The translations under genes were made by a program, and so were the position numbers. Under the pieces are notes generated by a model that ran no database searches, was not told the origin of the DNA, and saw nothing but the letters and a program-made list of their open reading frames with translations. Source: Plasmopara viticola (Eukaryota; Oomycota; Peronosporomycetes; Peronosporales; Peronosporaceae). Taken from it: a stretch of 64,000 nucleotides of DNA. Numbering within the stretch: the stretch's first letter is position 1; every line of letters starts with the position of its first letter. Shown one piece after another: positions 1 to 64,000 of this stretch. Where the stretch lies: contig MBPM02000081.1 in NCBI GenBank assembly GCA_001695595.3, positions 186,001 to 250,000 of the forward strand, in the 5' to 3' direction.

Positions 1-89
1 AGATAGATGGAAGAATTTCCTATACCCAAAACGCCAATGGATGGTCTAAAGACCAGAAAATACCTCCGAAGCGCTTAGCTTCAATGGTT

Positions 90-360
90 TTGAAAGAAAT
101 GTTCCAATTCTTAGCCGCTTAACGACTCCAACGAATTCTGTGAAGCACAATTACCTTGCCACTTCACAAGAAATTGACAATACTTATAAAAGGACTTCTG
201 TTTTACTGCCCACTCTACACGAAAGTGCAATTAGTTATATGAAGCGCTGGAGGACGCTGCTCATTTTAAGAGAATATTGAGAAATGACTACTCCGGCGTG
301 ACCCTGTATGAGTCTGCACTTAAAATAGGTCGTGGCGGTCAGACTGTAGTATTTTGTTGA
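90..360 (+). repeat. Degenerate copy of an unclassified ATSQE repeat family
   Basis: The plus strand reads as a decayed protein sequence (PVKHNYLATSQE, then RTSVLL and LHES). It matches, in inverted orientation, the reading frame at 2097-2471, which carries PVKHDYRATSQE, RTSTLL and LHES. A third, shorter relative lies near 29640-29700 on the minus strand (SATSQELL). This copy has lost its frame. The family is unknown to me; a gag-like region of a retroelement is possible because a Ty3/gypsy fragment follows at once, but that is only a guess. Confidence 0.4.
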
Positions 361-403
361 CCCTTGTAATATTATAAAGGAGATGAGCTTCTTCCATCAA
401 TAA

Positions 404-640
404 ACCTCTGTTTATGGTTTTGCCGAACGAGGCAGAGAAATTTAGTGTCGTGAACACCGCGTCCGGCTACACCATCTGTTCTGCGTTGCCGCCACTCATC
501 TAGACGGTAACATGCAAGTCATCTTGTTCGAGACGAGAGAGTTAAAAGCTGCCGGACAAATCTATCACACTCATAACAAAGATTTGTTTGCTTTAGACAA
601 AAGTAGAGTTCCACAAGCGTATACTGGGGCTTAGGTTCAA
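404..640 (+). pseudogene. Ty3/gypsy RT-RNase H junction relic
   Basis: The first part reads VLPNEAEKFSVVNTASGY in one frame, which corresponds to the family pattern VLALPDFxKPFxVxxDASDY at the start of Ty3/gypsy RNase H. After a frameshift near 500 the sequence continues as VILFETRELKAAGQIYH, matching the xxxxSRxLxxAExNYxxHDKE segment. The DAS aspartate of RNase H is replaced (NTAS), and there is at least one frameshift, so the fragment is dead. No LTRs were found around it. Confidence 0.7.
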
Positions 641-1829
641 TGGTCTCATTTGACATGGACCTATATGAGTGGCATTCTATACGCCCCAGGCAAATTGGCT
701 GCATTTGTCGCGGATAAGCTCTTCTACGTCAAATTCAGGCCATTTAGAGGTACTTAGCCTGCTGACGAGCTTTTGCGCAGGTCAAACTATGAGTTGGTCC
801 AAAACAACATAGCTTAACGCTCTGTTGACGAATTAATTTCTAGAAATTAGAAAAGAAATCCAACTAAGAGTTTTTCTAGTTGCAGGTGATGACGGCACCG
901 ATAACAGTTGCATGACTACGTGTGGACAGCCCGTCTGCTCCACTTAGGAGTAGATTTGGCCCATTCAGCCTGATCCGTCAATTCTTTTAAAGACACGTGA
1001 AGTATGATGTACTTCTGAGGCGTGTGATGATTCAACTTGTTGTCGTTGGGGTCAAGACATGCTAAAGATTCAGCTTTGCGACTGATACATCCGTTTAATA
1101 ATCATCTGTTCAAAGTCGATATGCTTTATTATAGAAAGTAATGTCAACATGGGCATCGTGCTGTGCCGTGATTCGCGTCAGCAAGATATTGTAATTGGCA
1201 CCTGTTCCAGCTAGTACAACTGGCAAATCAACAGCAAGGCTGCTCATAGCTATAGCCCTTAAATTTTATGGACCTCAAAGGACTATGTTTATATTGAAAC
1301 TCGTGGCTAACCACTACATTTTGACAAATCCTATTATGCCATAGAAAAGAGCTTCATTTGACAGATGGTCGCACGAGATATTTCAGCCGTGTGTGCTCGA
1401 AGAGACACCACGCTATGGCGTCACATGCGTGAATTTAATTCACTTCTGTTTCGACTATTCAATTATTTTATAGCTACGCTACCACGAATGCTTCTGGGAT
1501 GAGTACTCGAAAGGCTGTGAATTTTTTTTTGCCAACATTTGATCTAAAAAGCAATGACGCTTCGGGAACAACTCTACGATTGCACAAAAAGTTAGCAAAG
1601 CACAAGTAGCAGGTCAACTGATATGATTGCATCCACTCAAGTAAAGCAAGCGAACTCTCTAGTTTTATATTAAAGGGAACGTCGTATGTTTATTGAGTGG
1701 TTACGTGCTACTAGATCCTAAGATCTTACCACAGGAAAGAATAAGCTTGATGTCTTTGAGACAAAGCAAAACGGAGTATCATTAAAGCTTTGGTTGTCCT
1801 GGAGAGGCACGGGAGGCGCACACCATCGA
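641..1829. other. No gene recognised
   Basis: No frame of credible coding character is seen on either strand. A stretch near 910-950 resembles the reverse complement of part of 7441-7520 over about 30 bases, consistent with old repeats. Confidence 0.4.
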
Positions 1830-2096
1830 CTATCCAACGGCGATGTTGACACACCCATCATTATAAAAGGAATTTTCGATACTCAGGACTTCAAGTCTTA
1901 CAATTCCCAACACATCTAAAACGCACTGCTCCGTGTTTGATCTTGTCGGTTGAATAAGAATGGTAGCCATATGGCGGCTGATGGTGTCCATAGTCACAGG
2001 TAAAGTGGCCATTATGCTGTGCGCTTTGATTGACCGGTCGAGCTTAGAGCTGACTACGAGAAGAGCAGATTTTCTAGGCAACTTAAACACCTTGCT

Positions 2097-2471
2097 CTAA
2101 AGAGCGAGGCGAAGGATTGTCCTCTGAAGTTCATGGATCGCATCAGCATGAAAGCCCAATTCCGCGTCAAAATTCTTAAAAGTCAAAGTTTTTCTTAAGA
2201 CCAAGGTCTGGCAGTCAGGATCTACTCCGAGTGCGATCGTAAGCGCATATGAATTCATTTCGCCGGAATGTTGCATTCCATATAAATTTCTTAATGCTAA
2301 AGAACGAGCAGCCTCCTCCAGGGCACCTCCAAAGCCAACCACACTCTCGTGTAGAGCGCGCAGTAAAGTAGAAGTCCTTTCACAGACGCTATGAACTTCT
2401 TGTGAAGTGGCGCGGTAATCGTGCTTCACAGGTTTCGTCGGAGCCGCTGAAACGGCCAAGAAATGGCTCAT
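2097..2471 (-). CDS. 124-aa ORF of the ATSQE repeat family (hypothetical)
   Basis: This uninterrupted minus-strand frame begins MSHFLAVSAA and includes PVKHDYRATSQE near residues 14-25 and a helix-forming middle (LLRALHESVV). It is the best preserved member of a repeat that also occurs inverted at 90-360 and in part near 29640-29700. I do not recognise a domain. Repetition and neighbouring retroelement relics suggest a transposon-borne reading frame rather than a host gene. An 86-aa frame at 1830-2090 on the same strand may be its broken continuation; part of that frame also resembles sequence near 36880-36930. Confidence 0.35.
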   Translation of the reverse strand: MSHFLAVSAAPTKPVKHDYRATSQEVHSVCERTSTLLRALHESVVGFGGALEEAARSLALRNLYGMQHSGEMNSYALTIALGVDPDCQTLVLRKTLTFKNFDAELGFHADAIHELQRTILRLAL

Positions 2472-2479
2472 TGCAATCT

Positions 2480-3460
2480 GGAAAATTCAACAGTAAGCGT
2501 TTGTAAGTCGCGACCGCACGCTGGCGCGCACCTTATTTACGCTCGGTACTTGATATTTCAGAGCCTGGCCCAAAATTTGCAAGGGACGATTAATCTCAAA
2601 GCTGTGCTGTCTCAGACCCTTTGAAAGCGCAAATTTTACAGGTAGCTTACAGACGAATAGTAGGTTGATAAATCAATTTGATTTCTGTGTTACATCCTGG
2701 GGCTAAATCGTAAACAGCACTTTGTAATCGAATAGTGATGTTGCGGTGCTTCGCAGCAGCAAAGCTTGAGTAAAACTCACTCATTTTTTTGTCGCTTCTT
2801 TCGACAACAAGTGATATTGTCAAGTGTCACTTTCACGGTTTCAAAAGCACACTCATTAACTCCGCAAGAGCGCGCTGGAACACTGGCGCTTCAACACAAT
2901 TTTCTTATATACACCACGTGAGTAGTGGCCACTGAAGGCGTTTGTAACGCGCTAGGTAGATGAGTGCATTGGCCAATCAGTATATATTCCAAAGCATTAT
3001 TTCTTCTATGTTGGATCCGTTGTTTGAAGAGTAAGTAAATTATTTCAAAATGGCGACTAACGTTAGTACTCGGCTCAATTGGAAGACTTCATTGCTAGAC
3101 CCACCCGTGTTTCTTACCTTAACTCGTATCAGCAAAAATACCTCAGGGCGAATCTTTATTCATAATGGGCTTTGCTGTCTTAATATTTGGGTAGTTTGAA
3201 AGGCCAATATGTTCAAAACCAACTATCACACATTTTTTGGTGAGCCCACTCATCCCTAAACTTGAGAATGTAATTGAAGTCTTGCCGACAGAATTGATTG
3301 ATTAATTACATAACGACCAACACTGTCGCTTATTGAGTATTAAAGGGAACATCTAAACACAAGAACATTGTATAAAATGAATTACTCTTAAATAAAATTT
3401 GGGTCCCGTTAGAATCATAATAGAGAACAGTAGCTCATCAAACGATCGTATATTTTCCTG
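2480..3460. other. AT-rich stretch with no gene seen
   Basis: No coding frame, structural RNA or terminal repeats could be supported here. Confidence 0.4.
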
Positions 3461-3462
3461 CA

Positions 3463-3960
3463 GGCCTAAGGTAAGGCCTGCAGTTTGTCATAGGCCGCCC
3501 CCCCCACCACATCAATTGCAAAACCGCACCTTATATATAGATTAAGAGGAAATTATGTGACAAACTGGTGCAACGGGCCGCACTTGAAGCAGAGGCTTTG
3601 TATCATACAAACGAATTCATTTGCAATAAAGCAAAAGAGCAATGGGAGTATTTATAGCTGCTTTCAGGTTACAAAGATTAAGTTTTAAATCTAGCCCTCC
3701 ATCCACATTAGCAATTAAGGATTAGTTATCGTACCATGGGTTTAAACTCACTATTTGAATGCTGTGTGCGAGATATAGGCCTACTCTATGTAGATGAGTA
3801 GTGCACGGTACATTTTCTCACGTACACTATAATTTAGCACTTGTTCATCGCTGTTCGATTTGCAGTACATGTTTGCAGCTCGATGTAATTTGTAATAAAT
3901 CTTAAGCGATCATATAGACACTGAGTTCTCGCAAAAGTATTAACAACGAGTCAATCTATT
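3463..3960 (+). repeat. Repeat shared with the upstream flank of effector E
   Basis: This stretch is similar, in the same orientation, to 37664-38110, which lies just upstream of effector E. Shared landmarks are a GCAGGCCT-like start, the string TGTGCGAG followed by CTCTATG, and a run around GCAGTACAT and TTTGCAGC. Here no effector follows, so either the flank is itself a dispersed repeat or a duplicated effector locus has lost its gene. Confidence 0.5.
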
Positions 3961-4290
3961 TATCGAGTATCAAGAATACAACGAATAAAAAAGCAGACCG
4001 AGTATTGTAAGTGGACTGTAAATATGTATTTCTTAACGACGGGTGTACATTGAGCTTTGTTATATTATCCATTAAGTTGTCTTGCTACGTTGTCGTACAT
4101 AAGTTTTTGCTTAAACACACAAGGTACAAGGTACAGAAATTACATGTTAAAGTAGTCATAGATTTGTGGCAGGTGTGCCGCATACAAACGTAAGGCAATA
4201 GTAAGCTAAATACGCAAATCCAAACGCTCACTGAAATTTAGTCGTATTTGTATGTCAGTTATAATAGTCGCACATAACTATAAAGAGGTA

Positions 4291-4497
4291 TCAAACACTT
4301 TCCTTACTGAAACCAATGATGCAGCAATTGAACATTACCCTACTAATGCTGTGGTATGCAGCGTAAACTTCGATGGCGACATTGTCGAGAACAATGTGGT
4401 GGATTACGACAAGCCACGGCTTTAATAATGCTGAGTAAATATACAGTCTACCAAAATGGACATATGTACAGTGTGCCGGTAATACTCTGTCCACCAT
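4291..4497 (-). repeat. Degenerate repeat related to 19491-19703
   Basis: The minus-strand reading contains HHIVLDNVAIEVYAAYHSIS. The plus-strand reading at 19600-19680 contains HHIAIDNVN, VYVAHHNIS. Conservation at the protein level between two inverted copies implies a formerly coding mobile sequence. I do not recognise the family. Confidence 0.35.
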
Positions 4498-6000
4498 ATT
4501 TCATGATATCCATAGTTTTTGATGAACGACTTCACTCATCATCAATATAATGGCGGGAGCTTTATACCTTTTACGCAATCGCATTCAGCTTTTAAGCTAC
4601 GTGAAAGTTGTTGAATGCCTGCAAAACTTGCCGGATTTAAAATCGACCGATTATGGAAAGAGAACATACTTATTTCAAGTACATCTAAAGTCAAATTGAC
4701 CAGTGTTCCTCTTGCGTGTCAGACTGAGAATCTTAGGCCCTTGTGCTTTTTTCGTTTGTGTCCATATTCGGTAATCGGAAGATATAATTGGTTAAAGACA
4801 TAACTAGCTCGAGCGCTTCATATGCACGAGCAAACGATGTTCGATTGATTTAAGTGCAAATGATTACAATTACGAATTACACAAAGCTTCAGTTATATAC
4901 TGCATGTCGAAGGCGATAAACGATTGCTGAGTTACGATTACTACGAAGTACTCATCTGCATAGAGTAGTATCGGTGCTTCACCGTTTTTCGTTTGTGATT
5001 ATTTTTTTATAAAGAGCACCAAATAATAATAAAATTAATTAAATAGTTGTGAGAAAAATTCAGGTATGGATACGCCTCGCACACGATGAAATCGAGTTCA
5101 ACGTGTTGGTAAAAGGTCAAGGTAATATGATAGGGGTTCTGAGATTGTATAGCCCTATCTTCGAGATATAAAAGCAGCATTAAAAACTACTATTGTGTTT
5201 TCATTCCATCCTTGCACGAAAATGGCTCGGCTAATGTAAGACCCATTACAGCAGTGTGTCACACAATATATAAGGGGGGGTGCTGCTTTTGTTACGACTG
5301 GCGGCCGATGACAGTACCTCACATCACTTTCCGCAGTATAGGCTTGCAGCAGAATATACGATCTTGCAGCGAATGTACACTGCATGAGACAAAAGTATAT
5401 TCGATAAGTAAGCAGCATTGCAAGAAGTTCTTTGTATCGGTAGCTTACGAAGTATTTCAGTTATGAACACCGATTAAAGGCCTAACGTGCACCATAAGCC
5501 AATATGTCTCAAAATGACAAGAAGTTATTGAGAGCCAGCCCTTGCATAATAATAAGCTTATTTTTATAATTCTTTGATTAAATTTAAAGGAGAAATATGA
5601 GTGCTATCCATCCCTTCATTATTCTGTAAGTAAAATGAGTTTGGTCATACCGATGCCAAACGCACCGCAAAGAGGGATGCAATTGACTGAGTATTTTAAC
5701 GGTGCAAAGCCATTTTCCACCTCACCATACCGAATAACGTGCACCTACTGCTCTATATCCCTCGGTGGCAGACACCTCCGCTTTCAGGCGACAAAAATGG
5801 TGAAAACTTCCGCAGGGGCTCAGGCAAACCTTCTTCTTGTTATCTGTTTGCAAAGGTCCTAGGCTAAAGACAATGCCGCGAGCCACCTTCTTTGCCGAGA
5901 ATTGTACCCTAAAAGTTTTTTTTGTGTCAAGCTCACCGGTCGTGCAAAATGCCTCAAATGCGAAGACAGAAATTTTTTGATAGTTTACGAGAGCCAAGAC
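4420..6000 (+). repeat. About 1.6-kb degenerate repeat, second copy at 34650-35800
   Basis: Collinear patches link this segment to 34650-35800: ATACTCTGTC near 4480 and 34665, the TTACAC(A/G)AAGCT region near 4880 and 34835, GGCGG(C/G)C(C/G) TATGACAGT-like sequence near 5305 and 35055, and CTTCTTTGCC near 5888 and 35692. Short frames exist on both strands, but none survives in both copies, so this is treated as a decayed repeat and not as genes. Confidence 0.45.
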
Positions 6001-9000
6001 CCAATCTGAAATGGCTTTGCAAGGTCACCAGTGTGGTATGCCAGGAAGAAGAGGGTATAGTCAAAATACTTACCCTTGGTAATATCAATATGGTGGGCTC
6101 AGTAATTAAACTTCACCCACTAGTTTTGAAGACTCGCCCACCGTCAGTCAACGACGTTAATCGCAACTTAAAGAGAAATACCTCATTTTTTTAACAATAG
6201 GTCCAGCGAGGAAGATATGAAACTTTCTGATACATCTATGCAGGCTATAGCGCCAAGCAGTACGTTTATCTATCTTGCCTTCCACTTGGTCTCTTCTAAA
6301 ACCTCAAATCCCGTGGCATCTATAAAAACTTTGTTTAGAGTGAGGCATAGTTTCACCGCGATCTTACGTCGGTCACCGTAACGAAATCGCTTAGTGATGT
6401 CACTTGGCATCATAAGAAACCAGAAGAAAAGAATGGGTTGTACCGTTTTTGGTACACGCTTAGATTCCCCCAGCATCATAGATAGAGCTTTTTGATCGGA
6501 GAATGTATATACAGAGTGAAGAAAACTTCAGGCAGATAACAAAAAAACAGAGCAAGATCAAACAAAGTACTGGGCATCCGTGAACTTAGTTTACAATTTA
6601 CTTGTCTTGAGAGACAACCTAACTCCTAGATACATTGCCTCTGGTAGCGTGACTGCTCGGCGCTGAAAACTCAAATGCTATGGGGTGTACCCGGGAAGGT
6701 CGATAGTGTACGCCTTCCCAAGCCTAAGCAGGTCCCCATGAATTTTCAATGATAAATTTTTTTTGCTCATATTCGCCAAACACACCCTTCGTTTTTAAAA
6801 TCTTACAATACTAGACCCCCTTCAATAAATACAGATATACTTTTTTTCTATGAAAAATGATATTGTATTTCTGAGCTGGATAAAATTGCATCTTTTGCCA
6901 TACAAATTTTACTTAGAAGCATCCATAGCTTTAATGATAAGCGTAGCTCTAGAAAGTTTGAGCTCGTCGATATCGATGTGATAAATTTATAGACATTGTT
7001 GAGCCCAGACACAATCATTGAGAGCTTGTCGAGCTACCAATGTGAGGCAGCATCCCACATGCTGCGCGGTGTATCTTTAAGCACACACATTTGATTACTT
7101 CCGTGTGATCAACTGTCGAATGAAAGTCATATCTTTGCCGTCAGCAGGCGAATTTGCATAAATCTTCCGAGGGCCACAGTCAAAGAAAAAGCATATAGAC
7201 TTTTAACAGTCCAAAAGAGCCGATAGATATAGAAAAGCTAATGTGTGCGTCGAGAAGTCGAATCTTTGGTAGGTCTAATAGGTTTGTGTACTTGCCACCC
7301 ACTCTTACATGTGGGGCCACCAATATGCTGTAGACCATAAAAAAATTTCTTGACCCAAATGACAATAAATTGAAGCATTAAATGCCTCAGAAGTAAACAA
7401 ATTTTGGGTCTTATTTGCTGAAAGCAATAACTCCATCTGTATCTCTAAAGTAATTCCATGTGGAGAACATTGGCTGTCCACACGTAGCAGCGCAAATACA
7501 ATCGGCTTCAATGAGCTGACCATACGACTTTGTCATCTTCGCTGACGTTTTAGATCGCATTAAGGGATTTCGATTGGCTTCCGTTATTTCTGCCTCCAGC
7601 TTTTTTTCTTGTAGACGGACAAAATTCCGAGTACCTCTCCACTCAGCGGCGTTACTGTACTTTATCGCCGACGCAAGCGTGGTCGTCATCTCTCCCACTG
7701 AATCCATTCCAAAGGCCGCTTTAATAGCGTGAGCCGCTGCAGATATAAGTATTTATGAAATACAAAATTCAGCCCTACCGATATGGGTCAACGTATCGCA
7801 AGGCCTGTGCGAAAGCATATCAGCATCTATAGAGACTTGACTAGCCTACAATAAGCGAAGAAGTCATTAATTGCGAAAATTTGCAACCGTCCAGCCATTC
7901 TATAAAGCATGTGTAGCGTAGTTATGAGCAATATTATAGATTTGTGTCTCAATTGACTACAACGAATATACACTCAGCATATGCTCTTAGAATTATAGTA
8001 CTGTTCCTTTATAACAAACTAATTTATTTCATGAATGTAATGGATTCATTTGGCAGCTGTAAGCTGCTTTAATCAAAATAAATAAATTTGCTCATGACTC
8101 TTTTGATTAAGTTGCAGTAACGCGGAGCCGATAGTTTAATTAGAAACGGCGTAAACGACACTAAAGTCTTTGTCTCGTCCCGTTCAAGTGTCCGATGTAA
8201 AGCTTACTGGTGCTTGGATAATCAGCACCACTTAAGTTTTATTTTGCAACGCTTAACAAGATCTTAGTGGAGTTGTGTCAATACTTGACTGAGCATACCA
8301 CTTTTTTTCTTTTACGAACATGGCGTAAGCAAGCCGGTACGGCTTTATTTCTTGCTCGATTTGCATGACTGCTTACAAAAGCCAAGGACGTCAACGTCGT
8401 CTCCCTCAGCGACACATTTTACGATTTTGATGAACCAATAAGGCCCCATGATCTCAAAATTTAATATGGGGCTAGGGAGCTGACTGATCCAGCTTTAGAC
8501 GAACATACTGTCAAAGTGTGTTGAAAAAGAAGCCCACAAGGGTTGAATGGAATGTATACAGACAGTGAAACGTCGGCGGGGTGCTTAAAACCTCTTGTGT
8601 CATTCCTTACCTTCCATAAAATGTTGTCAGACGTACAAACCGTCACGGAAGGTTTAGCTGACTCTCTCTTTTAATTTGGCCATGACCATATTCCAGAATT
8701 AGTTGACAATGCAACGTAAAACCAAACGTGTTGTTTGCAGCACAAGCTTTCCAAGAAGTGGTTTCGCGCGAGTATCCACTGCAATGCTTATCTTATTGTG
8801 AGCATGACCCGGCCGCCGAATTTTATCTGTTTTTTAAGCGCAGAAAATTAGTGACGAGTCTGGAGATCTATACTTCCGCACCATGCAATTTTTTGTCAGT
8901 TAAGGAACAGAGCTATCTGATTTAAATGTTCACGTTGGCCAGCTGAGGCTACTGTTGACTAAAAACCGTTGTGTCAACATCGACAATTGCGTCTATGCAG

Positions 9001-9224
9001 TAGGGGACCGGCGTCTCGAACGAAGCTATGGACACAACACAAAAGCCGTTGAGGGTTGACTGACATTGCGCTCTTAAGAACTTTTTAGAAGTGGTTTCGT
9101 ACAGCCAACTATTTGCACAAGTATACTATTGACTATGCGGGTCTCACAAAGACTTTGCCCGGTTTCACTCTACTATAATATCCAGTGGTCATCGAAAAGC
9201 CGAGACCAATGTGCCTCAAGGTGA
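6001..9224. other. Degenerate intergenic sequence
   Basis: No supportable gene. Sequence near 6680-6720 (GGGAAGGTCGATAGTGTACGCC) resembles 37032-37055 and could be LTR debris, but no paired LTR was found. Sequence near 8380-8490 resembles 26890-27020 (both contain CTGATCCAGCTT followed by ACGAA), another pair of old repeat copies. The 98-aa minus-strand frame at 7411-7707 has no recognisable domain. Confidence 0.35.
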
Positions 9225-9400
9225 GCCTTCTACAGAAACTAATTTTGGCTTTCTTCAAGAGACAAAGTTGTCCGACGTCGTTTTCGATTCATCTGACGAT
9301 GGCATCAGCTTCGCGGCGTTGCAACTCGATGAGAAAGGACGTATGACTTCAACTTAGACAACTTAAAGCAGCCGGACGAACAAATATATTTATGGTTGGC
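9225..9400 (+). pseudogene. Ty3/gypsy RNase H relic
   Basis: One frame reads LQETKLSDVVFDSSDDGISF then ALQLDEKGR, the typical Ty3/gypsy pattern LPDFxKPFxVxxDASDxAIGxALxQLDExGR. Just downstream, in another frame and after a stop, comes RQLKAAGRT, matching SRQLKAAERNY. Frameshift and stops show it is inactive. The following 113-aa plus frame (9396-9737) has no clear assignment. Confidence 0.7.
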
Positions 9401-10019
9401 TACTTTCGATCTAGTAAGCACTGGTAAGGTTCGTGGTGCTTATTCTAAGCTCCAATTTTTCCGAAAACTACTCAGACCACACAGTTTTGAGAACAGTGAT
9501 CATTTGTTTCGCAATTGTAAAGAATGTCATGATTGTTCTCGTTCTTCACGAAATTTAAGTTTTATGCTAAGTTCGTTAGACAAAAAATTATATCTGATGT
9601 ACAAAATTGCTTTAACTATTAGAGCTATTGACTTGACTATACTTCATAGTCGACGTTGTCAAATTAGAGTGATTGAAGTCTCGACAGCGTTTGTAGTTGC
9701 ACACCCCGAAGTGATCAGATGGTGTGTTGCGTTATAAATTGGTTCCGGCAGATCCAGCCCAAGCCGTTGATTTTAAAAACAAAGTCCCGAAGTCCGAAGA
9801 TTCTTAAAGATACATGATAATCATTTGAGCAAAAGAATACCTTATTTTCAATTTTTTCGGGGATCCCATGTTCAAAAAATGACAATGAACAAAAGGACCT
9901 ATGATGACCAAGTATGTAAAAGCTCTATAGACCCGCGAAAGGGTCAAATCCATCGCTTATATGTCAACACCCTTACAGGGCCGGATAGAAAAAAAGCATT
10001 TTTCTGACGTTTGAGTCCC

Positions 10020-11473
10020 GTAAGCCTTAAATTACAAGCTGACGGAAATTAATGCATAATAGTGCTCGTGTGCCACCTGAGCAAAATGGTGCATTTGTCA
10101 TCTGCTTCAGCCAGCATAATTGGTAAATAGAAAGCATGTTTGTGGATACGGTATTAAAGTAGTATGGCATTTCGGGCCCTGTATCGCGGTTTGCTACTGC
10201 GCATTCACGTATTTTGTTTACTAATTCCATCACCATATTTCACTCGGACGGATTATCCGACAGAAAGGGTCACGCATGTGCCCGAAGACACACTACTCAA
10301 TATGTGCGCTTAGGCACCACATTTGTGTTTTGGTGGTTGAGTTCGCAGTCAACAATTCAATTCACACAAACCTTGACCTTTCGTAGATAAATTGAGACAC
10401 GCATAAGTTCCGCTAGCACTCCGAAGTACGAAGCTTTAAAAAAGAGTAAATGAGAGGCTGGGTAACTTTATTTTACAAACCTTACATATAAGATTAGTTT
10501 CCAACCAAAAAAGCGTTACGCTTAGCAAGAAACCGGCCGAAAATAATGAGCAGGACAAGGAAGTCAATTGCACCCAACCACGATTGAAAAATCAGTTACC
10601 AATTGAACATGACGAGGTGAGCTTAAATTTTCTTTATCAAATATACACGGTTTTAGAATTTACCAAAAAATCGATATCTTTGAAAGTGTTGAGACATCAT
10701 TACAACGTAATTTGTCGTCTTTGACTTCATTCTCTCTCCCTCGGATCGTTTCTTTTGTGTACAACTCATCTTTACAATGTACTGCGTGACTCGGTTGCTG
10801 TACTTGTCTATCCAAGTTTCGCTGGTGCTTGGCATCAGACACTGACTGTTCTTCCACATTAACGGCTTCCGCAACTTTTCCAATCTAGATAACTAATATA
10901 CATTAATAACTTGGAATCGAAAATCTTTACTTTAGGCACAGAACATAACGTCGTCGTTACCGCTGCATCTTTTTACAGAATTCTCTTTCCAGCATTGTCG
11001 GTTATAACATGCCAGACGTCACACTATCACTTTCAAGTGCTGGAAGAGGATTAGCTTGGCTACATCTGCAGCTGCTCGGCTGTCGGCCCGATGAGAAGCG
11101 CAACGCAATAAACGCGTAAAATGTGCCGCGCACGTAGATGAAATTGAGCTTTGAAAATACAATATTTCCAGAGTTGATGTACCGCTATAAGATGTGGGTG
11201 ACAAATTGTTTTGAACTGAATTTGAAGGCCGGTCGTCACCACTCAATTTTCACGAACCCTTCATCGTTCCTGAGCTTTATTCGCAAGGACGCACAATGTC
11301 AAAGAGCAGCAGGAAGAAAATTTTTTGAAGCAATTGTACTAGTAGAAATCTGTCCAAATAGTGACCACCGTATGCCATCATGTGGTTACAAAAAATCCCT
11401 TTAATGTTTACATTGTCGAGCAAGTAGAGCGCATGCCCGTCCTGGCTGGTCGCTTTCAGCTTTCTGCACTGAG
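10020..11473 (+). mobile_element. Mutator-like element copy M1, 5' part (degenerate)
   Basis: Aligned by eye, this interval is collinear with 23541-26175, once the non-LTR insertion there is removed, and with parts of 28590-30800. The frame MYRYKMWVTNCFELNLKAGR begins at 11177 and matches the second copy at 25874. The element is interrupted after about 11473 and resumes at about 14921, where transposase motifs are found. At 10400-10430 this copy keeps the uninterrupted site corresponding to the non-LTR insertion point in copy M2. Confidence 0.6.
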
Positions 11474-11955
11474 GATCGGGAAATGTAATACCTGAAGCGC
11501 GAATATGGGGTTATTTCTGCCATACTTCAGCTTTTGGTCAAAAGACTATCACTTACATACAAAGGGCCTATACGACACACAATATATATTGTATTACATA
11601 TTGATAAAGCTAGATCACGACGGCCTCCATTCAATCTCGCATGCGCGGATTAACGGCTTCCACGAGTTCTCTACCGCGGGTTATCCGCGTTAATTTCACC
11701 AGCAGGTTATGGCACCCGTAAAATTGGCTCTGCTTGACAACACACTCTCCACGAAAGTGCTGCTGACCTTGATAAAAAAATGATGGAGATTAGCTGCTAT
11801 GTTGGCTTTGCCCTTTTTTAAGAGGAGTAGCAGCTTCTATGTTACTTATTGTACCCGCTTAAAAAGTGTTCTTAGGGTCGGACCTGACAGTAAGGCCGTA
11901 ATTTCTTCCGAGAAGCCTTCGTCTTAAAGGCCATTAGAAAGGATAAACATTCTTT

Positions 11956-12381
11956 TTACCGTCGGATCGACGATTGTGTGTCTTCAAAAAGTATATAGAT
12001 GCCGCTTTCCTTCATTGTGAGCTCTATGATTGGCTGGCGATTTGTAGCCGCCAGACTTGTGAGTACTCGCCCGATCACCCTTCCAACCAATATGCTGCTG
12101 GCTATCAGAATCATTTGACGCCATATGGACATCCGTACTCGCTCTGACAGCAAAATCGAGCACTGCAACAACGCTTGAAGCTTGATTTCCTCATGACTCG
12201 TATTAGACTTGAAGGCTTCAGGATCATATTGCTTGCAGAGACGCCTTACATAGGCGTTGGGTCCATCGACATCGTTTTGAAAAGATTTTATGTACGCCGA
12301 CTCATCCGACCGTGAAAGTCCAAATGATTGATAGTTAAACGTTTTTATAGATAACGTTTTTATGGCAGGTTTTAGTACCAT
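11956..12381 (-). CDS. 141-aa hypothetical ORF
   Basis: This open minus-strand frame starts MVLKPAIKTL and has no domain I recognise. It contains a hydrophobic stretch around LIASSILVGRVIG. It lies about 200 bases downstream of, and on the same strand as, the gypsy integrase relic at 12584-13105, so it may belong to the same decayed element. No signal peptide or RxLR motif is present. Confidence 0.25.
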   Translation of the reverse strand: MVLKPAIKTLSIKTFNYQSFGLSRSDESAYIKSFQNDVDGPNAYVRRLCKQYDPEAFKSNTSHEEIKLQALLQCSILLSERVRMSIWRQMILIASSILVGRVIGRVLTSLAATNRQPIIELTMKESGIYILFEDTQSSIRR

Positions 12382-12583
12382 ATTCCCTTAAAATATTTTT
12401 TAACTCACCTTATCATGTCTATCCAACGGTATATTCGATTATTCGTGGACGGGTGCTAATGCAATCCTTGTCATGCTCATTACGTTCAGTCGGCTTCTCG
12501 CCAAGCCAAACATTATTGTGTAAGGAAATTGATTTCAAACTTGAGATCTGTGAGACCTAAGGCTCCTCCAGCCTCTCCTCCAC

Positions 12584-13105
12584 TCATCTTATAATCCTCG
12601 AACATCGAAGAGCTTGTAGAGCTCTAGTATGTCTCGGATTTGTTGTGAAGAGACCGAAAATGCGTAAATCGCATTGTTGATTGAGATGTTTAGCGCACAT
12701 ATTGTGCATCGCGTCTTCGAACACATTCTTGGCCCTCTTCGTCAGCTTTCCTGTCTGGGTTATATCAAGTGGCGACACCGGTAAGCGGATTTTTAATGAT
12801 TGTAGCAGCCTTTCTGAAAGGTCAGTGACAGACCATAGTGTCCGGAAGACCATATGATCTTTCTATTGTTTACACCAACCCTTTTTTTTATTAGTTGCAC
12901 TGGCTGGTGAAGACGCCAAATGTACCATCTTGCTCAAATTGCACACGAGCACTACTGTGCATGAAGTTTCAGTAGCTTCAATTTGAGCTATATGGGCTTC
13001 AAGCATCAGTAAAGATCCGTTTTCTAGAAGGGTCTCCAAGGAGCTGAAAAAATGAGAGGCGGATTTGGCCCTAATAACATACATAACCACCATAGGCTTT
13101 TTCAT
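12584..13105 (-). pseudogene. Ty3/gypsy integrase relic
   Basis: The upstream frame (12863-13105) contains VVLVCNLSKMVHLASSPA, which fits the integrase pattern VVVDRLSKMAHLxPxxA. The downstream frame (12584-12853) contains PLDITQTGKLTKRAKNVFED, which fits the block DHPQTDGQTERxNRxLEDxLR. The core aspartate before RLSKM appears as C, and the two halves are in different frames separated by a stop. The order of blocks is as in a real integrase. It is a dead element. Confidence 0.7.
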
Positions 13106-14529
13106 ACATTGTCACCCCCCTGTGCATAAGGGACCACTTATATGTGTTGGAAAATTGAACCTGAGTCTTCTTGGAAGAGATGAAGTACAATGCGTCTCCA
13201 AAAGTATTTCGTACTTCAAGTTTAAGGTTCGAATTGAATCCGCCGGATCCACTTTAAATGGAACAGACCATCCACTACGGTAAGCGATGCAACTACAAAC
13301 GCTGTCAAACATTTAATCACTCAAATTTTGCATCTTCGTTCATGACCAATAATGAAGCCAATGGCCATTAAATTGGTATCAGTTTTGTTCATATTTCCAA
13401 TTTATTCGTCTGAAGAATCTATCATTTAACTTATATAACGCGAAGAGCAAAACAATTATGGCATTTTATAGAACAGTAGGACGTAATATCACCGATCTCA
13501 AGACTGTGCGAAATGAGTAGACTACAGAGAAATTGGAGCTTAAACAAGCAAAAAGAATTTTACCAGTGCTTACTCGATCGCAAGTAGCTTCTAATTATAA
13601 TAAAGTTTGTTTCTTTGAGCAGCTTTAAGCGGTCCGAGATAGAGTTATATAGCCTTTATCATCAAGTTGGAACACCGCAAAGCCGATGGCATGGTCGAAA
13701 TAATTACTTTATTTTAAAAATAGTTGGCGATGCCAAATAACTTGAAATATCTTTTAAAAACGTGACGGCAGTCAACCGTCACGGCTTTTATGTCGTGATC
13801 AAAACCTATATCTGCGTACAAGCAGCCGGTGACTTTATTTCTCTCTGCTGCATTTTTTCAATTGTCAATGTTAGTGTTAGTCAGTCAAGCAGTAGCCATA
13901 GAAAGCCAAAATAACTTTCAAGGCAAATTCAAGTTGTAATTCCCTCACTTTTCACTGAGTTTCTGCACTTAAAACTTAAACGGGTATCGGCGACTGGCTC
14001 ATGTTTATAACAATTGAAACAGTTTAGTAGTTTACTGCACAAATACCCATCGGCCTTATGTACACTGCAGACGCGAAAGATATGACCAATTACTGCCCGA
14101 GAGACACACACGGAAAGTTGACCGCGGTCAATATACGCCACTCTTCCATGCACTGCTTAAGGTAAATAGTCAACACAAAATTGATTGAGAAAGTCAGGTG
14201 AACCTCTCGCGACAGTTTGTACGTCTAGTTGCATTATAAGGGAGTGGTTAGGGATGCCACAAAGCCTATCAAACACCCCGACACGTTTAATTATCTAGTC
14301 GCGTTCCTTTTAATCATCTTGGGCTTCAGTTAAGACATACTTTGATGATATGATCGTTCAAACATGGATCAGTCTGCTGTGGAGATCAAAATTTGGGCAC
14401 TTGAATTATGAAATTGAGGTCATAATGACCACTGATGTCACTAACATCCATCAATGTGTACTAGCGGCAAATATGCCTAAAATTCCGGGAATTTTCAAGC
14501 TTACCATGCAGATCGAGCAGAATTAAGAA

Positions 14530-14866
14530 GAAAAAAAATGGCCCGACCAATTACTTGCATAAATACGGTACGATCTCGCAAAGTTTTTGTTCTACTCAAT
14601 GAAAAAAATATTAATGTGGTATTGCTTACCCAGCACCAGCAAAAGTAAGCCTTCAGCGGGCATCTATTCCAGCTTTACCGGACGAGACAAAGCCATTCAG
14701 CGTCGCTTACGCTGCTTTTAACCGGGCCATCGGGTCCGCGACGCTGCAACTTGATAAAAACCCTATGAGTGAATCGTCTTGTTTCAATCGAAAACAGCTT
14801 CGGGCTGCCGAACAGAGCGATTACGTTCATGAAATAGATTGGTTTGCGACGAAGGTTCAATACTAA
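14530..14866 (+). pseudogene. Ty3/gypsy RT-RNase H relic
   Basis: From 14666 one frame reads IPALPDETKPFSVAY, then IGSATLQLDKNP, then NRKQLRAAEQSDYVHE, a long run of the Ty3/gypsy connection and RNase H pattern. Upstream, LHKYGTISQS resembles the YxRxYAxISxPLTDL block. A homologous fragment lies at 23278-23450. The DAS motif reads AYAAF, so the catalytic aspartate is missing. Confidence 0.75.
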
Positions 14867-14920
14867 TTTCTCTAAAGCATTTACTGAATGCTAAACTCGT
14901 TGTAAACTATTAATACACGG

Positions 14921-15590
14921 ACCACCGCTTGGACGCGCCTTATTGTACATGATTGGATGCCCAACGACGATTAACACACCTGTGTTCATATACTTTCTGC
15001 AAAGAAAAATTGCTGCCCATTCAGCGCTCGTATGGAATAGTTGGTCGCTTCGAATTACAAGACCAATAGTTTGAATTACCCTTGATGCACGTTGCCGGAG
15101 TTACGGCCGCTCATCAGACGTTGGGCTTCGCGTACTGCTTTTAAAATGAGGAGTGCGCAGAAGAAAACAATTGGGCGTTGCGGCTTAAACAACAAGTATT
15201 TGCTTCTTTCTTGATGGTACCAAAGACATTTGCCACCGATCGTGAACAAGCGTTGATGACTGCTATTTCAAGCAGCAAAAATATCAATGTGTTCTTGTGC
15301 CGTTGGCATATATCTTTGCCTGACAAAATAAGAATTTTGCGAGCAACGCCGTTTTTAGATTCTTAAACGACACTGGAACAGCTTAACGCGATCAGGAACT
15401 CAAGTCACGTACAATCTACGGTTGACTAGGATGCGATAATCCTTCCCACACCTTGAAATGGTGTATTTTGTAGTGACTTGAGAGCAGTGCAAGGACCAAT
15501 TTATAGCTGTGTTGATATGCAACAAGCTGCATATTGCTCACACGACAACAGTTAAGTTATAGTTAACAATGTCTACGGGTGATAGGCGAA
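14921..15590 (+). pseudogene. Mutator-like transposase relic (copy M1, 3' part)
   Basis: The plus strand contains KTFATDREQALMTAISSS followed by LCRWHISLPDK within 15178-15366. This is the MULE transposase signature TDRExALMxAI...CRWHI, which includes the second acidic catalytic residue. Flanking frames carry stops and shifts. Similarity to copy M2 continues to about 15590 and 26840. Here this part is separated from the element's 5' half by about 3.4 kb. Confidence 0.7.
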
Positions 15591-17010
15591 TGGTGAAAAC
15601 TTTCTGCCAGCTTGCTTGTGTCAACAAATTCGACTTCCAACAGGAAGGGAACGAACGTCAAGTAGCCTTGACTATAGATCGATGTTCTCTGCGTAATCGG
15701 CAAGGTTTTTGCTGTAGTCGTAACGGTAGCATTCAGAAAATACAAATTGCGGCTTGGCACATCTTTTGAGAAGTTTGAGGACATTGCCGTGAAATGCCAC
15801 GCTAGAGTAGCATCAGTTATGAGGTTGTCGGGCAGGAACAAGTCTCGACAAGTTGCAGCAATACCCATTTAACTGTCAAGGATGCTGAGCCTTGAAGGCT
15901 TTGGTTCGCACCGATGGTTGGTGCACCTTCTGCAGTGTTGGTAGCTACATCAATCGAGGAGAGAATGAAGCAGTTTAAAAAAGAATTTGACGAAGGATCC
16001 TCGTACGAACTTTCTATCAGTAGCAGGAGTATTCAATTCGTCTGTTCAGCATGGCTGAAAAAGCCCTTCCGATGGTCTCGTGCATCATTTGCAATTTTTT
16101 ACGCTGCGTGATCCATCGCAGTTGGAGATTAAGAAGAATATTATGCTGCCTCTACGTCGATGTAGCATCTGCTGAGAAGTGGGGCATACCAGGGAAAGAG
16201 TTCGTCATTATTTTCGAGCAACTCCTGCAATGACTACATCGTCAGCTCTAGTAGCAACTCTACCGATAATTGCCGCAGAGATGCTCTCGGTGTGAGAACA
16301 AATTGCAATTTCTCGAATACCAAAATTGCACATGAATGACAATTATTCGAGATTATAGCGCTTACGGAGAGTGGTACCCACCCATTCGAATGCGAATTGT
16401 AATGCAGTGATGTGATTGCTTCTCTAAAGAGTGACCTATCGCCGACTGCATCGATTCGAAATCTATGGTGTGGATACCTTTTAGTCATCGAGCGACTGAT
16501 CACTCCAGCCACAGCGTCGGTTTTGTAGATACCAAAGAAAGGATACAATTTCTCCATCGGGATCGATGTATGCGATCAAATAAATAATCTTATATTAGAA
16601 AGTTGTTTTTGGTGTTAATATGACTTCTTTTTAGTTGTACCAAAAACAACTTCTTTTTACTCTGATGTTATTATGGCTACTTTTGTCAATAATACGCTAC
16701 CTGTATACAAAGCTCATTTACCATACTAGCCAATCGGACCAAGCGACAGCTTATTTAGAATACAACGATATACACGTTGAGTCCTTAACCTTTTTGTTGT
16801 TTTAGTAATACCGATAGATGTCCTCGCTTAGAACGCGTATTCGATGTCAAATTGTCACAAAAGCACAACTTGAACTAGCGCTGTGCTGCAACAAAACAAA
16901 ATAGCGTACATATCCGTCAATATAACCACATAAAAGCCTTTGTAATTTTTCCATGGTAACCACATTGTTCTGTCGTCCGGTTTGGTCCGTCCCTATCGCG
17001 CTCCACACCA
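15591..17010. other. No supportable gene
   Basis: Open frames of 60-107 aa occur (for example 16234-16557 on the minus strand) without recognisable domains. The region may include the decayed 3' end of the MULE, but the homologous copy M2 diverges here. Confidence 0.3.
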
Positions 17011-18384
17011 TTACGAAGAACTTCGGGGTCGCTTTTTTCTCGCGTGATCCTTCGACTTGATGTGTTGATAGGAAATTTTCTCTGGTCCTGGGACTTGAAG
17101 ACCGTGCGGCGTCAGATCGGTGCGCTGATTGCTGGGTTGAATGTGAGAAGCGCCAGGACGTCGTGTAGGACGTCGTGAAGGGATGGTTTGACGGTCCGCT
17201 TTCAAAAACTGTTCGCCAAGATCCCGTATGGCTGCTCCAATTTCTTCTTTTACATTATACTTCTTCAAAACATCATCCAAATCGTTCTTGAGCTTTCTCT
17301 TTCTCTTATATCTTGTGTTGGTATTTGTTTCTTCCTTGAGTGTAGCAAGAAGCTTATCGCGGACAATGTCGCTTGTTTCCCCTCTGTAAAACTCTTTATT
17401 GGGCAACGAATTCGTGATCTTGTCGCTGTTGACCTTAACGAATTCGAAGAAATCACAGTACATGACCCGCCACCTTTTGAGACTTGCGTACCACACAAAC
17501 GGGCGCTCTATCTCTTTCAACATCCCTGGAGGTAGTTCTAGAGCCGCCAACGTACTCAATGCCGACGTTAAAGTACTCCCCAACTTTTTTTTATGAATTG
17601 TCAACTCCTTGTCGTCAAAATATCTGAAAAAATTAGAGAGCACCGCAGAAACGTAAAAAGGATCAACTGAGGACTCAAAATACAAGCTCAGCATCGCTTT
17701 CGTCTCTTTTACGGTCGGATGGAATCCCAGGGATTTTGTCGTTACGTGGTCGGAATACAAAGTGTACACTCTGTTGACAACAAACGCAGGTATTTTCCGA
17801 GCCCTAACTTTACGCTTCGTCGATTTCAAGGCCGTCGATTTCTTGAATTGATTTTTTGATGACGATTTGCGGGTCATAGTTTTATGGCTCATGTCCATAC
17901 TCGCTTGCGTCTTTGGAGTGCGCTGGTTGCTAGTTCGACTACTAGATGTTGCGATATCGCTGGTGGTTGACGTGGATGCGGAATTCCTTTGTGGAAAGTT
18001 TGGTGCCTCTATCAGATGAGCTGAAGTCTCGCTTGGGGGAACATTCAAACTCAATCGAGGACGCTTAGAAAATGCGTTTATATCCACCATTTCACGTACA
18101 GCATTCCTCGTGGCAGCTGTAGTCCCACTTGAATAGCTAATGCCATGCATGGCACTTTCGATTGCATTATTTATAGTACGATTTTCATCAGCCGCGGTTA
18201 GCGCCAAGTCGACGCGTTGCTTACGGCTGCCCCGAAGGAACTTTCTAGGAGACGACTTCGTGTATATTTTATCGGACGTTCTCACGACATGGTTGGACAA
18301 TTGTTGAGGATCGAGCTGATTAGACTCGGCAGCTACCCGGCTGCTGGTCACAAGGAGAAGCGCAGTCGCCAATGTGCCGCGCAT
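17011..18384 (-). CDS. Secreted RxLR-type effector, family 1 (A)
   Basis: I chose the internal ATG at 18384 (MRGTLAT), because all family members share MRG there and the signal peptide starts at that point; the longer open frame reaches 18414. The protein has 457 aa. Numbered from the longer frame: signal peptide about 11-29 (core ALLLVTSS, end VAA before ES), degenerate RxLR KFLR at 58-61 and DENR at 76-79 in place of dEER. A Ser/Thr-rich linker (about 130-190) and a basic patch (about 190-206) follow. The helical C-terminal domain includes RWRVMYCDFFEF (W315, Y319), like the WY module of oomycete effectors. The tail is KKRPRSSS. The tandem DLNxxP motifs of its paralogs are degenerate here (DINAFS 111-116, SLNVPP 122-127). 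It presumably acts inside host plant cells after secretion; the target is unknown. It is divergent from effector B, with about 1.5 kb between starts. There is no intron. Confidence 0.88.
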   Translation of the reverse strand: MRGTLATALLLVTSSRVAAESNQLDPQQLSNHVVRTSDKIYTKSSPRKFLRGSRKQRVDLALTAADENRTINNAIESAMHGISYSSGTTAATRNAVREMVDINAFSKRPRLSLNVPPSETSAHLIEAPNFPQRNSASTSTTSDIATSSSRTSNQRTPKTQASMDMSHKTMTRKSSSKNQFKKSTALKSTKRKVRARKIPAFVVNRVYTLYSDHVTTKSLGFHPTVKETKAMLSLYFESSVDPFYVSAVLSNFFRYFDDKELTIHKKKLGSTLTSALSTLAALELPPGMLKEIERPFVWYASLKRWRVMYCDFFEFVKVNSDKITNSLPNKEFYRGETSDIVRDKLLATLKEETNTNTRYKRKRKLKNDLDDVLKKYNVKEEIGAAIRDLGEQFLKADRQTIPSRRPTRRPGASHIQPSNQRTDLTPHGLQVPGPEKISYQHIKSKDHARKKRPRSSS

Positions 18385-18430
18385 GGATCTCAAGATCCGA
18401 CTGATGTACGCCACGAAAATGAAGGTTAAT

Positions 18431-18488
18431 TACCGGTATAGTAATTAAATAAATTCATCAAATCCATGTCTAAAACAAACTACCGGTA
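18431..18488 (-). promoter_or_regulatory. Two TACCGGTA palindromes upstream of effector A
   Basis: Exact TACCGGTA occurs at 18431-18438 and 18481-18488, about 47 and 97 bp before the ATG at 18384. The same palindrome recurs in equivalent positions upstream of effectors C, D and E and in partial form upstream of B and G. A regulatory role is inferred from position and recurrence only. Confidence 0.45.
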
Positions 18489-19765
18489 CAACATGACGCC
18501 AATTAGGCCGGGTTACTTGACAGTTTGCACATATATCGCCAGCCGCCAAGTACGTGCAAATAGCAATACGTCATGAAATAAGCCCAACTACGCACAACAG
18601 TAGAATTTACAGCCGTTTTCGTCTAAGTTAAAGCCGTTGTGTTGCTCATTAATGACTTTTCTGTAGCGACACGCATCGATAAAATCGATAAGCGAAAACG
18701 AAAATTTTGTAATCAAGGTCCAGTCGTTGCTATTAAACATGACATACGATACTTAGAAATTAGTTGGCGTTTACTTATTGGGAGAAAATTTTGCAAAACT
18801 TGATTGACTATAACATGCAGCAAACGTTGAGCTCATAGACCAAGAGACTAAAGTGAACCCAAGCGCAGTACATGGACATTGTTTTGTTTGAGTAGACTTG
18901 TATCCGCGTTAACTAGATCTTGCAAAGCAACTCAAGCTTGGAAAAGCATGACTAAAACATCTCACGTGTGTATTGTGACCAGATGATCGACGGTTTCTGT
19001 GAGATGCTTCACTTTGACAAGCACTTACAAATCACGCCAGTCCCTAAGCCCATACGACAAGCTGACGTCAAAGTCATGGTCGTGACAACCAAACAAGGAA
19101 GAAAGTGTCATCCTGGCACCGAGCGTCGCGTGCTGACCGAATGACTGAGTGGCTAAATGGTGTAATCGCTAATTTTGATTTAGAAAAACTATTCGCTTAC
19201 ATCATCTATTGGCACATTAGGTAACTGACTCTGTAAATAGAGTGGTTTGCGAAGCTCCGTCACGATATACTTGATACACCTCTCCTGATCTCAGCGCTTG
19301 AAAATACTAGAATATTGCTAGCTTGTGCATGTGAGGAGCTAGAAGCTGGTTTCGTCTTTGACTTTTCGTATTTGCCGAATACAGAAAATGGGCCCAAACA
19401 AATAAGCACAGGGGGTTTAAGATGCTCAGAACTTGGGTCGATTGAATTTAATGGCTACTAAAATAGATTTCTTTTGAAATTTGGTTTCTTGTGCGCATTA
19501 TGGGATTGTATCAAATAATAAAAGAGCCTTGCTATATTTATGATTGCGAGTTTTGTCGTTTATCAACTACCAGATGCAAAAGAGTGGATAAAGTATGTTG
19601 GAGCCGTCGACATCATATCGCAATCGACAATGTAAATACCGGAGTTTACGTTGCACATCACAACATAAGTAGAAATCCCTTAAGGCTCTATAATTCTAAC
19701 TAAGGAGAGTACCCAATAGCCTTCTACTGTCATACGTCGTTCTGGTTACCATTTCAATGCACTCA
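18489..19765. other. Divergent intergenic region between effectors A and B
   Basis: Sequence at 18580-18650 (CTACGCACAACAGTAGAAT, then CGTTTTCGTCT and GTGTTGCT) resembles 40778-40845 beyond effector E, so effector flanks share repeats. A plus-strand repeat relic at 19491-19703 matches 4291-4497 inverted. No other gene is supported. Confidence 0.4.
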
Positions 19766-19767
19766 TC

Positions 19768-19818
19768 TAACCGGACCAATTGCTCTGTTATATTGCGGCT
19801 ATACGGTAATTTTGGATT
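19768..19818 (+). promoter_or_regulatory. Degenerate promoter motif pair upstream of effector B
   Basis: The sequence around TAACCGGACCAA (about 19768) and ATACGGTAATTTTGG (about 19801) aligns with the two exact TACCGGTA sites upstream of effector E (GTACCGGTACAA and GTACCGGTAGTTTTGG) with similar spacing. Both sites are mutated in B. Confidence 0.35.
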
Positions 19819-19875
19819 GATTGGCCCTCAAATTACCAAACAGTAATCAGATTCGTGGTGCACGTCTTCAGCTCC

Positions 19876-21213
19876 ATGCGCGGCACATTGGCGACAGCGC
19901 TTCTCCTTATCACCAGCAGCCGGACAGCTGCCGAGTCTTACCAAATTGATCCTCGACAATTGTCTCCCCATGTTGTAAAAACCGCGGGTAAAACGCACAC
20001 TACGTCGTCTCCCAGAAAGCTCCTGCGGGACAGTGCGACAAATGAAAGTCGTACGATAGAAAAAGTCATGACAAGTGCTATGCATGGTATCACTGATCCG
20101 AGTGGAGCTTCAGCTGCCACGAGAGACACTGTACGTGAAATCTTAGATCTAAACGCGTTTCCTAAAGAAGCTGTACGTCCTCGATTTGATTTGAATGTTC
20201 CACCGAGCGAGACTGTAGCTCTTTTGGCAGAGACATCGGACATTCCACAGCAAACTCACGCATCCACGTCGACTGCCAGCGATATCGCGGTATCCAGTGG
20301 TCGTACGACAAACCAGCGCACCGCAAAGCCGCAAGCGAGATTGGGCATGGGCCGTAATGCTCCGACTCGAGACTCACTAGTAAAAAAACCGTCTAAGAAA
20401 TTGGCGGCTTTAAAAGTGACGAAGAGCAAAAACAAGGCTCGTAAGTATCTACATACGTCTGTTGTCGACGCGGTTTACACTATGTTTGTCAAACATTTGG
20501 AGACAAACTTTGTGGAATTCGACCCGACAAAAGAAGAGACGAAAGCAATACTTTACCTCATTCTCAAGAAATCAGCTACCCCACCAACGGTATCTGCGTT
20601 GCATTCGAATTATTTTAAACAATTTGAAAATGAGGATTTGGAAGGTCTGAAGGAGAAGTTGGGGATAAATTTGATGTCGACTCTAAGTTTGTTGGCTTCT
20701 TTGAAATTATCTTCGGAAGTATTGAACGAGATACAGCGCCTGTTTGTGTGGTATTCAAGTCTTGAAAGGTTGCGCGCCATGTATTGTTTTTTCTTCGAGT
20801 TCTATGAGGTCGACCTCATCGAAATCAAGAAATTGTTACCCGACTTTCGTGGATGGAAAGTAGACAACGCTGCCCGCGATCGACTCTTTGCCGAGTTGAG
20901 GAAAGATTTAAAACACACGACAAAATTGAAAAGGAGTTTGGACCTTTTACGAAATGCAGATGATGTTATGGCAAAGCATGATGTAGAAGAAGAAACAGCA
21001 GCAGCCGTACGGAAGGCCGGTAAACACTTTGTAGAAAACGAGCACCAATTCCCAAGCATACCAGCTCCTCCCGCCGCTTTACATAGCAGGCCCGGCAAGC
21101 AACACACCGATCTATCGCCTTACGATCTTCAAACTCCGGTACCAGAAAAGAATTATTTTCAACATATTATGTCGAATGATCAGCCTAGAGGAAAGCAACC
21201 TCGACGCTTTTAA
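19876..21213 (+). CDS. Secreted RxLR-type effector, family 1 (B), tandem DLNxxP
   Basis: The frame is open from 19855, but MRGT at 19876 is the family start, giving 445 aa. Numbered from 19855: signal peptide 8-26 (ALLLITSS core, cleavage after TAA), RxLR variant KLLR at 55-58, weak acidic site NESR at 63-66. Then come two intact DLNxxP peptides, DLNAFP at 98-103 (20146-20163) and DLNVPP at 112-117 (20188-20205), both fitting the plant EAR consensus. A basic stretch (about 177-198) precedes the helical C-terminal domain (FVWYSSLERLRAMYCFFFEF, about 297-316), where the usual WY tryptophan is L306 and the tyrosine is Y310. The C-terminus is basic (GKQPRRF) but weaker than in A and E. Likely translocated into host cells; nuclear co-repressor binding is inference. 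No intron or frameshift. Confidence 0.88.
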   Translation: MRGTLATALLLITSSRTAAESYQIDPRQLSPHVVKTAGKTHTTSSPRKLLRDSATNESRTIEKVMTSAMHGITDPSGASAATRDTVREILDLNAFPKEAVRPRFDLNVPPSETVALLAETSDIPQQTHASTSTASDIAVSSGRTTNQRTAKPQARLGMGRNAPTRDSLVKKPSKKLAALKVTKSKNKARKYLHTSVVDAVYTMFVKHLETNFVEFDPTKEETKAILYLILKKSATPPTVSALHSNYFKQFENEDLEGLKEKLGINLMSTLSLLASLKLSSEVLNEIQRLFVWYSSLERLRAMYCFFFEFYEVDLIEIKKLLPDFRGWKVDNAARDRLFAELRKDLKHTTKLKRSLDLLRNADDVMAKHDVEEETAAAVRKAGKHFVENEHQFPSIPAPPAALHSRPGKQHTDLSPYDLQTPVPEKNYFQHIMSNDQPRGKQPRRF

Positions 21214-23277
21214 GGAAGGCGAGGAGCGCGAAATGGATATACCAGCCGGGAATTGTGCACATTAATGGAACACCACAAAGTTTTTTCACGAGACCGCAAC
21301 ACAAATTTATATTACTTGAACATCCGTTAGTGCTTCAAACCCCCTTGCTCTCATACCTCTCGATGATCAAACAAGCCTATTACAACAGCTTGTTGCTTTT
21401 CGTACTCAAAGACATAAATATATACACTTCCAGCGACCCTTTTACTGACTGATTCCTAAACAATCGCCTAGTCGGTCCACTTCGCGTCAATAAAGATGAA
21501 GCCTACTTGATATGTTTGCACGTAATAATATTACACTGACTAGTGTCCGTGACATAAAAATTTGCTATTTTTAAAATAAAAGTGTCGGCCATGTCATGTG
21601 TTGACACGTGTTCATATGATTTATAGTCTAGCGCCGCAACTTGAGACCCGCAATGACAAGTTCACGTGCTAGACAACGACTGGCTCTCTTTGCCAATGTT
21701 CTGTGTTGTCTAACTCGCGTCTCCTAGCCGCAACAAATGACTCTAATACGTCTATATGATGCCTTTTGTTTTATTAAAAAGCTCTGTCATTTTTGACGCT
21801 TAGCAACAAAACTAAGTCACATGACGTAAATTCCAAAAGCCCAAGCGTTTGCTTCACATCGTGTACAAGCAAACGTTTTGCACTGTTCTACCAGTCTATA
21901 GCGTATTCACGCCAAGCTCGCGCAGCCCTGAGCAAGGATTTGTACAAGTCCCTTCTTAAACATCTCAAGAATGTTGTCACCCGCGACACTCTACGCGTTA
22001 TGTGTACGAAAAATATGGTCTTAAAATAGTCATTGTTTCAGCCAAACCTATGCGCGTGCTTTATTACTACATCAAAGCCAGGTTCACTTGAAAACCCGAA
22101 GCGGTGCAACTACAAATGCTGTAGAGGGGTCAATAAGTAGACTTTGGCATCTTGGCCTACAATGAGGAATCCAGCCAATGACTCTAATATTAAAAGGTAC
22201 ACCAGACTTTTATTTTGTCGAAAAAACCCTACAGCACAAAAATTTATTTTGCGAATAATGGAGACCATCTTGCCATTTCCAAAGACAGTAAAACTTAATA
22301 TCGCCGCTCTCGAAGGTGCAGTCTGAGCAGACTACAAAGACATTAAAACTGAAAATAAGCCTGAAAAACCAAACGCGTGCTTACTTTATGGCAAGAAAAT
22401 ATTTGGCATTAATAAGCGGCAGCTTTGCTCTGTCTGATTCAAAGCCAGGTAATAATGCAAAACCGATGACATATTTGAGATTTTACCAACGACGTTACAT
22501 ATCTTTTCTCGTCTGGCAAAAACACAATATGAAATTGTTATAGACTCACCTCGATGCTTTCAAATTATGTTGGTGCTGGCTCATTAAGCATTACTCAATG
22601 TTATTAATTGTTAGTCATTGCAAGAACCACATAGCCGTCACTATGAAATAATCAATGCTGGCTAGGACTGTTTTTTCGATCATTAACGTCGTGGCGTAAG
22701 TCAGGCTTCAAGAGTTCTTACGCTCTGCTCGAACCTTACAGATGCGTACAAGCAGCCGAGGACTTCGTGTTTTTCTGTTACAGATACTCAATTATTGGTG
22801 TCTTTGTGACTCCAAATAGTGGCCTTAGACACAAAGCATTAAGAATTCTACCGAATAGAGAAAAAAAAAACAACGCAGAAATCGAAGTCTCTACACTCGT
22901 CACAGACTTTCTTAGTTAAAAACCGAAATTAAGTTGGCGACAAGATCATGCTCATATAAAGCTGAACTGTTTACAAGGGGGTTTCGCAACTCCCCATGTC
23001 AGGAAATTTGTTAGCTTTAAAACACGTTCGGATGCATGCTGCATAGTGCACTGACTTTGAAAGATGGCCATCACCAAATCCAAATGAGAGATTCAAGCTC
23101 TCGCGACGATTAGAACGCCCAGTGCTCTATAAGAGTGTTTGGTGAAATTGCAAGGACTTTCAACCGCCACAAAGACAAAAATTGGCTTGTCAACCAAATT
23201 TTTCGACCATTGTGGGCTTGCGTTCGATATTTTCATCCAACCAGCTCAACTCACTTCATGAAAAAAAAATTGGAATG
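21214..23277. other. Region downstream of effector B, no gene recognised
   Basis: 21380-21430 (ACAG(C)TTGTTGCTTTTCGTACTC then AAAGAC) matches 40190-40225 beyond effector E, showing that 3' flanks were duplicated with the genes. The string GCGTACAAGCAGCCG near 22745 also occurs near 13815 and, inverted, near 27515. The 78-aa plus frame at 21793-22029 has no recognisable domain. Confidence 0.35.
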
Positions 23278-23450
23278 ATTATGTTTAACCATATATATAT
23301 GCACAAGTACTGTAAGATCTCGCAAAGCCTTTGTCAGTTGTGCTAATTGCCTCATCACCAGCAGCAGCAAGTCTTCAGCGGGTACCTGTTCTCGCTTTCT
23401 GGACAAAGCAAAGCCGTTCACCTTTACCTGCACTGCTTCCGACTTAGCCA
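23278..23450 (+). pseudogene. Ty3/gypsy RT-RNase H junction relic
   Basis: The sequence is homologous to 14530-14700. It reads MHKYCKISQSLCQL, then HHQQQQVFS, then, in another frame, VLAF followed by an AKPF-like segment. These correspond to the xHKYAxISxPLTDL...xxQQxAFxxLK...PVLALPDxxKPF series of Ty3/gypsy elements. Frames are broken. Confidence 0.6.
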
Positions 23451-23924
23451 TTGGCTTTGAACAAAAGGACCTTCGATGGCCAAGTATCGCTCATGTATCA
23501 GCTCCCTCACAGGGACGGAAAGCATTTTCCTGACGTTTGGGTCCCGTAAGCCTCAAATTACGAGCTGACGGAAAATCATGCATAATAGTGCTCGTGTGCC
23601 ACCTGAGCAAAATGGTGCATTTGTCATCTGCTTCAGCCAGCATATTTGGCAAATAAAAAGCATGTTTGTGGATACGGTATTAAAGTAATATGACATTTCG
23701 AACACTGTAACGCGTTTTGCTACTGCGCTTTTACATATTTTGTTTACTAATGTCATCACCAAAGATTACTCGGATGGATTATCCGACAAAAAGGGTCACG
23801 CATATGCCCAAAGACACACTACTCAATATGTACGCTAAGGCACCACATTTGTGTATTGATGGTTGAGTTCGCAGTCAACACTTCAATTTACTCAACTCTT
23901 GACCCTTCGTGGATTAATTGAGAC

Positions 23925-23936
23925 ACTAAAAAGTTC
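23925..23936 (+). repeat. Target-site duplication, 5' copy
   Basis: ACTAAAAAGTTC directly precedes the non-LTR insertion. It is repeated exactly at 25080-25091 directly after it. Confidence 0.85.
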
Positions 23937-24097
23937 TTTTCGGAAAAGGTTGGGGTGACGCCCTCCTTCCAAGCGCGGGGGCTTAATGCTCGCGCGCTTC
24001 GGGCAGGTGCTCTCGGGCATCTGCAGGTCTCTAACGAGTCTCACCCTCGACGCGACGGTCTCCAGCACCAGGCCAAACCCCCTTCCACGCCCTTAAC

Positions 24098-24280
24098 CGC
24101 GCCAACCGCATCCGGATTGGCTCCTTTAATGTGAATTCTCTAGGTTCGAAGCGCAAGAAGCACGAAACACTCCCCGAAGATCTCCGGCGCTACCGCGTCG
24201 ATATCCTTGGCCTCCGAGAAACCAAGATCTACGATAGAGGTGAGCACCGCATTGATGACTTCCTTCTAACCTTGAAAAAA
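24098..24280 (+). pseudogene. Non-LTR endonuclease N-terminal fragment
   Basis: The frame reads RIRIGSFNVNSLGSK, later YRVDILGLRETKI and GEHRIDDFLL. This is the start of the exonuclease-endonuclease-phosphatase fold of non-LTR elements, with the FNVNSL asparagine block and a DILGLRETKI block in which the usual QET glutamine is replaced by R. The domain is cut off after about 60 residues at the poly(A) run, and its downstream catalytic Asp/His blocks are missing. Confidence 0.75.
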
Positions 24281-24286
24281 AAAAAA

Positions 24287-25068
24287 AAGCCAAGACCGAA
24301 GTCACCGAAATCCGCCGCCACTGCAACCCGTCGGGCGCCACTCGACACGCCCGATCCCGAGAAGAAACCTGGCACCACACTAAGAAGCTCGGAACACTCC
24401 TCGGCGATATTAAAGATCTATCCCGACGCAAGTCCCTGGCCACCCTCGCGCTCCACCGCCTCTGGTCCGTCTGGCTCCGCCCCACGTTCATCTCACCCAA
24501 GACACGCATTCGATTGTACAACACCTACGTTCTACCAATTCTGCTGTACAACTGGGCTCTTACCAAGTCAGAGCTCCACGGCCTCGAGAGTTTCCATCGC
24601 CGCCAGCTTCGCTACGCTCTTGGCTATCGCTACCCCCGACCCATTTCGAATGCAAGACTCTACGACCTCTGTGATGAGCGGCCGCTGAGACTACGACTGA
24701 CACAAGCTCGCTGGCGCCTGTTTGGCCATGTACTTCGCCGCTATCCCGACATTCCAGCTAACCTCCAGATGCGTGCCTACTTCTTCTCCACCGCAGCAAA
24801 ATGGCGCGGACGTCCCCGCACCACGCTCCCCTCGACACTCGACCACAACCTTGTTTCCCGTGGCTCCGGCTTTCGACTCCGGATAGCACAAGACCTCGAA
24901 GTGGTACGTACCCTTGCACAAGACCGAAAGAAATGGAAGACTCATACGACCTCGGTGCTGGATGCACTGCCCGCCGAACGAGACTCGACGTATGCGGACA
25001 CCACTCTATGCCGTGGACTAGCTAGACTGAGCCTAGCACGTGCATACCTTGGCAACGCGATAACGTAA
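24287..25068 (+). CDS. Non-LTR reverse transcriptase C-terminal region
   Basis: This open frame is about 260 aa and in a different frame from the endonuclease fragment. It contains KTRIRLYNTYVLPILLYN (thumb-proximal block), LESFHRRQLRYALGYR, then RWRLFGHVLRRYPDIP and GRPRTTLP with a final DRKKW, the standard order at the C-terminus of non-LTR polyproteins. The palm domain with the YxDD motif is absent. The frame is intact but lacks catalytic function, which fits a non-autonomous element mobilised in trans. Confidence 0.8.
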
Positions 25069-25079
25069 TACATTACATT

Positions 25080-25091
25080 ACTAAAAAGTTC
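25080..25091 (+). repeat. Target-site duplication, 3' copy
   Basis: Exact repeat of the 12 bases at 23925-23936, flanking the non-LTR insertion. Confidence 0.85.
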
Positions 25092-25873
25092 AGCTAGCTC
25101 TTCGAAGTACAAAGCTTTTTAAGAAAAAAAAAAGGCTGGGAGAACTTTATTTGACGAACCTTACATATAACACCAGTTTCCAAACCAAAAAGTTTTTTCG
25201 CTTAGCGAGAAGCCGGCCGAAAATAATGAGCAGGACAACAAAGTCAATAGCACCCGACCAAGATTAACAAATCAACAACCAAATGAGCTTGTCAAGGTGA
25301 GCTTAAATATTTATATTAAATATATACACGCTTCTTAAACCAACCAAAAAACCGATAGTTTTTAAAATTGTTAAGACATCATTACAACATAATTTGTCGT
25401 CTTCCACTTCATTCTCTCTCCCTTGGATCATTTATCTTTCTGCTCGACTCACCCTTACAATGTACCGCGTGACTCGGTTGTTGTACTTGTCTAGCCAAGT
25501 TACGCTGGCGTCTGGTATCAGACACTGACCGATAGTCCAATCATGAGATCTATTTTTGAAAAATTGCTTAGAATCGATTATTTTCACTCTTCTCCACCGG
25601 CACAGAAAATTATGTCGTCGTTATCGCTGCATCTTTTCAAGGAACTCTCTTCAGCATTGTCGATTATATCATGCCACCAGACGCCACACTGTCACTTTCT
25701 AGTGCTGGAAGAGGCTTAGCTTGTCTACGTCTGCAGCTGTTTGGCTGTCGGCCCCAACGAGGAGTACATTAACGTGTAAAATGTGACGCGAATGTAGATA
25801 ACAAAGCGGAAGTTTACCGAAAAAATCAAATTGAGTGTGATGGAGCTTTGCAGACACAACATTTACAGAGTTG

Positions 25874-26635
25874 ATGTACCGCTATAAGATGTGGGTGACA
25901 AATTGTTTTGAAAAGAATTTGAAGGCTGGTCGTGACCGCTCAATTTTCACGAACCCGTCATCGTTCCAGAGGTTTATTCGCAATGACGCACAATGTCAAA
26001 GAGCAGCAGGAAGAAGCAAATTCGAAGCAATTTTATTGGTAGAAATCTGTCCAAATAGTGACCACCATACGCCATCATGTGGTTACAAAAACTCCCTTAG
26101 ATGTTTACATTGTCGTGCAAGTAGAGCGCACGCCCGTCCTGGCTGGTCGCTCTCAGCTTTTTGCACTGCTAGCTTGATTCGAGGACCGCTTGGACGCGCC
26201 TAATTTGACGCCCAACGACGATTAAGACATCTGTGTTCATATACTTTCTGCCAAAAATTAATCTGCTGCGTATTCAGCGCTGGTATGGAATGGTTGGTCA
26301 CTTTGAACTACAAGACCGATACTTTTAAGTTACGCTTGATGCACGTTGTCGAAGTCACGGCCGCTCATCAGACGTTGCCCTTTGCGTACTGATCTATGAA
26401 TGAGGAGTGCGCAGACGATAACCTTTGGGCGTTGCGGCGCAAACAACAAGTCATTGCTTCTTTCTTGATTGTATCAAAGACGTTTGCCATCGATCGTGAA
26501 CAAGCGTTAATGACTGCTATTTCAAGCAGCAAAAAAAACATCATTATGTTGTTGTGCCGATGGCATATATCGTTGCCTGACAAAGAAAGAATTTTGCGAA
26601 CAACGCCGTTTTCAAATTCTAAAACAACACTGTAA
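25874..26635 (+). pseudogene. Mutator-like transposase, copy M2 (broken)
   Basis: Two frames survive. 25871-26203 reads MYRYKMWVTNCFEKNLKAGR and includes CPNSDHHTPSCGYKNSLRCL, with Cys/His spacing that may belong to the N-terminal zinc-binding part. 26396-26635 carries KTFAIDREQALMTAISSS and LCRWHISLPDK, the MULE catalytic-core signature. The part between is out of frame. It is the best preserved transposase of the three MULE copies here but not intact. Confidence 0.7.
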
Positions 26636-26840
26636 CAGCTTTGCGCGATCAGGAACTAAAGTCACGTACAATTCACGGTTGACTAGGATGCAATAATCCT
26701 TCTAACACCTTGCTATAGTGTATCTTGGAGTGACTTGGAAGCAGTGCAAGGACCAATTTATAGCAGGGTTTATTTGCAACAAGCTGCATTTTGGTCACAA
26801 GACAACAGTTAAGTTATGGATAACAATGTGTACGGATGAT

Positions 26841-28590
26841 AACATCCTGCTCGATCTACATGGCTGCCTGAAATTTCGGCAGACTACATGAGATTTTTAC
26901 ACGATGTCTACCTCAGTGTCACATTGATCGATTTTGGTGAATTAATTAGTCCTCATGACCCTAAATTCTTACTTTAGGTGACTTAAATTAGCACCATTAT
27001 GACTGATCCAGCTTCGGACGAAAGTCGAGCAGAACCACACAATAGGCAAAAAAATATACTAGACACAACAAGAAAACATCGCTGGGGCGTCTGATAGTAT
27101 TTGTGGTATACCTTACTAGTCCCATTGAACGCCCATGCGTACTAACATCGCGAGGGGTCTATGTGACTCTCTCATCATTTAGTGAAGTGGGCACCTATCA
27201 ACGTCAAAGGACTTACTGCGTGCATCCAAACAGCAAAAACTTCCTGAGAATGGGCGTTGGAGTAGGTATCGCTGCACGGTTTGGCTTATTGTAAGCGTGA
27301 TCCAATTTCCAACTTTTGCTAGGTTTTGGAGCAGTAAGCGAGTGATGAGTGTGGAGGTTTCAACCCCGCATAACGCCATCTTTTGTGTGATTAAGAAGCT
27401 TTAAAGGTATACTTTGGCTGCTTTAGACTGCTGGTATAGGTCACGAAGACCTATAAATATTGTGCCAACATTGACAAGCGGGTAATTGCAACAACAACAA
27501 ATGAAGTCCTTGGCTGCTTGTACGCAGCTAAGCCGTAGTAGCCTGACTTATGCTACGTGCTCGAAGAGTTCAAAGAAACAGCAAGCTTTCTACTTAAGCC
27601 TCCCAAAGACTCTGTCTAATAAAGCATTAAATGGTGCTGAACAAACCAGCTTCAGAATGCTTTTGATAGCGTCAAGGTGAGCTCTAATAGACACCAGTTC
27701 TGGCTCTGTCAGACAAAACAAAGATGAATCACTCCGATTTGACTATGCAATCGATTTTGCGATATTGAAACTCGGAGAGGTCATCAGACTCTTATCCAGA
27801 CAGAGTAAACCCGCCAAACGAAACTGAGCTGTAATCATTCTAAGTTCTGCTAGGACTACACGTCGCTACGATGATAATGCGCTCCACAAGCTTCGAAGAA
27901 TGGTAAGATGGTTGTTTTTTCTCGTAACAATTTTTTTGATTTTGATTATTTTGAAAAAACAACTTCCTCCGATGTTCAACACCAATGTCAACTTCAAAAC
28001 AATTGGCGTGATTTCTCACTTAATTTCGACATGATTAGTTAGCAATGCCGAAGTTAAGTGACGGACCCCTCGACAATTATTGTAATCCCATCGCTTTGAG
28101 CGATTATACGTTAATGTTCTCGATACAGATAATCTGGCATATCTAATTCGAGTCCTCAATTCCAATGAGAAAGACCTAAAGTATGAAATACTTTCCGAGA
28201 CACATGGTACTTCGTTTGGACCGATCAAAAAAAAAAAGATTTTCATTACATAATAATGAACCCACGTGGACGAGTGGGTGGCCACCGAAGGCAAGAATTA
28301 TGATGACATACTATGTGAGGACCCGCGAGATCTGCCAGAGGCTCGGAATAACCGTTGACATATCTGCTCCTTTTCAAAGCCTGCTACCGGTTGGAGTTTA
28401 AAATACCTTTTTTTCGAGCTGCCTGTTAACAATGCATAGTAGTACCTGATCAAGATGTTACATCTGGCACCTGCTGTACAGCTGATACACCAGAAGAAAA
28501 AATATTTTTTGACACAGTATAACAATTTGCTGAATAGAGGCTTGCGGTATTCTGCTGCCCTTTTGCAAATGTTGTTATAATTATTGAAAA
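26841..28590. other. Degenerate region with gypsy debris
   Basis: 26890-27020 resembles 8380-8490. 28140-28215 (DLKYEILSETHGTS in the plus frame) is related to minus-strand 13160-13240 (LKYEILLETHCTSS). This pairing suggests another decayed coding repeat of unknown family. No gene is supported. Confidence 0.3.
27630..27790 (+). pseudogene. Ty3/gypsy RNase H-region relic
   Basis: Frames read NQLQNAFDSVK, then VLALSDKTK, then RFDYAIDFAI. They match the xxQxAFxxLK...PVLALPDxxKPF...DASDFAI order with two frameshifts. Short and inactive. Confidence 0.5.
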
Positions 28591-30900
28591 ATCTAGTTGA
28601 TGATCTTAACACAAGACAAATTTTAAAACAGGTGGTACGACAAACAGGGTTAGGCATGTGCCCGAAGCGTATGTGAGCTATGGCATCACATTTAAGTATC
28701 GGTGGTTAATTTGCACTCAGCAATTCACGCATATCTAGCTGCATACCTTTTTGTTTTATCAAAGTGAGACATCCTAGAGCTCTGGTACTTTTCGAAGTGC
28801 GCAGATATGTAGACAAGAAGCTGGATTGTTTTTATCGCAAAGCTAATATCTAAAATCGGTTTCTGTACATGGACGCTCGTCTGACTTCGCGAAATGCCGA
28901 CTGAACGTAGTTTCTTGACAAGGAACGCAATTTTTTTGCCCGAGACAAACCAAATGTAAAGATGGAAGGGTAAGTTCAGGGGTAAGGTACTAAATTCTTA
29001 ACAAAAATCGGTATCTATGAAAACATTGAAACACTCTTTTATCGGATGCGTCAGCGTACACCAACGATATTTTAAAAGTTCGTCGGCACATCCAGCACTT
29101 ATGTAAAGGATCATAGCAAGCATTCCAACTCTCGAACCTGCGAGCCGAATCCGAGTCCGAGGTTCCCAAGTCCTCTAAAAGCGTTTCTTATGAACTCGAC
29201 CAAGCTGATTAGGCAATGACAGGTGGTCATATGGCGTCAAATAGTGTTTCTAATCAGATGATGAGGCTGCTAGGTCGAGTACGTATAAGTTTGTGCGCAA
29301 TGAGCTGCCAAACATCCCTGGACTTCATTGTAAAGGAGAGCGACTTCTCAATGCTGTTTAAATACCTCGCTAGGACGTCGACTTCAATGGTCAACGCAAC
29401 ACATTTTCTCTTAAATGGTCTTACTTACCCGGGATTTCCCCGATGGCACCGTGGTCTCACCGCCAGGCCCCCCCCAGATCGATCTCGAGCGGTTGCATTC
29501 GACCACAAACAGGAGCTGCCAGTTCTCGTGAATCAGGGACAAGTCAGACATACTGCGCATTCTCCGACAATTTTCTACTGCCAAAGGCAGCGCATCTACG
29601 TGGAGTACTTTGTCAGGCACAGACAATTTTACGAGCACTAAGAGTTCTTGTGAAGTTGCGCTATTATTGTGCGGTACAGAGCTAAAGGACGCCATTGGAT
29701 CGGCTTCTGGAATACTGTTTGAAGGGCGCCATGATCTGAACTTGTATCAGCAAGCGCTATGCGGACTTCGGATTGCAAGTTGCGGAATGGTAGTAGCACC
29801 CATACACGCGCTCGAGATTATACTTCCCCGCTCTCGGCTTTGCATTAATCTAAAAGTGAGCGCCTTGGAAATGAGTTGTCAACGATTTACTCAGTGAGCC
29901 AATCGCACAGTAAGTTAACGAGCTAATTTACTTTCGTCCAATACCAATGCGGCTAGGTGCTAGTTTGTAGCTCCCTATAGATTCATCAGATATAAGGATA
30001 TGTTCGTTATAGTAATAGCGGTGCAATCCCCCCTTGTCGACTAATTTCTTACGACGTCTACTTAAATGATTAAGCGAGAATTGATGCAGTGCCAAAGCAT
30101 GCGCATAGCCGCGGTGAGGTCGCGCAGGAGCAATGGCTCGTTTAAGACCATCTTTAATGTACATACCACACGAAAAGTGTCGCGCTGCGCAGAGCAGCTT
30201 ATTATACTGCTCAGCGATTTGATCAGCATCGGCCGGAAAAAAACTGACTCCTTTTCCTCTTGGACACATAGTCTAGCTAGTGAGTGAATTGGTCACAAGA
30301 CAGCGACTCACATTGATACTTAGCCGCGGTCCAGCCTTTAAGCGGTTGCCTATTACGGTGGTGACATCAGTCGTCGCACCTACCCATGAATGTACAGTAG
30401 GTTGTCTTTCTCCTTTGACTTCAACCTCTCTCTTCGATCGGATTTCTTTCTAAACAACTCCTATGCGCAATGTCATCCATGACTCAATTACCGTGCTTGT
30501 CTACTCAATGTACAAAACGACTTGTTCCGCCATATTGGCTTCCACAATTCTCTATATCACAGGATCTAATCTCGAGAAACAGCTGAAAGCAATATCATAC
30601 GCTCTTCACCACTCGCAGAGTGCGTTAAGTCGTCTTGTTGGCCACAAATTTCTCAAGGAGGTGTCTGAGGCAACGTCTGGATGACAAAGGGGAAGCTCCA
30701 TTTTAGTATGGAACTACTATATTTACAGAGTGGATATCCCGATATATAATGTGAGCAACTTATTTTTTCTAACCGGAATATACAATATCGCGATTTCGCC
30801 ACTCAAATTTCCTCAGATCTTCCGTTATAGTTGTGGCCTTTATGTGAGATGTGCAGCAGCTTGTTTAGTAATCCTACTTACTGACTGCCATACTCCATCC
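28590..30900 (+). mobile_element. Mutator-like element copy M3 (highly degenerate, split)
   Basis: Patches align with copy M1: 28650-28830 with 10270-10450, 30400-30540 with 10710-10850 (TGACTTCA, CTCTCT, GATCG/GGATT...ACTCA) and 30720-30790 with 11160-11230 (ATTTACAGAGT, ATGTGxG). About 1.3 kb between roughly 29070 and 30380 has no match in the other copies, apart from an ATSQE-repeat fragment near 29640-29700, so this copy also carries an insertion. Confidence 0.5.
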
Positions 30901-31870
30901 GTGAGATGTTAAAGATTGTACTTGTCTTGTCCACGGCGCGCGAGCTTGCCGGAATTACGCTATCTCTGAAACCATGAAATGGAAACGCAAACGATTCGCT
31001 CATACATGACGCTCGTGCTTTTGGAATGAATGTCATGATGTGGTCAATGGACGGGTTTACAGCTTTTAATCAGCGCGCAACAAAAAATGAAGGCATTCTG
31101 CTGCTAGATTAATTACGTTTATTTGATAAAGACTTTTCTATACTGGACATATGCCAAGTGGTCACGTGACAAAAAAAACGATAGACTAAAGCGAGGGTCT
31201 TGTTTAAGTATATTAAAGGTTTCTTGGTCTTTAATCTTCATGTTGGCTTTGTGTGCTTCTCGCGTCACTCAGTCACATGTCTATTACCAGCATCGGTCAA
31301 GTATAGAGCAACGATCGGCGTTGGAACTACCTATTTCTGCTCACTGATTTAATTGGCACAGGATACTATTAATGTCAATCGAGGAGAATAGCACGAAACA
31401 TTGGCAAGGAGACAAGAGGTAGTGAGCTCGTGGACGCGATTGAAGCTACAGTAGTGCTACACATAAATTGTGACCTGCATTTACCCATGTTGTACGCAAA
31501 TAATTACCAGCAATATGCCTCCAGTGCTTTGAATACGAAAAGTAGTAAGCTATTGTGACATGTCAGCTCGTTCAAGCCAGAGAAGAGCAAGTGGAGTAGC
31601 ATTATCGGTTCGGAGGTTCGAGCCAAAAAATGACAACGACATTAAAAAGAATTCTTTCTTTGGATTAGTCTTTTTATTATCTGACCTCGCTTAAGTAGCG
31701 CACAGTGTTTAAATTTCGATTGTAGTACTCATTGAGAAAGCACGAGATGAGTGGGCGCTGGACTGCGAAGATACAAAATAGCATGCAAGCACGAAAGTTG
31801 TTGTGGGTTCCGAAATCACCACATTGTTCGGTCGTCCTATTGAAAGTGTCTCCTTCGCGCCTCGTCTTTA

Positions 31871-33222
31871 CTAAGAGCTTCGAGGTCGCTTTTCTCTTGC
31901 GTGATCAATCGACTCGATCACGTAAAAACGCTTTTTTCCTGATTCTGGATTTGGCACATCGTGAGGCGATAGATCGGTGCGTTGCTTGCCGGGTTGACGT
32001 CGTGAAGGTATGATTGGGTGCTCTTTTTTTACAAACTCTTCGATTATCTTGTGTACGGCTGCTACAAGTTCTTCTTCTGGGCCATACTTTGACAGGACAT
32101 CATCCACTTCTTCCTTAAGCTTTCCATTCCTTCTAGTTTTTGTCCTGTCATTCATCTCTTCACATAACGTAGCAAAAAGTTGATTGCGGGGAGTGGCGTT
32201 TGTTTCTTCACTATTAAATTTCACATCGCGAAACGATGCCGTGATTTTGTCGCTGTTGACCATAAAAAACTCGAAAAAATCACGATACATGGCCCGCCAC
32301 CTTGCGAGACTTGCGTGCCACACGAACGGACGTGATATCTCTTGTAACATTTCCGGAGAGAGGTGTAGAGCCATCAGTGACCTTAGAGACGACATCAAAG
32401 TCGTTCCTAATTTCTCCTCTAAAAAGTGCAAGTCCAGTGCTTTAATCGATCGAAAGTAATTAGAATGCATCTGCGATACGCGTAACGGAGCAACTGCTGC
32501 CTCGATGTACAGGGTCAGCATTGCTTTCGTCTCTTCTTTTGTCGGGCCAATCCCGGAGGTTTTGTCATCTGATGTTCGAGATACAAAGGGTACACCTTGT
32601 CGACAACAGGCGTAAGTAGCTCATTGCGAGCCTTTCTGCCACTATACGTCCCTTTTGAAGCTGTCGTTTTTTTAATTTGATTTTCGACAAGTGGTTTTGA
32701 GGTCATGACTTTACGGCCCATGACCAAACTCGCTTGCGTCTTTGCCGTGCGCTGATTGCTCGTCCGACTCCTAGGTACTGCGGGATCACTGGCGGTTGAC
32801 GTAAATGCGTGATTTCTTGGTGGAATGTTCGATGCCTCTGACAAAAGCGCTGATGTTTCGCTCGGTGGAAAATTGAGATCAAATCGAGGACGTACAACTT
32901 CTTCAGGAAACGCGTTTAAGTCCAAAATTTCACGTACAGCGCGCCTCGAAACACCAATAGCCCCGCTTGGATCAGTGATGCCATGCACAGCACTCGTCAT
33001 GGCATTTCTTATCGTACGACTTTCATCAGCCGTGGTAAGCGCCAAGTCGGCGCGTTGCTCACGGCTGCCCCGAAGAAACCTTCTAGAAGACGACTTAGTA
33101 TTCACTTTATCAGATGTCGTTACAACATGGTGCGACACTTGTTGAGGATCGATTTGATTAAACTCGGCAGCTGTCTGGCTGCTGGCCGCAAGGAGAAGTG
33201 CCGTCGCCAGTGTGCCGCGCAT
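31871..33222 (-). pseudogene. RxLR-type effector, family 1 (C), single frameshift
   Basis: Two overlapping frames together cover the whole family-1 layout. 32515-33222 encodes the start: MRGT signal peptide, canonical RFLR at residues 48-51, DESR at 66-69, and intact DLNAFP at 101-106 (32905-32922) and DLNFPP at 115-120 (32863-32880). 31871-32521 encodes the C-terminal domain with ARWRAMYRDFFEF and a REKRPRSS tail. Compared with paralogs, one base appears to be missing near 32545-32552, in the segment before the conserved PTKEET block. Everything else looks undamaged, so this is either a very young pseudogene or an assembly error. If real, the first frame would give a truncated secreted protein with both DLNxxP motifs but no WY-like domain. 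Confidence 0.85.
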
Positions 33223-33289
33223 GGAGTGGAAGCGTACACCACGAATCCCGCGGTATGTTTATCGGTACAAGACTTAATGATTCTAGAGC

Positions 33290-33297
33290 TACCGGTA
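33290..33297 (-). promoter_or_regulatory. TACCGGTA upstream of effector C
   Basis: An exact palindrome lies about 70 bp before the ATG at 33222. A weaker TATCGGTA lies at 33260-33267. The non-LTR copy N2 starts only a few bases further upstream. Confidence 0.4.
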
Positions 33298-33307
33298 CAT
33301 TGCTGGT

Positions 33308-34457
33308 AATGTAATGTAATGTATTACGTTATCGCGTTGCCAAGTTATGCACGTGCTAGGCTCAGTCTGGCTAGTCCACGGCATAGAGTGGTGTCCGCAT
33401 ACGTCGGGTCTCGTTCGGCGGGCAGTGCATCCAGCACCGAGTTCAAATGGGTCTTCCATTTCTTTCGGTCTTGTGCAAGGGTACGTACCACTTCGAGGTC
33501 TTGTGCTATCCGGAGTCGAAAGCCGGAGCCACGGGAAACAAGGTTGTGGTCGAGTGTTGAGGGGAGCGTGGTGCGGGGACGTCCGCGCCATTTTGCCGCG
33601 GTGGAGAAGAAGTAGGCACGCATCTGGAGGTTAGCTGGAATGTCGGGATTGCGGCGAAGTACATGGCCAAACAGGCGCCAGCGAGCTTGTGTCAGTCGTA
33701 GTCTCAGCGGCCGCTCACCACAGAGGTCGTAGAGTCTTGCATTCGAAATGTGTCGGGGGTAGCGATAGCCAAGAGCGTAGCGAAGCTGGCGGCGATGGAA
33801 ACTCTCGAGGCCGTGGAGCTCTGACTTGGTAAGAGCCCAGGTGGCGCAGTTGTACAGCAGAATTAGTAGAACGTAGGTGTTGTACAGTCGAATGCGGGTC
33901 TTGGGTGAGATGAGCGTGGGGCGGAGCCAGACGGACCAGAGGCGGTGGAGCGCGAAAGTGGCCAGGGACTTGCGTCGGGATAGATCTTCAATATCGCCGA
34001 GGAGTGTTCCGAGCTTCTTAGTGTGGCGCCAGGTTTCTTCTCGGGATCGGGCGTGTCGAGTGGCGCCCGACAGGTTGCAGTGGCGGCGGATTTCGGTGAC
34101 TTCGGTCTTGGCTTCGTTTTTTTTTTTTTAATAGGGTTAGAAGGAAATCATCAATACGATGCTCACCTCTATCGTAGATCTTGGTTTCTCGGGGGCCACG
34201 GATATCGACGCGGTAGCGCCAGAGATCTTCGGGGAGTGTTTCGAACCTAGAGAATTCACATTAAAGAAGCCAATCCGGATGCGGTTGGCGCGGTAAAGGG
34301 CGTGGAAGGGGGTTTGGCCTGGTGCTGGAGACCGTCGCGTCGAGGGTGAGACTCGTTAAAGACCTGCAGATGCCCGAGAGCACCTACCCGAAGCGCGCGA
34401 GCATTTAGCCCCCGCGCTTGGAAGGAGGGCGTCACCCCAACCTTTTCCGAAAAATTG
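33308..34457 (-). mobile_element. Internally deleted non-LTR retrotransposon, copy N2
   Basis: Reverse-complement copy of N1 with the same 5' head (CGGAAAAGGTTGGGG at the 34.4-kb end) and the same tail (AACGTAATACATTACATTAC at the 33.3-kb end). It is flanked by a 7-bp direct repeat, TGCTGGT on the plus strand, at 33301-33307 and 34458-34464. It has the same endonuclease/RT fusion through an A-rich joint (T run near 34120-34130), so N1 and N2 come from one deleted source copy. A short deletion in the endonuclease part distinguishes N2. Frames at 33345-33623 (minus) keep the KWRGRPRTTLP region. Confidence 0.8.
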
Positions 34458-34464
34458 TGCTGGT

Positions 34465-34649
34465 GCAAATATATTAGCACAATTGTACCAGTACGTCGTA
34501 CATAAAAGCAATATTTTTTACCATTTATTTTAACTCTGCTCTACGAATGTTGTGATTTGGATAGATGACATCGTCGGCAGCGACATGGTCGATTGCGACA
34601 ACTTATGGCTTTGCTTAACCTCAGTATAGATCCGACTTCTCGAATAAGA
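34465..34649. other. Short interval without gene
   Basis: Nothing recognisable between the non-LTR copy and the next repeat. Confidence 0.3.
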
Positions 34650-35800
34650 ATCTGAGTAGTGTACCGCTAATACTCTGTCTATCATTTTGGCGGGGACATC
34701 TCACTACATGCATTAGCGATCTAAGCCGAAATTATATTGACAGATAATAGACGAAATTGAACTTTTATGGGGATCGTCTTGACCAAATCGCGTTTCAAAG
34801 CCCCCCACATGCACGAGCTAGCAATTGGAAATTACACGAAGCTGCAAATACTTATTGCACATGATAATTACACCTGAACGGCTATTGTCAATTGGGCGCT
34901 AAGAGTAATTAGCCCAATATTTGTGACATATTAATGCTCCTATCGCTATTTTGTTTCACTGTAACATGAAAATGGCTAAGTAATATGAAGCATACGGCCC
35001 AATGCATCAGTGTCTCGCATCATGTCATATATGTGGCTTTTACACTTGATGCGGCGGGCGGCCTATGACAGTGTCCCACAACATCTCACCCCAGGCATGC
35101 AGGAGAATAACCGATCTTCGTTGAGAAACTATCTCTGGTGTTGTGGGACCAAAGTGTGTTCTCTAGTTCCTGCTACGCGAGAAGACTATTTTTGCAATTA
35201 ATACTTCAAATGTTTTGGTATCTAACGAAGTACCTCAGTATGCAAACTGGAATACATACCGATATAGATCCTGTCGTGCACCAAAAGCCACCACGGAAAT
35301 TTACGGAGAGATTGCCCTTCAAGGCACAATTTTGGCTCAATATAGCTGTCCGATCGATCTCTCATCAAACTTCTGATTACATTTAGAAAAAGATCGATAA
35401 GTGCTAACCAGCACTTTCCAATTTTATATAGAAATTTGATTTGACCATAAGGATGGCTAAATGTTCCGTGAAGAGGGCTGACAAACGGCCGCAATCGAAT
35501 GGTTACGAGCCAATTTTCACTCCACTGTGGTGGAAAACTTACACTTACTCTTCTTTTCTCCTCTGAAGCTCCGAGACACATCCGCCTTCAGGAGATGAAA
35601 ATGAGGAAGGGTTCTCAGCCAAACATTCTCCCCCTTTTTTACTGTAAAAGCTGCAAAAAAGCCCTAGACCAGCGACTATGGTGTCTAGCGCCTTCTTTGC
35701 CCAAAAAAAATATCCAAAAAGATATATAGTTGACCTCAAGCTTGCTGGCCGTGCAAAGTACCTCTAAGCAAAGACAGGGAAGTCCATGGCGTTTCTTAGG
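34650..35800 (+). repeat. Degenerate repeat, second copy of 4420-6000
   Basis: Collinear patches are listed at 4420-6000. Plus-strand frames downstream (about 35845-36000, reading VVKYDNPRKNTRVNLRTEV) look protein-like, but no frame is preserved across both copies and no family is recognised. Confidence 0.45.
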
Positions 35801-37250
35801 ATCCAAGGACCGACCTAAGATATCTTCGTTGATCGGATCATATATATGGAGTTCCAAAAAGAAATGATTGTGGTCAAATACGATAACCCTCGGAAGAATA
35901 CACGGGTGAACCTAAGAACTGAAGTCACCAATGCAGCGAGTAATGAGCTTTGCGAGACGCGCGCCGAAGTTAACCGCCGTTCCGTGTGGAATCTTTTCCC
36001 TCTTTGAACATCATTTCCAACAAGAGAGAAATGGATGTGTACAGAACGACCCACGCACCCATATTCTTTGCACGTCGTAAGGGTTCTCTGGTAGCCACTC
36101 TTCTCATTGCATGTAAAAAAAAACTGCTCGAAAAGATTAACTGATTCAGCGCGATCTTGCAGCGGTCATGCGCCTGCTCTAAGAGCCGTAACAACGTTGC
36201 TAAACCTTACAACTTCGTGTCGGGAAACGTCAGAAAGAAAGAGTGAATTGTTATCGGTCTTGGAATATAGAAAAAATGCATTTTAAGATTCAGTTTGACT
36301 TTATGATGTTACCACCGAGATCAAACAAAATTAAAGTGCCAAATTACGCCTGTAAGCTAAGTGCATTTTTTTCTTTCTTAACAAGTCAGAGATAGTTCAG
36401 ACCCAAATTATCTTGCATGTGGCAGAATCTTAAACCAGGCGCTAAGAATACAAGTGCTGAGCGTGAATAAGGGGCTAACCCAACGAGCGATCAAATAATC
36501 TTGAACTACTTACGGAGCGCGCGATATTTATAATCTCAGATCGCAATGAAGTTTGCCTCATCCGGTTGAACGCTATAGGAGGCAGCTCGAAGCTCGGCAT
36601 CAAGACTTTATCATGCGGGACATCACTTTTGGCGTGATAAATGTATGCTTTCAAGACTGCACTCGAAGTCGTTTCAGTCCGCAATTTTTTGGGGCAGCTT
36701 TGAATTTTTAAAATTTGAGATGATTTGGGCTTTTCAGCCCTTGTATTTCATTAGCTTCAAAGTCAGACTAACCTCCTCGCCTCTTACTGGAATTGTTATA
36801 ATTGTATCATGAAGCCGCTTGTCTTGTAGTGAACTCGACGCTAGGCTGGCCACGCAAAGCGCCCACCCTTATGACCAAACAACCGGTGGCTATGGATACC
36901 ATAAGCCACCATATGGCTAAATATCAACAAGACCAAGTGCGGGTGCGGTAATTTGTAGAGGTGCTGAAGTGCTCACGCTTCTGAGTCATAAGGATCATAA
37001 AATCTGTACTATATCTTGCTGTGATAAAATCGTCTTGGGATGGTGAATGGTGTACGCCGATTGACGGCTTTCCAGGTCTAATATACAACTCTTAGTAGTA
37101 GTAGATTCTTGAAATCAAATAAGACTCGATCCCCTTATAAAAGAATTCTATTATCTCCTTTTACATAAATATAAATATACCTTTAATTTTATTGAGCGGA
37201 TCCAATTGCACCCTTATTGTGCTCAGCCGACTTGTTGCACAATCAGACAA
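35801..37250. other. Degenerate region, no gene
   Basis: Sequence near 36880-36930 (GGATACCATAAGCCACCATATGGCTA) resembles the inverted sequence near 1965-2000, and 37032-37055 resembles 6680-6720. These look like scraps of retroelements. No intact frame is recognised. Confidence 0.3.
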
Positions 37251-37265
37251 TTGCTCACTGAAGCG

Positions 37266-37639
37266 ACCCTGTGGCTCGAGCGGTTAGCCGTTTGACCCAG
37301 GACCGGGAGGTACCTGGTTCGATACCCATAGGGGTAAGGCAGCCGGAGATAGTTCACTAAAGTGTACGAGCCATCACACCCGAGTGTGTGACTGTTCTAC
37401 CAACTCGAGCCCGATTAGGTAATAAAAGGGTTGGGTGGGGGACGCCATACTGACCGAAAAAGCCCCATAGTGTAATGAGGGGTACGGAACCCGGTCCCAA
37501 TATGGGTCGGATTGCTACCAGCATCCCGCGTTAAAGACAGCTTAGTCCTAGCGCGTGGGTTCCGGTAGCTTAAATCTCTCGACAGATCATTGGCCTTAAA
37601 TAAGTCCACACTTAGTTTCAATAAGACGATGATGAAAGG
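37266..37639 (+). mobile_element. tRNA-derived SINE-like element
   Basis: A tRNA-like head contains an A box (TGGCTCGAGCGG, 37273-37284) and a B box (GGTTCGATACC, 37317-37327), 44 bases apart, as in an internal RNA polymerase III promoter. Acceptor and T-arm pairing is imperfect, so a working tRNA is unlikely. The head is followed by about 300 bases of unrelated body ending in GATGATGA. An imperfect direct repeat (TGCTCACTGAAG at 37252 and TGCTCATTAGAAG at 37640) may be the target-site duplication. Confidence 0.55.
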
Positions 37640-37663
37640 TGCTCATTAGAAGAGCGTATATTG

Positions 37664-38110
37664 TCCCGCAGGCCTGGTCGGTGTAAGGCGTGCGCGACAC
37701 TCTCATAGGTCGTTCGCCACAACAAGTGTAATATCACCTCACTTATGAGATGTCGATGACATGGTGTGACACACAATTGAAATTGGTATCAGGCCTTATA
37801 TTTTATAGCTGATTTTAAGATCTTTTTGAGCAAAAGAAGAATAGTAGGCTTTAAAGCTAACCAATATTCTTTTTAGCGCCACAATCACATTGGAAATTCA
37901 GATTTAATTAGTGTACCATGAGAACTTACTACGATTATGCTGTGTGCGAGGCATAAGCATACTCTATGCAGACGAATTCTGCGTAGTATATGTTCTCACG
38001 CACATTGTGACTCAGCATTCGCCCAGTGCGATTAAATATGCAGTACATATTTGCAGCATCTTGTGAAGTGTATTGGTAATAGATAGAGATCGTCCAAGAA
38101 GCAGCAGTAA
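37664..38110 (+). repeat. Effector-flank repeat, second copy of 3463-3960
   Basis: See the copy at 3463-3960. Here it lies 250-700 bases upstream of the promoter motif of effector E. Confidence 0.5.
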
Positions 38111-38346
38111 TTTTTCTGCGTTGAACTCAGCGCTTATAAATTAAATTAAACTTCGCTAAGTCGTGCATGAAGGGCACTCCAGCTACTGATCTCTATACTA
38201 TCTTGATACAGTGAATAGACGCAAACCAAAGAAGCACGGCTCAATTTGACACCACTTCGGTGAATTTGAATTTAGACGGCGAGAAGATACCCCTTTTTAA
38301 TTATGTGCGACAGTTATTTCTGACCCTCAGCTCCTATGTACTTGTC

Positions 38347-38396
38347 GTACCGGTACAATCGCTCTGATATATTTGCAGCAATACGTTGTACCGGTA
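38347..38396 (+). promoter_or_regulatory. Two TACCGGTA palindromes upstream of effector E
   Basis: GTACCGGTAC at 38347-38356 and TACCGGTA at 38389-38396, about 135 and 95 bp before the ATG at 38488. This is the best preserved pair in the window. Confidence 0.45.
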
Positions 38397-38487
38397 GTTT
38401 TGGAGCTAATTAGCCATCGGAAGTTAATGTACTGGTGGTACTACAACCTTTAAATTAGTGGTGCAAGTTAGTCGCCTCTTCAGCTCC

Positions 38488-39858
38488 ATGCGCGGCACAT
38501 TGGTGACTGCGCTTCTCCTTGCAGCCAGCAGCTTGACGGCTGCCAAGTCTAACCAAATTGATCCTCGACAATTATCCCACCGTATCGTAAAGACACCTGA
38601 GAAAAATAATATCAACTCATCTCCTAGAAAGTTTCGTCGAGACAGCCGTAAGCAACGCGCCGAGTTGGCGCTTTCCGCGGCTGATGAAAATCGTACAATT
38701 GAAAACGCCGTGACGAGTGCTACGCATAGTATTACTTATCCAAGTGAAGCTATTGGTGCCACGAGAGACGCTGTACGTAAAATCTTGGATCTAAATGCTT
38801 TTCCTGAAGAAGTTGTGCGTCCTCAATTTGATCTCAATCTTCCACCAAGTGAGACTTCAGCTTTTTTGTCAAAGGCATCGAACAGTCCACAAAGAAACTC
38901 CGAATCCACGTTGGCTGCCAGCGACATCGCTCTTTCGAGTAGTCGTACGAGCAATCACCACACGACAAAGACGCAAGCGAATTTGGACAAAGGCAAGAAA
39001 CCCTCGATCCTGAAATCACATTTAAAAAATAAATCGAAGGATCCGGCGGCTCTGAAAGCGATGAATGGTCAAAATAGTGTTCGCGGCGACCAATCCCCTT
39101 TTGATGTCGACACGGTTTATACTTTGTATCTCGACCACCTTAAGAAAAAATCTCTGGATTTCGACCCAACAAAAATAGAGACGGAAAAGATGCTAAACCT
39201 GTTCAGCAAGTCTTTAGTTGATTCTGCAAGCGTTTCTGGGGCGTACTCTAGACACTTTAGTCTGTCTGCAGATGAGGATTTGGAAGTTTTAAAGAAGAAG
39301 CTGGGGGTGATTCTAATGTCGACTCTAAGTTCGTTGGCGTCTTTGAGACTACCTCCGGAAATAGTGAAAGAAATACAGCAACCGTTTCTTTGGTATGCAA
39401 GTCTCGAAAGGTGGCGAGCCATGTACCGTGATTTTTTTGAGTTTTGTACGGCCAAGAGTGACAGAATCAAGAAATTAAGGCCTGGTGTGGAGTTGAACGC
39501 GGGAAATACAAATGACGCAGTCGACGGTAAACTTATTGCCGAGTTGAAGAAAAAAGCGCGTTTTCAGTCAAATATAAGTAAGATTGATAAGCTGTCAAAG
39601 GGTGTGGAGGATGCCATGAGGAAGTATAAAGTAAGCAAAAACGCAGCAGCAGCCGTACGAAAGATCGGTAGACCGTTCCTAGAAAACGAGTATAATCTCT
39701 TAATCGCTCCCACCACTGCTTCTCATAATCAACCCGGCAATCAACGCATCAATCCATCGCCTCACGTTCTTCAAAATCCAGTACCAGAAACGACTTCTTT
39801 TCGCGTCATTGAGTCGGGTGATCACGCAAGAAAAAAGCGACCTCGAAGCTCTAAGTAG
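38488..39858 (+). CDS. Secreted RxLR-type effector, family 1 (E), tandem DLNxxP
   Basis: The frame is open from 38458; I take MRGT at 38488 as the start, giving 456 aa. Numbered from 38458: signal peptide 11-29 (ALLLAASS core), RxLR position occupied by KFRR at 58-61, DENR at 76-79. DLNAFP lies at 111-116 (38788-38805) and DLNLPP at 125-130 (38830-38847), both intact EAR-type peptides. A Ser/Thr-rich and basic linker follows (about 131-212), then the helical C-terminal domain with RWRAMYRDFFEF (W319, Y323), and the basic tail KKRPRSSK at the very end. It has no intron and is undamaged. Tail to tail with broken effector D. Secretion and host translocation follow from family knowledge; nuclear action is inferred from the tail and DLNxxP motifs. 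The lost RxLR leucine raises the question of whether the translocation motif is still needed. Confidence 0.9.
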   Translation: MRGTLVTALLLAASSLTAAKSNQIDPRQLSHRIVKTPEKNNINSSPRKFRRDSRKQRAELALSAADENRTIENAVTSATHSITYPSEAIGATRDAVRKILDLNAFPEEVVRPQFDLNLPPSETSAFLSKASNSPQRNSESTLAASDIALSSSRTSNHHTTKTQANLDKGKKPSILKSHLKNKSKDPAALKAMNGQNSVRGDQSPFDVDTVYTLYLDHLKKKSLDFDPTKIETEKMLNLFSKSLVDSASVSGAYSRHFSLSADEDLEVLKKKLGVILMSTLSSLASLRLPPEIVKEIQQPFLWYASLERWRAMYRDFFEFCTAKSDRIKKLRPGVELNAGNTNDAVDGKLIAELKKKARFQSNISKIDKLSKGVEDAMRKYKVSKNAAAAVRKIGRPFLENEYNLLIAPTTASHNQPGNQRINPSPHVLQNPVPETTSFRVIESGDHARKKRPRSSK

Positions 39859-41463
39859 CGGAGAAGAGCTCAAAGCTAACGAACCTTACGAGACGACGGA
39901 ACAATGTGGGATTCACGGAACACCACAACGACTTTCTATGTGACCATAGCATGCATATACCATACGGACTTGTACGCTAGTTTGTTTTTTCGCAGCACAG
40001 CGCCAGCTCATATTGTGCTTTTGTGAATGAGTATTACAATTAACTTTGATTATTCGCAATACAATGTTGTCGTGTTAATTAGACGAGGACAAACACTTAT
40101 ATCGTTTGAATGAAAAAAAAGAAATGCACAAAAAAAGCTGACATGCATCCCAGGCTCGCCATCCTCGCTTTATGCAAGAGCTGACGTGTTACGACAGTTT
40201 GTTGCTTTTTGTACTCAAAGTCTTGAAAATAAACCGCTGGTACTTCTCTTCGTAGGACGTTAGCATGTAAATGATGTCACAGCGTTAAATTTGCCTCTTC
40301 AAATGGCGTCAAAGCGTTCGTAAGGTGCTTGGTAAGTATCTGCCAACAATTTTCGAAACCAATCACTTCAAGTTGTGCATGATGAAGCGAAACCGACTAA
40401 AGACACCGTTCCATTCACATTCACGAGTAAAATTTCAACGCAAAGTAATCAACGCGATTCTCCCGTCTTGGTCGTCACAATCATGGCCTTGACATATGCT
40501 TGTCGCACACGCTTGGCGACTGGCGATATTTGTGCAACATACCAAGTAATTTATTATCCCTAAGCCGTCGATCTTTCAATCAAACTACATCCGCGAGATG
40601 TTCCAGATTGCGCTAATCCAAGTTTTCGTGCACGGCTGCGCGAGCTACGCTGTCTCTGGATCAATAATAGGCAAGTTAAGAAGTTCAGCTCCTGCATTAT
40701 GTAAAGCGCTCGCGCTTCTGACTTTAGCGTCATGGTTTAATTAAAGGGCGTGTCGGCGACATTCAGTTCGTTTGTCTCAACTACACACAACAGCAGAATC
40801 AACAGCCCTTTTCGTCTGTAAATGAAGCCATTGTGTTGCTTAATTATTTGCGTTAATTTAATGTAGTATACAAATGACAAGTGGACACGCAACGAGAAAG
40901 TCGTAATGTGAGGGCGAGGGTGTTAAGGCGCGAAGATACGGATTGTCAATTTAATGATTGGTAGTGATTCCACCATTAGACCGTAATGAGAAGAAAAGGA
41001 CTTGGAGTTGCATCTTAAGCTCACTACGCGACTTGAAATTTGTAAAGTGACTGCTCCAAGTTGTATTTTTTGTAGCTTATACTTTGGATGCTTATTTAAA
41101 CGCTGAAACGTCTTCCTCATGAATATGTCGAATAGTAACCGACGATGGGCCGCCAGGGCTTTGTGCACAAACACGACAAGCTGTTGTGACACTCTAGCTT
41201 GTTTATCGAGACGTGTGAAAATGTAAGCAGTTATTTCTGTGTAAACCTATATACCATTTAAGTGATCGAAGTGTACGTAATTGTTGCAAATATTCGAAGC
41301 CAAATTGTATTCACAACAGCTCAACATGAGGCTGCAAAGAAGCAAAATAGCGTAGAAGTTCGTACATAAGCATGATATCATTACATAGAAAATCTTTGTA
41401 GTGTTCCATGATCCCAATTATTCCGTCGTCCCGTTTGGTTGATCTCCTAAAAGCTCTTTCCTT
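39859..41463. other. Shared 3' flank region between effectors E and D
   Basis: GGAACACCACAA occurs just after the stop of E (about 39917) and of B (about 21264). 40190-40225 matches the flank of B at 21380-21430. 40595-40690 (ATCCGCGAGATGTT, GCGCGAGCTACGCT) matches 30898-30975 near effector C. 40778-40845 matches 18580-18650 near A. No other gene is recognised; the 89-aa minus frame at 40923-41192 has no domain. Confidence 0.4.
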
Positions 41464-42822
41464 TTACTTAGAGCTTCGAGATCGCTTTCCTCTTGCGTGG
41501 TCATTCGATTCGTCAACATGAAGAAAACCCTTCTCTGGTACTGGATTTTAAAGATCGTGAGGGGATGGATAAATGCGTTGATTGCCGGGTTGGTCAGAGG
41601 AAGCGGCGCTCAATACAATTTGGCCTAATTGCGTCTCCCTATCTGCAAATACTTGACGAGCCGTTTTAAGGCTGCTTCTGTTTCTCCCTTTACACTATAC
41701 TTCACCATCACAGCGTCCACTTTTTGTAAAAGCTTATAATTTCTTCTTTTTATTTTTCGAGATCCATCCCATTGCTTGGCTTGATAGAATGTAGTGCGTT
41801 GCCTGCGTCATTTATTTCTTCTCCATGAACTTCTTCATTGGGCAACACATTGGTGTTTTTGTCGATATAGGCCTTATGGAACTCTAAGAAATCATGGTAC
41901 ATGGCCCGCCACCTCACGTGACTTGCATACAACACAAAGGGGCACTGAATTCCTCCAATATGTTCGGTGGTAGAATCAGAGACGCCAACGAACAAACGGT
42001 CGACAGGAAGTTCGTCCCCAGCTTCTTCTTCAGCATTTCCAGATTCGCGCCTTTCACACTTCCTGATAAAGTATTGTATACCCAAGATATGTGTAAAGCA
42101 TCAACTGTGAAATTTTAGCCATTGTAAGCATTTTTTCCGTCTCTTCTTCTGTCGATTCGATCGCGCAGAGTTGCTCTTTGGATGTTCGAGATACAGCTTA
42201 TAGATTTTTCCGACATCAGACGTGGATTCATCGTGAATGCTGCTTCTTTGTCTATCCGGCGCCACCGGTTTATTGGGTTGGTTTCCCGAAAATGATTCCA
42301 AAATCATGGGTCTATGACCTGTGTCCAAACTTGCTTGTGTCTTTGCGGTTATCTGGTTACTCGCGTGACTACTAGAAACTGCGAAGTCGCTGACGGTCGA
42401 TGTGGACGCCCGGTTTCTATGCGAAATGTCCGATACCTCTGACGAAAATGCTGAAGTTTCACTTGGTGGAAAATTTAGATCAAATCTAGGACGCATAACT
42501 TCTACAGGAAAAGCGTTTAGATCCAAGATTGCACGTGCAGCGCCCGTCGTGGCACCTGTATCTCCTCTTGGATCAGTGATACCATGCATAGCACTCGTCG
42601 TGGCGCTTTGTATCGTACGCGTTTCGTCAGCCGCGGAAAGTGCCAAGTCGACACGTTGCTCTCGGCTATTTCAAAGAACCTTCTAGGAGACGACTTGGTG
42701 TTCATTTTATCCAGTGTCTTAAGAACATGGTGGGACAATTGTCGGGGATCGATTTGGGTAGATGCGGCAGCTGTCCGATTGCTGACCGAAAGGAAAAGCG
42801 CAGTCGTCAACGTGCCGCACAT
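41464..42822 (-). pseudogene. RxLR-type effector, family 1 (D), multiple frameshifts
   Basis: Family-1 order is kept over the full length but broken into at least three frames. 42517-42822 gives MCGT, the signal peptide, and then a frameshift inside the RxLR site itself (SPRRFF, break about 42668-42675). 42101-42646 gives the DETR region and intact DLNAFP (42506-42523) and DLNFPP (42464-42481). A second break lies near 42152-42170. 41750-42085 carries VRWRAMYHDFLEF. The tail, GKRSRSSK and a stop, is found in a further frame at 41464. Clearly dead. Confidence 0.85.
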
Positions 42823-42918
42823 TAAAGGTCGACCTTCGTTTCGAAATCAGAGGATTTCTATGTAAAGTGATTACTGATATGTAGAGAAGGCTAATCAGAT
42901 GTCTTTCAAGATGATATC

Positions 42919-42935
42919 TACCGGTACACCGGTAC
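42919..42935 (-). promoter_or_regulatory. TACCGGTA plus ACCGGTAC upstream of effector D
   Basis: TACCGGTA at 42919-42926 and ACCGGTAC at 42928-42935, about 97-113 bp before the start of broken effector D. The motif is retained although the gene is dead. Confidence 0.4.
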
Positions 42936-45900
42936 GTCAAGGATTGGTTGGCGGAGGACTACAAAAGGTTTTGTATAGTCTTATTGGTAAGACCAATGCG
43001 GCCTAATGCTTTTCTAATATTGTTGTCGCGTATTCGATTGCATGAGACGACGATAAAGAAGAAACTCAGTATCGATATTATTTACTAAAATCGGTAGGTC
43101 TTTTACCATACAAGCTATCTGATGCTCTAGAAACAGGCATGCCCTGAAAATCTCTCGATGATAGAGGAAAAACGATGCTTTTTCAGATTCTTGAGGACGG
43201 CTCGCTAAGAACGGTGGATAGCCTGGCCGATTTCAATGTCGACTTGAATCGTATCACCCTTGGTCACTTCGAGCTCGGGTCACTTCACAAAGCTTTCGGA
43301 CACAGTTACGACGGCATTCCTTGTCGATAAAAACGATGACGGGTTCTGTTAATAAACGTCATCTATTGCTTTACGGGTAACACGGAACGCGTCACGGTCT
43401 ACAACGCCACAATAGTGGTATGTTGCTGATTTCGTCCAAATTTCATTCATGTCCTTACACGATGGCCCAATTTCATTGTCACTGTTTTGAAATAAAAGGC
43501 CGATTGACAAAATGGCTTAACCGAGTGATTGGCAAACTCGAAATTGGAGGCAAGTTACATGGTCTCCTGTAGAGTACTTAGACTCTCTAGCATGATCTTC
43601 TTCGAGATGTGTCTCCGTAAGTGACTCAGATAGGTAGGAAAATTGATCTTCATTCAGTTTAAGTTTGAAATCAAGAAATATACTCGTAAATGGTTTCAAT
43701 TTAGTTCAGGTATTACATTCGATCTCAAAGCTCGTCCTTAAAATCCTTTGAAATTCATACTTGAACTCCGAAGGCCTGTAGAGTTTGCGCAATTGATTTG
43801 TGAACAGTGCCCACGGCTTGTGCACACTTATACGCTCGAAATCGGCTATAAAGGCCCGGTAACAATTCGGCACAGACTTGCCGAACTATCAAAGATACGA
43901 TTTACAGCGTCTGACGACTACGCTGCTATCAAATAGCGCTAACTGACGCAGACGGTTTCGTTGCGAAGATTCAGAATTGATATCTTCGCCAGAACTTCCT
44001 GCATACAGTCAAGAAATCTTTTTCTGCTGTTTGCATTATGAAATGACGAAAAGCTCTAAACACTCATTAGCCTGTTGCAATTGGTCTTGCATTTGAGTTT
44101 GCACTGAAGCTCACTATCGCTTTTGTTGCTGAGTGAAATATGGTAGAATATACGAAATGGACAGCATCTTGTCATGCCATTATAAAAGTTTTTTAGACGC
44201 TCAGGGTGGTCGAAAAACTTTGACTCACGCTGCTTCCTGCAGAGCTGGCGCTAAAGTGCGATGGTAGCCGTGAAGCTTCAGTGTTGTCTTGGTCGCTTGT
44301 TTCGCTCTGCTGAGGCGTTCTCAAGTTTAAAATTGGCAATTAGCCGTACAGCATCTTCGTCCAACTTAACTTGCTAGACCTGTCAGCGGTCTTGTACAAT
44401 TCACCAAAACCTTGTCTGAAACCTTAAAGGTGAAAACAAACCGATTAAATGTTGCTTTACAGTATACGTTTCTTGAATCAATGGACGGAATGTTAGAGTA
44501 AACCTAACAAAAGTTCCAAGGTACATTGGATAAGATGCTTTAGATTCAAGTGCCGTCGTGAGCCAGGTCGTGGAATTTGACCCTTCACACTTCGTGTTTT
44601 CGCTTTGGATGAGTCGGATGGCTTTTAGTTGTTGCTCCATTGTAAATAAAATCTTCCCAAAGCTTGCCGAGATCTTAATTACGGTTTACTAAGAACCCAG
44701 TATTGTTTACAGATATATTTTAAGATTTGCGAGTCTTTCAATTACCCATACAAAGAATTAGATGTTGAGCCCGTATGGATTCTTGTCTTGCTACAGCCCA
44801 ATTGGTGAATTTCGGCCATCTGCTGCTTTCATCCTGAAACCTATATAGAGCAAATGGACGCATAAACATCTAGATTTTGATTTGAAACTTTACAGTCACA
44901 TATTCATATGGATAGTACAAATGCATATAAATTTCAGAAACAATATAGAATTTGGCGTGGCTATCATTGCCAACCAACCTGCCCGTGACGATAGCTACGT
45001 CATAGTGTGTCTAAGGCAAGGTTGCTGACAAATTATGCAGACTGCAAGCATAAAATTATCTTCGCCTTCAATAGTAGCATTTGTCAGCTGAATGAATAGG
45101 CCTCTGGACAACGCAGACGCTGCTTCTATTTTTTGCGTACAATTTCCATGTTTTACGCACTACTGGACTAGGTTTTTACGCAAAATTTGATGCACTCTTT
45201 TTGGTGTCAGGACATTTGCACAGCATAATATATTGCGTTGTAGGCTAAGACAAATGTAACGTACAAATTAAAGGTTTATATGACCCAAACGATGAAATTG
45301 TTAAAATAAACTTGACTAGGGCATAATGAAAAAGGGTTTTATTAGACCATCGAATAAAAGCTAAACGCTTCCAAAGCCTTCTTATAAAGTCCTTTCTACG
45401 AATGCATTATGCATGAAAAGGTAATATTATTTACGAAATCGACATTGATATAGTCAATACGTACCATCTCGCATTTTAAAGCTGATAAGATACATTTTCC
45501 ATAATTAAGTCTGGAGACGCAATATTGATTAAAAAGCTTTTGTAGGTGATCTTGCCGGCGCTATGGACAAAGTTATGTAATAATCTATAATTAGCTCGTC
45601 AACTGCCCAGCACGCTGACCACCAGAAAGGTAAGTTTTTTCGCAAAAACTCCTTTGTTCACACTACCACGTGTATTTCTCATCAGGACGTAAATCATGTT
45701 CAAATGATAGCGTGGATGATCATGAGAAAGATTACAAACCAAAAGGCAGCTCATGCCAGGCGTCCCACAATTCATGGTAAAGAGAACCCACATAACAGCC
45801 GCTGCGTATTAAGAGGAATCCATCAGCAATCACCTTTTTCTCACCGATAAAAGAAGCCTCTACAGCAAGTACACAGCGCCTTTAATAAAGGATGAACTTT

Positions 45901-48377
45901 TATGTAAATTCTGGCTCACTGATCAATCGGAGCTACAAAAAATGCCTTGCAGATATTAATACTGGTTGCGAATCAAAAGAAAGTTGACATAGTTAAGACA
46001 ATTAGTTTTTTTGCTTATGAAGAATTCCAATTAGAAAAACGAAACACACAAAGACTTTGTCAAATACATCCGTCATTTATCTGCAGTCTATTTCCCGCAC
46101 GCCTTCTTCTAGCAAGGTGCTGTGTGATTTCATTAAGCCGTCATTTGCTCATTTCTAGATAAGCCTACTAAACTTGTATTTTACATATGCATTACAACAA
46201 GGTATATCTCGTTTGGGATATGTGTGATTGGGTCACACAGCACTTCGCACAAAAGTTTACAGGGAGGTATCATACCTTTTTAAAAACGATTGTTTGCCGA
46301 TCCGGGCTAAACGAGATCTAGCTTGTGGTCGAAAAACTGATTTATGTTATAAAATACGTAAAATATCTTGATCTCGCCAATACTTGAATTTTACTAGACA
46401 ATCAGAGCAGAGACTTTATCTATCTTGAGAAATCTTTTAACATCGTGGTGATTTAGCTTTACAGAAAACGTAGTCACGAAAGTACCTCCAAACCATAACG
46501 TACTCCGCATGAAGTGCCGCTAGTTTTGGCAGTCAAGGAGTGTCGAGAAAAGTTACTTTTCCCTCAGGGTTGTGTCATGTCACAGGAGCAGCTGCTCTTG
46601 CGCAACTATATTGTGCTGTTGAGGTTTGCTTTTGTTGTCGGCATTTGCGGAATGTCTGCGGCTTTGCTTGCACTCCGGGTTAAGGTCCATACTGTAAACG
46701 TCACTTCATAAGCCATGTGACCAATTCGCTTAGGTCGTATCGACTACCGCGCATTACAACGAGGTCTTCAAACTGTATCAAAATTTGCTTTCCTTTTGTA
46801 GTAAGATCCGGTCAAAAGTCGTCGATCGAACTCTATAGCCTTATGAGTACGCGGCCCGTCAGCAACCACCAATATGGCGGTGGCTATGCACAGTATTCGC
46901 CAATCCGTCAGCACGGTCGGGTCTAAAGACGACGCTTTATAGAGGCGCTGGTGTCACCTCAGCACTCGCATGATGCATAAATTTGTTAGGATTGTAACAC
47001 TATTCCAAATGTACCGTTTACCATATCTTTGTCCTACGACGCCTATTCATTTAAAATATTCGCATTCTTTTGTTTTCGCATCCGCGATTTCTTTTTGCTA
47101 ATCTGGGAAATGCAATTGCATCTCTCGTCGGCAGACTTTCGCCAAAAAATATCCGTTTTTGCAAGGAAGCTTGTCTCAGAGTTCAGACCTAGAAAAAAAT
47201 GTTTTACACGCCTCTGCCTCATCAATTTCGGAAAACTTCGTTCTTCAAAAATTAAGGAGTAAGCTTATGCTGCTTATACCATTTACATGAAAGTATGCTA
47301 AAGCCGTAGATGCTAGAAGCGCATTGTTGAGGGTAATTTCAAGGATAAAAAATATTACTTCACACGAATGTGGCGCTATGCTGACATACAGAACAGTGTC
47401 TATTTGCACACACCTGATCATTTCTATCTAGTAATCTATCTACTGCTGACATCAGCCAGCGAGCTCTTATAAGCCATAACAGCGTTTGACAAAATGCAAC
47501 CGAAAAGTGTAAATTTCAATTAGTTACCAACGTGTCAGGGGGGCCATGCTATTTGATTTCCGTCTCCACAAATAGCCCTTTTTTCTCAGTTAAATTTGCT
47601 GACATAGGAATCAAATACAAACAATCTTATTCAGACTCTACGCAAACTCCTTTATGCTCATGTTGCCATTAGCCTTTAGCAAGTCAAACGACAAAATCGA
47701 GGCTTATGGACTTCAAATGGTATACCGGCTATGGCAGAATCTGAAAAGGTGCAGATCTGTGAGTGGCAGGGTTATCCTCCTGGTAAGTCTCGCATGCTCT
47801 CACGTGCGAGACATAAAAGAGCTATGGACACCGAGAGCACGCTTTCTAAGCCCAATAACCACTTTTTGAAGAATATTGTGCCTTTTATAATATATCGTGC
47901 TTTGCGTCTTTCTTGTTTAAAAGGCTGGATATACCGGATACATCTTCTGTCGGAGCAAATCAAGCGATACAATTGCGAGCGCTGTCATTGGTTACTAACT
48001 CAGCTTTGGCAACTTTAATTGTGAAGAAAATTGGATCAAAGACTTAATTTGGCATCCGTCTTGTATGCCTAGCGGACCCATATGTACTAAAAGCTGCCAA
48101 CCCTGTGTGCATGTGCCAATTTATAATCTGTCCTACTCGGTGACGTGGCGGCAAGCACATTGAGCTTTCCACGCTTGTATTAAAAACATACACTATACTC
48201 TTCAAATATCAACAAATGAGATACCTCTTTTTGGTTAAGTGGAGCGTATTGAATACTGGCATGGTCTGAGAACCACAAAGGGCTTAGTGCCCAGAAGATA
48301 CACTTGAAATCTTGCGAGTTCGTGCGCTATGGCAAGTAACTCCTAGTCTCGGACTTGATAATTTCATTAACTAGCCT
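42936..48377. other. 5.4 kb without a recognisable gene
   Basis: Only short frames (60-95 aa) with no domain, signal peptide, RxLR motif or retroelement block that I could support. The sequence is AT-rich and probably consists of repeats decayed beyond recognition. Confidence 0.35.
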
Positions 48378-48671
48378 TTAGCTGCCTGGAATCAGATGAG
48401 ATGACTCGTTTACGTCCTCCGTCAACTTGCCGCATTGACGCAATGACGCACAATCAATAATATAGTCGAGAATATCAAGAACGGCACAAAATGACTTTGT
48501 CTCGTCTGTCAAAGCCAAGACTGGTGCCTGCTGAAGATTTTTCTTAATGACTATAAAATTTAGGGTGATGACATTCCCGGCACCAGAAAATGCCGGCTTT
48601 ATATCAGACAAGTCTTTACAACACCAAAATAGACAGCTGCCAAGATGAAAAATGACCAGGTCTGCATCCAA
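48378..48671 (-). pseudogene. Ty3/gypsy RT-RNase H relic
   Basis: One open minus-strand frame of 97 aa reads CKDLSDIKPAFSGAGN, then NFIVIKKNLQQAPVLALTDE, then LDYIIDCASLRQ. This follows the Ty3/gypsy order YxxYSDIAxPLSDLLK...xxIKxxLxxAPVLALPD...DASDYAIGxALxQ. The DAS aspartate is preserved only as LDILDY. It is the longest uninterrupted gypsy fragment in the window but truncated at both ends. Confidence 0.7.
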
Positions 48672-48971
48672 AAAATCGATACATCACTACGCAGAAGATT
48701 TGAAAGTCCGATGGCGGATCTGCCGAAGACAAAGTCATTTAGTGAGGTGCAACAAGACATCTTGTTTAAATTATACAAAAAATGTACGCATGGAAGAAGT
48801 CAAAAGGCTACGACAAATTATATGAAATTAAAGGATCTCCTTCGGGGAAAAGACAATGCTTTATCACTGGCACTTCGACGCTTTATCGACGTGCGAAATG
48901 CCACACATAAATACAAGTGGCGTAGGATAAGGCGAGATGTCTTCCACTTTTACGAATCTGCCGAAATCTAA
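48645..48971 (+). CDS. 108-aa basic hypothetical protein, possible effector fragment
   Basis: This frame is rich in Lys and Arg (MKNDQVCIQK ... YKWRRIRRDVFHFYESAEI) and looks protein-like. Its last residues (KWRRIRRDVFHF) resemble the RWRAMYRDFFEF block of the family-1 effectors, and the FSEVQQDILFKLYKK segment resembles the helix before it in those proteins. There is no signal peptide or RxLR motif, so at best it is a detached C-terminal piece of an effector. Similarity is weak and judged by eye. Confidence 0.3.
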   Translation: MKNDQVCIQKIDTSLRRRFESPMADLPKTKSFSEVQQDILFKLYKKCTHGRSQKATTNYMKLKDLLRGKDNALSLALRRFIDVRNATHKYKWRRIRRDVFHFYESAEI

Positions 48972-49241
48972 CTGTTGTGTACAATGCAGCCAAGGCACTA
49001 TATTACATTTGTCGATGTTGATTTAGCGTTTATTGTTTCTCATGACATCAAGACTTGCCTTAGGTGCTTTCGATGGGCCTCCAGATTGACCGCTTCTAGA
49101 TGTGGACGCATATATCGTCAGATTACAATAGATTCCATGACTTAATTAGTACTATATTTATCCTATAGATCGAACTATACCACAATATTCATTGTCGGTA
49201 CACGTTACTATGCAGGCCGGTATAAATACGAACTACACTGG

Positions 49242-49247
49242 TGACCG
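49242..49247 (+). repeat. Short target-site repeat of non-LTR copy N3, 5' side
   Basis: TGACCG here and at 49580-49585 flank copy N3. With one mismatch the repeat extends to about 8 bases. Confidence 0.5.
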
Positions 49248-49579
49248 TTTTCGGAAAAGGTTGGGGTGACGCCCTCCTTCCAAGCGCGGGGGCTAAATGC
49301 TCGCGCCCTTCGGGCAGGTGCTCTCGGGCATCTGCAGGTCTCTAACGAGTCTCACCCTCGACGCGACGGTCTCCAGCACCAAGGCGGCACCTGGGCTCTT
49401 ACCAAGTCAGAAGTACACAAAATAATGGAAGACCCTCACGGCCTCGGTGCTGGCTGCACTGCCCGCCGAACGAGACTCGACGTATGCGGACACCACTCTA
49501 TGCCGTGGACTAGCCATAGAGCCTAGCACGTGCATAACTTGGCAACGCGATAACGTAATACAATACAATACAATATTGA
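49248..49579 (+). mobile_element. 332-bp mini non-LTR element, copy N3
   Basis: This copy shares the first about 130 bases of N1 (TTTTCGGAAAAGGTTGGGG onward) and the last about 150 bases, but has lost almost everything between, including the endonuclease/RT fusion region. Its tail is a (CAATA)n repeat rather than the ATTAC repeat of N1 and N2. It is bounded by TGACCG direct repeats. Possession of both ends with little internal sequence resembles a SINE-like derivative of the same lineage. Confidence 0.7.
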
Positions 49580-49613
49580 TGACCGCAATTAGTGCAATTA
49601 GTGTGGATTGATA

Positions 49614-50851
49614 ATTAGTGCGGTCCACACTAATATATGTACCGTGAATTTGGCGACTTGAGAGGTTGAGAAATAGTGCGGACTCCGCACGGACTTTACA
49701 GAATCCTAGACGACTACAGTACAGTAAACCGACTGGCCTGGACTGGTATTATGGTGGTTTTGACCAATGTCGAGGCGCTCAGCTCTCCATCGCCGATTAT
49801 CGCTGCTTTCGCACGTGCTGCCGGCGCTAATGTCCCAGCAGTCGATGACGATGACGAGAAACTTGGTGATAACGAAGATGTTGAACGGAGGAAGAAAAGG
49901 ATGAAGATGAGAATCTCGTGCGAATGATCAGATCGCCAACAAGCGCAAGCGCAAGCTTCAACAGGTCGTATCGATATCGTTGCGGGTCACTGTGATCAAT
50001 TGGATGATTACCGATGCAGACCAGAAAGGTGAACAAGGCTTAGTCCTTCGAGCGATCGCCAAGTTTCCCTCAGAGTTCCGCGGAAACTACAAGGTATGTC
50101 GAGTCGTCTCTTGAAACAATGATATTGGCATTGACACTAAATTCAGGCCAATCATACCAAAGTCACAAGGTGGTGGACAACTGTGGCGGCCACAACGCCA
50201 GTCCAGAATTATTGTTTTCTTAAAGACCAACACTGAACTGCGCTACTTTCCACCCTGCGCGACCGATCTTGTTCAGCCTGCTGACTCTTTCGTCATCTCA
50301 AAAATCAAGGACGAATGGACCCGATTGTGGGAGGCCGAGAAGATGCGCATGATCAAAATTGGCGATTGGTCAGACACCGTGCGTATAAACGGCTCGTGGT
50401 CTGGAAAGCTGAAAAACCCGGGTAAACGCTTCTTTTTGGAATTCGCCGCCAAAACCGTGCGCGCGGTGAACGCGATGCGCGACAATTGCGGCTTGACATA
50501 CGCTCGTAAGGCCATGATACGTTGTGGCATGGCACTTGATGTCGGTGGTCAATGGCACAATCGCAATTGACGCCGGAACTGCAACGAATTATTGGCAAAT
50601 ATCGCATCCACTACGATAGCACTCCCGTTCCAGCCCCTGGGCTTTGAATCGTGTAACCAATACATTTGGTACATAATGCGCTGTTTCGATCACTATGAAT
50701 CCGCACTAATTCTCCGTATCTAGAATTAGTGCGGTCCATACTATTTCTCCAAGCCCATAGTTAGTGCGGATTTAGTAAAAGTGTGGTCCACACCAATACC
50801 TGTGAGCGACCTAAAAATGGGAGGTTGAGAAATAGTGTGGTCCGCACTAAT
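49614..50851 (+). mobile_element. pogo-type DNA transposon, internally deleted
   Basis: Imperfect inverted ends are ATTAGTGCGGTCCACACTA (from 49614) and, read from 50851 on the minus strand, ATTAGTGCGGACCACACTA. They are followed on each outer side by TA (49612-49613 and 50852-50853), the expected target duplication for the Tc1/mariner/pogo superfamily. Further copies of the TTAGTGCGG unit in both orientations occur at 49670-49690, 50698-50740 and 50759-50795 and may be repeated transposase-binding sites. Length is 1238 bp. The coding region is shortened and frameshifted. Confidence 0.8.
49990..50647 (+). pseudogene. pogo-type transposase remnant with intron
   Basis: The first part encodes a DNA-binding helix-turn-helix end (RAIAKFPSEFRGNYK | ANHTKVTRWW), split by a clean 53-bp intron at 50094-50146 (GTATGT ... 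TTCAG). At about 50169-50178 the sequence jumps straight into the second catalytic block (VVDNCGGHNASPEL), then LRYFPPCATDLVQPADSF with the third acidic position, then NPGKRFFLEFAAKTVRAVN and LTYARKAMIRCGMALDV. The region with the first catalytic Asp is missing and the frame changes at the joint. Another frameshift lies near 50560. It is incapable of transposition alone. The parent family (DDE superfamily, pogo/Tigger-like) is recognised from these blocks. Confidence 0.8.
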
Positions 50852-50853
50852 TA

Positions 50854-51177
50854 CGGTTATCGGTGTAGGTATTATTCTTCTGAATGCCAGCGGGTCAAGT
50901 TATTCCCAAAACTTGTCTATCTGCGCATTTCGTAATATCTGCAATGTAAGAGTAATGGTTAAATTTCCTTCTTATAAAATGCTGTAGGGCACATCTAATT
51001 AGCTATATGCATTACATTTGAGGTATGTTTCTGTGTGGAATGATTTAAGAACAATACATGTTGAAGCAGTATCATGTCCCTTGCATACACAAATTTGGGC
51101 AGATGGAAAACTAACTCGACCTTTGTTTTTCGATCCGTTGCTTTCCCTCATCAGTTTTTGTGGTCTTGACAACCTCT
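50854..51177. other. 3' flank of prolyl 4-hydroxylase gene
   Basis: Non-coding AT-rich sequence between the transposon and the stop codon of the hydroxylase. No terminator-like element is claimed. Confidence 0.4.
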
Positions 51178-52532
51178 TCACTTCGCCTTGTTCCACACCC
51201 ATTTGTTGCCGGAATATTTGATACCGTCTTCGACAGGACATCCTCCATGTAGACTCATCGGATCTCCTTCTCCGTTGGGTAACAAGCTGTAGAAGACAAT
51301 CACTTTACGCTTCTTAGGAGGCACTTTGAGCCCTATAGTGCAGTCTTTCATTGAGAGAGGCTGAGGCGCCCCACCTGCCCGTGGAAAAATCGTGTGTCCA
51401 CCCTTTGCTACGTCCGACATGTACCAAAACACAGTGATCATGCGATTCTTATATCCATAGTCAATCAATTTCAGAACGTCGGGCGAGTTTTTATGAAATT
51501 CCGCAGGAAAGTAGTCAGTGTGGTGATCATATTTTTGCGTTTTCTCGTAGCGCAGCACTTGCACGTCTTCTTGGTGGTCAACGGGCACTTTTGTCAAATC
51601 AGCTACCCGTTGATCAATTTCGCCAAGCTTTGGATGGTTGCTTGACGACAAGAAGTACGTTGTGCTCGTTCGCCAATCCGAAGCAGCTCGATCTTCATGT
51701 CCATCCAGTAGCGCCACTGTCGACGGCTTGAGATGGTCCAAGGACAAGTCCAAAATGATGTCAATTTCGTCGTCTTTGAGAAATTCTTCTACACCGAAAA
51801 CCAAAGGAGTCATACTTAACGTCTCGAGGACTACATCACCTTTGCCGACTACATCCTTGACTACAGCTACAAAAATACCAAAAAAACAAGCTTAGCTCTT
51901 ACAATTCTCAAATCTTGTACATTTCGACATTCTCACTCTTGTGACCAATGCGAACCCCCGGCCAGATAAATTGCCCCCCTTCAAAGAGAAACACGACGTT
52001 GTTTACTACGTCGTCCAGCGACTTTAACTTCTTGCCATCGGGTGTAAAGAGTGCGTACGGTTGTTTGTACTTCCTCGCAACTTCCTCGTCTGGAATTTGG
52101 AGTTCGAATTGTTCTTCCAAGTGAGATTTCAAATCTACGAGCGTGGTGTTACTTTGCATTGACGGTGCGTTGCCATCCTTGTACGCTGTTATATGCAATC
52201 TATAGCACGTCCACCTTAGCATGAAAACATGACGTACGGCAACAAGACTGATATTCATCTACTCACACTTCTTCTGAGCTAGTTTGAATGCACAAAATGT
52301 GAAACCCCTTCACAGGCAATGCGTCGGTCAAAAATTGCTCGGCTACGGAGCAATTTACGCCATGGGCCTTGCTGTCCGTAGTTTCTGCAAAGGTGGAGAC
52401 AAACTGACGCAATTCTAGCGGGTATACGGCCGTTAGCACCGCTACCACCGCTGCAGCTACTCCCACTGCAACAACAGAGAAGTAAGGAGAGACGCGAAGC
52501 GCGGGTGGTGACGTAGCGGACTTTTTCTTCAT
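51178..52532 (-). CDS. Membrane-anchored prolyl 4-hydroxylase, three exons
   Basis: Hydroxylates prolyl residues using 2-oxoglutarate, O2 and Fe(II), probably in the ER/Golgi lumen. Exons inferred by frame and splice sites: 52532-52267, 52214-51937, 51866-51178, giving 410 aa. Introns are 52 bp (52266-52215, GTGAGT...CTAAG) and 70 bp (51936-51867, GTGAGA...TTTTTGTAG with a T-rich tract). The N-terminus starts MKKKSATS (I prefer this ATG to one 36 bases upstream) and has a single hydrophobic segment, about residues 16-36, as a signal anchor. The C-terminal P4Hc domain shows the Fe ligands H297 and D299 (HHTDYF) and H388 (SLHGGCPV), and the 2-oxoglutarate lysine K398 exactly ten residues after the distal His, as in animal and plant enzymes. 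Only exon 3 resembles the family strongly; the middle exon (FLFEGGQFIWPGVRIGH) is lineage-specific. It is the only housekeeping-type gene in the window. Confidence 0.88.
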
Positions 52533-52572
52533 TGTTAATATGATAATTAAATACAAAAAATCTCCCACTCTT

Positions 52573-52581
52573 AAAAATGAA
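52573..52581 (-). promoter_or_regulatory. Possible oomycete initiator element
   Basis: The minus strand reads TTCATTTTT about 41-49 bases before the hydroxylase ATG. It matches the oomycete Inr consensus YTCAYTYY and sits at a typical 5'-UTR distance. A single short match, so weak evidence. Confidence 0.35.
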
Positions 52582-52599
52582 TCAAAAAGTTATACCCTT

Positions 52600-54985
52600 C
52601 AATAGGATATATATAGAATTAAACCGTCACTACAGGTATCAAATATTTCTAGCCCTCGTAATTTACACAGTAAAATACAGACAAAAGATGAAAGCAGTGT
52701 GGTAAAGATTAGATTAGGTTACAGTTCATTCATTACTAAGTATGCTAATGTCAAATGTTTAGCAATGAGGGTTGTAGCAACCCATCTATAAATGTGCAAT
52801 GAGTTGATGCAGCATCAGTCGCTACAGCGCTGGAAGGCACGGCAACTTGACTTTTTTTCTTATACATTAAAGCAGTTAATAGACCATGAACCACTTTTCC
52901 ATTAGCTCCTCAGTACCAATACTGCCTTTATAAAAGTTAAAAGACAAAATGACTTATGTCACTTAATAGAGTAGTTATTGGCGCACTCGGATAATTTTAT
53001 TTCATTATACTTTCTTGCACGGAAAGAGAATGAAAAGTAGGGACTGATTTATCATTACGATAACGGAGGAGGGCAATAATACCTGCACAAACGCCTTTGC
53101 CGAGATTGGACGTCCTACTTGACGTTTTAATGAATGTACTGAATTTAGTGGATGATCGTTTTTTAAAAATTCGAACCAAGCGCTTACACGTGCCATTACT
53201 ACATATAGCGTCATGATTTTGAAGTGCAAACCAATACCAAAAGGGTTATGCAACGGCTAACGACATTTAATTGTCTGGTGACACGATAGTTTTGACCATT
53301 ACACCTACACAATTTCACAGACCGTCGATAGCAGTTCTAGAAGAAATTGACTGGCTCTGAAAGGTCATTTTAGGTTGTCACTTTCTATGTTTTGAGGTGA
53401 TGAAGACGAATGAACATTCCGCCAGAATGCTCATAAAGAAATTCAAAGCAGAGATCTACCAGTATACATGGAGTGTAACGGAAACACTAAACAATACTTG
53501 TAGACGGCACTTGCTACGTAGTATGCAAGGTACAGTCGATTATGGGCCATGATATTGCATACGAGGCCCCGAAGCTTCTTGTGAGATGTATATTAAGCGA
53601 CATAACAAAGTAGAGTTCAGACATCTGGAACAGTGCCCTTCCAATGCACGTAAAGCAGCACAAATTACGCTTTGCGGCGGATCTAATGAGCAGATTATTT
53701 TGCTTTATTTTAATGTCGACGTTGGTGCACCAATGCAGGTCAGCTGCACTTTCATTTGTAGTCTGATTTAAAGCAAGAGCACTTCGTCGTGCACCAAGAT
53801 ATATTAGGTTAGTAACGCACTCGTCCCGCTTCACAAAGCTCTAAAGAGCCATAATCTCGGCATCAGCACGGCTGACTTAGGCCATTAGAATCTTTATAGT
53901 TGAAAGAAGTGCTTCGTGAGCAAGTGGCAATTTTTAGCTGAACATAGAGATATAGTGAAGAAAAACTTCGAGGTTTGTCTCCAAAGCTTGAACGCTTAGT
54001 GCCTGTACTGGCAGTTTTGAACATTGAGATATATCAGAGATGTGTTGTCTTCGACCCGAGCAAAACGTTCTCTAGGACCGCGGACAAAAGAATCCTACTA
54101 GTAGACTCACTGGCTATTTACCTAAGGATGCCTGTGTGTTCTTGGGGCCAAGACCCACTCTTGTTCTTTTGGTCATCGATATTACGCAACAATAGGTTCA
54201 GCCAAAGATACCTTTTGGTACATTTTCGGGGCGGACCCAGCCGAAGTCACAAAAGCATTAGGCAAGGAGTTTGTCAAGGTCAAATGCTGACGCAAGTCAC
54301 TGTCCTGTGTTAACTCACTCTCTGGACTACAAGTTCGACAAAGGATATGCGAAGGAGAGGAAGCTTCCGGATTATTTTACTCAGCTGATGCAGGCTATGA
54401 TACCATTAGTACGCTCATCATGTCACTATCAAAGTAAAAAAGTCATCCAAATAAACGATGATACTAGCATAATGCCAATTCTACCGCGATATATGCTATG
54501 GCTTTTACCAACTCGCTCGGATATTTGGATTAGCTTCGTAACAAGCATAAGGCAAGACAGACTTACATCCGATCTTAGGACACCGTCACCACCAACAATC
54601 GTCAAAGAACTTATATGGACTGAAGTGACTCTCAAGAGTTTAACAGCCCAAAACCACCTTAGGCCAATCAAAGCATATGAAAGGCCCCACTCCACTTCCA
54701 TTTTAACTCTGCTGAAGTTGTTCCTAAGTGCGAAAAGAGAGAAGAGCTTTTTGTACTTTGTATCCAGCTCATAAGACGTGTTTCGTCATCCGCAGTCGCT
54801 TTTTTGGGAGTACGGACCACCAAAAAGAGTTATTTTTACAAGCAGTCGAACAAGTACGGCAGTCCGCAAATAAAAAGTTGGATCGGCTCCCAACGCTTTT
54901 CATGTCTCACGGTGGAGGTTTGAATTCTAATATCACGGTACAGTGATAATAAAAGCCAGATCCTAGAGTAAGATCATGTGTTTGT
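52600..54985. other. Intergenic region with unassigned ORFs
   Basis: Open plus-strand frames of 112 aa (53975-54313) and 167 aa (54271-54774) overlap. Neither has a recognisable domain, signal peptide or repeat partner. The second could be a decayed retroelement frame. The 82-aa minus frame 53005-53253 is also unassigned. No gene is claimed. Confidence 0.35.
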
Positions 54986-54989
54986 CCAT

Positions 54990-57900
54990 AGAAATTGAAC
55001 CAGCTTCGGTGATATCATCAACGAAAACATCTCAGGTCGAATCTTTGCCTTGTATTCCTTGTCATGACGAGTGAAGTCTTTTACATGACACGTAAGTCTG
55101 AAGCAAAATTAATTCCTTATGACTCTTGCTCTCGACTAAATAATGCTCCGACTGATCAAAGCTCCGACAAATGACGGGAATTTTTACAATTTGAAGCTTT
55201 TTCGCCGCCTCAGCTGGCGATATCTTAGGCTAGTGCTCACCGGGACGTACGTAGCGTCCCTTTCTTATCATTTACTGGAGACAAAGGATCTGAGGTCGCT
55301 AGGAAAAGGAAAATGCTACATACGCACATTTTGCCGTGATGAAGCTGATACTTTACAGTCTATTAAGCCCTTGTGGCTTTTAAAAAAGCAATACACCTAC
55401 GACTTACTATTCACGGCACAAGCGAAGCTATCAATTTAAAAAAAACCTTTGTGCAAAGACGAATTTTGGTGTAGAGGAGCTTTGAATGCCGAAGCAAATA
55501 CTTAAAAGGGTAAACTTAGTCTTAGCCGATGAATAAACTGACCGACATGTACCCGTCTACACTGCCTTTGGTCATCGCTATGACCAAACGAACTCTTCGC
55601 ATAAACAGGATGAATAGTGCTCCTCCATCTTCTATTGGCTGTATTCCAAGTTTTGGCGACGTAAGATGTAAGGGGTCATTACAATGTTCCACAAGTGGTA
55701 ATCGATAAACTGAGACATGGCCGATCCATTTGCAAAACGACATAAGATGAAGGAAACGTTAATTTGGCTATTTTTGGCCACAAAGCGCTTGGCAGCAGGC
55801 ACTTTAATGTTAAGGCATCATTTGTGTGGAAAAAACAATGATCGACCAAGTGCTATCCCGCGCGACTCTGACACAAATTCGATCTTCTCTTACTTGACGA
55901 TCTTTTGCAGTGGTGAATGGCGCTAATTCTTATAATGTGTTGGCCGCGACTTAAAAAAAAGTGCTGACCGGGGATCCGCAATTTGCCACTAAAAGTGACC
56001 TAAGGGCTTAGAACTTCCTAACATTGGCTATTTTTGATACGCGTTAAAAAAACTGGTAGAAAATTTGTGTAGCGGAGAAGCTAAGCGACCAACGCAGTCA
56101 AAATTGCTGTGCATATAAGCACAAAACACACATCAGATGACTCGTTCTGGGTGACTGGCGATGCTTTGACCAGTTAGTTTCTGAAGTAGTTGCTCTATGC
56201 CCAAGACATGCACTTTGTAGAACAAAAAACCTTTTTAGTAATTTGCATTATTATGTCCAAATTTCCGTTTTCTTCCTTTTCGTAAATTATCACACCTTGG
56301 TTGGTTTGAGGGATTGGCGATACTAATCGAATCTGTAGCATCCATGATCATGGAAAATTGGAGCTTGATGTTACTGGTAGCACTGTTTTAAGTTGTAAGC
56401 TCCAGGATCGAATCAACGCGGTCACTTTTCGAGGGCAATTTGCCGACTAACTTTTTATTGCCGTGACAAAAGTCATGAAATAACTCGTACATGATGAGCA
56501 ACTTTACACTGTAGGCTTCCTTCAAGTTCTCCTCAGTAGCCTCTACTGCCGACTCTCCATCCCCTAGCAATTTTGCCAAATCCGTGTCCAACAATTTTAT
56601 GATATCATCCGGCTTTTGAGAATATGCCAGGTCCTTGAGTGTATTAGCAGTATTGATGTTGTTTGGACTTGAGTTTACTCTCCATCTGAGTAAGCGAAGC
56701 ATGAGAGCTGTCTCTCTCAGATACTGGTGAAACGGAAGGTTCAAAGCTTTGAGAAAACCCTCGTGGATCTTTTCTACCTCTTCGGTTACCTTGTCTTTAG
56801 GTCCCACCACGGGGCCTAGCGCCAATATAGCCTCCCAATTCTCGAAGGAGGCCTGACCATTCACCATCGCGGTATGCGCGTATTCCTCATTTTCTTCTGG
56901 CAAGTTCAGAGGGCGCCCGACTAGATGCGGATCTACATCGCCAGGGAGTTTATTCAAGTCAAACAATAACTTCTCGTGGTTGTTGAGTCGACCATCAAGA
57001 GTTGCGGCGCTAGTCGTAGATGAGCCAGAGGGCACGGGTCGAAAGTCGTGGTGCGCTATACAATTTACAGCATTTACCATAACGACAGTAGGCACGTCTT
57101 CTTTTAGTCTTTTTGCTAATACAGTTGGCGCAATGTTCGTCACCGACACCAGAGCTTTTTCTGAATTTGGCAAAGCATGCAGTGCTAGTCCATCCACATT
57201 GTCAGTCGTCGATTCGATGCGCTGGCGCTTGCTTTGTCTGATCTCCATGTCATCGGGGTGTGTGTCCATGTCGATCGTTGACGCCTTCTGAGCGACCAGC
57301 TGCTTGTTGGGTCGACCATCAGGAACGACGGCTTCTATCGTAAAGGAGTCGGATGGCGCAAGTCGGTCATCGTGCTGCGTTATACTTTTTGCAGCTCCAT
57401 TCATATTGGTTCTTGGCTTATCTTTCCCAAGTCTTTTTGCCGATGCGAATGGCGCTTTGTTTGCCACCGGCACCAACGACTTTTCCATATTTGGTGTAGC
57501 GTGCAGTACTTTCCCACCCCCATGTCTAGGCGCCGGGTCAATGCGCCGAGGTTTGCTGTTGACAAATTTCAATGCAGGCTTTAATTGCATAAAGCTTACA
57601 AGTGTCTCCGCAGCTTTCGCAATTTCATCGTCTTCATTTGTTTTCAGCACAGTAGCCGCTTTTAGAATTGTCTGTTCAAATTCTTTGAGACTGTTTACTT
57701 CTGATAGACCTGTCACCATGCGCTCTTCGTCGCCCGCGTCGCCCGCCAATTTTTGGCTTTTCAACTCACGACTTTTTCGAAAAACTTGCCTGGGCAACAT
57801 CTCATTTTCTTTGCCACTAGACGTCACAAAGTCATTGTTGAGTGCTTGCTGAGGCTTGGCTTGGTTAGATTCTGCAGCTGTTCGGCTGTTGGCCGCAACT

Positions 57901-57995
57901 AGAAGCGCAATAGCCACGTAGTATGCGCCGCGCATGAGGATGGAGTGAGTATGCTGGACCTTTGCAAAATAAGTGACAACTGAAATGAATGGTAA
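54990..57995 (-). repeat. Left arm of large inverted duplication
   Basis: Reverse-complement similarity to the right arm (about 58545-61395) can be followed at several points. CAGCTGGCGATAT near 55208 pairs with 61151-61163. AGGATCTGAGG near 55285 pairs with 61076-61086. GTCATGACGAGTGAAGTCTTT near 55064 pairs with about 61300-61322. The 3' ends of effectors F and G share an ATCATGGA...TTGGAGCTTGATGTTACT block. The arm contains effector F plus about 1.4 kb of non-coding flank. Confidence 0.75.
56388..57935 (-). CDS. Secreted RxLR-dEER effector, family 2 (F)
   Basis: The frame is open from 58025, but the MRG at 57935 begins the signal peptide, giving 515 aa. Numbered from 58025: signal peptide 31-51 (AIALLVAANS core, end TAA before ES), RxLR site degenerate (RQVFR 79-83), canonical DEER 99-102. 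The middle has two tandem units of about 105 aa (about 158-262 and 265-368), each with a basic RRIDP/KRQRI start, an LHA.PN..K.LV.V segment and an AxRL block; paralog G has one unit. The second unit ends with DLNKLP at 356-361 (56943-56960), an EAR-type DLNxxP; the first has DMDTHP at the matching place. The C-terminal helical domain (LLRLLRW, NLKEAYSVKLLIMYELFHDF) resembles the W...MYxxFxxF block of family 1. No intron. Divergent from G, with 0.67 kb between starts. Confidence 0.9.
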   Translation of the reverse strand: MRGAYYVAIALLVAANSRTAAESNQAKPQQALNNDFVTSSGKENEMLPRQVFRKSRELKSQKLAGDAGDEERMVTGLSEVNSLKEFEQTILKAATVLKTNEDDEIAKAAETLVSFMQLKPALKFVNSKPRRIDPAPRHGGGKVLHATPNMEKSLVPVANKAPFASAKRLGKDKPRTNMNGAAKSITQHDDRLAPSDSFTIEAVVPDGRPNKQLVAQKASTIDMDTHPDDMEIRQSKRQRIESTTDNVDGLALHALPNSEKALVSVTNIAPTVLAKRLKEDVPTVVMVNAVNCIAHHDFRPVPSGSSTTSAATLDGRLNNHEKLLFDLNKLPGDVDPHLVGRPLNLPEENEEYAHTAMVNGQASFENWEAILALGPVVGPKDKVTEEVEKIHEGFLKALNLPFHQYLRETALMLRLLRWRVNSSPNNINTANTLKDLAYSQKPDDIIKLLDTDLAKLLGDGESAVEATEENLKEAYSVKLLIMYELFHDFCHGNKKLVGKLPSKSDRVDSILELTT

Positions 57996-58544
57996 GGAGT
58001 ATGCTGCAAAATAGTGTTTTTTCATTGGTCAGAATTCGGCTTAATAAATATGTCAAATGTTGACACCAATTGCCGCAGTATGATGAAAAAATTCTCTACT
58101 TGAGCCTTGTTGAGGTGCTAATATGAATCGTATCACCTCTTCGTATCTTCTGAACGCAGTTGGCGCAACTCGAAAGACGACAAAGAATGACAAAATGATG
58201 ATCCTTAAATGAGGAAAAGAAGATTCGCATTGCAATACAAACCTGATTTTGCAAATGTTTTATTCCGCAAATATACCCATTTACCGTAATTTACTGGGTA
58301 AACTACGATGTGGGAAGAACATTTTAAGTGTTTATTCGATTGCGATTTTATTTTCCCGAAAGAAATTGATGTTTTATTCATCAACTATATTTATTGTTAT
58401 CGTGAGTGTTTCATTTCTAAATTATAGTACTTTAAAGTGTAAAACAACTGCTTCATATTATTTGGCGTAGTTTACAATTGCTACCTGCATAGTGACACCG
58501 GTACGCATACTGGTATATGGTGTGATCTGCCTCTACTCCGTAAC
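57996..58544. other. Central spacer of the inverted duplication
   Basis: Non-duplicated AT-rich sequence between the two arms. It would contain the upstream promoter regions of both divergent effectors. No gene is recognised. Confidence 0.4.
58497..58516 (+). promoter_or_regulatory. ACCGGTAC and ATACTGGTAT upstream of effector G
   Basis: ACCGGTAC at 58497-58504 and the near match ATACTGGTAT at 58507-58516 lie about 90-105 bp before the ATG at 58604, where family-1 genes carry TACCGGTA. No equivalent was found upstream of F. Confidence 0.35.
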
Positions 58545-61395
58545 AATAAATTCCTTATTTTGCAAAGCTCCCGCGTATCCCGTCAGATTGCGTCTCTTAT
58601 CCCATGTGTGGCACAATTTACGTGGCTATTGCGATTCTCGTTGCGGCTAGTAGCCGATCATCTGCAGAGTCTGACCAGGTCGAGCCTCAGCAAGCTCCTA
58701 ACAGTGACTTTGTGACGTCTGATGACACAATTTATGAGGTGTTGCCAACACGAATTCTACGAGAAAGTCGTGGCTCGAACGACAAATTGGCGGTCGGTGC
58801 AGGCGATGAAGAGCGCATGATGAATAATCTTTCGAATGGGAACAGTCTCTCGGAAAGCTTAGAACAGACTACTATAAAATTGACTACTGATGATGTGATT
58901 GCGAAAGCTGAGGAGGCAATTAAAAATTTCAAGCAATTGGAACCTGTGTTAAATATGATCAGACGCAAGCGCCAGCGCATTGACCCGACGCCAAGCAATT
59001 TGGGTGGACAAGCACTGCATGCTCCGCCAAATCCAGATAAATCTCTGGTGTCGGTGACAGAGAATGCGCCGAATGTAATAGCAAATAGACTGGAAAAAAG
59101 TGGGCCGACAGTCATTATGAAAAATGCTGTAAGATCTATAACGCAGCACGACTACCGACCCGCACCTTCTGGCTCTTCAACAACTAGCGCTGCCGCTACT
59201 GATATTCGACTTCACGAGCAGCCGATCGCTCGAAAGGGGTCAGAGCTCTTCAAAAATATATACCCTAATAAGATGGTTTCGAATTCAGTCGAGCACCCTC
59301 TGCACATGCTCGAAGGAAATGAAAACTCCGCGCATACCGTGACGGTGAATGGTATAACCTATCTCATGGCGCAAGGCCCCGCTTTGGGACGTAAAGACAC
59401 GGTAAATGAAGAGGCAAAAAAGATTCACGAGGCATTTCTTAAGGCTTTTAGCCTTCCATTTCACCAGTATCCGGAGGAGACAACTCACATGCTTCGCTTA
59501 CTCAGATGGAGCTATAACTCAAGTCCAAACAACATTAATACTGCTACTTCACTCAAAGATCTGGCAAATTCGCAGGATCCGGATGTTATCATGAATTTGT
59601 TGGACATGGATTTGAAAAAGTTGCTAGGGGATGGAAGATCGGCAGTAAAGGCTACTGAGAAGAACTTGAAGGAAGCCTACAGTGTGAAGTTGCTCATCAT
59701 GTACGAGTTGTTTTATGACTTTTGCCACGGCAATAGAAAGTTAGTCGGCAATTTGCCTTCGAAAAGTGACCGCGTTGATTCGATCCTGAAGGTTACAACT
59801 TAAAACGGTGGCAACAGTAACATCAAGCTCCAATTTCCATAATCATGGATGCTAAAGATTCGACAAGTAACGTCAAGCCTAACACTGGACTCCAACGAAC
59901 CAAGGTGCGGTAGGCTAAGGAAAGAGAGGAATATAAGGAAAGGAGTATGAGTATAAATTTGGACATACTTATGCAAAAAACTAAAAAAATCAAAGCTAGT
60001 TTTTGTACAAAGCGCTTGTCTTGAGCATAGAGCAACTATCTCACGAACTACTGGTCAAAGCATCGCTAATCACCCTGACCGAGTCATCGGACGTGTGTTA
60101 TGTGCTTGTAGGTACACCATTCTTGACTGCGTTGGTAGCTTAGCTTATTCGCTAGTCAACTTCTCTGCCAGATTTTCTAACGCTCATCAAAAAAGCCAAC
60201 GTTCGAAAGTTCTAAACCCTTAGATCGAAGTGTTGTGGCAAATCGAGGAACCCCGGTCAGCACCTTTTTTTGAGTCGCGGCAAATACATTTTACGAATAA
60301 GCGCCATTCATTCCTGCAAAAGAACAGTCAAGCAAGAGAACATCGAGCTTGTGTCAGAGTCGCGCGGGATAGCACATGGTCGATCATTGTTCTTTACTGC
60401 TGCCATGCGCTTTGTGGGACAAAAGAAGCTGAAATAAAGTCTCCGTCATCTTATGTCGTCTTGCGAATGGATTGACCATGGATCAATTTGTCAAGTACCA
60501 ATCGTGCGATAGGTTTTAGATCCCTATACGGCTCTTTAACAACTATAATTTTTATTAAGCGATTCAGTTTAATATCGCAATTACGGCAAGTCCCTCATTA
60601 TTTATACCGGTATAAACACTGACAGGTTACCTTTCGTGCACCAAAACTTTACATAAGGTCCGTTTTTTCTACTAAAGCTTGGCTTCAAGTAATAACCCGT
60701 TACATCCTACGTTGTCAAACTTGGAATATAGCCAATAAAAGCTGAATAAGCCCTATTCATGCTGTTTATGCGAAGAGTTCGTGTGGTCATAGCGATGACC
60801 AAAAGGCAGTGTCGACGGGTACGTGTCGGTCAGTTCATTCATTGGCTATGACTTAGTCAGCCTCTTAGGAATATTGCTTCGGCAATCATAGCTCATCTAC
60901 ACCAAAAGCGGCTTCTGCGCTAAGGAATTTCCACATTAATATCTTCGCCTGTGTCGTGGACAGTGCGTCATTGGTGTTTGACTCTTAAAAGGCCAAGAGG
61001 GCTTAATAGACTTTGGAGGACCTCCAGCCTCACAACATTATGTGCGTATAAACTGTTTGCCTTTTCCTTGTAGTCCTCAGATCCTTCGTCTACAGGTATC
61101 AATAATAAAAAAGGGACCCCATAAGCGTTCCGGTGAGCACTGGTCTGACATATCGCCAGCTGGAGCGGCGAGATAGCTTCAAAATGTATACATTTCTGAC
61201 ATACGTCTTCGTCAGTCGGGGCTTAAGTCAGTCGGGGCCTTGATTGGTCGGGAATAGAGTCAAAAGTTATTAGTCTTGCTTCAGCCTTACGTGTCAAAGA
61301 CTTCACTCGTCATGACAAGGACTTTTCAAAGACCCGAACTGAGATGCTCTCGTTGATAACATCACCTTTGACGGGAGCTAAGAAGAAAACAGTGA
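58545..61395 (+). repeat. Right arm of large inverted duplication
   Basis: Counterpart of 54990-57995 in reverse orientation. Near the inner end CTTATTTTGCAAAG precedes both effector starts (about 58555 on the plus strand, about 57970 on the minus strand). The arm carries effector G and its 3' flank, with insertions and deletions against the left arm. Confidence 0.75.
58604..59803 (+). CDS. Secreted RxLR-dEER effector, family 2 (G)
   Basis: This 399-aa protein is the clearest RxLR effector here. Signal peptide 1-21 (MCGTIYVAIAILVAASSRSSA, cleaved before ES), canonical RILR at 50-53 and DEER at 68-71. A basic RRKRQR at 120-125 may act as a nuclear signal. There is one copy of the about 105-aa unit that is doubled in F. 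The place of F's DLNKLP is occupied by FKNIYP, so the DLNxxP motif is absent. The C-terminal half is very close to F (RLLRWSYNSSPNNINTA, NLKEAYSVKLLIMYELFYDF). No intron or damage. Start chosen because the signal peptide begins exactly there. Its plant target is unknown; translocation into host cells follows from the RxLR-dEER arrangement. Confidence 0.93.
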   Translation: MCGTIYVAIAILVAASSRSSAESDQVEPQQAPNSDFVTSDDTIYEVLPTRILRESRGSNDKLAVGAGDEERMMNNLSNGNSLSESLEQTTIKLTTDDVIAKAEEAIKNFKQLEPVLNMIRRKRQRIDPTPSNLGGQALHAPPNPDKSLVSVTENAPNVIANRLEKSGPTVIMKNAVRSITQHDYRPAPSGSSTTSAAATDIRLHEQPIARKGSELFKNIYPNKMVSNSVEHPLHMLEGNENSAHTVTVNGITYLMAQGPALGRKDTVNEEAKKIHEAFLKAFSLPFHQYPEETTHMLRLLRWSYNSSPNNINTATSLKDLANSQDPDVIMNLLDMDLKKLLGDGRSAVKATEKNLKEAYSVKLLIMYELFYDFCHGNRKLVGNLPSKSDRVDSILKVTT

Positions 61396-63179
61396 GGTCA
61401 CAGACAACCGAAATTTGTAGTGCAGCTGTCAATGAGTTTTGGAACTAACTTCCTGTCGTTGACGCCTCATTCACTGTATGGACAGCAGGTTGGACGAAGA
61501 AGAGGAGGACCTGACAAACGGTCGATGCTAACCATAGTACTGAGCAGTGTACACATCTGCTTTGCACTCTGCGAAGGCTCTTTGAAGATCACTCCCCAGG
61601 CTAAATTTACGAAGCAAACATGGCTTGAACGAGCTATGGTTTGAGCGCAACCTTACGATGTGCTTTATGCACCGCGTCCCGCATAAGCTATTGCTCGTAA
61701 TAAGCTTAAAGATAAGGGTGGGTTGCACTCGATCCGAAAGTAGTGTTGGCCACTGTCACCATCACGGCTCAACTGAAGTCCTTATTGTGAGATTGGTTAT
61801 ATCTCCAAGGTGTCACAACACAAAACTCAACCACACTATTTGTAGTCCTTAATGTCCATGATCTTGAAGGTAATTTTGTTTTTTTAGCATACCAGAGTCA
61901 ATTAAACGCAGCAATGTCATGACTTTGGCATTATGCAAACTCAGGCATCAAAGATATAAGCTTTAGCAGTGAGTATAGTGCATACCAAGGCGTACCCAAA
62001 AGACCGCAAAGTACCTATGAAACCCCCGCTGCTTTCATTTAAAATCGCGACGGGATTTGAGCAATCGTGCTGGACTTGATATAAAGGCTCCGATAACTTC
62101 TATTAATTGGGATGATCGCGTAATTTTACACGAAGTGTACAGTGTTCATGAAGATTCCTCTGATTCTCTTGCATAATAACATGGTAGTGTGGTGTGGTGG
62201 TCACAAAGCGCCGGAAGAGATCACTTTCGCATCAGCCTTGTAATTAATTGAAAAGCAGCAGCTCTCACGTGACTATATGTACGCGCTTGATATTGCTACC
62301 GGGGTCTGATTAAGCCATGTTAGGCCGCGACATTCCTGGACGCCCTAAATTCTGAAGGGATTGCAGGAGAAGATAGAATCCTTTGAAATTGAATTGCAAA
62401 ATACTACGGTCGAATTGTCTGCCCCTCATCTTAGTGTGAGGTGTCCAATCCGCATCGATATTTAGCATCCCCTTGTTGTGAGACACAGACCCGGTCGACT
62501 GTTTAAAGCGCACAGCCTCTCGAATACTAAACCTTGCAGCATGGCTACTTTGGTGGTTCTGTGGGAACTATTAGCCGTCGTATGTTAATTCGTAGCTTCT
62601 CTATCAATAAGATCGAGCGCGAGAGCAACCTATGCAAAAGGCGCTTGCAGTACTTAAGAACTCGTATGAGAGCTAACGTCCTATGTATCGTAATATTACT
62701 TAGGAAGCCCCATGCAGAATATTGGGTGCGCTAACGTCGGTAATTGTGCAAACCGATTCATGTGTTATTTCTTTGGAGCATCTCAAGCTTCGCCTTTCTA
62801 GATGTATTTTTTCAGCAACAACTCATCCCCTCAAATATAGAGGTTTCTTATCACTTTTAAACGTATCAGAGATGGTTTTCTTGGACTGATACAATCGCAT
62901 CCCTTGCTCAACTGATTAGGAATCTTGAAATAAAAGATTTTCGTAGTCAACTTATATAGAACGTGTAAGACTTGTCGACGCGTGAATCGTATTGCTGAGT
63001 AATAGCTCAAATGTTGTGAGCTTATTAGATCATTAATGTGGCACTTCGAGCACATACTTCACCGTGTATACAATTTATTTTCGTCGCATGTCTCTATGAG
63101 AATGACGTTAGCAAGCATGTTTGTAAGAACAGGGACAGTCATTGTCAAAGAGGTGATTTCAGGTCCAAATTTGATACCA
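61396..63179. other. Degenerate region, no gene
   Basis: Short frames only (up to 75 aa). No RNA gene or intact transposon could be supported. Confidence 0.35.
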
Positions 63180-63460
63180 TCGCGTCTATAAGACCATTGA
63201 AATCACCATGCACAACCTTGTTATTTGCCTTCCGGTGAAGTTGGCTTAAACAGAGGCTATGTGTGCCATTTTGCTCAGGCGATACATGAGGATCATTTTT
63301 ACGAGTTGCCACAAACTCTCGGCAAATCGAAAAACAATTTTTTTTGTCCAACGGTCCGTAAACGCTGGTAGACCATGTAAGCGAGGTGACGTATGGACCG
63401 CAAGTTTGACAGTCTGATAGGTCTTACAGATCCTAGCATACTTGGCCATCAACTAGGCCA
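63180..63460 (-). pseudogene. Ty3/gypsy integrase N-terminal relic
   Basis: The minus-strand frame 63246-63452 reads CKTYQTVKLAVHTSPRLHGL, then a W in TDRWTKK, then LMYRLSKMAHIASV. This matches the series CxxCQxxKxxxxxxPxxLxxLPxPxxxWxxxxxDFxxxLP...VVDRLSKMAHxxPV. The second cysteine of the zinc finger is Y and the catalytic Asp before RLSKM is Y. It ends in a stop immediately after, so the fragment is inactive. Confidence 0.7.
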
Positions 63461-64000
63461 CCTACATTTTGTGAAGCTTAAGATAAACGTTTTCTTTCAG
63501 CGGTTATTGGAGCAATATATGCCTCCGTAAGTATATAGTACTCTAAGTCCTCGTCGTTTGACGCAACGACTCAAGCATAATCATCCACATTGTAACAAAT
63601 TGTCTGCGCACTCATAGCATTTAATTGCGATCGCTGTCGAGAAATTTCATTTCAAACTTTGCTTCTTTGGCTGCAATAATTCATCGCGCTGAAGGATTTG
63701 AATTCGCAACTAACACGTACGTCTGACGCATTGTGGATATATAGAGCTTTAAACTTTCCTTGTGTGAGCGAATTCAAAACCTGGCCTGCACAAAAGTGCG
63801 TCGGCGAGCACATCGAGTAAGCCAGGCTTAGAAGTTATATTAGCGACAAAGGACAAGAGGGGCGCATTTACTGTGGCCCTCAGAGACAAGACGCATCGAT
63901 CAAAAAGGCCGCGGAAGAGGCATTTAGAGCTTATGCGTGTGTTGAATTCACGATAAGGTGTATGGACAGTGAAGAAGAGCCAATTCTCATCGTGTCGAGA
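63461..64000. other. Window end, no complete gene
   Basis: A plus-strand stretch at about 63830-64000 (SYISDKGQEGRIYCG, then KKAAEEAFRAYACVEFTI) looks protein-like and may be the beginning of a frame continuing past the window. I cannot assign it. Confidence 0.25.

Follow-up and report, generated by a model that had tools for sequence, protein, structure and literature searches.

An EAR-type DLNxxP motif, a putative TOPLESS docking site, is conserved on the predicted disordered N-terminal arm of a large Plasmopara viticola effector superfamily

Effectors that mimic the plant EAR motif are already known from bacteria, fungi and one downy mildew (PMC8126959, PMC7446885). The downy mildew example, HaRxL21 of Hyaloperonospora arabidopsidis, is, like the proteins considered here, an RxLR effector with an EAR motif; it is nuclear and binds TPL, but its motif is of the C-terminal LxLxL type (LMLTL) and binds the N-terminal CTLH region (PMC7446885). 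The Hpa effector screen likewise used LxLxL, and ten effectors carrying that form, three of them nuclear, failed to bind TPL (PMC7446885), so an EAR motif alone is insufficient. A preliminary description of the locus examined here took HaRxL21 as the closest precedent, a place that belongs rather to the Jsi1-type effectors of Ustilago, Sporisorium and Magnaporthe, which are likewise secreted and have the DLNxxP form, several of them around 30-60 residues from the start (PMC8126959). Two Puccinia triticina proteins listed in Table 1 of the same article carry DLNAFP and DLNLPP, as found here, and the word 'oomycete' does not occur in its main text. The Jsi1 group is fungal and its TPL binding has been demonstrated (PMC8126959), whereas for the family described here such binding is a prediction. 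Two EAR motifs within one effector are found in XopD of Xanthomonas and Tip6 of Ustilago, which by their description resemble the doubled form present in part of this family, although those of XopD are of the LxLxL type (PMC8126959). A 2026 review places DLNxxP among the ligands of the TOPLESS N-terminal domain. Since the Jsi1 DLNxxP binds the second WD40 domain, a test confined to the N-terminal domain could give a false negative. We know of no sequence relation between the Jsi1 group and the P. viticola family.

The window, the whole stretch of 64,000 nucleotides that was analysed, corresponds to C81:186001-250000, and the genome searched comprised 92,937,831 bases in 358 contigs. A six-frame scan of the window found DLNAFP followed by DLN[V/F/L]PP at four loci, with a start-to-start distance of 14 residues, and these pairs, in genes B, C, D and E, account for eight of the nine DLNxxP matches in all six frames; every tandem pair in the preliminary description was thereby recovered. 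It had counted four effectors, which stands for the intact genes B and E but not for C and D, the frames of which are broken. The features are as follows.

17011..18384, minus strand: gene A, an intact paralog of 457 aa
18067..18084, minus strand: first motif of A, off consensus, DINAFS (position worked out manually on the ORF)
18034..18051, minus strand: second motif of A, off consensus, SLNVPP (position worked out manually on the ORF)
19876..21213, plus strand: gene B, an intact, secreted effector-like ORF of 445 aa
20014..20028, plus strand: degenerate, non-canonical RxLR-like site of B, RKLLR
20146..20163, plus strand: first DLNxxP of B, DLNAFP (six-frame scan)
20188..20205, plus strand: second DLNxxP of B, DLNVPP (six-frame scan)
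19876..20442, plus strand: N-terminal stretch of B, residues 1-189, pLDDT below 50 in the AlphaFold2 model, containing both motifs
20455..21048, plus strand: predicted helical core of B, residues 194-391 (AlphaFold2 model)
32515-33222, minus strand: N-terminal piece of gene C, broken frame, 235 aa, with a canonical RFLR
31871-32521, minus strand: C-terminal piece of gene C, broken frame, 216 aa, overlapping the N-terminal piece
32863..32922, minus strand: tandem DLNAFP and DLNFPP of C (six-frame scan)
38488..39858, plus strand: gene E, an intact paralog of 456 aa with both motifs
38788..38847, plus strand: tandem DLNAFP and DLNLPP of E (six-frame scan)
42101..42589, minus strand: piece of gene D, whose broken frame has stops and frame breaks
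42464..42523, minus strand: tandem DLNAFP and DLNFPP of D (six-frame scan)

Gene B is 97.3% identical to UniProt A0A650F4P6, a putative RxLR effector of P. viticola, and gene A is 95.4% identical to RLR8_PLAVT, secreted RxLR effector protein 8. The ninth DLNxxP of the window, DLNKLP at 56943-56960 (minus strand), lies in another effector-like ORF (56388-58025, minus strand) that represents a second effector-like family, with FDLNKLP in a linker around 355 residues in. Pieces matching this protein number 133 across the genome, and the FDLNKLP codon pattern occurs just four times, three on C81 and one on C94, so the motif is probably not family-wide there.

A genome search with B gave 67 matches, counted as pieces, the best on C81, C236 and C145 and weaker ones on C13, C48 and C270; the corresponding search from a C13 member found 71. 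Intact genes, taken as ORFs running from a family-type ATG to a stop with a minimum length of 400 aa for group 1 (C81/C236/C145) and of 580 aa for group 2 (C13/C48/C270), numbered at least 17 and at least 26 respectively, these being lower bounds that leave out pieces, shorter ORFs and broken copies, C and D included. Two group-1 copies that end earlier (412 and 414 aa) were retained, the 414-aa form being identical to a UniProt entry. Close homologs of the family carry RxLR-effector names in UniProt, and six P. viticola proteins in the databases match genes of this genome at 95-100% identity. The dN/dS, site-rate and tree analyses used 34 of the 43 intact genes, after the removal of nine near-copies more than 90% identical to one that was kept, among them L033, the sole intact group-2 gene without the motif. 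The tree places the two groups on opposite sides of one long branch (support 100/100; with midpoint rooting, 0.53 + 0.82 changes per column).

DLNxxP is present at the same position in 16 of the 17 intact group-1 genes and in 25 of the 26 of group 2, the exceptions being gene A (L005) and L033, which has GLNAPP; the identification of the peptide with this plant EAR form therefore holds across both groups. Two copies are found in 9/17 group-1 genes and 0/26 group-2 genes, and a single consensus copy in 7/17 and 25/26. A doubled docking site, proposed at first as a hallmark of the family, is hence confined to part of one group, and on the tree the two-copy state is seen in group 1 only; a clade (96/99) that includes the relative of the published effector PvRXLR111, gene A and the forms of 676-688 aa is without it. 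The original plant (ERF-type) consensus, (L/F)DLN(L/F)xP as quoted in PMC7446885, is matched exactly in 12 of the 17 group-1 genes and in none of the 26 of group 2.

The group-2 motif, FDLNAPPEET, is nearer in sequence to the second copy of group 1, and by its position after a helix (TRDTVRE in one group, LDTVRKA in the other) nearer to the first. One group-1 gene, L017 on C145, has the second copy only, and the conserved helix is missing too. When the two 14-residue units of the doubled form are compared, the mean BLOSUM62 score is 14.8, as against -8.4 for other neighbouring units of the same proteins, 5% of which reach the lowest score observed for the motif-unit pairs; because the two units are alike in this way, it is likely that the doubled form arose by local duplication.

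Some further features of the family were noted. Four pairs of group-1 genes (L002/L003, L008/L009, L015/L016 and L018/L021) are 96-98% identical between C236 and C81, as might be expected if C236 represented another haplotype of part of the C81 cluster or a recent copy of it. The group-1 forms of 676-688 aa (L018, L019, L021 and L022) have a second match to B, from residues 162-173 or thereabouts to 443, which suggests a tandem duplication of the helical core unit inside these proteins. Two places, C181:19052-19480 and C78:216178-216606 (L066 and L067), match a group-2 member over its first 149 residues only, at 39%, and DLNxxP is missing from the sequence retrieved around them; they possibly represent a third group that shares the N-terminus and lacks the motif.

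The frequency of the motif exceeds that in shuffled proteins. At least one DLNxxP occurs in 0.5% of shuffled mature group-1 proteins and 0.8% of shuffled group-2 proteins, and at least two in 0.003% of the former. Of 91 genome-wide matches to the DLNxPP codon pattern, 49 fall within matches to the family, and the 42 outside it are about as many as the 34 given by a reversed-pattern control; the feature is thus not limited to the four genes to which it was first ascribed, and the one remaining paralog of the window, gene A, is intact. Outside the family, an identical 17-base DLNxPP codon match is found at C81:68287, C48:360647 and C48:419755; the two of these places that were read (L068 and L069) contain near-identical open frames of 59 residues and probably belong to a dispersed repeat.

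Strong constraint on the motif is indicated by dN/dS, calculated from pooled pairwise counts separately within each group. In group 1 it is 0.06 for FDLNVPPSET, 0.09 for FDLNVPP and 0.11 for LDLNAFP, compared with 1.21 for the seven-residue spacer between the sites, 0.59 for the linker that follows and 0.53 for the whole gene, whilst in group 2 FDLNAPP has 0.15 against 0.56 for the whole gene. Neutral evolution of the segment, which the preliminary description had named as an outcome that would speak against its reading, is therefore not what is observed. In group 2 the 16 residues preceding the motif also have a lowish value of 0.28. The motif codons have a dS of 0.53-1.31 and a dN of 0.07-0.10, hence their sameness is held at the protein level and does not reflect recent copying. 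Recent gene conversion was considered as the source of the conservation and is ruled out by the high dS. A chance likeness to DLNxxP, conserved merely through recent duplication or gene conversion, might be suspected from the clustering of the paralogs and the presence of several near-copies; given these synonymous distances, the rarity of the motif in shuffled proteins and its retention in both of two widely separated groups of the tree, this explanation is highly improbable.

The pattern of fixed and free positions is informative. Amongst same-shaped four-letter patterns, DLN..P ranks second of 409 positions in group 1 (12 of 13 sequences), behind PSE..A, which overlaps it. In group 2, where it is present in 21 of 21 sequences (L033 having been dropped beforehand as a near-copy), it ranks first of 572. 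Ranks of tree-based site rates over six-residue windows are less extreme (14/420 and 32/420 for the first and second motifs of group 1; 5/603 for that of group 2), because each group has one free position within the motif, the fourth for group 1 (rate 1.54) and the fifth for group 2 (1.05); D, L, N and the final P have rates of 0.18-0.40 in both. The letters common to the two groups are exactly the definition of DLNxxP. The slowest window in group 1 is TRDTVR, in the helix preceding the motif; GALEAY and dEER, elsewhere in the N-terminal part of group 2, evolve at about the same slow rate as its motif.

RxLR families usually conserve their N-termini and vary their C-termini. This is also the case here, with dN/dS of 0.40 in the N-terminal part and 0.66 in the C-terminal part of group 1, and 0.50 and 0.61 in group 2. 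The DLN block lies around 40-65 residues beyond the RxLR position, and some of its flanking residues are conserved too in group 2; it could in principle be an element for secretion, processing or host entry comparable to RxLR-dEER, its resemblance to EAR being coincidental. A canonical RxLR is found in 4/17 group-1 and 10/26 group-2 genes and is missing from both B and E, and dEER is found in 0/17 and 26/26. Hence the RxLR/dEER region that had been described upstream of the motif applies only loosely, and the DLN block persists in group 1 despite a non-canonical RxLR in 13/17 genes and the absence of dEER from all 17. This, together with the agreement of fixed and free positions with DLNxxP in both groups, makes such an N-terminal function unlikely.

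The AlphaFold2 models of B and of one group-2 member were built on shallow alignments, with 20 and 17 rows respectively. In both, the motif falls within a stretch of low confidence, with pLDDT below 50 from residue 1 to 189 in B and from 18 to 199 in the other protein, and this stretch adjoins a helical core, much of which has pLDDT of 70-90. Structure searches give no clear fold for the core, which is described here as helical and not as a WY module. The motif is accordingly predicted to sit in a disordered, exposed arm, and not to be buried in a folded domain, the other outcome named beforehand as unfavourable. The N-terminus of B is hydrophobic by eye and has a predicted helix at residues 2-19. 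Simple nuclear signals of the form K[KR]x[KR] are present within residues 111-205 in 10/17 group-1 and 22/26 group-2 genes, and within the last 60 residues in 11/17 and 6/26; B has none in either region.

One member of the family has been studied experimentally. PvRXLR111 (UniProt RL111_PLAVT) has an identity of 96.9% with L002 (C236:10532), 96.5% with L003 (C81:104668) and 49% with B; it retains FDLNLPPSET, its first motif being off consensus (NQHAFP), and by these alignments it is a member of this DLNxxP family. The protein is nuclear, in speckle-like structures (PMC7814959, PMC5908963), suppresses flg22 responses and promotes infection, and it binds WRKY40, a negative regulator, in yeast, pull-down and BiFC assays and stabilises it (PMC7814959). 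Silencing of NbWRKY40 produced no detectable change in the suppression of ROS by PvRXLR111 (PMC7814959), so its action is explained only in part. The DLNxxP motif points to a concrete candidate for a second partner.

The mechanism we propose is that an EAR-type linear motif, borne on the disordered N-terminal arm of a large superfamily of secreted P. viticola effectors, would dock on TOPLESS/TPR co-repressors in the host nucleus whilst further host proteins are contacted through the helical C-terminal part, the effector possibly bridging the two, with the net outcome that defence genes are held repressed. One site is the state common to both groups; the second, which part of group 1 has at a distance of 14 residues, might increase avidity or provide redundancy. 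From the sequence, docking of the DLNxxP peptide on TOPLESS-type co-repressors is fairly probable, although gene A, which is intact and does without a consensus motif, counts against it. So do the ten Hpa effectors that failed to bind TPL, the windows that evolve as slowly as the motifs or more slowly, the lowish dN/dS just before the group-2 motif, the failure of group 2 to match the stricter consensus and the lack of a simple nuclear signal in the two regions of B. Conservation reveals constraint and not the identity of a partner, and the peptide might instead bind another EAR reader, an unrelated host protein or the core of the effector itself. The IP-MS of PvRXLR111 gave seven candidate proteins, of which the account of that experiment names NbWRKY40 only and not TOPLESS, and 'topless' is absent from the main text of that paper (PMC7814959). 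The interaction of DLNxxP effectors from smut fungi and Magnaporthe with TPL/TPR (PMC8126959) points the other way, as does the predicted disorder of the arm, and a different partner seems decidedly unlikely.

The earlier proposal of host-nuclear co-repressor recruiters finds partial support in that PvRXLR111 is reported to be nuclear, immune-suppressive and WRKY40-binding, but recruitment is one of two possible directions. Sharing the docking step, the effectors could occupy the DLNxxP site of TOPLESS, displace host ERF-type repressors and so release hormone-pathway genes: Jsi1, docked by its motif on the second WD40 domain, induces the jasmonate/ethylene ERF branch (PMC8126959), Nkd1 blocks the recruitment of ZmIAA5, and competition of this kind would need nothing more than a docking peptide carried on a disordered arm. 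Stabilisation of a negative regulator by PvRXLR111 and its suppression of immunity are better matched by added repression of the HaRxL21 kind, and displacement in the manner of Jsi1 and Nkd1, the main alternative, is not a likely account of the family. If docking occurs, recruitment is somewhat favoured, since it fits the immune suppression by PvRXLR111.

A bolder form of the recruitment reading is that the constrained EAR anchor holds TOPLESS in every member, whilst the rapidly diverging helical modules of an expanded, fast-evolving set, counted at 43 intact copies of which some are near-identical, each pick out their own transcription factor or promoter complex in the host, WRKY40 being the partner of the PvRXLR111 branch. 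Judged from the sequences this is a rather doubtful extension; if true, diversification would alter which genes are silenced and leave the silencing step fixed, and the doubled anchor would be an avidity upgrade in one branch.

Amongst the titles and abstracts of the openly licensed PMC literature, no paper tying PvRXLR111 to TOPLESS was found, and none matched P. viticola and TOPLESS together with EAR motif or RXLR. Within the searchable literature, retention of the DLNxxP form throughout an oomycete superfamily appears to be new, as does the recognition of PvRXLR111 as a member of it. TOPLESS docking by this family would be, to our knowledge, the second downy mildew case after HaRxL21, through the other EAR form and perhaps another TOPLESS domain, and were the whole superfamily to dock there, grapevine downy mildew would have in TOPLESS a common hub within its host. 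Gene A, the match to RLR8 in this window, has no consensus motif and provides a natural comparator within the family.
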